Source: Nitrospirota bacterium (lineage in GTDB: Bacteria > Nitrospirota > Thermodesulfovibrionia > Thermodesulfovibrionales > Dissulfurispiraceae). From it: a stretch of 47,643 nt of DNA. Under the pieces are notes generated by a model that ran no database searches, was not told the origin of the DNA, and saw only the letters and a list, made by a program, of their open reading frames with translations. Numbering within the stretch: the stretch's first letter is position 1; each line of letters starts with the position of its first letter. Both the position numbers and the translations under genes were made by a program. Shown here in pieces: positions 1-47,643 of this stretch. The DNA lies in assembly GCA_021847795.1 (NCBI GenBank), contig JAJZPZ010000010.1, forward strand, positions 1-47,643. Reading direction: 5' to 3'.

Positions 1-81
1 TTCATATCTTTCTGCTGCCATTTCTATTTTGCACAGTTTCAGGATATTTTCCTCATCATCCACCAGCAGGATCGTTGCCAT
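1..81 (-). CDS. Response-regulator receiver domain protein, N-terminal fragment
   Basis: Only the first 27 codons lie in the window; the gene runs off the left edge. The translation starts MATILLVDDEENILKL, the classic first strand of a CheY-like receiver with the acidic pair (D8, D9) that binds Mg2+ beside the phospho-acceptor Asp. The ATG at 79-81 is preceded by a purine-rich ribosome site (GGAGAGGAG) at good spacing. What follows the receiver (output domain or stand-alone) cannot be seen. It lies downstream of tadA on the same strand but 170 bases away, so it probably has its own promoter. Confidence 0.8.
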   Translation of the reverse strand, partial: MATILLVDDEENILKLCKIEMAAERYE

Positions 82-251
82 ATGCTCTCCTCTCCATTCT
101 GTAGTGCTGTCCGTATTTTTACATAATCAGAAAATTTTTTCTCAATTGATTACATTCTTACTGCGGGAAACAGCGCTGAATGAGAGGTGGCATGAATGAA
201 CCGGAACGCCTGCCGGAACCGGAGCGGAATGGGCGGCGCCTTTCTCAGGCT

Positions 252-740
252 TTAACTGCAGCTTTTGTCCTTCCCGGGGGCAGTCCGCCGCTCACGGAAG
301 AAGCGCTTCAGCAGCAAAGCGGATTCCTCTTCCAGCACGCCCCGGGATATATCGACCCGGTGGTTCAGTCTCCTGTCGGAAAGGAGCTGGTAGAGACTGC
401 GGACCGCGCCGCCTTTCATGTCACCGCAGCCGTAAACGAGCCTGCACAGCCGGGCATTTACCATTGTGCCTGCGCACATGATGCAGGGTTCCTTTGTCAC
501 ATACAGTGTTGCACCGGACAACCTCCAGTTCCTGATCTTCCGCGAACCCTCCCTGAGCGCAAGCACTTCTGCATGGGCGGAGGGATCAAGGTCCGATTCC
601 CTCCTGTTATGGGTCTTCGCAACGATCTCTCCACCGATGACGAGCACCGCCCCGACCGGCACCTCGCCCTCCCGATACGCCTTTTCCGCCTCCTCAAGTG
701 CATACCTCATGAAGTCAATGTCTGAAGCCGTTACACCCAC
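252..740 (-). CDS. tadA: tRNA-specific adenosine deaminase
   Basis: Predicted to deaminate adenosine 34 of tRNA-Arg(ACG) to inosine in the cytoplasm. The 162-residue protein has the zinc-dependent cytidine-deaminase fold signature: HAE at residues 56-58 (H56 zinc ligand, E58 proton shuttle) and PCIMC at 85-89 (C86 and C89 zinc ligands). Length is normal for TadA. The start chosen is a GTG at 738-740: an in-frame stop lies two codons upstream, and GAGGAGAAGG sits about nine bases before the GTG; an internal ATG at residue 11 is the alternative. It stands alone between a receiver gene and the YtxH/DUF948 pair. Confidence 0.93.
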   Translation of the reverse strand: MGVTASDIDFMRYALEEAEKAYREGEVPVGAVLVIGGEIVAKTHNRRESDLDPSAHAEVLALREGSRKIRNWRLSGATLYVTKEPCIMCAGTMVNARLCRLVYGCGDMKGGAVRSLYQLLSDRRLNHRVDISRGVLEEESALLLKRFFRERRTAPGKDKSCS

Positions 741-798
741 TGATCAATACCTTCTCCTCTCACGGCGCCGGTCTTTATTGCATCAAAGGCAAAAGCAA

Positions 799-823
799 GG
801 CCTCCGGCACAACACCGGAGGCC
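799..823 (-). terminator. Intrinsic terminator downstream of the YtxH gene
   Basis: Perfect 9-base inverted repeat GGCCTCCGG/CCGGAGGCC with a 7-base loop. On the minus strand it is followed by a T-rich stretch (TTGCTTTTGCC). It lies 55 bases after the YtxH stop codon, the expected place to end the DUF948-YtxH transcript. Confidence 0.7.
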
Positions 824-877
824 CCTTGGCGATACGGACCTTTATTGCAGCTATCTTCCCGGAGACCCATGCATGGG

Positions 878-1180
878 TTATTTCTGAACTTCCCTCTGGT
901 AAGCTTCTTTGCCCGCCTCAAGAGCTGCCGTCAATACCGACTTCTTCTCATCGATATAATCCTTGCTCTTTTCTACGGTTGTATTGACCTTTTCTTTCGC
1001 CTGGTCCATGTACCCGGCGGCCTTCTCTTTCATATCATCGGAAAATTCCTTTATCTTTTTTCTTGTCTCCGGTCCTGACTGAGGCGCAAGCAGCAGTGCC
1101 AACCCCGCCCCCACCATCCCTCCTAAAAGGAATGAAAGCAATACAGAACCTGAACTGAATCCACTCTCTTCATCTCTCAT
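878..1180 (-). CDS. YtxH domain-containing protein
   Basis: A 100-residue protein of the YtxH family: one N-terminal hydrophobic, glycine-rich segment (about residues 13-34, containing GGMVGAGLALLLAPQSG) followed by a charged amphipathic helix with a Lys/Glu pattern likely to form a coiled coil. The LLAPxSG turn after the membrane segment is the hallmark of the family. Such proteins are small, membrane-anchored and often stress-linked; the molecular function is unknown. It follows the DUF948 gene by five bases, so the two are almost certainly co-transcribed, an arrangement common in bacteria. Confidence 0.85.
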   Translation of the reverse strand: MRDEESGFSSGSVLLSFLLGGMVGAGLALLLAPQSGPETRKKIKEFSDDMKEKAAGYMDQAKEKVNTTVEKSKDYIDEKKSVLTAALEAGKEAYQREVQK

Positions 1181-1185
1181 TATGA

Positions 1186-1596
1186 TTACCTCCTTTGCCT
1201 TATTTGATTTATTATGACATTAAGCGCTGTCCTGATTCCCTCTTTGACCCCTGCGGCCCGCAAGGACACACCTTCTCCCAGGCCGTTCACCACATTGCTT
1301 ACAGCCTTCAGGCTGAGTGCTATTTCATAGGCCGCATCGGAAAGGCCCCGGACGTTTTCCGTGACTGTACCCACGTCGTCGCTGACCTTCCTCATGCTTC
1401 TCAGGGTCTGCTCCGCCTCCAGGAGAATGGGGGCAATCCTTTCTTCGGTATTCTTTACGAACCCGTTGATGGTTCCGGTCAACTGCCTGATGTCCTCAAT
1501 GGCGCGTATAAGAAACCAGATTGCAACCAGAATGCCGATAACGGAAATGATAAACCCGATGCTTAAAATGACCAGCCATGTTTGACCAACCATCAC
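1186..1596 (-). CDS. DUF948 membrane protein
   Basis: A 136-residue protein with one N-terminal transmembrane helix (about residues 8-32) and a long soluble helical tail with hydrophobic heptads, as in DUF948 proteins. These are often found beside YtxH proteins, and that is the case here (5-base gap). A role in general stress or envelope organisation is assumed for the family, not shown. The ATG at 1594-1596 is preceded by AGGAGGCGG, a strong ribosome site. The codon after it is another ATG, so initiation could shift by one residue. Confidence 0.85.
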   Translation of the reverse strand: MMVGQTWLVILSIGFIISVIGILVAIWFLIRAIEDIRQLTGTINGFVKNTEERIAPILLEAEQTLRSMRKVSDDVGTVTENVRGLSDAAYEIALSLKAVSNVVNGLGEGVSLRAAGVKEGIRTALNVIINQIRQRR

Positions 1597-1622
1597 CGCC
1601 TCCTTTCATACACATAAGTATA

Positions 1623-3197
1623 TCACATTTGTTTATCGCTTAATATGTCCAGAAACAACGCTGTCAGCATAGGATCGAACTGGGTCCCGGCGCCGGTTTT
1701 CAGCTCCCTGATCGCCTCTTCAGGGGTGCGCTTGTTCCGGTACGGCCTGTCGGAAAGCATGGCGTCATAGACGTCCGCAATCGACAGGATCCTCGCCTCA
1801 AAGGGGATGTCCTCGCCGGCAAGCCCGTCGGGATAGCCTGTCCCGTCATACCGTTCATGGTGGTGTTTCATAATGGGGATTATGTCCTTCATCGCTCCCA
1901 GGGGCCTGAGGATCTCCGCTCCCTGCGCAGGATGGCGCCGTATCAGGTCCATCTCCTCGGAGGTCAGCTTTCCCGGCTTGTCGAGTATCCCCTCATAGGT
2001 CCCTATCTTCCCGATATCGTGCAGGATGGCCGCCATCCTGAGCTTGTCGAGCGCGTCCTTATTGAACCTGAGCTTTTCCCCGATCCTTACGGCATAATCC
2101 GCGACCCGCAACGAGTGGCCCCTTGTCCATGTTGATTTGGCATCAATGGCCGACACCAGGGACCTGACAGTGCCCATGAATATTTCCTCTATGCCTTCGA
2201 GCAGCCGCGCGTTTTCCAGGGCAATACCGACCTGCGTTGCAAGCCTTTCAGCGCCCATCATATGGATTTTTGCGAACCATGCAGGCCTGACGCTCGACAT
2301 GACCAGCACGCCGAAAAACCGCCTCTTGACCTGCAGGGGCACACAGAAATAAGAGAAGACATTCTTCTCACTGGCCCACTGGAGCTGCTTCGGGTAATCA
2401 GGGAAATCGAGGGTTATGTCATGCTGGTAAAATGATTTCCCGCTCTCCAAAACCGCGGGGAAGGGAATGTCGGTCTCGTCCAGGATTGTCCCCTTTTCCA
2501 TGCCCGATCCCCAGGAGGCGATCACCGAGAAACTTTTCTTTTCGTGGTCCAGCAGGGCAACCGCAGCGCCGTCGCAGGGGATTATCCTCCTGATCATCTG
2601 GATCGCGGTCTCTATGATGTCATCGGTCTTCAGGTTGGAGATTATTTCCCGGCCTATTTCATACATGAGATGCAGCGTCTCCACCTCATGGATCAAATCC
2701 ATATGGCTTTCCATGCCCTCCCTGTACAGGGTATGGTTTTCAATTCCCATGGAGATATATCTGGCCACGCTTTCTATTATCTGCGTATCCGTGTAATCAA
2801 CGGACAGGTCTTCAGCTATCACCACACCGATCCCCCTGCCCTTGCACAAAAGAGGGCTCACAACAGCTTTTGCCTGCTCTTCAGACAAGCTGAGGCTTTC
2901 GGGCAGCCTGTCGACAATGATGGTATTGTTGTTCATCAGGATGTGATTAATGAACGCGATGCCGTTTTCAGGACATTTCATATAAAGACGCCCGAGCGCC
3001 TTGCCCCTCTCCACGCCCGCCAGGGAAGAGATGACAAAATGCCCCTCGTTGTTCTTAAGAATTATCATGCAGCCCCGGAAACCCAGGTCCGAAGCAATCA
3101 TTTCGGACATACTGCCGACGAGACCGTCTATCCCCTTTGAAGAACTTAATATCAGGGGAATTTTGAAGAAAACATCAGATACTTTTCTGTTCTCCAC
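1623..3197 (-). CDS. GAF-GAF-HD-GYP phosphodiesterase (predicted c-di-GMP hydrolase)
   Basis: A 524-residue cytoplasmic signalling protein. Residues about 10-160 and 175-335 look like two GAF sensor domains joined by a helical linker. Residues about 345-520 form an HD-GYP domain with the complete metal-site signature: HDIGKIG at 393-399 and HHHERYDGTGYP at 445-456. Intact motifs predict hydrolysis of c-di-GMP (established for the family); the GAF ligand is unknown. Its start lies inside the last 23 bases of the HDOD gene, so the two are translationally coupled. A c-di-GMP riboswitch occurs later in this window (44996-45075), so the nucleotide is probably a real second messenger in this cell. 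Confidence 0.9.
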   Translation of the reverse strand: MENRKVSDVFFKIPLILSSSKGIDGLVGSMSEMIASDLGFRGCMIILKNNEGHFVISSLAGVERGKALGRLYMKCPENGIAFINHILMNNNTIIVDRLPESLSLSEEQAKAVVSPLLCKGRGIGVVIAEDLSVDYTDTQIIESVARYISMGIENHTLYREGMESHMDLIHEVETLHLMYEIGREIISNLKTDDIIETAIQMIRRIIPCDGAAVALLDHEKKSFSVIASWGSGMEKGTILDETDIPFPAVLESGKSFYQHDITLDFPDYPKQLQWASEKNVFSYFCVPLQVKRRFFGVLVMSSVRPAWFAKIHMMGAERLATQVGIALENARLLEGIEEIFMGTVRSLVSAIDAKSTWTRGHSLRVADYAVRIGEKLRFNKDALDKLRMAAILHDIGKIGTYEGILDKPGKLTSEEMDLIRRHPAQGAEILRPLGAMKDIIPIMKHHHERYDGTGYPDGLAGEDIPFEARILSIADVYDAMLSDRPYRNKRTPEEAIRELKTGAGTQFDPMLTALFLDILSDKQM

Positions 3198-4047
3198 CTC
3201 TGCCTCCGGATAAGTATTTTGACAGCATCTTGTCGGTCTGGATCAAATCCACAATCTCCACCACGATATCCACGATATCGCCCTCGTCCACTCCCAGGGA
3301 GGCCCAGCCCTTCTCATCAAGCGCAGGCGCCAAAGGGTCGTCGCTGTATGATACTCCTATGCCTTTGGCTATGATATCCGAAAAGTGCACCGTTGCAGCT
3401 GCCTTGAGGTGCGTGCCGCACCGGCCCGGGGTATGGTGATAGGCAATAATATTTTTAATTATATCCGGGAGGTTCCACTTCTCTGCAAGCCATAACCCAA
3501 CCTTGTCATGCGTTATGTGAATCACCTGCCTCTCGGCTTCAATCATAAGCACTCCTCCTGATCGGGCAACATTCTCTATCTCCACTGCCGCTTCTTTCAG
3601 CTGCTGCTTTATCAGTATTTTCCCGATGTCATGAAGCAGGGCGCCTGTCATGATTTCCTCGACGGAGGCAAGCCCGAACCGCCTCGCAAGGAAACCGGCG
3701 ACCATTGAGCAGCAGTATGAATGGTCCCACAGGCCGGGCAGTTTTTCGCCCATACCGCCGAAAAGAGCAGTGCTGAGTATTACCCCCCTGATAAGGTTAC
3801 CCCCCAGCAGGACTACCGCCCTCCTGACGGCAGCTACCTCACTGTGCAGGCCGTAAAAGGGTGAATTGACGAGCTTGAGCACCTTGGTGGAAAGCACCTG
3901 GTCTCTTTCGATGAGCCTGCTCACCTCTTCAATGGAATAATTCACATCCTCAATAAGCTTGAGAATCCTGCCGTGGACTGCGGGAATGGTCGGGAGGTCT
4001 TTTATATTAAGAAGTCTGTCTTTGATATGCGCATCGGTCGGATTCAA
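3175..4047 (-). CDS. HDOD domain-containing signalling protein
   Basis: A 290-residue protein dominated by an HDOD domain (about residues 12-215): the LPTIPAVHGRILKLIED start, the SPFYGL loop, and a retained HDIGKI segment. HDOD proteins are regulatory relatives of HD hydrolases in signal transduction and usually lack demonstrated phosphohydrolase activity. The gene overlaps the downstream GAF/HD-GYP gene by 23 bases and its start overlaps the 96-residue gene upstream by 4 bases. The three therefore form one coupled unit, suggesting joint action in c-di-GMP control. Confidence 0.88.
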   Translation of the reverse strand: MNPTDAHIKDRLLNIKDLPTIPAVHGRILKLIEDVNYSIEEVSRLIERDQVLSTKVLKLVNSPFYGLHSEVAAVRRAVVLLGGNLIRGVILSTALFGGMGEKLPGLWDHSYCCSMVAGFLARRFGLASVEEIMTGALLHDIGKILIKQQLKEAAVEIENVARSGGVLMIEAERQVIHITHDKVGLWLAEKWNLPDIIKNIIAYHHTPGRCGTHLKAAATVHFSDIIAKGIGVSYSDDPLAPALDEKGWASLGVDEGDIVDIVVEIVDLIQTDKMLSKYLSGGRGGEQKSI

Positions 4048-4334
4048 ACGGCCAGCCCCTTTATAGTGTCCTTTATTTTCGCAATCACGGGATGCGCGCC
4101 TGCAGCGCTGAAACGTTTATCCACCTCTTGAAGGACAGCCTCTTCTGCGCCTTTTTCCCTCTTGAGCGGAGCACCCTCGACAATGAGCCGTTTCACATCC
4201 CTGTTCCTCAGGACGGCAATATGCTTTTCCGTCAGCTCCACCCCCTTCATTAATACGATATCGCCGTTTTTGTCCTTTATTGTTACGGCAAGTACCAGGG
4301 ATGGAATTGCCTCATCGATGTCCAGTCTCTGCAT
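4044..4334 (-). CDS. Small protein resembling the N-terminal module of HD-GYP proteins
   Basis: A 96-residue soluble protein with no name I can assign. Its first half has the pattern hydrophobic core - KDKNGDIVLMKGVELTEKHI - short strand, like the G-x-x-L...G-x-L-T-E-K-H module that precedes many HD-GYP or HDOD domains. The second half is charged and helical. It overlaps the HDOD gene by 4 bases and leads a three-gene coupled cluster, so it may be a detached regulatory module acting with the HDOD/HD-GYP proteins. The similarity is from memory of the motif, not from an alignment. Confidence 0.65.
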   Translation of the reverse strand: MQRLDIDEAIPSLVLAVTIKDKNGDIVLMKGVELTEKHIAVLRNRDVKRLIVEGAPLKREKGAEEAVLQEVDKRFSAAGAHPVIAKIKDTIKGLAV

Positions 4335-4424
4335 GCCCCGCCTCCGGAAATGTGTTTGCCAGGACTTATTTTACCAAGTCCGGCGGGAAATAAAAAGGGA
4401 TTTAAAGGGGAAGGGGAATTTCCG

Positions 4425-5003
4425 CTACCCGCGTTCCGCGGACCTTGCCGCCTTATAGACATGAATAACTCTCTGGATTACCGTGATATGGCTGAAAAAG
4501 AACAGGACAACGATTATGGGGAAAAGCCCGCCGGCGATACATCCAGCAGCCAGCAGCACCACCCGCTCAGGCCGTTCCATCACGCCGACCTTGCATTCAA
4601 CGCCGAGCCCCTCGGCGCGGGCCCTGACATAACTGATCAGCAAAGCCCCCACAAGGCTGCCGATCGTAAACAGGACGCCTTCAAGGTTGCCCTTCTCAAA
4701 AAAATACCATGCAATGGCAAAAAAGATAAGGGCGTCGGAATACCTGTCGAGGGTTGAGTCAAGGAAAGCCCCGAATTTTGTGCTTTTCCCGTTGGCGCGT
4801 GCGACAACGCCGTCAAGCATGTCAAACATGCCGCCCAGCAGGATAAGCATGCCGCCGTTCCCGGGGTTGGAAGGGATTACGCAGGCAGCGGCAGCGGTGA
4901 TCAGGAAGCCTATGATGCTGAGGGTATTAGGGTCTGCGGATATTCGCTTTGCGAGCGGAGCAAGCGGCTTATCGAGGAGGTGCCCGAGTTTTGCGCTTAT
5001 CAA
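4425..5003 (-). CDS. CDP-alcohol phosphatidyltransferase (phosphatidylinositol-phosphate synthase type)
   Basis: A 192-residue polytopic membrane enzyme. It carries the complete CDP-alcohol phosphotransferase signature: D61-x2-D64-G65-x2-A68-R69-x8-G78-x3-D82-x3-D86, which binds CDP-diacylglycerol and metal. About six hydrophobic helices are visible. Because it follows a myo-inositol-1-phosphate synthase gene with no gap, the likely reaction is transfer of inositol-1-phosphate to a CDP-lipid, giving phosphatidylinositol phosphate. A glycerol-phosphate acceptor (PgsA-type) is the alternative. The start is a TTG directly after the upstream stop codon, with GGGAGAGG just before it. Confidence 0.85.
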   Translation of the reverse strand: MISAKLGHLLDKPLAPLAKRISADPNTLSIIGFLITAAAACVIPSNPGNGGMLILLGGMFDMLDGVVARANGKSTKFGAFLDSTLDRYSDALIFFAIAWYFFEKGNLEGVLFTIGSLVGALLISYVRARAEGLGVECKVGVMERPERVVLLAAGCIAGGLFPIIVVLFFFSHITVIQRVIHVYKAARSAERG

Positions 5004-6107
5004 CTACCTCTCCCTTATGCTCCCTATGAACTCTTCAACCATTTCTCTCGCCTGTTCATCGGAAAACTGCACCTTTGGATGCTTCATGAAGTAGGCTGAA
5101 GGCGACAGGAGCGCGCCGCCTATGCCCCTGTCCCTTGCGATTTTACAGCAGCGCACCGCATCGATCACGACCCCGGCGCTGTTGGGCGAGTCCTCCACGG
5201 ACAACCGCAATTCGACGTTCATGGGAACATCTCCGAAACCCTGGCCCTCAATCCTTAAAAAGCAGACCTTGTTGTCGCACATCCAGGGCACATAGTCGGA
5301 AGGACCTATGTGAATGTTATCGTCACCCATCTGATGAGTGATCTGGGAATGGACTGCCTCGGTCTTCGAGATCTTCTTTGATTTCAGCCTGCTGTGGTTC
5401 AGCATATTCAGGAAATCCGTATTGCCGCCCACATTCAGCTGATAAGTGGATTTTATATTAACTCCCCTGTCCATAAACAGTTTTGTAAGTGTCCTGTGAA
5501 TTATGGTCGCCCCGACCTGGGCCTTTATATCATCACCGACGAGGGGGATGCCTTTCTCTTCAAAACGCTGTATCCACTCATCATCGGATGCGATAAAGAC
5601 CGGTATGCAGTTGACAAGGGCCACTCCGGCCTCAAGGCATGCATCTGCATAATGCCGGGTGGCCTTTTCAGAACCTACGGGCAGGTAGTTGAGGAGCATG
5701 TCCGCACCGCTGTCCCTCAGCACCGTGGCCACATCGCAGGCCTCCTCGTCAGCCGGGATGAATTTCCGGTCATCGGGATAATCAGCCATATGGGGTGCAA
5801 TCCCGTCGAGGACCTCGCCCATCCGCACCCTGACGGCATAATCCGGGAGGTCCGGGAAAAAGGCCTTCGTGCAATTCGGCTTTGCGAAGACCGCCTCTTT
5901 CAACGGCTTGTTCACTTTCCGCACATCAATATCAAAGGCCGCCACCACCTCGATGTCGCCGGGCAGGTATCCACCGAGGTTATGATGCATGAGGCCGGTG
6001 GATGTACCGGGGTCACCTTCAGGAAGAGACTTATAGTATTCGATACCCTGAATCAAAGAGCTTGCACAATTGCCGACACCCGCAATTGCAATCCGTATCT
6101 TACCCAT
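5004..6107 (-). CDS. ino1: myo-inositol-1-phosphate synthase
   Basis: A 367-residue enzyme that converts glucose-6-phosphate to L-myo-inositol-1-phosphate using NAD+. The N-terminus has the dinucleotide-binding GVGNCASS at about residues 10-17. The [12 protein letters not shown] block and the [11 protein letters not shown] segment match the prokaryotic (actinobacterial/archaeal) Ino1 branch, which is shorter than the eukaryotic enzyme. The stop codon abuts the TTG start of a CDP-alcohol phosphatidyltransferase, so the pair supplies and uses inositol phosphate for a membrane lipid. The small Hsp20 gene upstream on the same strand is 18 bases away and may share the transcript. Confidence 0.92.
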
Positions 6108-6125
6108 TCTACCTGGTCTCCTTGG

Positions 6126-6545
6126 CTATTTTATCTCAATACACTTCGGCAATTCGTCATTTCTTTTCGGAAGGGTTATCTTCAGCATGCCGTCTTTAAG
6201 GGCAGCTTTTATGTTTTCTTTGTCCACGCTTGCCGGCAGGAGAAAAGATCTCGAAAAAACGCCGGAGCATCTTTCCACCTGGTGATAATTTTTCCCCTCC
6301 CTGTGCGGTTTTCTGTCCCCGCTTATCCTGAGCGTACTGTCCTCCACCTCGATACTGATATCCGACTCCGCTACTCCGGGCAGCTCTGCCAGGGCAACAA
6401 ATCCCTCGATGTTCTCGTAAAAGTCGACAACAGGCATCCATGCAGCCGCTCCCGCTCTCCCGGCCCTTGCCGGGGAATCCTCAAACAGCTTGTTGACCCT
6501 GTCCCTTAATGAAAAGATGTCTTTCAGTGGGTCCCATTTATCCAT
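6126..6545 (-). CDS. Hsp20/alpha-crystallin family small heat-shock protein
   Basis: A 139-residue ATP-independent holdase chaperone. The alpha-crystallin domain occupies about residues 37-139: the ALAELPGVAESDISIEVED strand pair, the SRSFLLPASVD loop and the KDGMLKITLPK segment are classic. It lacks the C-terminal I-x-I/V extension in full (it ends CIEIK, a short version). A second, divergent Hsp20 lies at 38633-39004 beside lon. A sigma-70-like promoter precedes it (6583-6611). The ATG is preceded by GCGGAGGTTAAAGAG. Confidence 0.92.
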   Translation of the reverse strand: MDKWDPLKDIFSLRDRVNKLFEDSPARAGRAGAAAWMPVVDFYENIEGFVALAELPGVAESDISIEVEDSTLRISGDRKPHREGKNYHQVERCSGVFSRSFLLPASVDKENIKAALKDGMLKITLPKRNDELPKCIEIK

Positions 6546-6582
6546 ATCTCTTTAACCTCCGCTAACACCTGCAAACAAAATT

Positions 6583-6611
6583 TTATAAATTAATTCACAC
6601 CGTTATGTCAA
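6583..6611 (-). promoter_or_regulatory. Sigma-70-like promoter upstream of hsp20
   Basis: On the minus strand TTGACA (6606-6611) is followed by TTATAA (6583-6588) with a 17-base spacer, or by TATAAA (6582-6587) with 18. The hsp20 ATG lies about 37 bases beyond the -10. No CIRCE-type or sigma-32-type element was seen. Confidence 0.55.
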
Positions 6612-6672
6612 GCTCGACAATAAAAAATAATGGGCCGGCGCCTGTTTTTTCAGCAAGCGCTCTAAGAAAAGG

Positions 6673-6798
6673 CACAACCCCCTTACCCCCTTTATTAAGG
6701 GGGAACAAGGCACATAATTAAATTCTCCCTTTTCCAAAGGGGGGATAAGGCATATAGTAAAATTCCCCCTTAATAAAGGGGGATAAAAGGGGGTTGTG
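6673..6798. repeat. Palindromic intergenic element with CCCCCTTTATTAAGGGGG-type arms
   Basis: The left arm (6673-6705) and right arm (about 6763-6798) are inverted copies built from blocks of CCCCCTT and AAGGGGG, beginning CACAACCCCCTT and ending GGGGGTTGTG. A third half-arm (about 6724-6750) lies between. There is no coding potential. It fills most of the 416-base space between hsp20 and recO and looks like a non-autonomous dispersed palindromic element. The rest of the space (6612-6672 and 6799-6961) shows no gene. Confidence 0.75.
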
Positions 6799-6961
6799 AA
6801 AAGACACCATTTTCAGGCAAACACTTCATGTAACCTTACGTGTATCGCTTGCTATAATGGTACTGCACGGGTAAATCTGTTTAAATTTTACTCCATTCAA
6901 CAGCATTGTCAAGCCTTGTACCCCAGCCTTGTACTCCGGGGTGTTCCCAAAGGTATGGGGC

Positions 6962-7795
6962 TCACGAGTTGACGCGGGAAGTGTTTTGCAAAACCTTGCG
7001 GTAGGGAAATCTTGACGGGCCCAGGGCGTACCTGATATGAGAATTGATCAGGACTGCAATTTCCGCCACCAGGTATTCGGGAGGGATGATCCTGTCTATC
7101 GCCGAAGGGTTCCATTTCAGAAGGCTCCTGTAAAATTTCAGGGCGCTGCCTGAGACCTTCATCGCCTCATCTCCATCGTGCACACATCTCCTGCACAAGA
7201 CAGCGCCGTGCGAGACGTAGAAATTGTGGTGGACCGGCTCAACCGGCCCCACTCCCCCGGCCTTTTGCCTCTCCGGCGCCCCGGTTCCCCGGCTCACCGC
7301 CTCTCCGTTAGTCATTCGCTCACCGCATCTGCCGCACACATCAAGCCGGGGGGAATACCCCGTGATCTCAAGGAAACGCATTTTGTAATAGAGATAATAC
7401 AGGTTATTGCCGCACTTGGCTTCAAGCTTCCTGAGGATATTGAGGAGCAGTTTGAAGATCTCGGGATTGGGTTCCCGCTCGGGCAGGAAGTTAAGATTCA
7501 TTTCCAGCATCTCCGAAATGTTGAGGAGGCATTTGAAATCCTCCCGCAATGAATGAAAGGGGCGGATGATGTCCGACTGGGTCAGTCTCGGCAGATTGCT
7601 GTCCTCTTTTCCGAGCAGGGCGATTTTTGCGTAGGTGAGGGGTTCAAGACTGCTGCCGAACCTGCTTTTGATCTTTCTCGGGCTCTTTGCGAAGGCCTTT
7701 ACGATTCCATAATCAGGAGTAAGGTAGGTGACGATAAGGTCGGCCTCTCCGAAAACAGAGCTTTTCAGGACAATTCCATCTGTTCTTTTCAACAT
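6962..7795 (-). CDS. recO: DNA repair protein RecO
   Basis: A 277-residue recombination mediator that loads RecA with RecR in gap repair. It has the N-terminal OB-fold (MLKRTDGIVLKSSVFGEADL), a helical middle, and a zinc-binding segment with two CxxC pairs (CGRCG near residue 157 and CRRC near 205). Between the two pairs sits an unusually long Gly/Pro/Glu-rich linker, which makes the zinc loop longer than in typical RecO. It lies downstream of the bifunctional nuclease and era on the same strand, a common recO-era association. Confidence 0.9.
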   Translation of the reverse strand: MLKRTDGIVLKSSVFGEADLIVTYLTPDYGIVKAFAKSPRKIKSRFGSSLEPLTYAKIALLGKEDSNLPRLTQSDIIRPFHSLREDFKCLLNISEMLEMNLNFLPEREPNPEIFKLLLNILRKLEAKCGNNLYYLYYKMRFLEITGYSPRLDVCGRCGERMTNGEAVSRGTGAPERQKAGGVGPVEPVHHNFYVSHGAVLCRRCVHDGDEAMKVSGSALKFYRSLLKWNPSAIDRIIPPEYLVAEIAVLINSHIRYALGPSRFPYRKVLQNTSRVNS

Positions 7796-7832
7796 AAGGC
7801 TTTATAACGCATATCGCGACAACGCGTTTGCG

Positions 7833-8285
7833 TTACATGATATTGCCGAAATCCTCGGGCTTGAGATTTTTCAGCCACTCTTCAAGCTCATCGCCTCTCC
7901 TCACCTCAAGGACATCTTCTTCCACAAAGATGGGGGCCTGCATCCTGAGCGCCACGGCAACTGCATCGGACGGCCTCGAATCTATCGAGACCTCTTTCTT
8001 GCCGTCCACTGCCTGGATAAGAGCGTAATATGTATTATCAAGAATCTCCGTTATTACAATCCGCGTAACCTTGACACTCAACCCCTCAAAAACATTCTTG
8101 ATAAGGTCATGGGTGAGAGGCCTCGGCGTCACCACCTTGCCCAGTGCAAGGGCTATGGCGTCCGCCTCGGGTTTCCCTATCCATATCGGCAGCGTCTCGT
8201 TACCGTCAACCTGCTGCAGGAGCAGGATATACATGCCGCTTCTAGGGTCAAACAACAGACCCTCAACTTTCATCTGAATCAACAT
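7833..8285 (-). CDS. Bifunctional nuclease family protein (DUF151)
   Basis: A 150-residue protein of the BFN/DUF151 family. Signature segments are visible: GNETLPIWIGKPEADAIALA, the RPLTHDLIKN block and SIDSRPSDAVAVALR near residues 100-115. Plant and bacterial members have been reported to have RNase/DNase activity; the in vivo role in bacteria is unclear. Its start overlaps the last base of the era stop region, so translation is probably coupled to era, and recO follows. Confidence 0.9.
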   Translation of the reverse strand: MLIQMKVEGLLFDPRSGMYILLLQQVDGNETLPIWIGKPEADAIALALGKVVTPRPLTHDLIKNVFEGLSVKVTRIVITEILDNTYYALIQAVDGKKEVSIDSRPSDAVAVALRMQAPIFVEEDVLEVRRGDELEEWLKNLKPEDFGNIM

Positions 8286-9181
8286 TACTTAAACCCCAAT
8301 TCACGTAAAATATTTTCGTCGCTGCGCCAGTCTTTCTTCACTTTCACCCACAGTTCCAGAAAAACCTTTGTTCCCAGGAGCTTCTGGATCTCAAGCCGCG
8401 CGCTCGTACCTATGGCTTTTAGTTTTGCCCCGTCTTTTCCTATTATAATACCCTTTTGCCCCTTTCTTTCAACATAAATATTCGCGTGGATAAAAACAGG
8501 GCCCCCGCCCTCTTCCGGCGTTTTTTCGGTCCACTGGACTATTTCCACGGCAACCGAGTAGGGGATCTCATCCTCGGTCTGGCGCATCACCTTCTCCCTG
8601 ATGATCTCCGCTGCCATGAACCTTTCCATCTGATCGGTAACAACATCATCGGGATAATATTTCGGACCTTCCGGGAGATATTTCACGATATTCTCAAGCA
8701 GGATATCCACCCCGTCGCCGGTAAGGGCCGAAACCGGGATGATCTCCCTGAAGGGATACAGCGCGCTGTAGGCCTCGATGACAGGGAGCACATGCGCCCT
8801 CTTGACGGCATCCACCTTATTGACCAGGAGGAATACATTCTTCTGCAGTCCCTTCAATATCTCGATGACAGCGGTGTCTCCGACGTGCGGCTGCTCGGGT
8901 TCGACCATGAAAAGGACCAGGTCCACTTCCCTCGATACGTCGCGGGCCTCCCTGACCATCACCTCGCCGAGCCTGTGCTTCGGCTTGTGTATGCCGGGTG
9001 TGTCGATAAATATTATCTGGGCCTCGGGCAGGGTCTTTACCCCCATCAGCCTGTTCCTTGTCGTCTGCGGCCTGGGGCTGACAATGGCCACCTTCTCGCC
9101 GAGGATGGTGTTCAGAAGCGTGGATTTACCGACATTGGGCTTGCCGATGAGGGAGACATAACCGGAATGATATTTTTTCAA
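8285..9181 (-). CDS. era: GTPase Era
   Basis: A 298-residue ribosome-assembly GTPase that binds the 3' end of 16S rRNA. The G domain has G1 GKPNVGKST (residues 13-21), G3 DTPG, and G4 NKVD. The C-terminal type-2 KH domain shows the GIIIGKDGAKLKAIG RNA-binding loop. Length is typical. The ATG at 9179-9181 sits just after a short repetitive spacer (9180-9250) that separates it from the aminotransferase gene. It heads an era-BFN-recO group. Confidence 0.95.
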   Translation of the reverse strand: MKKYHSGYVSLIGKPNVGKSTLLNTILGEKVAIVSPRPQTTRNRLMGVKTLPEAQIIFIDTPGIHKPKHRLGEVMVREARDVSREVDLVLFMVEPEQPHVGDTAVIEILKGLQKNVFLLVNKVDAVKRAHVLPVIEAYSALYPFREIIPVSALTGDGVDILLENIVKYLPEGPKYYPDDVVTDQMERFMAAEIIREKVMRQTEDEIPYSVAVEIVQWTEKTPEEGGGPVFIHANIYVERKGQKGIIIGKDGAKLKAIGTSARLEIQKLLGTKVFLELWVKVKKDWRSDENILRELGFK

Positions 9182-9248
9182 ATTCTAGCTCCAAATTACA
9201 AATTGCCAAATCGCAAATTCCCCTTTGGAATTTGGAGTTTGGAATTTG
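9182..9248. repeat. TTTGGAA-type heptamer repeat spacer between aminotransferase gene and era
   Basis: The spacer is made of degenerate 7-base units (CAAATTN / TTTGGAA): left units CAAATTA, CAAATTG, CAAATCG face right units TTTGGAA, TTTGGAG, TTTGGAA in inverted orientation. The same family occurs at 41779-41925 and inside rimO (34234-34266). No gene or terminator is visible in it. Confidence 0.65.
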
Positions 9249-10439
9249 CTATGTTAGTTTTGCTACTGCTTCTTTTATCCTGCCCAGTCCCTTCCTGATG
9301 TTATCCAGGGAAGTGGCATAGGAAAGCCTTATGTACTGATCATCTCCGAAGGCCTCTCCATGCACCAGGGCGACGTTTGCGTCTTCCAGCAGGTACAGCG
9401 CCATGTCCAGCGACGAGTTTATCTGCCGCGGGCCGGCCTTTTTGCCGTAGAGCTTCGAGATGTTCGGGAATGCATAGAAAGCTCCGTTCGGGTTCAGGCA
9501 GCATATGCCGCTGATGGAATTCAATTCGCCTATAAGGAATTTTCTCCTCTTGTCGAACTCTGCATGCATCATGGACACAAAGTCCTGTGGCCCGGTCAAG
9601 GCAGCCACCGCGGCCTTCTGGGCTATGGAGTTGGGGTTGGACGTGGACTGGCTCTGGATATTGGTCATGGCCTTGATGATGTCCTTCGGCCCGGCAGCGT
9701 AGCCGATCCTCCAGCCCGTCATGGCATGGGATTTCGAAAGTCCGTTCACCACAATGGTCTTGTTCTTTATCTCTTTACCGAGCGAGGCAATGCTGATGTG
9801 GCTCATCCCGTCGTACACGAGTTTTTCGTAAATCTCATCGGAAATTATGAAAATGCCATGCTTTACCGCGATCTCGGCAATGGCCTCCAGCCCCTTTTTA
9901 TCATAGGTAAGGCCTGTGGGGTTAGACGGTGAATTCAACACCAGGGCCTTCGTCTTTTTCGTTATCTTCGCCTCAAGGGCTTCAGGCTTCAGCATAAAGT
10001 TATCTTTTTCATAGGTCGCTGCAAACACAGGGATTGCATCGTTCAAAAGCGCCTGGTCAGGGTAGGACACCCAGTACGGAGAGGGGATGATAACCTCATC
10101 TCCGGGACCGAACAGGGCCTGGGCGATATTATAAAGGCTATGCTTTGCCCCGCAGGATACGATCACCTCGTCCTTTGCATATTCGAGGCCGTTGTCTTTC
10201 CTGAATTTGTTTACAACGGCATCCTTCAGTTCATCAATACCGCCCACAGGGGTATACTTGGTAAAGCCGTCCCTCATCGCCTTTGCAGCGGCCTCTTTCA
10301 CGTACTCCGGGGTGTCGAAATCAGGCTCGCCGACGCCGAAATTCACGATATCCACTCCCTGGGCCTTCATTGCCTTTGCCTTTGCATCCATGGCGAGTGT
10401 CGGCGATGGTTTTACCTTCTTAGCCCTCTCTGAAAGCAT
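9249..10439 (-). CDS. Aspartate/aromatic aminotransferase, class I, PLP-dependent
   Basis: A 396-residue fold-type I aminotransferase of the subgroup Ib aspartate transaminases. The Schiff-base lysine is K236 in SKSHAMTGWR. N174 (NPTG), D201 and Y204 (ISDEIYEKL), and R244 (TGWRIG) are the other PLP or carboxylate contacts. GVGEPDFDTP near residue 35 is the N-terminal signature. It is likely to interconvert aspartate and oxaloacetate, perhaps also prephenate or aromatic acids; substrate cannot be fixed from motifs. Its upstream region (10464-10580) is filled with heptamer repeats rather than an obvious promoter. Confidence 0.92.
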   Translation of the reverse strand: MLSERAKKVKPSPTLAMDAKAKAMKAQGVDIVNFGVGEPDFDTPEYVKEAAAKAMRDGFTKYTPVGGIDELKDAVVNKFRKDNGLEYAKDEVIVSCGAKHSLYNIAQALFGPGDEVIIPSPYWVSYPDQALLNDAIPVFAATYEKDNFMLKPEALEAKITKKTKALVLNSPSNPTGLTYDKKGLEAIAEIAVKHGIFIISDEIYEKLVYDGMSHISIASLGKEIKNKTIVVNGLSKSHAMTGWRIGYAAGPKDIIKAMTNIQSQSTSNPNSIAQKAAVAALTGPQDFVSMMHAEFDKRRKFLIGELNSISGICCLNPNGAFYAFPNISKLYGKKAGPRQINSSLDMALYLLEDANVALVHGEAFGDDQYIRLSYATSLDNIRKGLGRIKEAVAKLT

Positions 10440-10463
10440 GATAATAGTCCTCCTCTTTAAAAA

Positions 10464-10580
10464 ATCGTAACGCGTGATGCGTAATACGTAATGAGCTATA
10501 GATAATAGAGATAAGCCATGAGTGGTTTCTTTTACTCATTACTCATTACTCATTACTCATCACCCATTACGCATCACGAT
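10464..10580. repeat. GATGCGTAAT/ACTCATT heptamer repeats in inverted arms
   Basis: The left arm (10464-10495) contains GTGATGCGTAATACGTAATGAG. The right arm (10534-10580) contains four ACTCATT-type units followed by ACCCATTACGCATCACGAT, the reverse complement of the left arm's outer end. This is the same family as the in-gene array in alr (12769-12990) and the tail of the thiL insertion. It occupies the whole spacer between the TPR lipoprotein gene and the aminotransferase gene. Confidence 0.75.
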
Positions 10581-10585
10581 CTTTA

Positions 10586-11230
10586 TTATAGCCCATTTTT
10601 CGCTTTCAGTTCCCGGATTTTCTGCAACGTATCAAGATAATTCTCCTTTGCAGGGGCCAACCGGAGCGCTTTAAGGGCAAGGTTTTCGGCCTCTGCAAGG
10701 TTTTCGCCCCTGGTGTAGTAAAGCCATGCGAGGTTGTTGTAGGCGTCAGCGCTGCCGGGGTCATCAGGCCCTTTTTTAATGACTTTCTTATAGCTTTTCT
10801 CAGCTTCTTCCGGCTTACTCATCTGCATATAGGCATTGCCCATATAAAGATAGGCCCTCGGCAGGTTTTTCGAGGCCTTTTTATACTCTTCGACAGCGTC
10901 GGCAAGTTCTCCCTTCCGCTCATAGGCAACACCCAGGTTGACGTGTTCTTCCGCAGACAGTGGGTCGTCAAGAACAACGATCCGGGGAAGGGCACAGCCG
11001 GTAACAAGCAACGCGAAAAGCAGTGACAAGAACAAAGAGCGCAACGAGTAACGAGTAACCTTATCAGTAACGAGTAACGAGTAACGAGTAACAAGTAAAG
11101 GATCCGGAGACAGTGACAAGCCTTTGTCGTTAGTCTTTAACTCGTTACTTGTTACTTGTGACTTGTTACTGTCGTTAGAGTTACTTGTTATTTTTTTATC
11201 AGCAATGTCCAGAAATTCGTCCTTTTCCAT
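10586..11230 (-). CDS. TPR-repeat lipoprotein with a repeat-expanded N-terminus
   Basis: The open frame encodes 214 residues. The mature part (from about residue 78) has two or three tetratricopeptide repeats (NLGVAYERKGELADAVEEYKK, YLYMGNAYMQMSKPEEAEK, NNLAWLYYTRGE). A lipoprotein signal LFLSLLFALLVTGC ends at about residue 78. The first ~60 residues (rich in VTSNELKTND and LLVTRYS) are translated 7-base repeats, not a conserved domain. The true start may be the TTG at 11042-11044, giving a 152-residue precursor that begins directly at the signal peptide. The long frame overlaps the C39 gene by 43 bases. It is paired with the C39 lipoprotein and probably works with it in the envelope. Confidence 0.75.
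   Translation of the reverse strand: MEKDEFLDIADKKITSNSNDSNKSQVTSNELKTNDKGLSLSPDPLLVTRYSLLVTDKVTRYSLRSLFLSLLFALLVTGCALPRIVVLDDPLSAEEHVNLGVAYERKGELADAVEEYKKASKNLPRAYLYMGNAYMQMSKPEEAEKSYKKVIKKGPDDPGSADAYNNLAWLYYTRGENLAEAENLALKALRLAPAKENYLDTLQKIRELKAKNGL
11044..11190. repeat. GAGTAAC-type composite repeat, copy A
   Basis: Tandem CGAGTAA/CAAGTAA heptamers (11044-11098) lead into a unique core AAGGATCCGGAGACAGTGAC (from about 11097) and then inverted CTCGTTACTTGTTACTTG-type units ending near 11190. The core and right arm recur almost unchanged at 13671-13790 (copy B), and the left arm with CCTTATCAGTAACGAG recurs at 16865-17016 (copy C). This copy lies over the start region of the TPR lipoprotein and the 3' end of the C39 gene. 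Confidence 0.8.
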
Positions 11231-11733
11231 GATTTCAGAAAGCTGTCCTTGTCAATAAAGGTCCGCTCTTCTCTGCCTGAATTGGCAACAATACCTTTCT
11301 CATTATATCCGATAATCACCATAAAGTGATTCACCTGGTAGAGCGAAAAGCCGTAATCCACCAGAACGACCAAAGGATGCCCGCCGTCTATCCTGGTCTT
11401 CAGGTCGTCCCAACTCCCGGAATACTGCAGGACCTCGAAGCCGTTTCTCTGAGCGTAGAGCAGCATATCCAGGTTGAGGGTCCCCTTCGCTGAACCGCTG
11501 TAGATATCTTTTGCTATACTCTCCGGGGTGACAGGCCTGCCCAGGTAGTTCAGGACACCTGCAAGGGATGCGGGGCCGCACTGGTAATCCGCCTGCGGAT
11601 AGAAGGGTACGTTGTCGATAATTATGGAACCGGGACCGGGCCGTACAGGAGCAGCAGAGCACGCGGCAAGGACCAGTGTAACCATGATTATACAGGCATG
11701 GCATTTACCTGATAGTAATTTCATAAGACTCAA
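11188..11733 (-). CDS. C39-like cysteine peptidase lipoprotein (PA2778-like)
   Basis: A 181-residue exported protein. A signal peptide with lipobox LAAC (C25) predicts a lipid anchor. The papain-like C39 domain follows: catalytic C52 in QCGPASL, H136 in NHFMVI, and an Asn near residue 151 as third member. C39 peptidases classically cleave double-glycine leaders, but this stand-alone lipoprotein class resembles the Pseudomonas PA2778 family, whose substrate is unknown. In that family the peptidase and TPR parts can be on one chain, while here a separate TPR lipoprotein follows. A PA2779-like gene lies upstream, supporting the assignment. Confidence 0.82.
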   Translation of the reverse strand: MSLMKLLSGKCHACIIMVTLVLAACSAAPVRPGPGSIIIDNVPFYPQADYQCGPASLAGVLNYLGRPVTPESIAKDIYSGSAKGTLNLDMLLYAQRNGFEVLQYSGSWDDLKTRIDGGHPLVVLVDYGFSLYQVNHFMVIIGYNEKGIVANSGREERTFIDKDSFLKSWKRTNFWTLLIKK

Positions 11734-11915
11734 ATTTCATAGCTCCCGGCAGAATGCATGGTCAAAACAACAACAGCCCTTCCCGAAACAGAAAGGACAG
11801 ACAAACTATTAAATTATAGCATTGTCTGTCCTCAACTGTCGGCAGGGGCCCTCCGCTTCACTTTCCCGGCAGCAGAGCACGGGCGCCCTCTGTTTTTTAA
11901 TAATAAAAAGTAAAA

Positions 11916-12311
11916 TTACCTGGTTATAATAACTCTGTGCCCGGTCAATTGCAGCAGGAGCACTACAAGGATTGCAATCACCAGGAGACCGATAACCAAT
12001 CCGAGACCGTCGTCCTTGCCGACTTTCAGGTCATCGAGCTGAAGAGCAAGCTTATGGACCTGCTGGTCGTTCAACTGCGCAAGGCGGTTATTTACCTCGT
12101 CCTGCGTCAGTCCAAGCCTTTCAAGCCTCTCGCTGATCATTTTCGTTTCCAGGGTTTTCCGGATCCTGCCGATGTCGGCAAACCTGTCGGCCTTTGAAAG
12201 AGCAACAATTTCCGATGGGGAAAATCCGGCCTCTGCCTTTGGGGCGATGCCTATAAGAAACATTACTGCAATAAGATACCACGTTACCTGGTTCACAAAA
12301 GGAATTCTCAT
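11916..12311 (-). CDS. PA2779 family membrane protein
   Basis: A 131-residue protein with a cleavable signal (cut after AEA near residue 28), a helical periplasmic middle containing ERLGLTQDEVNNRLAQLND, and a C-terminal transmembrane helix (about residues 103-122). The LGLTxxEVxxRLxxLxDxxV motif and layout match what I recall of the PA2779 family, small proteins encoded beside PA2778-type C39 peptidases, as here (180-base gap). The function is unknown. The start at 12311 has a strong site, AAAAGGAGGTGAGGAT. Confidence 0.8.
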   Translation of the reverse strand: MRIPFVNQVTWYLIAVMFLIGIAPKAEAGFSPSEIVALSKADRFADIGRIRKTLETKMISERLERLGLTQDEVNNRLAQLNDQQVHKLALQLDDLKVGKDDGLGLVIGLLVIAILVVLLLQLTGHRVIITR

Positions 12312-12369
12312 ATCCTCACCTCCTTTTCCCTCTCTGCGGGAGATTTTTATTTATTCGGGATTCAGGATT

Positions 12370-13662
12370 TCAACCATGATAAACTCTCCTGGCCCTGCTT
12401 CCCAGGGACAGCAATATTTCATAGGGGATTGTGCCTGCCCTGAACGCAAGGTCAGAGGCGTCGAGGGACTCATTGCCCTGCCTGCCCAGGATAACTGCCT
12501 CATCGCCTTCCTGCACCCCCCCGGCATCTGTCACATCGATCATGGAAAGATCCATACAGACGCGACCGACAACAGGGACCCTCTTTCCCCTGACAAGCAT
12601 GGTTGCGTTGTTGGAGAAGCGCCTGTCGAACCCGTCGGCGTATCCTGCCGACACGACCCCGATGAGGCTGTCCCTTTGCGTAATGAATGTCCTGCCGTAA
12701 CTTATCGGGGCGCCGGCAGACAGCTTTCTGAGCGCAATGATCCGTGCCTTGACGGTCATAACAGGAATCAAAGACCGTAATGCGTGATGCGTAATGCGTG
12801 ATGCGTCAAACGACCGTGATGCGTAATGCGTGATGCGCGATGCGTCAAACGACCGTGATGCGTGATGCGTGATGCGCGATGCGTCAAAGGACCGTGATGC
12901 GTAATGCGTGATGCGCGATGCGTCAAAGGATTCGTTGTCTTTATCTTTTATCTCATGACGCATGACGCATGACGCATCACGGTCGTTGAGCGGTGAGTAG
13001 CCGTAAAGCATCAGCCCCGGCCTGACTGCATCAAAATGGGAATCCGGGAGCGTAATGACAGCAGCGCTGTTTGCTATGTGGAACAGTTTTATTTTCAGGC
13101 CCTTTGCCGAAAGCGCCTGGCGCAAATTACTGAATTTTTCCATCTGCACCTGCGCAAAGGAAATATCGGCAAGGTCCGCCTCTGAGAAATGGCTCATGAT
13201 GCCGTCGATACGTATGTTTTTCAGATCGGCAATCGCAGCGATATCCCCTGCATCGCTGCCGGTAAGGCCCAGCCGCCCCATGCCTGTATCCACTTTGATG
13301 TGGACACCGACCTCTTTACCTGCCCTCTCCGCCTCTTTTGACAAGGCAAGGGCGGCCCCTTTACTGCTGATTACCGGGACAAGGTTGTATTTGAAAATAT
13401 CCCCGATGTCGGGATCGAAGAGCACGAGGACCTGCGCGGTGATACCGGCATCCCGCAGCGCTTTTGCCTCCTCAGTGAATGCCACGGCCAGATACTTTAT
13501 CCCGTCCCTCACCAGTCTGCGCGAGACCTCCACGGCGCCGTGGCCGTAGGCATCGGCCTTTACAACTGCAATTGCAGGCCGGCCCTTTGACAGTTCATTT
13601 ATAACATGGAGGTTTCCCGAAAGGGCATTGAGATTGATTTCAGCTATAGTTCCCCTGTTCAT
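12370..13662 (-). CDS. alr: Alanine racemase with an in-frame repeat insertion
   Basis: A 430-residue PLP enzyme making D-alanine for peptidoglycan. The PLP lysine is K35 (VVKADAYGHG), the barrel ends at RPGLMLYGY (214-222), and the second catalytic residue is Y322 (SYGRTF). Typical Alr is about 360-375 residues. The excess comes from residues about 226-298, which include four tandem 13-residue units of the form SFDASRITHxAxR. They are encoded by 39-base blocks of GATGCGT-type heptamers. The insert lies exactly in the linker between the TIM barrel and the beta domain, so both halves can still fold. Ribosome-site strength is poor (TTTCTGATATG); a repeat (13671-13790) lies just upstream. Confidence 0.92.
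   Translation of the reverse strand: MNRGTIAEINLNALSGNLHVINELSKGRPAIAVVKADAYGHGAVEVSRRLVRDGIKYLAVAFTEEAKALRDAGITAQVLVLFDPDIGDIFKYNLVPVISSKGAALALSKEAERAGKEVGVHIKVDTGMGRLGLTGSDAGDIAAIADLKNIRIDGIMSHFSEADLADISFAQVQMEKFSNLRQALSAKGLKIKLFHIANSAAVITLPDSHFDAVRPGLMLYGYSPLNDRDASCVMRHEIKDKDNESFDASRITHYASRSFDASRITHHASRSFDASRITHYASRSFDASRITHHALRSLIPVMTVKARIIALRKLSAGAPISYGRTFITQRDSLIGVVSAGYADGFDRRFSNNATMLVRGKRVPVVGRVCMDLSMIDVTDAGGVQEGDEAVILGRQGNESLDASDLAFRAGTIPYEILLSLGSRARRVYHG
12769..12990. repeat. GATGCGT heptamer array inside alr (four 39-base units plus an inverted arm)
   Basis: Four tandem 39-base units, each made of five GATGCGT/AATGCGT/GATGCGC-type heptamers plus a short CAAA(C/G)GACC joint, run from 12769 to about 12935. 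After a 30-base spacer, an inverted arm (about 12954-12985) carries CATGACGCATGACGCATCAC. Because 39 is a multiple of three, unit number can change without breaking alr. Unit differences (GTAATGC versus GTGATGC) give Tyr/His alternation in the protein. Confidence 0.9.
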
Positions 13663-13670
13663 ATCAGAAA

Positions 13671-13790
13671 CAGTGACGAGTAACGAGTAACAAGCAAAGG
13701 ATCCGGAGACAGTGACAAGTCTTTGCCGTTAGTCTTTAACTCGTGACTCGTTACTTGTGACTTGTTACTGCCTTTAGAGTTACTTTTCAC
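13671..13790. repeat. GAGTAAC-type composite repeat, copy B
   Basis: It matches copy A (11044-11190) closely: GAGTAACGAGTAACAAG, then the AAGGATCCGGAGACAGTGAC core, then CTTTAACTCG and inverted TTACTTG/TTACTCG units, ending GAGTTACTTTTCAC. It fills the space between alr and tatA, and the tatA stop codon (13780-13782) lies inside its outer unit. Confidence 0.8.
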
Positions 13791-13977
13791 TTTTTTTCGT
13801 CTCTTCTTCCGTCTTTTTCGGGGTCACATCTATTTCATCGGGCTCATTTGACGCCTTCTTGAAATTTCTGATCGCCCTGCCCATTCCGCTCGCAACTTCA
13901 GGCAGCCTTTTCGCCCCGAACAGGATAACTACAATCACCAGTATCACCAGCAGCTCAGGCATTCCGAGTCCAAACAT
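13780..13977 (-). CDS. tatA: Sec-independent translocase subunit TatA/TatE
   Basis: A 65-residue component of the twin-arginine translocation pore. [20 protein letters not shown] forms the N-terminal membrane helix, followed by the [17 protein letters not shown] amphipathic helix and an acidic/lysine tail. I chose the ATG at 13975-13977 because it is preceded by AAAAGGAGGTAAGCAT and begins exactly at the family N-terminus; ten more residues upstream are open but not conserved. No tatC is in the window. The stop codon lies in a repeat element. Confidence 0.9.
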
Positions 13978-14051
13978 ATGCTTACCTCCTTTTGCCGGAG
14001 CAGGCACTGTGCAACCGGCTTTGAATACTATTATACCTTACTCATCCCGCA

Positions 14052-14672
14052 TTACACAGAGCGCATTACGGCTTCGTAATCCTCCGGGCTGTTTATATTC
14101 ATAAAAGATCTTCCATACGGGTCTGCTGCGCGGACGTCGGTCTCCGGGATAAAATTGGTCCTCATTTCTCCCAGCAGCCGTCGCAAGGCCGCCTTGTCAT
14201 GGAGGATACCGCTCTCCAGGCGGGGCAGGGCCGTTTTTGAATATATGCCGAGCAGGGGCTGCGGCTTATCATTACAGACAGGGACAGTGGCATCTGCGCG
14301 GCCGGCTGCCTCCAGGTGTTTCCCGCAAATAAGAGCTATGATCTCCCTGCTCAGGAACGGCATATCGCAGGCAGCAACAAAGATATCTTCTCCCTTTATG
14401 TTTATCAGAGATGAATAAATACCCGACACCGGCCCTTTTGAAGGCAGCACATCTCCGATGAGGGGCACTCCGAGTGAGAAATACTTCTCCGGCATATTGG
14501 CGCTTATATATACTTCCCGGAAAGTTTTTTTAAAAAGATTAAGGGTTTTCCCGATGATGGTGGAGTCCCCGATCCTGATAAAACCCTTAAGGGCCGGGAA
14601 TCTCTTGTTTGCCCCGCCGGCCAGTACCACCCCTGTGATATCCCTGATCTCCGCGGACATGTGCCTGGACAT
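14052..14672 (-). CDS. mobA: Molybdenum cofactor guanylyltransferase
   Basis: A 206-residue nucleotidyltransferase (NTP_transf_3 fold) that transfers GMP from GTP to molybdopterin. It has LAGGANKRF near residues 17-25 (nucleotide loop), a lysine at KGFIRIG, and AACDMPFLS (about 98-106) with the metal-binding Asp. A molybdenum-enzyme respiratory lifestyle would need it. It ends 44 bases before the tatA leader and begins 2 bases after the MEMO-like gene stop. MobA-like transferases of unknown substrate are the alternative. Confidence 0.87.
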   Translation of the reverse strand: MSRHMSAEIRDITGVVLAGGANKRFPALKGFIRIGDSTIIGKTLNLFKKTFREVYISANMPEKYFSLGVPLIGDVLPSKGPVSGIYSSLINIKGEDIFVAACDMPFLSREIIALICGKHLEAAGRADATVPVCNDKPQPLLGIYSKTALPRLESGILHDKAALRRLLGEMRTNFIPETDVRAADPYGRSFMNINSPEDYEAVMRSV

Positions 14673-14674
14673 GG

Positions 14675-15478
14675 TTATTTTACAAGGATTCCGGCGTATC
14701 CCACGACATGCCCATAATCTCCGCTGGTCTCGCCTGAAGTTGCGTATTTCACCAGTTTTGCCTCACCGGCCCCCAGGGCCTTTGCCGCATACAGCATGAT
14801 CGTTGCCGGGATCACGCCGCACATGGTGATACGGTGTTCTGCGACCGTAGTGTACAGCCCTTCGGGATTGAGATTAAGCATCTCGTTAATGGCAAGGGTG
14901 TCGAGCTTCCGCGCAGTGTCATCTGGAACATAATGGCTCATATCGGAACTCGCAACAATGACAACGTCCCGGCCGGTCTCTTTTATCGCCTTGGCAATGC
15001 CTTCACCGATGGCCCTGCACTCCTCCAGGGAAGCGCTCAGGACAGCTATCGGCACAATTTTTACGGCATCGGAAAAATAAGAGATAAACGGCAACTGCAC
15101 TTCTATGGAATGCTCGGACAGGTGGGCACTGGCGTCTTCCGCCATCAGGGGGACTTCCTTTACAACCCGCTTCCCGAGGTCCCCGTCCACAAAAAAGGTC
15201 CCGGTCGGAACTTCCCAGGACCCTGAGGTCATTACCGACAGGTTGGCGCCGCGCCCCGTATGGTTAGGCCCCAGGATAACAAACGTTTCGGGAAACCGGA
15301 TCGAGGAATATACGGCCCCTGCAACAGGCCCCGAGTACATCAGTCCCGCATGGGGCGACACAACGGCAAGGACTTTCTCCCTGGCCGCTTCTTTCTCTAT
15401 GTAATGCTCTACCTGTTCCTTCAGCTTCGATGCGGCGCCGGCATAGAACTGTCCCGCTACAACCGCATGCCTCTTCAT
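14675..15478 (-). CDS. amrB: AmmeMemoRadiSam system protein B (MEMO1 family)
   Basis: A 267-residue protein related to extradiol dioxygenases and human MEMO1. It starts with AVVAGQFYAGAASKL and contains SPHAGLMYSGPVAGA, LGPNHTG, and SSDMSHYVP, the His-containing blocks that form the putative metal site. In many bacteria it sits with an AMMECR1 protein (A) and a radical SAM protein (C); neither is in this window. The start ATG (15476-15478) overlaps the dnaB stop by one base (TGATG), implying coupling. The biochemical role is unsettled. Confidence 0.9.
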   Translation of the reverse strand: MKRHAVVAGQFYAGAASKLKEQVEHYIEKEAAREKVLAVVSPHAGLMYSGPVAGAVYSSIRFPETFVILGPNHTGRGANLSVMTSGSWEVPTGTFFVDGDLGKRVVKEVPLMAEDASAHLSEHSIEVQLPFISYFSDAVKIVPIAVLSASLEECRAIGEGIAKAIKETGRDVVIVASSDMSHYVPDDTARKLDTLAINEMLNLNPEGLYTTVAEHRITMCGVIPATIMLYAAKALGAGEAKLVKYATSGETSGDYGHVVGYAGILVK

Positions 15479-16860
15479 CAGTAGACTTCCTCTTCGGACT
15501 CGTAGGACGTCCCGGTATGATCGACAAACTTCGTGCTTTGCGCGAGGAACGTAAGATTAACAACTCCCGTCGGCCCGTTTCTCTGTTTTGCCACATCGAT
15601 CTGGACGACATTTCTGGACGAAGGGTCATTCTTGTTCGGCTCACCGTTCCTGTATATGAATATGATCACATCCGCATCCTGCTCTATTGCACCCGATTCC
15701 CTGAGGTCGGCAAGGGTCGGCTTGCGGTCTCCCCTGTGCTCCACGGCCCTGTTCAGCTGGCTCAGTGCGATCACCGGCACCCTTAGTTCCTTGGCAAGGG
15801 CCTTCAGTGACCGTGATATGTCCGATATTTCCTGCTCCCTGCGCTCGAAGTTGCCCCTGCTTCTCATGAGCTGAAGGTAGTCGATGACCACAAGGCTGAT
15901 CCCCTTGTGCTCCCTTTTGAGCCGCCTTGCCTTTGCCCGGATTTCGAGGACAGTGAGGGCGGACGAATCGTCTATGAAAATAGGGGCCTCTGCAAGCCTG
16001 CCTGCTGCGCTGGTCAGTTTCGGCCAGTCCTGTTTGTTCAGGAACCCCTTCCTGACCCGCGACGCATCCACCATGCCTTCCGAGCAGAGCATTCTCAATG
16101 CCAGCTGCTCCTTCGACATTTCAAGGCTGAATATCGCGACAGGCTCTTTCATCTCAACGCCTATGTGCTGGGCAATGTTCAGAGCAAAGGCGGTCTTTCC
16201 CATGCCGGGCCTGCCGCCGATGATTACGAGGTCCCCCTGCTGGAAACCCGAGGTCAGCTCATCGAGATCTTTAAACCCCGAAGGCGCTCCTGTTATGGCC
16301 TCTTTTTTGTCATACAGCTGCTCTATCATCTTGATCGAGTCTTTGATAACACTGTCCATACCGGCAAAGGAGTTCTCGGTCCTCCGGTCGGCAATATCAA
16401 AGATCATCTTTTCCGCATAATCCACCATCTCATCGGCTTCGAGATTGTCCTCATAAACCTTTGTGGTGATGTGGGTCGCCGTCTGTATCAGGGACCTCAG
16501 GAGCGCCTTCTCCCTGACGATCTTCGCGTGATACCTGACGTTTGCAGAGGTAGGGATGCTGTTTGCAAGGGAAGAAAGATAGGCAACGCCCCCGATGGAC
16601 TCAAGATCGTTGTTCCTTTTCATGTAATCGGTCAGTGTAATGATATCGATGGGATCGTTTTTATCGAACAGGTCGAGCATCGAGCGATAGATGCGCCTGT
16701 GGGACTCCCGGTAGAAATCATCGGGGTTCAGTATTTCAATGCTCTTGGTCAGGGCCTCGTTATCAAAGATTATTGCGCCGAGGACCGATTGCTCTGCATC
16801 TATGCTCTGGGGTGGCAATTTCTCGATGTTTACGGCTGCCTCTTTCAATGTTTTCTCCAA
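15478..16860 (-). CDS. dnaB: Replicative DNA helicase DnaB
   Basis: A 460-residue hexameric helicase that unwinds DNA at the replication fork. The N-terminal DnaB domain (PPQSIDAEQSVLGAIIFD) spans about residues 14-115. The RecA-like motor follows, with Walker A GGRPGMGKTA near residues 215-224, Walker B in LVVIDYLQLM, and the RESGAIEQDADVIIFIYR block. Length is standard and no intein is present. It lies 167 bases downstream of rplI, the usual rplI-dnaB neighbourhood, with a repeat between them. Confidence 0.96.
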   Translation of the reverse strand: MEKTLKEAAVNIEKLPPQSIDAEQSVLGAIIFDNEALTKSIEILNPDDFYRESHRRIYRSMLDLFDKNDPIDIITLTDYMKRNNDLESIGGVAYLSSLANSIPTSANVRYHAKIVREKALLRSLIQTATHITTKVYEDNLEADEMVDYAEKMIFDIADRRTENSFAGMDSVIKDSIKMIEQLYDKKEAITGAPSGFKDLDELTSGFQQGDLVIIGGRPGMGKTAFALNIAQHIGVEMKEPVAIFSLEMSKEQLALRMLCSEGMVDASRVRKGFLNKQDWPKLTSAAGRLAEAPIFIDDSSALTVLEIRAKARRLKREHKGISLVVIDYLQLMRSRGNFERREQEISDISRSLKALAKELRVPVIALSQLNRAVEHRGDRKPTLADLRESGAIEQDADVIIFIYRNGEPNKNDPSSRNVVQIDVAKQRNGPTGVVNLTFLAQSTKFVDHTGTSYESEEEVY

Positions 16861-16864
16861 AAAT

Positions 16865-17016
16865 ACAGTGATAAGTCACAAATAGCGAGTAACCTTATCA
16901 GTAACGAGTAACGAGTCTAAAGACAGTTACAAGTAACAAGTTAAATACTAAAGACTCCAAAAACTTGTCACTCGTCACTGTCTTTAGAGTTACTTGTCAC
17001 TGCCTTTAGAGTTACT
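16865..17016. repeat. GAGTAAC-type composite repeat, copy C
   Basis: GCGAGTAACCTTATCAGTAACGAG (same left arm as copy A) is followed by a different core (CTAAAGACAGTTACAAGTAAC) and inverted units CTTGTCACTCGTCACTG, then GTCTTTAGAGTTACTTGTCACTG twice. It occupies essentially all of the dnaB-rplI spacer. Confidence 0.72.
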
Positions 17017-17027
17017 CACGTCATGAT

Positions 17028-17474
17028 TTATTCTTCGCGAGCTACCGTAATGTCGAGGTGCGCTACGACTTCAGGGTGGACCTTGACATTGACCTTATAG
17101 CTGCCCAGTCTCTTGATCGGCTCTTCCAGCACAATCCGCTTCTTGTCGATATCCAGACCTTCCTTTTTCAGCGCCTCTGCAATATCCATGGCAGTTACAG
17201 CCCCGAAAAGCCTGTCCTCTTCGCCTGCCTTGGACTTGATGGTTATCGGTTTTGCAGAGATCCTGGCAGCCAGTTCTTCAGCCCCTGCCTTTGCCTTTTT
17301 TACAACATCCTGAATTTTCCGTTTCTCATGTTCCAGCGCCTTGATATTGTTAGGGTTTGCCTCTACTGCAAGTTTCCTCGGTATGAGGAAGTTCCTTGCG
17401 TACCCATCCTTTACAGACAGCATTTCACCTATCTGGCCCAAATCCTTAACATCTTCCCTGAGAATAACCTTCAT
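17028..17474 (-). CDS. rplI: 50S ribosomal protein L9
   Basis: A 148-residue large-subunit protein. The N-terminal domain [21 protein letters not shown] with the conserved GYARNFLIP loop (residues 24-32) binds 23S rRNA; a long central helix (about 41-75) leads to the C-terminal domain with RLFGAVT. Length is canonical. The ATG has an excellent site, GAAAGGAGTG. No rpsF, ssb or rpsR lies upstream, so the usual S6-SSB-S18-L9 cluster is broken here. Confidence 0.96.
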
Positions 17475-17658
17475 AAAAAAACACTCCTTTCAATAACGGT
17501 TTTTATTAGTATAAACAAATCCTTGAAGTGGATGCCACCCTGATCTCTTTCACAGAACAAGCCTATATCGAATATACAGTATACCCCAATTATTTCAAAA
17601 ATGGGAAATATAAAGGCAAGGCAATGGCATGAAAACAGCAATTCAATGAAAAACAACG

Positions 17659-17757
17659 GGATTGCTTCAGAATACGACCCTTCGCAATGACAACGTTGGT
17701 GAACCCTCTTGCCGTCATTGCGAACCCGGTTTTATCGGGTGCGGCAATCTCGTCTTG
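17659..17757. repeat. TCATTGCGAA-type palindromic repeat
   Basis: The left arm GGATTGCTTCAGAATACG...CCCTTCGCAATGACA (17659-17692) faces GTCATTGCGAACCCGG...GGCAATCTCGTC (about 17715-17757). The left arm is nearly identical, in inverse orientation, to 40280-40314. Such TCATTGCGA...AGCAATC elements are common dispersed palindromes in many bacterial genomes. The rest of the 370-base gap between rplI and the rhomboid gene (17475-17658, 17758-17844) holds no convincing gene; a 61-codon open frame there has no family features. Confidence 0.7.
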
Positions 17758-17844
17758 GACTTATAAGTTCACCCGACCTTATCATGCATTTGCCCTGCCG
17801 GGCAAGGTTCCATGGCGTTTTCATTCTCTTTTCCGTTTCATCCT

Positions 17845-18519
17845 TCAATCTTCGTCCTTTGCCTGCGGCGCCCAAAGCTTAATGCTGGCAAGCCCGGCAA
17901 GAAAGCCGCCGAGATGGGCGAACCACGCGATGTTATTGTATTCTTTGAAAATTAAGCTTATCGCCCCGTTCAGGAGCTGCACACCTGCCCACAGCCCGAT
18001 CAGGATAGTTGCAGGGCTCTTAAACTTCTTCCTATAAACACCCAGGCAAAGGATTGTATGGATCTTTGCTTTCGGGTACAAGAGGATGTAGGCGCCGAGA
18101 ACGCCTGAAACAGCGCCGCTCGCCCCTATCATCGGCCTCACGGAGCCCGGCACTGTCAGGGCATAGCTGTACACGGAAATAAAACCGCAGAAAAGGTAAA
18201 AGAGAAGGAACCTCAGGTGGCCCAGTTTATCTTCAATGCTGTTGCTGAAGATCCAGAGATATATCATATTGCCGATCACATGCAGGAAGCCGTTGTGCAT
18301 GAACATTGAAAAGAGAATAGTCACTGCGGGATTCACAGGCTGTGCGCTTTCGTGGTTCATGATGTTGTACGGGATTGCTCCATACTCTGCAAACAGGTCC
18401 TTTCCGGAATGGGAGAAGAAAAAGAGATGGATGTACACGTAAAAATTCACGGCAATGATAAGCAGGGTAACAGCGGGGACCGTTTTGAGCGGATGGTCGT
18501 CTTTGTAGGGTATCAGCAT
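17845..18519 (-). CDS. Rhomboid family intramembrane serine protease
   Basis: A 224-residue, six-helix membrane protease. The catalytic dyad is intact: S134 in GASGAVSG and H202 in FAHLGGF; the HNGFLHVIGNM segment (75-85) supplies the conserved His/Asn of the oxyanion region. It cleaves single-pass membrane proteins within the bilayer; the substrate here is unknown. Standing alone, it begins at an ATG (18517-18519). Confidence 0.93.
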   Translation of the reverse strand: MLIPYKDDHPLKTVPAVTLLIIAVNFYVYIHLFFFSHSGKDLFAEYGAIPYNIMNHESAQPVNPAVTILFSMFMHNGFLHVIGNMIYLWIFSNSIEDKLGHLRFLLFYLFCGFISVYSYALTVPGSVRPMIGASGAVSGVLGAYILLYPKAKIHTILCLGVYRKKFKSPATILIGLWAGVQLLNGAISLIFKEYNNIAWFAHLGGFLAGLASIKLWAPQAKDED

Positions 18520-18859
18520 AAGGCATTCTTAGCTTAAAAATGCAGCCTGCCTCCTGTCAACAAAAAACTTGAGGGAACAATAAACCGCAGAGAACACGGA
18601 GAATTACATGGATATCAAAAAAAGGGAAAAGCAAACCTTCACCTCCACCAATATCCCCTTAAATCTCAAAGCAGCAGCCATGAGCAGGGACAACTCATTG
18701 TTTTTACAAAGCATTACGAAATCAGATATCCCTGTGCTCTCTGTGGCCTGAATCCCGATAGGATATTTTTCCTATAGCAAATAAGAACATCTTCCAATTG
18801 TTTCCATTGCCGCAATAATCTATTCTTAAATCAAGAAAACAGGAAAGGAGGAAAAGAAA
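18520..18859. other. Spacer between rhomboid gene and cytochrome module
   Basis: A 340-base space between divergent genes. It contains CCGCAGAGAACACGGAGA (18585-18602) and the inverted, imperfect counterpart CCTGTGCTCTCTGTGGC (about 18731-18747), a dispersed-repeat style seen in many bacteria. Between them is a 47-codon open frame (18608-18751) preceded by GGAG, but it has no recognisable features and I do not call it. The promoter of the plus-strand module should lie here; I see no clear consensus boxes. Confidence 0.5.
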
Positions 18860-19234
18860 ATGCTCAAACACACCGGAGGACAAAAGGCAGCAAAGGGTAC
18901 TTACTGGAACTTATCTTCAGGGCAGAGGGTCAGTATTACCGGCGAAGAGATACTGCCCGGCGATGAGAAAACCGTGTACCTCAAAATCCCTTCAGCCGGA
19001 TTATTGCTCCTTGCCCCATTTATCGGCCTGGCATATGCGGTATTTCTTCCCTTCATCGGGATAGCCATGATGCTCAAGCTGGTAGGCCGGAAGGTATTCG
19101 GGGGATTACTGGGCACAACAGCCAGGAGCGCTTCCTTTGGCTGGAGGCCGAAAGAAGCTTATCTGTCCGGCAAGAAGAATGGGAACAAGGAGAAGAAAAA
19201 GGACGAACCCGAACCACCGGAACAAGGCAAGTAG
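18860..19234 (+). CDS. Small membrane protein leading the cytochrome module
   Basis: A 124-residue protein I cannot assign to a family. It has a polar N-terminus with a short beta-rich patch (GQRVSITGEEILPGDEKTVYLKI), one long hydrophobic segment (residues about 44-76, possibly a hairpin or single helix), and a highly charged Lys/Glu/Pro tail. The hydrophobic segment (LLLLAPFIGLAYAVFLP) closely resembles the N-terminal anchor of the 13-haem cytochrome encoded next (ALLLGPLLGMLYVVFLP), and both proteins start MLK. The start has AGGAAAGGAGGAAAAG before it. It is probably an assembly or anchoring partner of the cytochrome complex (inference). Confidence 0.75.
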   Translation: MLKHTGGQKAAKGTYWNLSSGQRVSITGEEILPGDEKTVYLKIPSAGLLLLAPFIGLAYAVFLPFIGIAMMLKLVGRKVFGGLLGTTARSASFGWRPKEAYLSGKKNGNKEKKKDEPEPPEQGK

Positions 19235-19387
19235 CATCCGGTTGCGCTTCAGGGGAGGCAGTGAACTAAGGATGAGACGGCTGCAACAAGTCGCCGGCTG
19301 GAGTTACGGGAAAAAAGGAGGTGATAGCCGCTAGTGAATTATAATCCGATGCTTTCGCTGCAAAGATAATAAAGAAAGGAGGAGAAA

Positions 19388-21229
19388 ATGCTAAAAAACA
19401 GCGTAGTACAGAATGCCTTGCACATGCCGCGGCTCAATCGCCGGGGACTTCCGGGGATAACCGGTTACGGCTCGTTTATGGAGGGCGTGCTGAAAAAATC
19501 CGAGGGAATAGAATGCCGGGGACTTAATTCGGTCTGGGCACTGCTGTTAGGCCCGTTACTCGGCATGTTATATGTAGTCTTTCTGCCCCTGGTATTTCTG
19601 CTCTTTGTATTGATGGTTCTGCCGGGGATGGTAATGGCGAAGTCGGAAACGGTAGAACTCCAGGGAGATTCCCAGATATGCATGGGGTGCCATGTATCGC
19701 ACGGCATGACAAAGAAATTCAAGAACAATGAGGAAATCTCCATTTCCGTGGATGCAAAACAGCTTGTCGCGTCGGTCCACAGTTTCCTCGGCTGCACGGA
19801 CTGTCACCAGGGCATCTCCATGGGGGACCATCCGTCAGGCCGGGAGTTCAAGAGCAGAGAGGATTTCGTTGCAAGCACTGCCAAGGCATGCAGATCGTGC
19901 CACAGTGACGAGACGCTCATGAAAAAGCGCATGCACTACCAGGCAATAACCCAGGCAAAAGCACCGCCCTGCGTCGAATGCCACGGTTCACATGACGTAA
20001 AGCGCGTAGCGCAATGGAAACCCTCCCTGGATGGAAATCAATACTGCCTTACCTGCCATAAGAAGAACCTGCTGAGTTCGGCAAATGGAGGGAAAGAGTC
20101 CCGCACGGTGAATGAAGCACAACTGAAGCATTCGGTGCACAACAATCACAAATGCCTTGATTGCCATTCCTCCTTCTCCAAGGAAAAACACCCGATAGGT
20201 CATTTTGCAAACAGGCGGAGCCAGTCCATCGCCTTTTCCGATGCATGCAAGAGGTGCCATGCGGACAAGTTTAAAATGGTAGAGGGCAGCATTCATTTTT
20301 CGATGCTCAAAAGCGGGAACCTCAACGCCCCGGTCTGCACTGACTGCCATGGGTTCCACAACGTATCGCCCAAGGCGACCTATGAAACCTTGAGCGGCGT
20401 GCCCTGCAAGAACTGCCATAAAGAAGTCTTTTCAGCCTATATGGAAAGCGTTCACGGCAAGGCAAAATTCAGCGGCCACAACAATGCCCCCATATGCTCC
20501 TCCTGTCACCGCGCACATGACATTAAAGTGACCGCGTTGACCGGAAAAATAAAAAGCGCCTGCCTCGGCTGCCATAAGAATGCCGAGGACCTGCATAGGA
20601 AATGGCTCCCGAACACGGCGCTCCACCTCGACAACATATCCTGCGCGGTGTGCCACTCCCCCGATGCCGGACGCGGCATTTACCTGCGCCTGGTGAACAA
20701 GGACACCGGCGAGCCCTTCACCGAGGAGCAGATCAAGAAATTACTAGGCAAGAACTATAACGATTTCAACGGCAAGATGAGCCCCCACGGAGGCATCGAT
20801 GATACTGCGCTTTACAATATCGTGGGCCGGCTGAACAAAAAGGGAGCGGATGCAAGGGTGACATTCCTCGGCAGGATGGAAGTCGGCAAAGGGATCGATG
20901 CGCACCAACTCACCTTTAAACAGAAAGCGATCAGGGAATGTGATCGCTGCCACAGCGCGAATTCCGACTTCTTCAAGAATGTGACCGTGGCCATCATCAA
21001 GGCCGACGGGAAATCAGTGCGTTTCAGCGCAAAACAGGAAGTGCTGGGCTCCCTGTTCGCGATATTGCCGGTGAACCAGTTTTACGTGCTCGGCAGCACA
21101 CGGCTGAAGCTCCTTGATTTCGTCGGGGTCCTCATGGTCATGGGCGGCGCTGCCGTGCCCCTGGTACATCTTACGATCAGGAAACTGACCGCACCCATAA
21201 GAAAGAGAAGGAAGGAGGGACACAAATGA
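19388..21229 (+). CDS. Membrane-anchored multihaem (13 CxxCH) cytochrome c
   Basis: A 613-residue protein. After a 49-residue leader comes a membrane helix (about 50-82), then a periplasmic region with 13 CxxCH haem-attachment motifs; the first is CMGCH (98-102) and the last CDRCH near residue 520. A C-terminal helix (FVGVLMVMGGAAVPLVHL) anchors the other end, followed by a basic tail. Many extra histidines (for example in SVH segments) suit bis-His ligation. It overlaps the cytochrome b gene by 4 bases (ATGA). Together they look like a quinol-oxidising, electron-exporting membrane complex, similar in logic to Geobacter Cbc complexes. The electron acceptor is not shown by sequence. Confidence 0.92.
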   Translation: MLKNSVVQNALHMPRLNRRGLPGITGYGSFMEGVLKKSEGIECRGLNSVWALLLGPLLGMLYVVFLPLVFLLFVLMVLPGMVMAKSETVELQGDSQICMGCHVSHGMTKKFKNNEEISISVDAKQLVASVHSFLGCTDCHQGISMGDHPSGREFKSREDFVASTAKACRSCHSDETLMKKRMHYQAITQAKAPPCVECHGSHDVKRVAQWKPSLDGNQYCLTCHKKNLLSSANGGKESRTVNEAQLKHSVHNNHKCLDCHSSFSKEKHPIGHFANRRSQSIAFSDACKRCHADKFKMVEGSIHFSMLKSGNLNAPVCTDCHGFHNVSPKATYETLSGVPCKNCHKEVFSAYMESVHGKAKFSGHNNAPICSSCHRAHDIKVTALTGKIKSACLGCHKNAEDLHRKWLPNTALHLDNISCAVCHSPDAGRGIYLRLVNKDTGEPFTEEQIKKLLGKNYNDFNGKMSPHGGIDDTALYNIVGRLNKKGADARVTFLGRMEVGKGIDAHQLTFKQKAIRECDRCHSANSDFFKNVTVAIIKADGKSVRFSAKQEVLGSLFAILPVNQFYVLGSTRLKLLDFVGVLMVMGGAAVPLVHLTIRKLTAPIRKRRKEGHK

Positions 21230-21858
21230 AAAGAATAGACCTGCACCCATTGCCTGTGAGGGTCTGGCACTGGATAAATGCGACAAGCTTCATAGTACTC
21301 ATCGTTACGGGAGTGCAGATAAGGTATCGTGAACTGGTGAACATCATGGAATTCAGGAATGCCGTTGATATCCACAACGACTTCGGGTTCATCCTCATCG
21401 GCAATTTCTTTATCTGGCTGCTTTTCTACCTCTTCTCGGGCAAGATAAAGCTCTATATCCCGGAACTGAACCCGAAAAAACTTATTGCCGGCAGCATCAA
21501 CCAGGCGAAGTTTTACGGCTACGGCATCTTCATGGGAGACCCGAACCCCCACCACCCCATGCCTGACGACAAATTCAATCCCATGCAGAAAACAGCCTAC
21601 CTGGCCATTATGGTCCTGCTCATCCCGGCCCAGATCATCACCGGCCTCCTCTTATGGGATGTGAAGCTCTTCCAGAAATGGACGACCCTTGCAGGCGGGC
21701 TGAAGATAGTAGATTCAGTGCACGTATTTCTCTTCCTCTTCTTTACCTCATTCATGTTCGTGCATATCTACCTGGCAACGCTCGGGCATACGCCCTTTGC
21801 CCACATTAAAGCCATGTTCACCGGGTACGAGGAACTGGAAGAAGAGCGCCATCACTGA
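21226..21858 (+). CDS. Cytochrome b561-like di-haem membrane subunit
   Basis: A 210-residue, four-helix cytochrome b (formate dehydrogenase gamma/thiosulfate reductase cytB type). Candidate haem-b ligands are H15 (VWHW), H50 (VDIHND), H166 (SVHVF) and H180 (FVHIY), two pairs on opposite membrane sides. H7 starts the family's HPLPVRVWHW signature, and the GHTPFAHIKAMFTGYEE C-terminus is typical. It should pass electrons between the quinone pool and the 13-haem cytochrome, whose gene overlaps it by 4 bases. A weak hairpin (21875-21893) follows the stop. Confidence 0.93.
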   Translation: MKRIDLHPLPVRVWHWINATSFIVLIVTGVQIRYRELVNIMEFRNAVDIHNDFGFILIGNFFIWLLFYLFSGKIKLYIPELNPKKLIAGSINQAKFYGYGIFMGDPNPHHPMPDDKFNPMQKTAYLAIMVLLIPAQIITGLLLWDVKLFQKWTTLAGGLKIVDSVHVFLFLFFTSFMFVHIYLATLGHTPFAHIKAMFTGYEELEEERHH

Positions 21859-22056
21859 TTGGAAAGCTGCGGGGGGAGAGGGACTGCCTCTCCTCCTGCA
21901 AAATACCAATCCGGGATTTGGCAGGTTTATTTCGGCGACATCACCCAGCAATTTTTCAACAACGGGTGGGAAAATTGATGCCAGTTCGTCCTGACGTGAA
22001 GAGTAGTCAACCGCGACCCTGTTCCAGTACCTAATATGCAGTTTGCCTTTTCTCAT
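21859..22056 (-). pseudogene. Possible truncated cassette-type open frame
   Basis: On the minus strand an ATG at 22054-22056 opens a frame (MRKGKLHIRYWNRVAVDYSS...) of about 60 plausible codons. It then runs without a stop into antisense of cytochrome b, ending at 21748. It begins just after the attC-like palindrome, the position where a next cassette gene would start. The part antisense to cytochrome b cannot be native, so if it is a gene it is truncated. No family is recognised. Confidence 0.25.
21875..21893 (+). terminator. Hairpin after cytochrome b gene
   Basis: Perfect 7-base stem GGAGAGG/CCTCTCC with a 5-base loop, 16 bases after the stop codon. There is no following T tract, so it may be a processing stem or a weak or factor-dependent terminator. 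Confidence 0.35.
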
Positions 22057-22067
22057 ATTTTATCTGG

Positions 22068-22153
22068 GCTAACGCCGAGTTCAGCGGCGGGGCAACTACT
22101 TTTGCAAAAACGTGCCACGCTTATTCCCCGTCCGCTGGATTTGCTTGTTGTGC
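22068..22153 (-). other. attC-like recombination-site palindrome at the 3' end of the methyltransferase gene
   Basis: On the minus strand the element starts GCACAAC (22147-22153) and ends GTTAGC (22068-22073), resembling the RYYYAAC and GTTRRRY core sites of integron attC sites, with mismatches. Inside, CAGCGGCGGGG (22082-22092) pairs with CCCCGTCCGCTG (22126-22137), leaving one unpaired base on one arm, like an extrahelical base of attC. The methyltransferase stop codon (22096-22098) lies inside the element, giving the C-terminus HNKQIQRTGNKRG, a style I associate with genes that read into attC sites. No integrase is in the window. Confidence 0.5.
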
Positions 22154-23718
22154 GTCTTTTTTTTCTTATATTTAGTCTCTTTTTCAGCAATACCAAGTGA
22201 CAATTGCCCTTCGATTTCTTCGCTTTCTCTATCGCGGCGTTGCCGAGCAAAACGCAAGTAGTCTTCCTCTGTGCCATGGTCTTTACTCAATGCATGTAAA
22301 TCGAGTTTCTTTAAGATATCAATTGTAATCGGCCGTTTATCTGACCAAAAGATCATCGAATCAAGAAACTCGAGGGCTGGTTGTGAATTCAAAAGATGCG
22401 CAATAAAATTAGCTTCAGGCTCAGACCAACAAGGCAGAAAATAAGCAGTATCATCAAGCACTACCGGTTTCTTTTCTAAGGGGCCAACCACCTTAAAAGA
22501 TAATCTCTTATAAAAACCTGAAATTGCGACTTTCCACGGAGAGAAAGAATAACCGCCGACTCCAAAAATTGAAAATCTGGGACGGTTATGGTAAATGGAA
22601 CTCGCTCGCTTTGATAAAGCATCATCATGATTTTCAAGATAGCGCCAAGTCGCGGGAGCGGTTCTTTTGATAGCTTTGGTATCTTCACCCACAAATCGCT
22701 GGGTCACGAGCATGTACTTGCGACCAAGGCGAACATCGCCATTACCAATATCCGAACTCTTGAGCATTGGATATATATAGTCATGCTCAAGCTTAATTAG
22801 CTCTCCGAGTCCATTCTCGTACCCTTGGCTACTGCGTTCAAGCTCCATAACTTTTGAACAATCGTGTTTAATACCTGACCGCCATGTATATGAATAGTCA
22901 ATTCCCCTCAAATGTCCCAATCTCTCATATTTCTGAACGTTTGAAAGCATTAAATTATCGTGGAACCCAATTGAATGAGACGGACGACCATCGGTCAGAC
23001 TTTGATAAATGAGGCAATCTTTTGAAGCAGTCTTCTCGTGCAGAACTACGACAAAAAAACAAGCATCCACTGAAGCGCCGAAATGCTTTTGTGCGTCAAT
23101 TAGATACATATGAGCCAAAGATATTGGCAGGTCGTTCTTCCACGCATGAGATAGTATCTTCCTTGCCACTGATGTTTTGCATAACATCGCTATTATTCCA
23201 CGCCGTTCTTTCAGCCACTCAAAGTATTTCAGTAACATCCATTCTGATATATCGAAGTTACTCTTTCCAGTAATTGCATCATACCCTCTACGTGCTTGGA
23301 AGTTCGACTTTTGCGGAAGATTTTTGCTTTGCAATAACCCCAACTCAGCACTGGTGACCCACGGAGGATTTCCCACAATCAGAATAGGCTCAGAAAGTGT
23401 CGCTAACAAGTCATGCCAAGTAAAGGTGAAAAAATCACTTAAAACGAGGCGGATTCTTTTTCTCTCATCTATTTCGCTAACTCTTGTTTTAAGGTCGTTT
23501 AAATATTGTTCGTTTATATCAATCCCTATGAGTTCCTGTGCATTCGGAAAGGCTTGAGCAGCTGACAGGAGAAATGAACCTTTCCCGCATGTTGGTTCCA
23601 AAACCGAATGTGGATGAATGCCAAGCTTTTTTAAAACGGATACCGCTTTATTAGCAAGGCGTACTGGGGTTTGAAAATCTCCAAATTCCCATTGCTCTTT
23701 TGTCTTTGGTGCCATCAC
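22096..23718 (-). CDS. Class I SAM-dependent DNA (adenine-N6) methyltransferase
   Basis: A 540-residue restriction-modification-type methyltransferase. SAM motif I is VLEPTCGKGSF (39-49) and catalytic motif IV is NPPW (117-120), preceded by the family N-terminus EFGDFQTP (11-18). The C-terminal half, with HDYIYPMLKSSDI and SEPEANFIAHLLNS, resembles target-recognition regions of Type IIG/Eco57I-like enzymes. Order motif I then IV then target domain fits the gamma class. It starts 3 bases after the nuclease stop codon, so the two are coupled. The last ~15 residues run into an attC-like palindrome. A+T richness exceeds that of flanking genes, suggesting transfer. Confidence 0.87.
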   Translation of the reverse strand: MMAPKTKEQWEFGDFQTPVRLANKAVSVLKKLGIHPHSVLEPTCGKGSFLLSAAQAFPNAQELIGIDINEQYLNDLKTRVSEIDERKRIRLVLSDFFTFTWHDLLATLSEPILIVGNPPWVTSAELGLLQSKNLPQKSNFQARRGYDAITGKSNFDISEWMLLKYFEWLKERRGIIAMLCKTSVARKILSHAWKNDLPISLAHMYLIDAQKHFGASVDACFFVVVLHEKTASKDCLIYQSLTDGRPSHSIGFHDNLMLSNVQKYERLGHLRGIDYSYTWRSGIKHDCSKVMELERSSQGYENGLGELIKLEHDYIYPMLKSSDIGNGDVRLGRKYMLVTQRFVGEDTKAIKRTAPATWRYLENHDDALSKRASSIYHNRPRFSIFGVGGYSFSPWKVAISGFYKRLSFKVVGPLEKKPVVLDDTAYFLPCWSEPEANFIAHLLNSQPALEFLDSMIFWSDKRPITIDILKKLDLHALSKDHGTEEDYLRFARQRRDRESEEIEGQLSLGIAEKETKYKKKKTHNKQIQRTGNKRGTFLQK

Positions 23719-23721
23719 TGC

Positions 23722-24381
23722 CTACCTTATCCGGTGAATGCCCTCAATCTCGCCAGCTTTCTGGATAACTCGTCCGTATTGGAGTCGCCACTGTAGAGCA
23801 TTGGATATTGTCAGATATCCTTGCTTTGGAGGCTTTTTGATGATTTCCTCCGCAATGGACCGGGCTCCAATCTCATCCACCGGCAAGTTTTTGTCTTGCA
23901 TGAGTGCTACCAGATCATCTATATTCCCTTCATTGTTAAGAACACGCAAAACTTCTTTTGTCATCTGAAAATCAGCTGTTCTGTCTTTTTCTACAAATAT
24001 TGTATGTTGCATATTCAACCGGCCGGTATGTCCTTTTTGGTCATCAGTCTTGTCATAGACAAATATTAAAAGGCTATAGCCGAGCCCATAAATTTTCTGT
24101 CTTGCCGCCTTGTATGGACAGGAAGACTGTGGTTGGCGGATACTTGTTACTTTCATATCTACGTGGAGGCCGGGGAAATCAATCCCGGATGCTGAGTTCC
24201 CTAGCTCAAAATTGTATTTTGACAACAAATACTGCATGAATTTATGCTCAAGATAGGTTCCGACAGCTTTCCCATCAGTTACACCGTATACGCTTGGCTC
24301 ATCATAGGTACTTTCCACCTCGGCAAATTTGGCGGCCTCAGCGAGAAGGATCGTAATATCAAGTTTATTCTTTTTCGGCAT
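23722..24381 (-). CDS. Predicted Type II restriction endonuclease, PD-(D/E)xK fold
   Basis: A 219-residue soluble protein. E45 in a helix (TYLEHKF), D68 (GIDF), and D75-M-K77 (HVDMKVTS) make a plausible PD-(D/E)xK metal site: Glu, Asp, then D-x-K separated by a short turn. The strand-turn-strand pattern fits this fold. The gene lies 3 bases upstream of a DNA methyltransferase on the same strand, the expected arrangement for a restriction pair. Specificity cannot be predicted. GGAGATTAAGAG precedes the ATG. A non-restriction nuclease of a wider defence complex is the alternative, given the ATPase gene upstream. Confidence 0.75.
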   Translation of the reverse strand: MPKKNKLDITILLAEAAKFAEVESTYDEPSVYGVTDGKAVGTYLEHKFMQYLLSKYNFELGNSASGIDFPGLHVDMKVTSIRQPQSSCPYKAARQKIYGLGYSLLIFVYDKTDDQKGHTGRLNMQHTIFVEKDRTADFQMTKEVLRVLNNEGNIDDLVALMQDKNLPVDEIGARSIAEEIIKKPPKQGYLTISNALQWRLQYGRVIQKAGEIEGIHRIR

Positions 24382-24595
24382 CTCTTAATCTCCAGTTATG
24401 TATTATGGCACAGCTTATCATTATCGGTGCAGGTTGTTCAATTGCCTTTGATTATGCCGTTATTATTATTCATGCACAACGCAGACGCAACCTGTTTGCC
24501 GGGTTGACGGCCTGGTTGAAGTCTGTCTTCAGCCACAGCCTAAGTTGTTTAAGTTGGCATGTCCCATAGTTGCCCACTCTCGACGGCATGCTTGG
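24382..24595. other. Spacer inside the restriction island
   Basis: A 214-base gap between the ATPase stop and the nuclease start. I see no convincing gene, promoter or terminator. A short plus-strand frame starting near 24404 (MAQLIIIGAGCS) is open but antisense to the operon and unsupported. Confidence 0.5.
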
Positions 24596-25870
24596 TTACC
24601 CAGCATCTATCTGCCCACCCGCTGCTTCAGCCTCGCGAATAAGATCCTCCCAGGGCCACTTCACAGTAGCATAGCGGCGGTAGAGGAGCAATTGCCTATC
24701 GACGACGGTTACTTCTTCGGTAGCCGGGCTGTATCCCAAAATCAGGCCGCGGCCATCTTCATCCACTTGCAGTTCTTGAAGCTTTTCAAGAATAGCTTTC
24801 AAATTTCCATACTGAATTCTATTTTGGCGTCTGACAACGCGTTCTAAAATAGTGCGCGCATTAATCCCCTTCACAAGTTCATCGTCGGCAGCTTCCATCA
24901 GGACTGCCATAGCGTGGGCATAAATGCCTGTTGCATTCTTGCGTGTTCTTATTCCTGCCGCAACGCGCTTGGCGAACTGTTGGTAAACAGGATTCAGTTG
25001 ATCAGCATAAACCATGCTCGCACCGTCAACATTATCTTTATTCTCAACTTTCTTCTTGAGCATGCCTTTTTCATGAATACCCGCTTCATCAAGAGTAAGA
25101 AGCGTGAGTTGCTGAAGCAAGCCTGCGTTGGAATATGACAGCGATACGAGCTGCTCTTCGATTGCAGGGGCAAATGAAACGTGAAGTGCATCACCACCTT
25201 TCGTCAAGATTCGCTGTAAATCATCGCTAATCCAATCTATGGATATTTCCATTACCCTTCCAGTTAGATCGGGATTAAGATGAAGCAGCAGATTTGTCTC
25301 GGACCACACACCAATTATGATCACAAACACACCGTAGTCCCAAAGTGCCTTCAAATCAAATGCGAAGTTTCGGCGATCCTCTGTGGACATATAATGGAAA
25401 TCTTCAATAGCAAGACGACGACCAGATGCTCTGAGAATATCAGCAATATAGCGTAGATCATTAATATCATGTCCGGCGACCTTTTGCTCAGTTGAAGTAG
25501 TTGAATCTTTTCCGATTGATGCAGCTATGCCTGCTTTAGCGAGGAGTACAGCACCAGCTTCTCCAGTTGCGGAAAGACTGGCTTTGAAAACACCTTGCCG
25601 TGATTCCTTGATGTTGATGTTTATGTTTAATTGAGAAAGCGCATCAACGTATATGTCCGTAAAGGGTTTACGAAGTCGGCACTGTATGGTAATAGGGTCG
25701 GACAAGACTTTCTGTCTAAGCCACGATTTTCCGCACTTTGAGGGGCCGCGAATTGCTAAATGAGTCGTGCGTTTAAGCATTGTGGATAGGGTGCTATCGA
25801 GGTTCCCGCGGTCAACATATGAATAGTCTCTTACACCCGGGGAAATTCCAAATACTTCATCTGTTCTCAT
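24596..25870 (-). CDS. P-loop ATPase associated with a restriction-modification pair
   Basis: A 424-residue protein. Walker A is GPSKCGKS (42-49) and a Walker B-like RLAIEDFHY lies at 152-160, with the acidic pair E156/D157. Residues about 95-125 form a small Ala/Gly-rich insert, and the C-terminal 130 residues look helical with a possible winged-helix end (NLKAILEKLQELQVDEDGRG). Layout suggests a STAND/AAA-type ATPase, not a helicase; no nuclease motif is seen. It is the first gene from a clear promoter (25918-25946), before the nuclease and methyltransferase genes. I do not recognise a named family. Its ribosome site is AAAGGAGGCGCT. Confidence 0.75.
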   Translation of the reverse strand: MRTDEVFGISPGVRDYSYVDRGNLDSTLSTMLKRTTHLAIRGPSKCGKSWLRQKVLSDPITIQCRLRKPFTDIYVDALSQLNININIKESRQGVFKASLSATGEAGAVLLAKAGIAASIGKDSTTSTEQKVAGHDINDLRYIADILRASGRRLAIEDFHYMSTEDRRNFAFDLKALWDYGVFVIIIGVWSETNLLLHLNPDLTGRVMEISIDWISDDLQRILTKGGDALHVSFAPAIEEQLVSLSYSNAGLLQQLTLLTLDEAGIHEKGMLKKKVENKDNVDGASMVYADQLNPVYQQFAKRVAAGIRTRKNATGIYAHAMAVLMEAADDELVKGINARTILERVVRRQNRIQYGNLKAILEKLQELQVDEDGRGLILGYSPATEEVTVVDRQLLLYRRYATVKWPWEDLIREAEAAGGQIDAG

Positions 25871-25917
25871 AGCGCCTCCTTTATGATAGTGTCAACCAGT
25901 TATTAGATAGTTTCTCG

Positions 25918-25946
25918 ATAATATCAGAAAGCTATTGCGTGGTCAA
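25918..25946 (-). promoter_or_regulatory. Sigma-70 promoter of the ATPase-nuclease-methyltransferase island
   Basis: On the minus strand TTGACC (25941-25946) and TATTAT (25918-25923) are separated by exactly 17 bases. The predicted transcript start (about 25911) is 40 bases before the ATPase ATG, which has a strong ribosome site. Confidence 0.72.
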
Positions 25947-25953
25947 GAAATCA

Positions 25954-26052
25954 TATTAGTCATTAGCCACACTTGACATAACTTTTTAATTTCCGGCAGA
26001 TCATGTTTTGGCTAATATTCCAATTGTAATATTAGTCTGGAGATGACTAATA
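25954..26052. promoter_or_regulatory. Cluster of TATTAG(T/C)C half-sites (operator array)
   Basis: CTAATATT (26012-26019) and AATATTAG (26028-26035) form a perfect 8-base inverted repeat with an 8-base spacer. TATTAGTC (26030-26037) and GACTAATA (26045-26052) form a second perfect one with a 7-base spacer, sharing a half-site with the first. Further half-sites are TATTAGTC (25954-25961), and ATTAGCCA (25962-25969) which mirrors TGGCTAAT (26009-26016). The array sits just upstream of the island promoter. Confidence 0.65.
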
Positions 26053-26242
26053 CCATGCACAAGAAGTTGATAATGTCAGGCTTGAAAAAGTGAAATTAAA
26101 CGACGAGATTGCCGCGTCGCTCGCAGGAAGTACTCCGCAGATATTGAAAGCGCGAGGTGGTCTCAATAGCTATGGAAAACCTTAAAAACATTTCGCTTCC
26201 TGATGCAATGTTTGCAATGTGGCAACCGGATAGACCCGGAGA

Positions 26243-27055
26243 TTAAACAAACCTTCTCTGCCGCACCGCCTCATAGATGCAGATGGAGGCTGCTGTTGCG
26301 ACATTCAGGCTTTCCGCTTTGCCGATGATCGGTATCCTGATCAGGTCCGCCGCCTTTTTCCTTAAGGCGTTGCTCACGCCATGGGCTTCGTTCCCTAAGG
26401 CGATTGCCGTGGGTTGCCTGAAGTCATGCTCATAGACCGAGCGCTCCGCGCGTATATCCGCTAAACACAACCTTATCCCCCTGCCGTCGAGATAGCCGGC
26501 AAGGGCGTCATGTCCGGCATACGCGACAGGAATATTGAACAGGCTTCCTGCAGTTGCCCTGATGCTTTTCGGATTCAGCGGGTCGCAGGTCCCGGGGAGG
26601 ATTACCACCGCGTCCGCACCCGCTGCATCGGAAACCCGGATGATCGTGCCGAGGTTCCCCGGGTCCTGAATGCCGTCGCACAGGACAAGGAGGGGCTTCG
26701 CTTTATACTGTATGGCGTCAAGCTCCACGGCATTGTGTGATACAACCGCAATGATCCCCTGGGGCGCCTCGGTATCGGCCAGTTTCAGCAGCACGCTTTC
26801 AGATATTTCCACGAGCGGTTGGGAAAGATCCGCAGCAGCCTTTGCCTGCTGTATGAGGCGCCGTCCCTCCTCCTGCAATGCAAAGGCCTCAGTGAACAGT
26901 ATCCTTTCGACGTGCGCTTCCGGGGACCTGATCGCCGTATCAACAAGATGGGGCCCTTCAATCAGAAAGGTATTCGGCCTTTCCGTCCTTTTCTTTATCC
27001 GCATAATCTCTTTTACCAGCGGATTTGCAGGGCTTGTGATCTTTGCGCACCGCAT
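26243..27055 (-). CDS. TrmH/SpoU family RNA 2'-O-methyltransferase
   Basis: A 270-residue SPOUT enzyme. The N-terminal substrate-binding domain (NTFLIEGPHLVDTA) is followed by the trefoil-knot domain: LVLCDGIQDPGNLGTIIR (motif 1), AIALGNEAHGVS (motif 2) and IPIIGKAESLNVATAASI (motif 3). It methylates a ribose 2'-OH in rRNA or tRNA; the exact site cannot be told from motifs (RlmB-like or RlmH-unrelated TsnR-like both fit). Its start overlaps the hybrid kinase stop by one base (TAATG), so it is co-translated with a signalling gene. Confidence 0.93.
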   Translation of the reverse strand: MRCAKITSPANPLVKEIMRIKKRTERPNTFLIEGPHLVDTAIRSPEAHVERILFTEAFALQEEGRRLIQQAKAAADLSQPLVEISESVLLKLADTEAPQGIIAVVSHNAVELDAIQYKAKPLLVLCDGIQDPGNLGTIIRVSDAAGADAVVILPGTCDPLNPKSIRATAGSLFNIPVAYAGHDALAGYLDGRGIRLCLADIRAERSVYEHDFRQPTAIALGNEAHGVSNALRKKAADLIRIPIIGKAESLNVATAASICIYEAVRQRRFV

Positions 27056-30000
27056 TATGTATCAAGCACCTCCCGGACTTTTCTCAGCAGCTCGTTCGGC
27101 ATGACCGGCTTCGAGATGAAATTCATGCTCTCGTCAAGGACCCCTTTTTTGTGGATGATATCCGCAGTGTACCCGCTGGTAAAGAGCACTTTCACATCCG
27201 GGCTCACTTTCTTCAGTTCCTCGTAGGCTTCCTTGCCGTTCTTCCTCGGCATTACGACATCCAGGATTACCAGCCGGATAGTATCCCTGCTGTTCATGAA
27301 TTTCTCTATTGCGTCCTTCCCATCCGTTGCCTCTATGACCGTATAGCCGAAACCCTCAAGCATATTCTTCATAGACCTCCTCACAGCAGCCTCGTCTTCA
27401 GCCACAAGGACCACCTCGGACCCGCCGGGAGGAAGAGACGTATCGGTCATGGAACTCTCAAGCACCTTCATTCTGATCAAGGGCAAATATATCCTGAATG
27501 TCGTACCTTTCACCTGTTCGCTGTAGACATTGATGTAGCCGTTGTGCTGCTTGACTATACCGAATACTATCGAAAGGCCGAGGCCCGTGCCTTTCCCTGT
27601 CTCCTTGGTGGTAAAGAAGGGCTCGAAGATCTTTTCTTTTGTCCTCTCATCCATGCCGGTCCCTGAATCGGAAACGGAAACCAGGGCGTACTCCCCGGCC
27701 CTGCCATACCCGTGGGTTTTAACAAACTCCGTGTCCAGATGCACGAGTTCCGTTGTTATGTATACCTCGCCGCCGGCAGGCATTGCGTCTTTTGCATTAG
27801 TGACCAGGTTCATGAGCACCTGCTCGATCTGCAGGCTGTCCGCAACGACCGGCAAATCATAACAGGCCGGCATGATTTTCAGGTCTATATCCTCGCCGAT
27901 CAGGTTTTTCAGGAGTTTGCCGGCCCTCTTGATGATTTCATTGATGTTAACGGTTTTCGGATTGATGAGCTGCTTCCTGCTGAAAGCCAGGAGACTACGG
28001 GTCAGGTTGGCTGCGCCTGCGGCTGAATCCAGTATCTCCTCCACATATGCCATGAGCGGATTGTTCTTGTCCATCCTTATCTGCAGCATATAGACATAGC
28101 CCATGATAGCGGTCAGGATATTGTTGAAGTCGTGGGCAATCCCTCCTGCAAGCTGACCGACTGCCTCCATTTTTTGAGCATGGCGGAGCTGGTTTTCGAG
28201 CCTCATGCCCTCGGTTATATCCTCTCCCGAACTGAGCGTACCGGTGATATTACCCTCTTCATCCCTCAGGACCGTATTGTGCCAGGCAATGGTCCGCTCC
28301 ACTCCGCCCTTTGTGAGAACGAGGTTCTGATGATCCTCGAACAATTCTATTTCCTTTGAAACCAGCCTGGAAAACCTGTCCCTCGATTCCTCCCTTACGG
28401 CTTCCGGCACAAATGTATCAAACCAGTTTTCACCTATGATCTCTCTTTCCCCATACCCGAGCATCTCACAACCCTTCCTGTTGATCAGGGAAATCTTCTG
28501 ATCGGCATTGATGACAACGATCATAACTCCCGCAATATCCAGATAGCTCTGGGCGTTGTCCTTTTCCCTCTGCAATCTTTCATTCGTAGTTTTGTGCCCG
28601 GTGATGTCCCTGACGATCTCGATACCGGCTATGATCTTACCGTCCCCATTCCTCAAGGGAGAAGTGGTGATCTCATAATAGGATTTTCCTTTTTCCAGGG
28701 GCAGCCACCTTTCGGCCTTATGGATTTCCCCGTCCCTGAAAGACAGCTCAACAGGACACCCCTCGCACACCTTGTCCCTTTTTTCATAGGCGATATAACA
28801 GAATTCCCCGGCATGGTCTCCGACAAAATTCTTATGGATCCGGTTTTGGTATAAAACCCTGAAGTCTGTATCCTGGATGCTGATGCCGTCTCCGATAGCG
28901 GCAAGTATAGCCTCTGATTTTGCCTTCTCCTCCTCAACGTTTTTCAGGGTTGCCAGCAAGGTTGCTTCCGTGCGCTTGTGCTCCGTGATATCAATCGCAA
29001 TCTCAAGCCTGACGGTGCGGCCGTCCACCCACCTGATCGCCCTGTCGGAAATCGAGTACCACCGCCCGCTGCTTGCATGAAGAAACTCCCGGGAATGGAT
29101 GCCTGATGGAGTTCCCCCGGCATCCAGGAGTTTATCGTTGGCGCAGAGCTTGCACGGCCCGCCCAGGCTCCTTCTGAATACCTGCCAGCAGATTTTGCCC
29201 TCTACATTACCGAACATATCCCGCAGGTACTTATTCGCGTAAAGGACCTCATAGGTCTCCATGTCCGCAGCATAGACCGCGGCGTCGAGGCTGTCCAGCA
29301 CCGCTGTAAGCCTTTCCTGAGATTCCTCAAGCTTTATCTCGGACCTCCTGCGTGCGGTAATATCCTTCATAACGTGGACAACGCCGACGATATTGTTGTC
29401 TTTATCAAACCGGGCCAGCGCCTTTATCTCGATGAACTTTTTTAAATGCGGTTCAAAAATTTCGCTCACCGTATTGATGCCGCTCTGCAGGGTCTTGCAG
29501 CTCGGGCATCCTGAGGGCGGGCAATCCGTTCCGTGATAGGAAACAAAGCATTTTTTGCTCAGGATCATGGAAAATGAGACCCCCAGGAGCTCTGTCGCAG
29601 CCTTATTGGCGCGTATGATATTGAAATCCCGGTCATGGATTGTGATGGCGTCATTGATTATATCAAAGGTCTCTTCCCACTCATTCTTTGCCTTCTCGAT
29701 CAGATCCTGCATTTTTCTGCGTTCCGCTTCGCTATGCTCGATCTTACTGCTGATGAACTGGGATATCTCGGACACAATCGCGCTGACCACAACAATGAAC
29801 AGAAGGGTTATCATCATTCCTATCAATGCAGGATTGCTGTGAGCCTGACTGAAGACAACGATATTGAGCCAGTCCTCTACAAAAAATATCGCAATGGTAA
29901 GGGGAAGGAAGGCCCGCATCATGCGGGCGTGTATTGACGGCCCGACCAGCGGCCTCAGGGGCCAGAACCAGGGACCCGCCGCAGCGATCATTCCTATGCC

Positions 30001-30615
30001 GAGGACCGCAAAGGCAAAGGCAGTTGCAAACGCTACCGGTATTATTCCCCCGCCGTAAAAAAACGGAGTGCCGTATAGATAACCGAGCAGCGTCACCAAT
30101 CCGCTGAAGGCTACACACGCGGCAAGAGCAGCAGCAGTGCCCTTTAAGTCTTTCTTCCCAGAATTGAAGAAGAACATGAGAATGGCAAGGGCCGCTGCTG
30201 CAAAGGTCACGGCGGTTACAGGGGACATGTATCCGACAGGGATCTCTCCCAATCTGCCTGAAGCGTGCAGGAGCAGGCTGTCGATGCCGGAATCAACTCC
30301 TGTGAGGGACCTGGCAAGGGAAAGAGCGCTGATCATAAGCACAAAAAAAGCGGCAAGGACCGAAAGCCTGCTGTATAGCCTGTGTGACTTCCTGTAGCTC
30401 CTGACATGGACCAGCAGGGCACCGCCCAGCAGGGTAAAGCTGAAAGCGGTATTGGGGGCTATAGGCAGATAATCCGGCCGGATGCTGATAAGAGATTGCC
30501 AGCCAAGGGCCCAGCCCAGCACGGCGATACAGCCGACGTACATGGTAATTACGCCGCAGGTCAGCGCCACACTGCTGTATATATCTCCGGATTGCACCGT
30601 GCTTTCACTTTCCAT
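27055..30615 (-). CDS. Membrane PAS-repeat hybrid histidine kinase
   Basis: About 1186 residues. Residues ~10-290 hold eight or so transmembrane helices (a MASE-like sensor), then four PAS domains (~310-795), a HisKA domain with H828 ([14 protein letters not shown]), an HATPase domain (~920-1045) with DSGTGM and GTGLGL boxes, and a C-terminal receiver (1067-1186, phospho-acceptor D1119 in LVILDVVMP). The first three PAS domains each carry a cysteine set, for example [15 protein letters not shown] and CEGCP. The ATG at 30613-30615 was chosen for its AAGGAGGGG site, 11 codons inside the longest frame. A sigma-54 promoter match (30746-30761) precedes it, and the NtrC-type regulator upstream is a likely partner. 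Confidence 0.92.
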
Positions 30616-30745
30616 TGCAGCCCCTCCTTGAAGCGATGCCAGCCCCATTTGTTATTATATCAGCTTTCTCAGCAGCAGCAGGCCGCGCGCATCATCTTCC
30701 CATACCTCCGCTCTATGTGCTGCTTAATAACGCAGGTGCAGTATG

Positions 30746-30761
30746 AGCAAGAGGGATGCCA
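30746..30761 (-). promoter_or_regulatory. Sigma-54 promoter match upstream of the hybrid kinase
   Basis: On the minus strand TGGCATCCCTCTTGCT matches the -24/-12 consensus TGGCAC-N5-TTGCW at all but one of the defined positions, with the right GG-GC spacing. It lies about 130 bases before the kinase start codon and directly downstream of a gene for a GAFTGA-containing sigma-54 activator. Confidence 0.6.
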
Positions 30762-30845
30762 AAACCTATGTCTTTGATTTAGTGCTGTAAGTCAAGGGCG
30801 CTCTTTTGGGGGAGGGATGGCATTATGCGACACTGCGGCAAAATG

Positions 30846-32216
30846 CTATAGCTGAATACGATATTGTTTCAGTTTTCTGAGGAGGGTTGAATAATCTATC
30901 TGCAATATGGATGCAGCCTTTCTCTTATTTCCTTTTGTGGCGGTAAGGGCCTGGCTTATAGCTGCTGTTTCAGCTTCCTTGAGGCTCGCACAGGGGCCCC
31001 CGCTTCCCCTGAGAGCGCTGCAATCTCCCCTACCGCTGCAGCTGTTGCCGATTACCCTTTTCACCTGCTCTTTCCCTATGGCATAGCTTTCGGAAACAAG
31101 GGCGAGCCTGCGCATAACGTTTTTCAGTTCCCTCACGTTACCGGGCCAGGAATAATGCAGCAGGCTCTCCATTGCCGCGGCATCCGTCACCTGGACCGGT
31201 TTCCCCAGTTCTTCAGCTGCTCCTCTCAGGAACTTCTGCGCCAGGAACGGGATGTCCTCAAGCCTCTCCCTGAGGGGCGGGATGGTTATGATAAACTCTC
31301 CAAGCCGGTAGAACAGGTCCTCCCTGAAATTTTTTTGCAGGACCAATTGGCTGATATCCGTATTTGTTGCGGCAATGATCCGGGTATTTATACTGAGGGG
31401 AGCGCTGCTGCCCAGCGTGCAGACTTCCCTCTCCTCGACAACCCTGAGGAGCTTGCTCTGCAGGTAGGGGGACATATTTTCGAGTTCGTCTATGAAAATA
31501 GTCCCGTTGCCGGCGTTTTCAAAAAATCCCTTTTTCCTTCTCTCAGCCCCGGTAAACGCGCCTTTTTCATAACCGAACAGCTCGCTTTCGATAAGGGTTT
31601 CGGGGATTGCGCCCATATCCACAGTCACGAAAGGCCCTGCCGATCTGCTGCTCAGGTTGTGGATCACGCGGGAAAAAAACGACTTGCCCGTCCCCGTCTC
31701 TCCCTGGATGATAACCGAGAAATCACTCTTTGCAATCTGCCTTATCTGCTTAATAACCGTCTGTATCGATGGGCTCTTTCCGAAGATATCCTGGAAGGAC
31801 GCTTCCATTGCCCTGTTGAGCCTTCTCACTTCTCTTTCCAGTTCGTACTTCTCAAGCGCCCTGTTCAACGACATCAGGAGGGCGTCGAAATCAGGGGGCT
31901 TGAGGATGAAATCGTATGCCCCGAGCTTGATTGATTCAACTGCGGTGGGGATATCGCCATGCGCAGTCACAATAATGATGGGGATGCAGGGGTCCGCCTT
32001 TTTCAGTTCCTGCATGGTCTCAATGCCGCTCATGCCGGGCATCTTGAGGTCTAGGAGAACGGTTGCGGGACTATCCTTTTTAAAAACCTCCAGGGCCTGT
32101 GCCCCGCTTTCAGCTTCCAGGGGAACAAATCCGCCGGCCGCCAGGATTTCGCCGAGGATGTTCCTTATCTTCCTCTCATCATCAACAATCAAAACCTTGT
32201 TCATCTCTGCGTTCAT
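30846..32216 (-). CDS. NtrC-family sigma-54-dependent response regulator
   Basis: A 456-residue regulator: receiver (about 5-120) with phospho-acceptor D56 (VLLDLKMPG), AAA+ domain (about 145-375) with Walker A GETGTGKS and the sigma-54-contacting GAFTGA loop, and a Fis-type helix-turn-helix at the C-terminus (KGNKRKAASILQIDYSTLL). All parts needed to activate sigma-54 promoters are intact. Its start is coupled to the site-2 protease gene (TAATG overlap). A hybrid kinase gene follows after 230 bases that contain a sigma-54 promoter match, so autoregulation is plausible. A close paralogue starts at 46485. Confidence 0.94.
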   Translation of the reverse strand: MNAEMNKVLIVDDERKIRNILGEILAAGGFVPLEAESGAQALEVFKKDSPATVLLDLKMPGMSGIETMQELKKADPCIPIIIVTAHGDIPTAVESIKLGAYDFILKPPDFDALLMSLNRALEKYELEREVRRLNRAMEASFQDIFGKSPSIQTVIKQIRQIAKSDFSVIIQGETGTGKSFFSRVIHNLSSRSAGPFVTVDMGAIPETLIESELFGYEKGAFTGAERRKKGFFENAGNGTIFIDELENMSPYLQSKLLRVVEEREVCTLGSSAPLSINTRIIAATNTDISQLVLQKNFREDLFYRLGEFIITIPPLRERLEDIPFLAQKFLRGAAEELGKPVQVTDAAAMESLLHYSWPGNVRELKNVMRRLALVSESYAIGKEQVKRVIGNSCSGRGDCSALRGSGGPCASLKEAETAAISQALTATKGNKRKAASILQIDYSTLLRKLKQYRIQL

Positions 32217-33067
32217 TATACTAATTTAAAAGGCGCCGGGATAAAGGTGATCACGAAGATGATAAGAGAGAATAATCCTATAAATTGTCTTTTCGGGTCA
32301 AGGGGAACCTCCCAATGGAGCACCGGGGGGTGCTTGATTCCCAGGATGAGCATCAGTACAGCCCACATAAGCCACCCCTCCCAGCCGGAATTCCCGAGTA
32401 CAGCAGAGATCCCGAGGAACAGAAGGACGGAAACGAGGACCATGGACAGATACCGGTGCTTCTCGCCGAGAACGGCATACGCTATATGCCCGCCGTCGAG
32501 CTGCCCGATGGGTAGAAGGTTCAGGGAGGTGACAAAAAGCCCGATCCATCCGGCAAAAGCGACAGGATGCAGCAACACGTCATAGTGTTCGGGAGTAGCC
32601 CCCATGATCACCTTGGAAAGAAAGGAAAATAAAAGAGAGTCCCCAAGGCTGAGCGTGCCTGCGGCATTGGACAGGGGCACAACGCTCGACATGCTGAGGC
32701 CGGCAATACAGGCGATGAGGGAAATAATGAACCCCGCAATCGGGCCGGAGGCCCCTATGTCCACAAGCGCCTTTCTCGTAATAATGGGGGACTTCATCTT
32801 GATAAAGGCCCCGAAAGTCCCGATAAGGGTGGGAGAAGGGATGAAATAAGGGAGTGTTGCCTCTGTGTGGTGTTTCCTGGAAGCGATATAATGCGAGAGT
32901 TCATGGCAAAGGAGTATGGTCATCAGGGTGCCGGCAAAGGGAAATCCCTCTATTATCCTGCCGGGCATCTTAAATATGTTCACTCCCTTTTGCAGGGCGC
33001 CGGCAGCGAGGGTTGTTGCAAAAGTGGCAACAAAGAGGACGATGTGGAGATAAGGTATTTTTTTCAT
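32216..33067 (-). CDS. Site-2 protease family intramembrane metalloprotease
   Basis: A 283-residue multi-pass membrane protein of the M50 family. The zinc site is HELSH (55-59) in the second helix, and the third ligand Asp is in NLLPIGQLDGGH near residue 193; both are intact. No PDZ domain is present, so it belongs to the short S2P group, not RseP. It would cut transmembrane segments of regulatory or membrane proteins. The stop codon overlaps the start of the NtrC-type regulator by one base, hinting at a joint signalling unit. It is 37 bases downstream of rimO. Confidence 0.92.
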   Translation of the reverse strand: MKKIPYLHIVLFVATFATTLAAGALQKGVNIFKMPGRIIEGFPFAGTLMTILLCHELSHYIASRKHHTEATLPYFIPSPTLIGTFGAFIKMKSPIITRKALVDIGASGPIAGFIISLIACIAGLSMSSVVPLSNAAGTLSLGDSLLFSFLSKVIMGATPEHYDVLLHPVAFAGWIGLFVTSLNLLPIGQLDGGHIAYAVLGEKHRYLSMVLVSVLLFLGISAVLGNSGWEGWLMWAVLMLILGIKHPPVLHWEVPLDPKRQFIGLFSLIIFVITFIPAPFKLV

Positions 33068-33104
33068 TTCAGATCTATGATTTTACGTCCCCAGGCTGCA
33101 ATCA

Positions 33105-34472
33105 TCACTTGTTAATGAGCCTTCCCTTCAGATCATAATCATAAGCATCCACGATCTCTACGTCAACCATATCGCCGGCCTTGAGGCCCGAAGCCCGGAA
33201 CCTTGCAAGGTCGGAATCATTGAATTCCTCTCCCCCTGCCCGGTCTATAATGACCACTCCGTCGATCTCCGGGGCATGGGAATAGAGACGCGCAATGACC
33301 AGGTTCCCGTCCGTCTCCTCCACAATCGCCTCGTATCTCCTGCCGATCAGTTCCTGGTTCTTCTGCAGGGATATGAGCGCCTGGCGCTTCATGATCTCAT
33401 CCAGTCTCCTGTCCTTGACCTTCTCCGGCACCTGGCCTTTCAGTTTTGCCGAGGGGGTGCCCTCCTCTTTCGAGAATTTGAAAACGCCGAGCCTGTCGAA
33501 TCTCATCTCCTCTACGAAATCGACAAGGCCGTTGAAGTCCTCTTCGTTCTCTGTCGGGAACCCGACGATAAAGGTGGTCCTGAGCGCAATCTGGGGGATA
33601 CTGCGCCTGATGTTCCTGAGCAGTTTGATATATTCCCTGCGGGCGCCCCTTCTACCCATCAGCCTGAGCATCCTGTCCTCCGAATGCTGGAGCGGGATGT
33701 CGAGGTACTTCTGTATCTTGTCTTCGGAAGCCATATATTCGATCAGCTCATCGCTGACTGCCGTGGGATAAAGGTATAAGAGCCTGATGCGGAAATCACC
33801 GCTGATGGAGGCCATGTCCCTGAGCAGGGAGACAAGATTGTAACCGCCGTATTCCTTGCCGTAGTTCGTAATGTCCTGCGCAACAAGGATCAGCTCACGG
33901 GTCCCCTTGCGCACAAAGTCCTCGGCCTCTTTCAATATTTTTTCGGAGGCTATGCTCCTGAAGCTTCCCCTGATCGAGGGGATTACGCAGAAGGTGCATT
34001 TCTTGTCGCATCCCTCGGCGATCTTGAGATAAGCATAGCTGTTTGCAGGGGGAACCGGAGATGCATGCACATTCTTTTTCTCCGGGTCAGGCCTTGCTCC
34101 CCCCATGTCTTCCCTGCAATACTGAATAATTGCAGCCTCCGCTCCCACTCCCCAGATGCCGTCTATCTCCGGGATCTCTTTCAAAAGTTCGTCTCTGTAC
34201 CGGGCGGCAAGGCATCCGAAGACCAGCAGCTTCTTTGAGATTTGAGATTTGGGGTTTGGAGTTTGCGTCTTTATCCTTGCGAGTTCGAGGATCTCCTCTA
34301 TCGATTCCTCTTTTGCATCTTTGATGAAGCCGCAGGTATTCACAAGGAGGATATCGGCATCGCCGGGATCCTCCACGCTGGTAAAACCTTCTGAGATAAA
34401 GGCCTCGTGCAGATGCCCGGAGTCTGCTGTATTTTTGGGGCAACCGAGGGTTGTTATATTTATCTTAATCAT
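33105..34472 (-). CDS. rimO: Ribosomal protein uS12 methylthiotransferase
   Basis: A 455-residue radical-SAM enzyme that adds a methylthio group to Asp of ribosomal protein S12. N-terminal cluster cysteines C11, C47 and C87, radical-SAM CxxxCxxC at C155, C159 and C162 (CDKKCTFC), and a C-terminal TRAM domain are visible. Residues about 69-80 (QTPNPKSQIS) are encoded by a TTTGAGA/TTTGGGG-type heptamer repeat (34234-34266), an in-frame insertion between C47 and C87. The start overlaps the DUF2062 gene by 8 bases. Confidence 0.95.
   Translation of the reverse strand: MIKINITTLGCPKNTADSGHLHEAFISEGFTSVEDPGDADILLVNTCGFIKDAKEESIEEILELARIKTQTPNPKSQISKKLLVFGCLAARYRDELLKEIPEIDGIWGVGAEAAIIQYCREDMGGARPDPEKKNVHASPVPPANSYAYLKIAEGCDKKCTFCVIPSIRGSFRSIASEKILKEAEDFVRKGTRELILVAQDITNYGKEYGGYNLVSLLRDMASISGDFRIRLLYLYPTAVSDELIEYMASEDKIQKYLDIPLQHSEDRMLRLMGRRGARREYIKLLRNIRRSIPQIALRTTFIVGFPTENEEDFNGLVDFVEEMRFDRLGVFKFSKEEGTPSAKLKGQVPEKVKDRRLDEIMKRQALISLQKNQELIGRRYEAIVEETDGNLVIARLYSHAPEIDGVVIIDRAGGEEFNDSDLARFRASGLKAGDMVDVEIVDAYDYDLKGRLINK
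34234..34266. repeat. TTTGGAG-type heptamer repeat inside rimO
   Basis: About four degenerate units (TTTGAGA, TTTGAGA, TTTGGGG, TTTGGAG, then TTTG) read in frame on the minus strand as Thr/Pro/Asn/Ser/Gln residues. The family also occurs at 9182-9248 and 41779-41925. Confidence 0.7.
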
Positions 34473-34896
34473 TTCTGTTCCTTACAACTGCGTGATAGAT
34501 TATTACATATCCGATGACGGCGGATAAAAGGCCGACCAGGGTGGTCCCGAAAACAAAAGGCCACAAGAAGGGTTTCAGATCCTTCAGGAATGAGGCGATG
34601 CTCAATTCAGCCCAGTTTATGGGAGGAACCATCCTGTTGAGACCTAACAGTTTCACGCCGATCCAGGTCGAAAAGGTGTAAATGGGAATTATCGTCCAGG
34701 GGTTGGTGATAAATACGCCTATCATGGTCACAAACTTATTCAGCCTGAAGAGCCATGCCACGGCAAGGCCCAGGGCCGTATGCAGCCCCAGGATCGGGGA
34801 CATCCCGATAAAGACGCCGATCGCGAAAGAGGTTGCCAGTCTTCGGGGAGAATCCTTTATGACAAGAACTTCCCTTAATTTCTCACGGAGAACCAA
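34465..34896 (-). CDS. DUF2062 membrane protein
   Basis: About 143 residues with three hydrophobic segments and the DUF2062 signature: SPRRLATSFAIGVFIGMSP, then LHTALGLAVAWLFRLNK and ITNPWTIIPIYTF. Function is unknown; members often sit near glycosyltransferase or envelope genes. The frame is open further upstream (to 35019), but that part is antisense-free translation of the thiL 3' end. I place the start at a TTG (34894-34896) that overlaps thiL by 14 bases after a GGGGGG site. An alternative start cannot be excluded. Confidence 0.8.
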   Translation of the reverse strand: MVLREKLREVLVIKDSPRRLATSFAIGVFIGMSPILGLHTALGLAVAWLFRLNKFVTMIGVFITNPWTIIPIYTFSTWIGVKLLGLNRMVPPINWAELSIASFLKDLKPFLWPFVFGTTLVGLLSAVIGYVIIYHAVVRNRND

Positions 34897-36055
34897 AATG
34901 CTGATACCCCCCGGACCTGAGGACAGACTCCCTGCCTGCCCTGTCCACAATAGTCCGGTCCTTTGCCGTAATTTCACCGATACAGGTAATTTTAAAAGAT
35001 AGTGACGGGTCTGAACCACCGGGGACAGTCCCTATTCTACGACTCCGCTTCGCTCCGTCCGTAAACAGGGACAGTCCCCTCTGTCCCTTATCCGTTAACT
35101 CATTACCCATTACGCTTGACGCATCACGGCCGTTAACGGTGAACAAAAGTTCGTAGTCCTCGCCTCCCGATGTTGCAAGGTCCAGGGGATCGAGCCCCAT
35201 AACCCCTGCGGCATGTCTCATCTCTTCAGAAACCGGCACGTTTTCCAGGAAGATCCTCGCGCCTGTATTGCTTGCGTCGCAAATCCGGCAGAGGTCCATG
35301 AACAAGCCGTCGCTCACATCTATCATCGATGTTGCATACGGGGCAATCCCGCCCGAATCTCTCGCCACCGGCACGAGATGTCTCCTGATCAAAGGTTCCG
35401 CGATCCGCCAATCCAGAGTAACCAGCGATGAGCCGACAGTCAATGACAAACTCTCTTGCTCTCCTCTTTCTTTGCCTTTACTCATCACGGCGGCTCTCGA
35501 TTCCGGCGTGAGCCGCTTCAATATTTCAAGGCCGCACGCCGAATCGCCGACAGTTGAGGTAACATAGATTTTATCTCCGGCCGCGGCCCCGCTCCTTGCA
35601 ACAACCCTGCCGCCGCTTCCTACCACCGTAGCAGAAAGGACCATGTCGTGCACCGCAGAAGACAGGTCTCCCCCAAGCAGGCTGACCTTATAGAGGTCCG
35701 CTGCAGAGGAAATGCCCTCGTAGAGGTCCCAGAAAAAACCTTCATCTGTATCGTCCTTTACAGCGATATTGAGGAACAGGTATTCGGGGCGGCCCCCCAT
35801 GGCCATGATATCGCTCACATTGACCGAGACCAGCTTGAAACCGAGCTGAACGGGAGATGTAAAGCCCAGATCAAAATGTACCCCTTCGTTCATCATGTCC
35901 GTGGTGATAAGGACCCGCTCTTTCCGGGGTGCGACAACAGCAGCATCATCACCGATACCGATTATAATGCCGCTGTTTCCAGTCTCTGAGGCAGAGCTAA
36001 ACCTTGCTCTTATTTCTTCGAGGAGCTTCAGCTCTCCTATTTTGCGCAGTTGCAT
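34883..36055 (-). CDS. thiL: Thiamine-monophosphate kinase with a repeat-derived insertion
   Basis: A 390-residue enzyme that phosphorylates thiamine monophosphate to the diphosphate. It has the N-terminal [25 protein letters not shown] and metal-binding Asp blocks, GGDLSSA, and [12 protein letters not shown] (about 295-306). Typical ThiL is 310-340 residues; residues about 309-346 are an insertion encoded by a GGGGACAGTCCC palindrome element plus GATGCGTC-like units (35020-35135). The last 40 residues are also irregular. Its first 59 bases overlap the lon 3' end. Confidence 0.9.
35020..35135. repeat. REP-like GGGACAGTCCC element inside thiL
   Basis: Two near-palindromes, GGGGACAGTCCC (35021-35032) and AGGGACAGTCCCC (about 35067-35079), flank TATTCTACGACTCCGCTTCG. 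They are followed by CTCATTACCCATTACGCTTG and ACGCATCACGG, units of the GATGCGT heptamer family. All of it is read in frame as ThiL residues about 309-346. Confidence 0.75.
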
Positions 36056-38528
36056 TTTTACCCTTTACGCCTTTTCTGTTGCTGCCGTTCTTCGCTGCCC
36101 CGGGGGCTGTCCTTCCCATATTGCCCTTTGCCTTGACTGCGCGGGGCTGCTCTTTGGCAACCAGGGCATTTTTCAGAACATCGTCCATGGTCTCCACCGG
36201 GATGAAGTTCATTCCCTCTTTGACATATTTCGGGAGATCATCCATGTCCTTTTTGTTCCTGTGCGGTATGATGACCGTCCTTATCCCCATCCTCTTTGCG
36301 GCAAGGGTCTTTTCCTTAAGCCCGCCTATGGGTAGCACCCTGCCCCGGAGGGTGACTTCTCCGGTCATGGCAACATCCTTTCTCACCGGCTTTCCGGTAA
36401 GGGCTGATGCGATGGAGGTTGCCATGGTTATTCCTGCCGATGGGCCGTCTTTCGGGATCGCTCCCGCCGGGACATGGATATGCAGGTCCACCTGCGAAAA
36501 GGTTTCATCGCTGATGTCGAGGGTCGCTGCCCTTGACCTCACATAGCTCAGCGCTGCCTGGGCCGACTCCTTCATCACATCTCCAAGCTGTCCGGTAAGA
36601 GTGAGACTTCCCTTTCCCTTCATGACCGTTGCTTCTATATAGATAACGTCGCCTCCGGCTTCGGTCCATGCGAGCCCTGTAGCGACACCGACCTCGTTCT
36701 TCTTCATTTCCTCTTCGGGAAGGAATTTCGGAATGCCGATAAACTTGTGAATGGTGCCTGCAGTAACATTGAACTTCTTTGTTCCGCCTTCAGCAACCTT
36801 CTTTGCGACTTTCCTGCACAGGTTGGCTATCTCGCGTTCGAGGTTCCTGACCCCTGCCTCTCTCGTATAATGGGATATTATCCGGGCCACGGCGGAGTCG
36901 CTTATATCCAGCATTTTCGTAGTTATACCGTGCTCCTCAAGCTGCTTAGGGACAAGGTATTTCCTCGCTATCTGGAGCTTTTCCTCTTCCGTGTAGCCCG
37001 AAAGATACAATATCTCCATCCTGTCCCTCAGGGGCCCGGGTATGGGATCAGCGAGATTCCCCGTGGTAATAAACATCACGTTGGACAGGTCAAAAGGCAC
37101 TGCAAGATAGTGGTCCGCAAAAGAATTGTTCTGTTCGGGATCAAGGACCTCGAGCAGAGCCGAGGACGGGTCTCCCCTGAAATCCATGCCGATCTTATCT
37201 ATCTCGTCAAGCATGAACACAGGGTTGTTGGTGCCTGCCTGCTTTATGCCCTGGATGATTCTCCCGGGAAGGGCGCCCACATATGTTCTCCTGTGTCCCC
37301 TTATCTCCGCCTCGTCACGCACGCCGCCCAGGGACATTCTTACAAATTCCCTTCCGAGCGCACGGGCTATGGACCTGCCGAGCGATGTCTTGCCCACGCC
37401 CGGAGGGCCGATGAAGCACAAAATAGGTCCTTTCGCCTTTTCCTTCAGCTTTCTCACGCTGAGGTATTCGACAATCCTTTCCTTTACCTTTTCGAGATCA
37501 TAATGGTCCTCGTTCAGCACATCCTCAGCCTTCCTGATATCAAGCCGGTCCCTGGTGCTTTTGGACCAAGGGACCTCGGTGAGCCATTCAAGGTAGGTCC
37601 TTATCGTACCTGCTTCCGCGCTGTCGGGATGCATCTTCTCAAGGCGCTTCAGCTGCTTCTCGGCCTCCTTAAGCACCTTCTCCGGCATTTTTGCTTCCTC
37701 TATTTTCTTTTTGAACTCCCTGGCTTCCTCTGCACGCTCATCAATGTCACCCAGCTCCCTCTGTATCGCTTTGAGTTGCTCTCTCAGGAAATATTCACGC
37801 TGGGTCTTGTCGATCTCTCCCCTTGCCTCGGTCTGAATCTTCTGCTGTATCGTAAGCAGCTGGACTTCCCTGGTCAGTATCTCGCCGATCCTCTTCAGGC
37901 GCTTGATGGGGTCGGACATCTCAAGAATTTCCTGGGCCTGTTCCGTTTTCAGGCCGAGGTTTGCCGTAATGAGGTCCGCAAGCCTTCCGGGGTCATCGAT
38001 ATTTTCGATGACAACCATCACATCAGGCAGGATCGTCTTCCCGAGCGACACGGCTTTATCGATCTGCTCCTTTACATTCCTGATGAGGGCCTCGTTCTCA
38101 AGGGTCGCTTCAGCAGGTTTTTCCTCGGTTACCTTTTCTATCCCGGCCACGAAGAAAGGCTCCTGCTGGGAGAAATCCGCAACCTTTGCCTTGCTCAGTC
38201 CCTGCACAAGGATTTTGACCCTCCCGTCCGGGAGCTTCAGCATCCTCATGATCATGCAGACCGTACCCATCCGGTACAGGTCGTCCGTCGTGGGGGTCTC
38301 GACATTCAGGTCCTTCTGCGCAAGCAGCAGGACCATCCTGTTCGTGTTCAGCGCGTGGTCTATTGCCTTTATCGATATGTCCCTGCCCACGAACAGGGGA
38401 AGAATCATATAAGGGAAGATGACAATGTCCCTCACCGGCAATACAGGAAGGGCGCCCGGGATCTCTATATCCTTATTCTCATCTTTCGTGTTCTCGTCTT
38501 TGGTTGCTTCCTTGTTTGCTTCGCTCAT
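35997..38528 (-). CDS. lon: ATP-dependent Lon protease
   Basis: An 843-residue AAA+ protease that degrades damaged and regulatory proteins. The N-terminal LAN domain ([15 protein letters not shown]), Walker [12 protein letters not shown], and protease domain with catalytic Ser in PKDGPSAGI and the later Lys are intact. The ATG at 38526-38528 was chosen for its GGAGGAATTGAA site; the open frame continues 21 codons upstream without conservation. The last ~45 residues are Lys/Arg/Ala-rich and low in complexity, beyond the usual Lon end, and overlap thiL by 59 bases. A small Hsp20 gene precedes it. Confidence 0.95.
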
Positions 38529-38632
38529 TTCAATTCCTCCATATTCCCGCAGCAGCACGGGAAAAAGCCCCGCAAGCCGCGATGCCGACATACCGGAAAA
38601 TATATATTCTCAATAGTTCGATGTTCCACTCC

Positions 38633-39004
38633 CTATTTTCTCTCCACTTTGATCTTTATTATTTTGCCCTTCAGTTTCGGGAACTTTACCGTCATAACCC
38701 CGTTCTCGTACGATGCCTCTCCCGCCGGGATGTTCACGGGCACGGGGATCTTCAGCATACGCCTGAACCCCTTGGTGTCCCTTTCCATGCACAGGTACTT
38801 CAGCTTCGTTTCGCAGCTTGCTTCCGCCCTCATGCCTTCGATTATCAGCAGGTCCTCATAGACCTTTACCGAAACATTTTCAGGGTCGATGCCCGGCAGG
38901 TCAGCCTCGAATACGAGACTTTCGTCCGTCTCATAAAGGTCTATTAACGGCCAGGAGCATGGCTCAACCTGGTAAAAAAACAAACCTTTTAAAACACTTT
39001 TCAT
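38633..39004 (-). CDS. Hsp20/alpha-crystallin family protein (second copy)
   Basis: A 123-residue small heat-shock protein. The domain begins LIDLYETDESLVFEADLPG and ends ENGVMTVKFPKLKG. Cysteines in CSWP, SCET and YLCME are unusual for this family. It is clearly different from the Hsp20 at 6126-6545. It overlaps the galU stop by 4 bases and lies about 100 bases before lon, so holdase and protease are adjacent, a sensible protein-quality grouping. Confidence 0.88.
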   Translation of the reverse strand: MKSVLKGLFFYQVEPCSWPLIDLYETDESLVFEADLPGIDPENVSVKVYEDLLIIEGMRAEASCETKLKYLCMERDTKGFRRMLKIPVPVNIPAGEASYENGVMTVKFPKLKGKIIKIKVERK

Positions 39005-39873
39005 GTCAATGTTTTAATCTTTTCAAGAAGATAATTTTTAAAATCTACGGACAACTCCCTGTTTTTCAGCGCAAGGTCCACCGTGGCCTTCAGGTACCCC
39101 AGTTTGTCCCCTGCATCGTACCTTTTCCCTTTGGCAAGATAACCGTAAATCACCCTCCTGTTCAATAAATCCTTCAACGCATCCGTAAGCTGAATTTCCC
39201 CCCCTGCCCCGGGCTTCTGTTTGCCCAGGATGTCGAAGATATCGGGCGTAAGGATATATCTTCCTATTATAGCTAAATTAGAGGGAGAATCTTCAGGCTT
39301 CGGTTTTTCGACAAGGCTTTTTATCCGGTAAACATCACCGTCCTGAACGCCGTCAATAACGCCATAGCGGGACACCTCCGCCCTGGGGACCTCCTCCAGG
39401 GCTATTACCGGGCATTTCAGTTCATCGTAAACCTTGATCATCTCCTGCAGCAGGAAGTAATCGGGATCTATCACGTCATCACTGAGGAGCACGGCAAAAG
39501 GCTCCTCCTGCACAAAGGGCTGGGCGCAAAGGATCGCATGGCCGAGGCCCAGGGCAACCCGCTGGCGGATATAGGCAAAGTTGATATGGCTCAGTTTGTT
39601 GATCTCCTCAAGAAGCTTTTTTTTGCCTGTTGTGCGGAGTTTTTCCTCCAGTTCATACGCGGAGTCGAAGTGGTCTTCAATGGCCCTCTTGTGCTTTCCC
39701 GTAATAATGACAAACTCTTCTATCCCACAGGAGATCGCTTCTTCAACAGCGTACTGTATCAGCGGCTTATCCACTATCGGCATCATCTCTTTGGGAGAAG
39801 CTTTCGTTGCCGGAAGAAACCGGGTGCCGAGACCAGCTGCCGGGAATATTGCCTTCTTGATGTGCCTCCTCAT
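39001..39873 (-). CDS. galU: UTP-glucose-1-phosphate uridylyltransferase
   Basis: A 290-residue enzyme making UDP-glucose for envelope polysaccharides. AAGLGTRFLPATKASPKEM (about 12-30) is the nucleotide-binding signature, VDKPLIQYAVEEA follows, and LLSDDVIDPD carries the metal Asp; the VEKPKPEDSPSNLAIIGRY block confirms GalU over other pyrophosphorylases. Length is typical. It overlaps the second hsp20 by 4 bases and may start the galU-hsp20-lon transcript. A repeat-filled spacer (39892-40000) lies upstream. Confidence 0.95.
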   Translation of the reverse strand: MRRHIKKAIFPAAGLGTRFLPATKASPKEMMPIVDKPLIQYAVEEAISCGIEEFVIITGKHKRAIEDHFDSAYELEEKLRTTGKKKLLEEINKLSHINFAYIRQRVALGLGHAILCAQPFVQEEPFAVLLSDDVIDPDYFLLQEMIKVYDELKCPVIALEEVPRAEVSRYGVIDGVQDGDVYRIKSLVEKPKPEDSPSNLAIIGRYILTPDIFDILGKQKPGAGGEIQLTDALKDLLNRRVIYGYLAKGKRYDAGDKLGYLKATVDLALKNRELSVDFKNYLLEKIKTLT

Positions 39874-39891
39874 TGTCGTGTCACCTCATTT

Positions 39892-40000
39892 TCAAGTGAG
39901 AAGTAAGAAGTTGGAAGTGAGCGGTCAGGGAATAATTTTTAATCATTACTTCCCATCCCTCACTTTTCACTTCCTGCTTGTCTTCGCTTCTAACTTCTCT
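39892..40000. repeat. GAAGTGA-type heptamer repeat in inverted arms
   Basis: The left arm is AAGTGAGAAGTAAGAAGTTG and GAAGTGA (39893-39920). The right arm contains ACTTCCCATCCCTCACTTTT and CACTTCCTGC...CTTCTAACTTCTC (39947-40000) in inverse orientation, with an A/T-rich centre. This is a fourth heptamer family in the window. It lies between tRNA-Leu and galU. Confidence 0.65.
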
Positions 40001-40013
40001 GTTTGATTGTTGT

Positions 40014-40101
40014 TGGTGCCGGAGACGAGACTCGAACTCGTACAGAACGAGGTTCCGAGGGATTTTAAGTCCCTTGCGTCTGCCAATTCCGCCACTCCGG
40101 C
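40014..40101 (-). tRNA. tRNA-Leu (anticodon UAA)
   Basis: An 88-base type II tRNA with CCA encoded. The acceptor stem GCCGGAG/CTCCGGC is perfect, with discriminator A. The anticodon stem-loop GGGA-CTTAAAA-TCCC gives UAA. The extra arm (CTCGGAACCTCG region) is long, as required for Leu, and the T-arm has GTTCGAGTC. Confidence 0.95.
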
Positions 40102-40279
40102 GTGTCTTATTGTGCCTTGTGTGCCTGAAAAGAAAAAAATACGGTTCATTAATAAGATACTAAAAAACAAACGAAAGTGCAACTTTATACCCGGGACACC
40201 CGGCAATCTTCATATTATACATAATTTTACTGTAATGCTATAATCGAACAGAGACACACCAGGGCGAGTGTTTGTGTGG

Positions 40280-40314
40280 TGTCATTGCGAAGGGCCCTAT
40301 CCTGAAGCAATCAC
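40280..40314. repeat. TCATTGCGAA-type half element
   Basis: TGTCATTGCGAAGGGCCCTA...CCTGAAGCAATCACGTC is close to the reverse complement of 17659-17692. It lies in the 272-base space between tRNA-Leu and tldD, which has no other gene. Confidence 0.6.
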
Positions 40315-40374
40315 GTCTTTCCGGTTCCAATGCCCTTGCCCTGAAACTACGCGGAAATTCATGGAGGAACAGGG

Positions 40375-41778
40375 ATGATAGATGAGGAAACATTAATAAA
40401 GGTCATTAAAAAAGCCCTCTCGAACGGCGGGGAGTACGCGGATATATTCATCGAGCATAGGATATCCACCGCCGTTCAGATGGAGGATGACAAGATAGAG
40501 AAAGTAATTGCAGGGTCCGGTTCCGGCGTCGGGATACGGCTGATTTTCGGCGGCAGGACAGCATACGCGTACAGCAATGATTTCTCGGAAGGCGGTCTTT
40601 TGGATATGGCCCGCACCATCAGCAAGGCGGCTTCGGAAAAGAACCAGGCAGGGCATAAAAAAGAAATCGTCCTTAATATGAAAAAGAGCGCTCCGGGAGC
40701 AACGTTCCTCATCAGAAAACCTTCTGCAACCGTTCCCATGTCCGCAAAGATAAGCCTTGTGCGGAAGGGGAATGAGGTTGCAAGGGCCTTTGACGGCAGG
40801 ATCACGCAGGTGAGTGTTGCATACAGCGACTCCGTGCAGAAGATAAAGACCTTTGCCTCCGACGGCTATACGGCTGAGGACGAAAGGATGTACACCACCG
40901 GCATGGTCAGGGTGATAGCCTCCGGCAACGGCGCTATCCAGACAGGCTACGAGGCTGCCGGGGGACTGATAGGCTTTGAACTGTTCGATGACAACCCCAT
41001 AAGCGGGATAGCAACAAAAGCCGCAACCAGGGCCATCATGATGCTCAGGGCAAAAAGAGCGCCGGGAGGCAGGATGCCGGTCATCATCTCGTCGGAAGCC
41101 GGCGGCACGATGATCCATGAGGCCATCGGGCACGGGCTCGAAGCCGACCTGGCGCAAAACGGGCTTTCCGTCTACTCCAGGAAGACCGGCGACCAGGTCG
41201 CGTCCTCCATAATCACCGTATTGGATGATGCAACCATCCCCAACAAACGGGGGTCCTTCGGCTTTGATGATGAAGGCACTCCGTCAAAGAAAAACGTCCT
41301 GGTAAAGGACGGGATCCTCGTAGGATACATGTACGATAAATTTACCGCAATGGCGGACAGGACAGCATCAACCGGGAACGGCAGGAGAGAGTCCTACGAG
41401 CATAAGCCTATCCCCCGCATGACAAACACGATCATAGCCCCCGGCACAATGCGTCCCGACGAGGTCATAAAGTCTGTTTCCGGAGGTCTCCTGGTGAAGA
41501 AAATGGGCGGCGGACAGGTAAATACCGTTACAGGTGATTTTGTTTTCGAGGTCCAGGAAGGTTATATTATAGAAAGCGGAAGCATCGGGGAACTTGTAAG
41601 AGGAGCTACCCTAATCGGGAACGGTCCCGAGGTCCTGAGATCGATAGACATGGTAGCGTCCGACCTCGGCTTTTCGATCGGCACCTGCGGGAAAGACGGG
41701 CAAGGGGTGCCTGTTTCCGATGCCATGCCGACACTTAGGATACCGGAAATGGTTGTCGGAGGAGAAGTAGCACCCTGA
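40375..41778 (+). CDS. tldD: TldD-type metalloprotease
   Basis: A 467-residue member of the TldD/PmbA family. Family partners in Enterobacteria process microcin B17 and degrade unfolded peptides. The zinc HExxxH motif HEAIGH (near residue 245) marks it as TldD rather than PmbA, which lacks it. GTPSKKNVLVKDGILVGYM and GEVLRSIDMVASD-like C-terminal blocks fit. A pmbA partner is not in the window. AGGAACAGGG before the ATG is a fair ribosome site. Confidence 0.92.
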   Translation: MIDEETLIKVIKKALSNGGEYADIFIEHRISTAVQMEDDKIEKVIAGSGSGVGIRLIFGGRTAYAYSNDFSEGGLLDMARTISKAASEKNQAGHKKEIVLNMKKSAPGATFLIRKPSATVPMSAKISLVRKGNEVARAFDGRITQVSVAYSDSVQKIKTFASDGYTAEDERMYTTGMVRVIASGNGAIQTGYEAAGGLIGFELFDDNPISGIATKAATRAIMMLRAKRAPGGRMPVIISSEAGGTMIHEAIGHGLEADLAQNGLSVYSRKTGDQVASSIITVLDDATIPNKRGSFGFDDEGTPSKKNVLVKDGILVGYMYDKFTAMADRTASTGNGRRESYEHKPIPRMTNTIIAPGTMRPDEVIKSVSGGLLVKKMGGGQVNTVTGDFVFEVQEGYIIESGSIGELVRGATLIGNGPEVLRSIDMVASDLGFSIGTCGKDGQGVPVSDAMPTLRIPEMVVGGEVAP

Positions 41779-41925
41779 CGGGAAATCCTAAATCCGAAGC
41801 ACGAAACCCTAAACAATGTCGAAATCCCAATTCCAAAACTGTTTTGAATTTCGGTCATTTGAATTTTGAATTTGTTTAGGATTTAGAATTTAGAGCTTAG
41901 GATTTGGTAATTAGAATTTACAGGT
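41779..41925. repeat. TTTAGGA/TTTGAAT-type heptamer repeats
   Basis: The left part has AATCCTAAATCCGAAGCACG, AAACCCTAAAC, AATCCCAATTCC. The right part has inverted units TTTGAATTTTGAATTTGTTT, AGGATTTAGAATTTAGAGC, GGATTTGG. This is the same style as 9182-9248. It fills most of the tldD-lpxC gap. Confidence 0.7.
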
Positions 41926-42012
41926 GATGTGCGTGTGGCAAATAATACACAGCATCGAAATTAATCAACACTTCAGCTTTTTACCGGCATTGTTTTCCAT
42001 GATTTTTTCTCA

Positions 42013-42028
42013 TGGCACACAATTTGCT
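42013..42028 (+). promoter_or_regulatory. Sigma-54 promoter match immediately upstream of lpxC
   Basis: TGGCACACAATTTGCT matches TGGCAC-N5-TTGCW completely, with correct spacing. The expected transcript start, about 12 bases after the -12 GC, is near 42039, only about 4 bases before the lpxC ATG. No Shine-Dalgarno sequence is visible before that ATG, consistent with a nearly leaderless message. Confidence 0.55.
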
Positions 42029-42042
42029 TTCTTTTATACCTG

Positions 42043-42927
42043 ATGAGATTACAGCGCACTATCAAGAAAGAAACATCGTTCCGCGGCATAGGCCTGCATA
42101 CCGGCAAGCACGCTGCGGTAAAGCTGAAACCTGCCCCCAGGGACACAGGCATAATCTTTTACCGCATAGACAAGGGCGCTATTATCAAGGCCAATATAAG
42201 CTCGGTCATTGATACCGCTTTCGCAACAACGATCGGCTTTGAGGGCGTTAAAATCAGGACCGTGGAACACCTTCTTGCCGCTGCCGCAGGCTTGGGCATT
42301 GATAATATGCTTATCGAAGTCGATGGCCCTGAGATACCGATCCTGGACGGGAGTTCCGCCGATCTCGTAGCGATCATCCTTGATGCGGGAATAGCAAAGC
42401 AGGGGAAGAAGATCTCCTTCATAAAAATCACGAAGCCCGTTATCTATGAGGACAACCATTCGAGGATTGTCGCCCTTCCCTACGACGGGATGCGCATATC
42501 CTATTATATCAGTTTTAACCACCACCTTCTGGGACACCAGGAACTCACCATGGACATCACGGAAGAAAACTTTGTAAAGGAGATCGCACCTGCAAGGACC
42601 TTCGGCTTCCTCCGTGACGTGGAGATGCTCCAGGCAAACGGGCTGGCAAAGGGCGGGTCCCTGGACAATGCCGTGGTAGTCGGTGATGACGGGATTTTAA
42701 ACGCCTCCGGGCTCAGATACAACGACGAATTCGTCAGGCACAAAATAATGGACACAGTCGGCGACCTGTCCCTGATCGGTTTCCCGATACAAGGGCACGT
42801 CATGCTTGAAAAGGCCGGGCATACTGCAAATGTAAAATTCCTGAAAAAGCTGGTCCAGTCGGCAGATTGCTACAATTTCCCTTCAGAAGTCGACCATTTA
42901 AACCACCGGGCGCTAAACTACAGCTAA
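42043..42927 (+). CDS. lpxC: UDP-3-O-acyl-N-acetylglucosamine deacetylase
   Basis: A 294-residue zinc enzyme for the committed step of lipid A synthesis. Zinc ligands H76 (TVEHLLAA), H233 (RHKIMD) and D237 (MDTVGDLSLIG) and the catalytic H260 (KAGHTAN) line up with the E. coli residues H79, H238, D242 and H265. This shows a lipopolysaccharide-type outer membrane. The start fits the family N-terminus (MRLQRTIKKETSFRGIGLHT), although no ribosome site is seen. A strong hairpin (42935-42991) ends the gene. Confidence 0.95.
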   Translation: MRLQRTIKKETSFRGIGLHTGKHAAVKLKPAPRDTGIIFYRIDKGAIIKANISSVIDTAFATTIGFEGVKIRTVEHLLAAAAGLGIDNMLIEVDGPEIPILDGSSADLVAIILDAGIAKQGKKISFIKITKPVIYEDNHSRIVALPYDGMRISYYISFNHHLLGHQELTMDITEENFVKEIAPARTFGFLRDVEMLQANGLAKGGSLDNAVVVGDDGILNASGLRYNDEFVRHKIMDTVGDLSLIGFPIQGHVMLEKAGHTANVKFLKKLVQSADCYNFPSEVDHLNHRALNYS

Positions 42928-42934
42928 AAAAAAG

Positions 42935-42996
42935 AGGGAATACCCAAGCTTTTGTACTTCCTGCTTAAAAAAAAATTTCTGGGTATTCCCTAATTT
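42935..42996 (+). terminator. Hairpin terminator after lpxC
   Basis: AGGGAATACCCA pairs perfectly with TGGGTATTCCCT (outer ends 42935 and 42991) across a long A/T-rich loop, followed by AATTTT. It lies between convergent genes, lpxC (plus) and the 23-residue peptide gene (minus), so it may serve both. Confidence 0.7.
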
Positions 42997-43020
42997 TCCG
43001 ACTACCGTCACATTCTGTAC

Positions 43021-43092
43021 TTATTTCTTCTTTGTCTTCTTGGCTGTTGACTTTGAAGCTGCCTTTTTTGCAGGAGCCTTTTTTGTTGCCAT
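43021..43092 (-). CDS. Very small Lys/Ala-rich basic peptide
   Basis: An open frame of 23 codons (MATKKAPAKKAASKSTAKKT, then KKK) with ATG at 43090-43092 and a strong site AAAGGGGGTGAACATACT. Eleven of 23 residues are lysine, and the composition is that of the tails of bacterial histone H1-like proteins. It could bind nucleic acid non-specifically or be a stand-alone H1-tail-like peptide. It faces lpxC convergently and has a terminator-like hairpin beyond it. The ribosome site and clean frame support translation. Confidence 0.6.
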   Translation of the reverse strand: MATKKAPAKKAASKSTAKKTKKK

Positions 43093-43154
43093 AGTATGTT
43101 CACCCCCTTTCGTCCCGCTAAGATGAAATAATGCAATTGTGCGGGAAAGCTTTA

Positions 43155-43700
43155 TTATCCTCTTCCCAACAGAGCGATTCTCTTCTCTGAAAGGATGCGT
43201 TTCAAACTGAAATCCTTATTCTTCTTCAGTTTATATTCGGATTCTTCAATTACCGTACAATTTATTTTTTTCCCGAACTTCTTCTCGATATTCTGCAATC
43301 CGATCAGGAGTGCAGGAGTAGACGGGCCTATTACAAATAAATCGACTATTGAAGGATCTTCACCCTCGGCATAGGCGCCGTAAATGAATGCGGTTTTTAT
43401 CCCGTTGGCTTTTAAAAGGCTCTTCAAGGCGCCGGGCAAGCCGAGTGATTTAGCAATGAGGTCTTTCAATTCGAAAAACAGGGGTGAGTTCTTGTTGGCC
43501 TGAAAGTATTTCAGGTTTGCGACTTTCTCGCTGGTTACTATTCCCATCTCTTCCAGTTTATCGAGTTCTCTTTTGACTCCGGATGGGTTTTTCCGCAGGA
43601 GTTTTGCTATTTCCCGGACGTAAAATCTTTCTTCCGGGCTGTTGAGCAGCAGGGCCAGGACATCTGCCCGTATCGACGATGAAAATAAGCTTCTAAGCAT
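43155..43700 (-). CDS. Winged-helix protein fused to a degenerate nucleotidyltransferase domain
   Basis: A 181-residue protein. Residues about 8-65 form an ArsR-like winged helix (REIAKLLRKNPSGVKRELDKL). Residues about 100-180 resemble a MNT-type nucleotidyltransferase: GAYAEGEDPSIVDLFVIG (108-125). In active members this reads GSxxRGxxxxxSDIDLLV; here Ser is Ala and the first catalytic Asp is Ile118, leaving only D120, so catalysis is unlikely. Such chimeras are known as probable regulators. A consensus promoter (43723-43751) and two palindromes upstream suggest tight, possibly self-, regulation. Confidence 0.82.
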   Translation of the reverse strand: MLRSLFSSSIRADVLALLLNSPEERFYVREIAKLLRKNPSGVKRELDKLEEMGIVTSEKVANLKYFQANKNSPLFFELKDLIAKSLGLPGALKSLLKANGIKTAFIYGAYAEGEDPSIVDLFVIGPSTPALLIGLQNIEKKFGKKINCTVIEESEYKLKKNKDFSLKRILSEKRIALLGRG

Positions 43701-43722
43701 TCGTTCTCCTCATCTGAATTTA

Positions 43723-43751
43723 AATATAAACGTTTGAATTCCATTTGTCAA
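43723..43751 (-). promoter_or_regulatory. Sigma-70 promoter of the winged-helix gene
   Basis: TTGACA (43746-43751) and TATATT (43723-43728) on the minus strand with a 17-base spacer. The predicted transcript start (about 43716) is 16 bases before the ATG, with AGGAG between. Confidence 0.78.
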
Positions 43752-43777
43752 CAAAAAAATTACATTTTGATACGATA

Positions 43778-43820
43778 GTTCTCTTTTAGAGAACATTCAC
43801 TTTAAATGAACGTTCGTTCA
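43778..43820. promoter_or_regulatory. Two palindromic operator candidates upstream of the winged-helix gene
   Basis: GTTCTC-TTTTA-GAGAAC (43778-43794) is a perfect palindrome with a 5-base spacer. TGAACG-TT-CGTTCA (43807-43820) is a perfect 14-base palindrome that also fits GAAC-N4-GTTC, the Gram-positive LexA box form. Both lie upstream of the -35, positions typical for an activator or for a repressor of a divergent unit. Confidence 0.55.
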
Positions 43821-43876
43821 ACAAAATGGATTATCTGTTCCTGATTGGAGATCGTGCTCTCCGCGGCGTGCGCGCT

Positions 43877-44497
43877 TTACGGCAGGAGAATATCTACTGC
43901 GCCCTTCCTCAGCAGTACCGGCTGAGTTCCCGTAACATCAACAATGGTTGAAGGCGCTGACGCATCTGTTCCGCCTCCGTCGATAATCAGGTCGAGGCGA
44001 CCGTCGAAATAATTCAGGACCGCCGGCGCGTCGCCGGCAGGGGGCATGCCGGATATGTTGGCGCTGGTGGCAGTTATGGGAAACCCCGATGCCACGGCCA
44101 GCTCGAGGGCGAACGACTCTCCGGGAATCCTTACCGCCACCCTGCTTTCCGAGACTATGTACGCGGGAAGTCCGGGCCGTGCCGCAAAAATCAGGGTCAG
44201 CGGCCCCGGCCAATATCTCTGCATGAGTTCCCGGGCGGATTCGCTGACCGCGTCGGTCAGCAGGTCCAGCTGATCCATACTGCCTATAATAAGGGGCATG
44301 GCTTTTCCCTTCGGCCGCTGCTTCAGGCGGTACAGTTTATCAACGGCAGCGCCGTTGTCGTACCCGGCCCCAAGCCCGTAGAAAGTCTCCGTCGGGTATG
44401 CAACGATCCCTCCGCCTTTGAGAACGGATATCGCACTGTTTATCGCTTCGATATGATTGTTGCGCGTAAGCTTCAGGATCATCCATTTATTATACAT
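43877..44497 (-). CDS. tsaC: L-threonylcarbamoyladenylate synthase (Sua5/YciO/YrdC family)
   Basis: A 206-residue enzyme that makes threonylcarbamoyl-AMP from Thr, bicarbonate and ATP for the t6A modification of tRNA. The YrdC fold signature is clear: GGIVAYPTETFYGLGA (28-43), KQRPKGKAMPLI (59-70), WPGPLTLIF, and ITATSANISGMPP. It lacks a Sua5 C-terminal domain, as in TsaC. The ATG at 44495-44497 is used; a second ATG five codons in is possible. Confidence 0.92.
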   Translation of the reverse strand: MYNKWMILKLTRNNHIEAINSAISVLKGGGIVAYPTETFYGLGAGYDNGAAVDKLYRLKQRPKGKAMPLIIGSMDQLDLLTDAVSESARELMQRYWPGPLTLIFAARPGLPAYIVSESRVAVRIPGESFALELAVASGFPITATSANISGMPPAGDAPAVLNYFDGRLDLIIDGGGTDASAPSTIVDVTGTQPVLLRKGAVDILLP

Positions 44498-44788
44498 GAG
44501 TCCCGCTGCCGGAACTCCGCTTAGCCGCTCACCTACCCTGCCCTCCTTCGATATACGTCTGAAGACAACACCTGTTTCAGTCTTTCTTCACCTTTTAACC
44601 CCTTTCCCTTTCCGTAGTGATCAGAGGATGGCTGATAAGAGACACTGAGGGGAAGGCCTTCGAACGGCTTCGGCAGCTCAAGCGCAGATAGGGATAATCG
44701 GAGCGAGCCGGCGCCTCGCAAGGTGGCTTGCATGCCGGCTGCCGGTCAGCAGGCACTTACATGCCTGAACAAAGGCAGGAAACCGCAT
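44498..44788. other. Non-coding stretch upstream of the riboswitch leader
   Basis: About 290 bases with no gene I can support on either strand. It contains short complementary stretches such as GCCGGC...GCCGGC near 44709-44737 and a run of CTTTTAACCCCTTTCCCTTT, but no recognisable RNA family. Confidence 0.4.
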
Positions 44789-44818
44789 TTGAAAAAAATA
44801 AACGGGAATACTTATAAT
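44789..44818 (+). promoter_or_regulatory. Candidate promoter for the riboswitch-caspase transcript
   Basis: TTGAAA (44789-44794) and TATAAT (44813-44818) with an 18-base spacer. The start would be near 44825, giving about 170 bases before the riboswitch. A closer promoter cannot be excluded. Confidence 0.45.
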
Positions 44819-44995
44819 AAGCTCAATTATACGTAGATGTAAGAAGAAGTATGGCGGTTCAGGCAGCACACTCCCTTTTTATTGAGCCTCGGATTCAACC
44901 GGTCTTTCACTTCAGGCATCAGGCGCATTCATTGTCCCTTTTCTCCGTCTACGCGTAATTGCAGGATCTTTGACAGCAGAAAAGCTTTCATGTTT

Positions 44996-45075
44996 CCGAA
45001 AGGGTAAACTCTGGGTGACCAGGGGGCACAAAGCCACGGGTCCTTTATATAAGGACAGCCGGGTTGCCGAAGAGC
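44996..45075 (+). ncRNA. c-di-GMP-I riboswitch (GEMM-I)
   Basis: Conserved blocks appear in order: AAAGGGTAAAC (44999-45009), a stem with GTGA tetraloop (CTGG-GTGA-CCAG, 45011-45022), the CACAAAGCCACGGG block (45027-45040), a stem GTCCTT...AAGGAC (45040-45056), and AGCCGGGTTGCCGAAG (45057-45072). This matches the GEMM consensus nearly base for base, including GNRA tetraloop and GCC-GGGTTGCCGAA end. The base aligned with Vc2 G20 is G, favouring c-di-GMP over the GEMM-Ib (3',3'-cGAMP) variant. It lies 110 bases before a caspase-like gene, with a terminator between. Confidence 0.92.
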
Positions 45076-45106
45076 AGTGCAGACGTTGCATACACCTCCG
45101 TTTAAG

Positions 45107-45139
45107 AGCCTGCTTCCCTTCCGGGGAGCGGGCTTTTTT
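45107..45139 (+). terminator. Intrinsic terminator in the riboswitch leader (expression platform)
   Basis: AGCCTGCTTCCC pairs with GGGGAGCGGGCT (G-U pairs allowed) around a TTCC loop, followed directly by six T residues. It lies between the riboswitch and the caspase-like start codon, so it must be read through for expression. Whether c-di-GMP turns it on or off cannot be told from the sequence. Confidence 0.85.
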
Positions 45140-45184
45140 GTTGTCGGGTCAGGACACTGAAACGATTAACCGGAGGAACACAGT

Positions 45185-46288
45185 ATGTTTAAACAGTCGG
45201 GGAGTATCTGGAATTTCCTGCGGCAGGGGCGGAAGAGCATCCGGTCAGGGCTGCATAATCGGAATATCCCGCCGGTTTCCGGCAGGCTTGCATCAACCTT
45301 TGTTGCCCTTTCGGCAATTCTCTCGATGAGCACCGCAACCTTTGCGCAAAAACCCGAGGCCGCCGTGATACAAAACGGAAAGGCCGCTGTCATCAAAGCC
45401 TACTCCGGGGCGGGAAATACCCCCCCTGATTCAGGCAAGCCCCTGGGCCGGGCAGACAAAAAGGTGGATGCTATTGCAGGCATATCCGACGGCAAAATAG
45501 CGAACGAATCCTGCCTTTACATCCTGGCTGTCGGAATAAACGAGTACAAAAACCCCAGGTACACGCTCAAATACGGCAGACCCGATGCAGAAGCCTTTGT
45601 GCAGGCAGTGGAAGAGCATGGCAAAAAGATTTTCAGCCGTATCGTGAAGCAGACGGTTTACGACACCCAGGCCACCCGCGAAAACGTGGAAAGCACTTTT
45701 CGTAAAATCATAGCAGAGGCGCGGCCCCAGGACGTATTCGTGTTCTATTATGCGGGACATGGGGTCATGAGCAAGGGGGGCCTCTTCAGGAAGCCGGAGT
45801 TCTACATGGCGCTTACGGATGTGACAAAATTATACGGGGACGACGAGCTGCTGGAACGCAGGGGATTCTCTGCGGAGATGCTCAGGGATTCCATTATGAA
45901 AATAAAGGCGCAGAAGCAGCTTGTGGTGCTTGACACATGCCATGCAGGCGGAGCGCTGGAGAGCTTTGCAGTCCATGAGGGGCCCGGCGGGAAGACCATC
46001 AGCAAGCTTGAAGGGAATACGGGGATTACGGTGCTTGCAGCATCCGGGGCGACGCAGTCGGCCACAGAGTTCAGGCAACTGGGGCACGGCGTATTCACCT
46101 ACGCCCTGATCAGGGGACTCGCCGGCGAGGCGGACAACGGGTCCTGCCCGGATGGAAGAATAACGGTCAAAGAGCTTGAGACCTATTTAAACGGCAAAGT
46201 GCCGGAATTAATAAGGCAATACGGAGGCAAGGCGCAAAACCCGAACAGCTTTGCCCGCGGCCGGGATTTCTCTCTCGGGATAAAATAA
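45185..46288 (+). CDS. Exported caspase-like (peptidase C14) protein
   Basis: A 367-residue protein. The first ~54 residues are a signal peptide with a long basic n-region and a hydrophobic core ending near TATFA-QK. Residues about 105-365 are a caspase-like domain with catalytic H192 (FYYAGHG) and C252 (LDTCHAGG). A strong GGAGG precedes the ATG, so the long leader is real. It is likely to act in the periplasm or outside, cleaving after Arg/Lys or Asp; specificity is unknown. Upstream are a c-di-GMP riboswitch and terminator. The gene that follows encodes a sigma-54 regulator. Substrates and processing are inference. Confidence 0.88.
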   Translation: MFKQSGSIWNFLRQGRKSIRSGLHNRNIPPVSGRLASTFVALSAILSMSTATFAQKPEAAVIQNGKAAVIKAYSGAGNTPPDSGKPLGRADKKVDAIAGISDGKIANESCLYILAVGINEYKNPRYTLKYGRPDAEAFVQAVEEHGKKIFSRIVKQTVYDTQATRENVESTFRKIIAEARPQDVFVFYYAGHGVMSKGGLFRKPEFYMALTDVTKLYGDDELLERRGFSAEMLRDSIMKIKAQKQLVVLDTCHAGGALESFAVHEGPGGKTISKLEGNTGITVLAASGATQSATEFRQLGHGVFTYALIRGLAGEADNGSCPDGRITVKELETYLNGKVPELIRQYGGKAQNPNSFARGRDFSLGIK

Positions 46289-46484
46289 TTCAAAGGATGA
46301 AGGCTGAGTTAAGGCCGAAGTATAAAGAGCATCCGCCCACCTCGCTTGCTGTAATCCCTCCAGGGATGTAATTCAAGCATAGCGAATAATACGACGAAAC
46401 CAATGAATCCGGTATTTACGCGGCAGCAGAGCAGGCAAAAATCAGTATAATTTTCGCTGATCAATACGGTAAAATGGTAGGGCT

Positions 46485-47643
46485 ATGGACAAGGTATTAA
46501 TTGTTGACGATGACGACATGATCCGCTTCACCATGAGCGAGATCATGGACAGCAACGGCTTTTTCCCCCTGGAAGCATCCAACGGCAGGCAGGCAATCGA
46601 AGTGCTCAGGAAGGAGCGGCCCGCAGCAGTCCTCCTTGACCTCAAGATGCCGGGCATGGACGGCATCGAAACCATGCAGGAACTCAGGAAGATAGCCCCC
46701 GACATCCCCATCATCATTGTGACTGCCTTTGGAGACATACAGACCGCGGTGGAGGCGATCAAGCTGGGGGCCTATGACTTCATCCTGAAGCCCCCGGATT
46801 TCGACAGGCTCATCCTCACCCTGAAGAGGGCGGCAGAGAAGCTGGAACTGGAGCGCGCGGTAAAGAGGCTCAACACCGCTGTTGAGACCTCCCTTGAGTG
46901 GCATCTGGGAAAAGGCCGGGTGATCAAGGGCATTATCGAGCAAATACACCAGGTGGCCTGGAGCGACTTCTCCGTAATCATCCAGGGGGAGACGGGGACA
47001 GGGAAGTCGACCATAGCCAGGATGATCCATAACCTGAGCAAAAGGGCAAACGGCCCCTTTACCATCGTGGACATGGGGGCTATACCGGAGACCCTTGTGG
47101 AAAGCGAACTCTTCGGGCATGAGCGGGGGGCCTTCACCGGGGCGGAAAAAAAGCGGAAAGGTTACTTCGAGATAACCGGCGGGGGTACCATCCTGATCGA
47201 CGAACTTGAAAACATGTCCCCCTACGTACAGAGCAAACTGCTGCGGGTGGTGGAGGAGCGGAATATCTGTCCCCTGGGCAGCACCCGGTCCGCAGAGATA
47301 GACGTCAGGATCATAGCTGCAACCAATACGGACATCAGGCAGGCAGTGCGGGAGAAGAAGTTCAGAGAAGACCTGTTCTTCCGCCTGGGGGAGTTCATCA
47401 TTGACCTGCCCCCTTTGCGGGAGAGGGTTGATGATATTCCGTTTCTTGCGCAGAAGTTCTTCCGGGAAGCTGCAGCGGAACTCAACAAGCAGATGGAAGA
47501 GGTCTCGGACGATGCGGTCAGCCTCCTGCGGCAGTATCCCTGGCCCGGCAATGTGAGGGAACTGAAAAACGTGATCAGGAGGGCCGTCCTCCTCTGCAGC
47601 GGCGACTCGGTCACCGCTGAACATATCGACCTCCTCGTCGGAG
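46485..47643 (+). CDS. NtrC-family sigma-54 response regulator, 3' end outside the window
   Basis: 386 codons are present; the C-terminal DNA-binding part is cut off. The receiver starts MDKVLIVDDDDM, with phospho-acceptor Asp in LLDLKMPGMD. The AAA+ domain has GETGTGKST (Walker A), GAFTGA, and the Walker B ILIDELEN. It closely resembles the regulator at 30846-32216, sharing IKLGAYDFILKPPDFD, so the two are paralogues. The ATG (46485-46487) has only a modest GGTAGGGCT site. It follows the caspase-like gene by 196 bases with no gene between. Confidence 0.92.
   Translation, partial: MDKVLIVDDDDMIRFTMSEIMDSNGFFPLEASNGRQAIEVLRKERPAAVLLDLKMPGMDGIETMQELRKIAPDIPIIIVTAFGDIQTAVEAIKLGAYDFILKPPDFDRLILTLKRAAEKLELERAVKRLNTAVETSLEWHLGKGRVIKGIIEQIHQVAWSDFSVIIQGETGTGKSTIARMIHNLSKRANGPFTIVDMGAIPETLVESELFGHERGAFTGAEKKRKGYFEITGGGTILIDELENMSPYVQSKLLRVVEERNICPLGSTRSAEIDVRIIAATNTDIRQAVREKKFREDLFFRLGEFIIDLPPLRERVDDIPFLAQKFFREAAAELNKQMEEVSDDAVSLLRQYPWPGNVRELKNVIRRAVLLCSGDSVTAEHIDLLVG

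Follow-up and report, generated by a model that had tools for sequence, protein, structure and literature searches.

A c-di-GMP-I riboswitch predicted to act as a transcriptional OFF switch precedes the gene of a putatively exported, probably active caspase homologue in Nitrospirota

A gene for a caspase homologue lies directly behind a c-di-GMP riboswitch in a Nitrospirota contig. The stretch of DNA analyzed, referred to here as the window, comprises all 47,643 nucleotides given for contig JAJZPZ010000010.1 (assembly GCA_021847795.1) and comes from a little-known group of uncultured Nitrospirota. Caspase homologues are abundant in bacteria, and the roles of most of them are unclear. In this case, the gene is preceded by a possible promoter element, a c-di-GMP-I aptamer, a terminator and a ribosome-binding site, and the same window contains a gene of the c-di-GMP phosphodiesterase type:

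1623-3197, minus strand: protein with GAF and HD-GYP domains, of the c-di-GMP phosphodiesterase type (PF13487, HD_5, E = 1.3e-41), listed as context
44969-44977, plus strand: TTTGACAGC, possible promoter element recognized in alignments, kept ahead of the aptamers of the caspase and ABC-exporter genes
44993-45072, plus strand: c-di-GMP-I (GEMM-I) aptamer, from RF01051 and RF03167 scores and from pocket residues read in the sequence and alignment
44993-45004, plus strand: 5′ strand of the aptamer, UUUCCGAAAGGG (P strand), which by partition functions would capture the terminator loop and 3′ arm without ligand
45072-45077, plus strand: GAGCAG, putative antiterminator strand; in folding of intermediates its partner is CUGCUU (45110-45115) in the terminator 5′ arm
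45104-45139, plus strand: Rho-independent terminator apart from the aptamer, whose stem (45104-45137) has 15 pairs and whose T run ends at 45139
45172-45176, plus strand: GGAGG, ribosome-binding site read in the sequence
45185-46288, plus strand: C14 caspase homologue (orthocaspase-like) of 367 amino acids with a predicted export signal, from PF00656, AlphaFold2, Foldseek and the catalytic dyad

A preliminary description of the window had placed a GEMM-I riboswitch at 44996-45075 and a terminator at 45107-45139 ahead of an exported C14 protein with intact His192 and Cys252, and had pointed to the HD-GYP gene. All of these were recovered, the coordinates being right to within three bases. In a covariance search, RF01051 matched 44993-45071 (plus strand) over its entire length (model positions 1-87 of 87) with 67.1 bits, well above the gathering score of 35 (E = 7.8e-13). 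A cmscan of the whole window returned a single riboswitch, which also matched RF03167, a member of the same clan, at 44994-45072 (plus strand; 65.0 bits, gathering 59, E = 3.3e-13). RF03167 was the top Rfam match by E-value, and RF01051 was the higher by bits.

The terminator hairpin of the window has a predicted energy of about -25 kcal/mol and begins 32 nucleotides after the aptamer ends; it does not lie over the 3′ strand of the aptamer, as it does in ON switches of the pilM type. An equivalent separate terminator is present in all three orthologous leaders. In the family as a whole, the terminator of 9 of 37 c-di-GMP-I sites recruits the 3′ strand of the aptamer itself, as in the ON arrangement described for Geobacter pilM, whereas the caspase and ABC-exporter leaders have the separate terminator that is the OFF arrangement of Cd1. 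These two groups of leaders have one aptamer subtype and one terminator type in common. Motifs like TTTGACAGC also occur at near-constant spacing upstream of seven aptamers (window 44969-44977, L082, L084, L086, L015, L078, and L081), exact in some of the leaders and variant in the rest; no -10 box matching the motif at the usual spacing was found in the caspase and ABC-exporter leaders.

Partition functions were calculated on growing transcripts of the seven caspase and ABC-exporter leaders, with the ligand-bound state imitated by hard constraints and not by a measured binding energy. In the ligand-free calculation, the terminator loop and 3′ arm were paired, as they emerged, with the UUUCCGAAAGGG strand or its equivalent in all seven leaders, and in most of them the terminator 5′ arm was also held by the stretch downstream of the aptamer. 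When the aptamer was forced, the terminator formed in every leader. The duplex between the UUUCCGAAAGGG strand and its own terminator in the window was calculated at -14.2 kcal/mol, a value equalled by 1 of 101 control terminators. Across the seven leaders, 0, 0, 0, 1, 1, 4, and 11 of 101 controls equalled the leader's own terminator in complementarity to the 5′ strand, and in six leaders the own terminator beat nearly all controls. The competitor is predicted to be the aptamer 5′ strand. The GAGCAG/CUGCUU pairing is likewise kept, with base changes, in related leaders. A direct competition between the antiterminator strand and P1 was considered and dropped, as folding shows the two to be adjacent and compatible. 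In the full-length leader of the window, the terminator is the predicted winner both in the presence and in the absence of ligand. Any switching must then be kinetic and would depend on how the RNA folds as it is transcribed. By prediction, the leader has what defines an OFF platform of the Cd1 type, namely a bound aptamer compatible with the terminator and an antiterminator that competes.

These calculations suggest how the leader may operate. At low c-di-GMP, the UUUCCGAAAGGG strand would capture the emerging terminator loop and 3′ arm, and GAGCAG downstream of the aptamer would hold the terminator 5′ arm; with the terminator blocked, RNA polymerase would read through, and the protease would be made and exported. 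At high c-di-GMP, the ligand would lock the 5′ strand in the aptamer core, the terminator would form and transcription would stop. We infer this read-through at low and termination at high c-di-GMP from the folding models, and control in this direction, on which the preliminary description was silent, with the caspase made when c-di-GMP is low, is likely. Since GAGCAG abuts P1 without overlapping it, the ligand could in principle stabilize the antiterminator instead. The leader would then be an ON switch in which c-di-GMP stabilizes P1 stacked on the GAGCAG/CUGCUU antiterminator, and the caspase would be made at high c-di-GMP. In related leaders the antiterminator strand does start right after the P1 3′ strand and both coexist in half-transcribed RNA, and other GEMMs of the same genomes have ON architecture. 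However, once the terminator 3′ arm has emerged, the forced aptamer loses the antiterminator and the terminator forms in seven of seven leaders, the ligand-free state blocks the terminator for longer, and the layout with a separate terminator is that of the tested OFF switch Cd1 (PMC9262584). We regard an ON switch as unlikely, if worth keeping in view.

The C14 gene begins with ATG at 45185 and reaches its stop at 46288. Its product matches Peptidase_C14 (PF00656) with an E-value of 2.8e-15 and 57.1 bits, against a cut-off of 21.4. The AlphaFold2 model has a mean pLDDT of 69, with most of the C14 core above 85 and the first 101 residues disordered, and Foldseek matched the model to GSU0716, metacaspases, and MALT1 with E-values of about 1e-8. 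The caspase fold is assigned on the agreement of Pfam, model, and Foldseek. His192 (codon 45758-45760), Asp250, and Cys252 (codon 45938-45940) are invariant in 13 aligned homologues, and the protein is probably an active caspase-like cysteine protease. The invariant Asp250 next to Cys252 would fit, but does not prove, cleavage after Arg or Lys. The predicted export signal, read from the sequence, covers residues 1-54, with a hydrophobic core at residues 38-48 followed by an A-x-A-like site (TFA/QKPE); the orthologues look alike in this respect. Downstream of the caspase gene, a sigma-54 response regulator (46485-47643, plus strand) is cut by the contig end; no such gene was seen adjoining the caspase orthologues among those read.

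Could the caspase be a conflict or cell-death effector, of the EACC1 or anti-phage kind, with the riboswitch as its timing device? Weak matches to the EACC1-associated caspase family (NF047832, NCBIfam caspase_w_EACC1) and to the PADLOC caspase profile point that way, but the former reaches 85.5 bits where the cut-off is 140. The annotated neighbors include no defense genes, and an export signal is predicted both in this protein and in its closest relatives, the long WD40-caspase proteins, all of which makes such an effector improbable. The preliminary description had proposed proteolysis or cell-death-like envelope remodeling, and the cell-death part found no support here.

The ligand pocket was read in the sequence of the window aptamer and its Rfam alignment, with positions numbered as in Vc2. 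The equivalents of G20, A47, and C92 are G, A, and C, read as AGGGUAAAC, GCACAAAGCC, and UUGCCGAAG. In the alignment, the 47-equivalent is A (GCACAAAG) and not the G of the RF03167 consensus ACGCGAA; that a G here marks the GGC variant represented by RF03167 is deduced from the family name and consensus. Identity as a GGC variant was dropped because the A is kept, despite the score above gathering. At the 20-equivalent, the window and all three orthologous leaders have G, where GEMM-Ib aptamers for 3′,3′-cGAMP would have A. As G, A, and C are all kept, the aptamer is read as the canonical c-di-GMP type, neither a GGC nor a cGAMP variant, and its ligand is predicted to be c-di-GMP and not cGAMP. 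A c-di-GMP network is encoded in the source genome, judging by its 32 GGDEF domains and the HD-GYP gene of the window, and the 3.54 Mb genome holds six c-di-GMP-I sites, the window aptamer among them. For 3′,3′-cGAMP or another dinucleotide as ligand speak the existence of cGAMP-binding GEMM-I variants in Geobacter, position 20 being a selectivity factor only (PMC9262584), and the better E-value of the variant family. The G at the 20-equivalent, the canonical A47 and C92 equivalents, the higher bit score of RF01051, and the number of GGDEF domains tell against it, and we consider it distinctly improbable.

Orthologues of the caspase were sought in 60 relatives first and then in 176 genomes of the order. 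Among the 176, orthologues were identified in four (G000, G002, G007, and G019), from three genera, with E-values no higher than 1e-179; the C14 gene that came next was at 5e-54. The orthologous caspases are 62-66% identical, and for two of the four there are matching named records (Nitrospira sp. Ru_enrich_NS and Nitrospirales bacterium SJ299). When they were checked for loss of the GEMM element, all four had kept it: each has a c-di-GMP-I aptamer upstream, along with a terminator apart from it. They also have a tldD-lpxC-HTH-Sua5 neighborhood in common, with lpxC, the HTH gene, and Sua5 as flanking genes in all four, and this single syntenic site indicates one evolutionary event and not four independent gains. 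Nothing can be concluded from the missing caspase of G001, a genome of the same genus, as lpxC is missing there too. No GEMM was found within 1.5 kb of 15 more distant C14 loci of the family and order or, in the stretches searched, at C14 genes of 11 relatives from other phyla, and none of 22 GEMM loci sampled across the order had a C14 gene. As the distant C14 genes lack the element, the pairing of riboswitch and caspase is probably a single acquisition maintained by selection. That the element is a remnant, a genuine aptamer without regulatory effect on the caspase, is very improbable: the window terminator does form in both states at equilibrium and regulation of the caspase is a prediction only, but the strands of all three parts, aptamer, terminator, and antiterminator, have been retained in four genomes whose caspases have diverged to 62-66% identity and whose flanking intergenic sequence aligns poorly.

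Scanning genome contigs with the single protein returned no relatives, and a scan with the four-sequence alignment returned 13. The nearest relatives read outside Nitrospirota are exported WD40-caspase proteins of about 1040-1080 amino acids from Desulfaltia, Elusimicrobia, and Bacteroidota. The G002 orthologue retains WD-type repeats, recognized by eye, between signal and caspase, which suggests that the window protein is a shortened descendant of this WD40-caspase type.

The 37 c-di-GMP-I sites of the family are distributed over 12 of 31 genomes. The genes downstream include four caspases, three ABC exporters, an S8 subtilase, a C10 peptidase, and a GH18 enzyme, all three secreted, as well as cytochromes, CheW, a chemoreceptor, a GGDEF-EAL protein, and others. 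Secreted hydrolases are a recurring GEMM target in this family. In the source genome, a GEMM-I aptamer immediately precedes the gene of the subtilase (L012:12372-13667, minus strand), and in G016 the C10 peptidase gene comes second after one (L088:1384-4131, plus strand). Another group comprises near-identical aptamers that run straight into a strong terminator (G000:C24:20690-20769, minus strand, equal to L014:7691-7770; G007:C19:9676, L097; G007:C31:12275, L098; and G002:C2:42196, L101). No consistent gene follows them and two face convergent genes; these could be stand-alone c-di-GMP-binding small RNAs. A review of C. difficile also names an orphan class-I riboswitch of unknown function (PMC11477304). 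Tandem c-di-GMP-I aptamers about 107 bases apart lie at a contig end (L080; G016:C95:3807-3884 and 3991-4070), their target gene out of view, and in two genera a GEMM-I aptamer precedes a small gene that is HU-like by sequence only (L074, G004:C59:76816; L085, G001:C57:13481).

Computation establishes an aptamer whose pocket is of the c-di-GMP type, a terminator apart from it, a C14 gene that encodes the catalytic dyad, and the conservation of this entire arrangement in all four orthologues found. On balance, we favor the reading that this canonical c-di-GMP-I riboswitch is an OFF switch acting on transcription of the gene for a caspase-like cysteine protease that is exported and probably active. 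Its target had been called unusual beforehand. The C14 family in Nitrospirota is indeed new as a target, and no link of a riboswitch to a metacaspase, or of a c-di-GMP riboswitch to a caspase, was apparent in titles and abstracts of the open-licence literature. The claim for an exported protease as such was overstated and needs trimming, given the C. difficile protease PPEP-1 (PMC11477304) and the GEMM elements upstream of secreted S8 and C10 proteases and of GH18 in this family; the riboswitch class and the regulatory logic are known. By weaker inference, a periplasmic or surface protease might cut surface or matrix proteins after Lys or Arg during the change to a low-c-di-GMP motile or dispersing state, as PPEP-1 does or, functionally, LapG. 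An exported caspase made at low c-di-GMP would fit this pattern of proteolysis on leaving the sessile state, and by analogy, cleavage of surface proteins or detachment is a more probable role than cell death. Only tentatively do we suggest a c-di-GMP-gated surface or matrix "sheddase" of the caspase family in Nitrospirota, made only when c-di-GMP falls, its own aptamer strand capturing the terminator, as one of several secreted proteases (C14, S8, and C10) in a larger riboswitch-controlled regulon. It would be an exported bacterial caspase homologue with a role unrelated to cell death. The conserved second-messenger switch provides a testable hypothesis, that the caspase is needed at low c-di-GMP and acts outside the cytoplasm. 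In this way, whether the cell sticks or moves would be linked to a relative of the caspases. It would also widen the targets of c-di-GMP riboswitches past the C. difficile metalloprotease precedent and, by prediction, place OFF and ON platforms side by side within one bacterial family.

Several known systems resemble parts of this arrangement. The WD40-caspase proteins of Desulfobacterota, Elusimicrobia, and Bacteroidota likewise carry this C14 domain, at 41-60% identity, after an export signal, but they are about 1040-1080 amino acids long, with WD40 repeats where read, and have no GEMM element. In Pseudomonas, LapD-LapG releases the activity of a periplasmic cysteine protease at low c-di-GMP (PMC3032545); there, a membrane receptor controls protein activity without a riboswitch, and LapG is not a caspase. 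In Cd1 of C. difficile, the terminator lies apart from the aptamer and can form alongside it, and the antiterminator competes with the bound aptamer (PMC9262584). The Cd1 antiterminator consists of strands T+A+H, whereas in the window the predicted partner of the terminator 3′ arm is the aptamer 5′ strand (P), and that of the 5′ arm is the stretch downstream of the aptamer. A dependence of control on co-transcriptional folding, expected for the window, has been reported for Cd1. Class I riboswitches of C. difficile are transcriptional OFF switches, and one of them controls PPEP-1 (CD2830/ZmpI), a secreted protease made at low c-di-GMP that strips adhesins (PMC11477304). PPEP-1 is a metalloprotease with known adhesin substrates and the window encodes a C14 cysteine protease of Nitrospirota, but the two have in common a c-di-GMP-I aptamer, a target that is, here by prediction, an exported protease, and activity that, here again by prediction, belongs to the state of low c-di-GMP.
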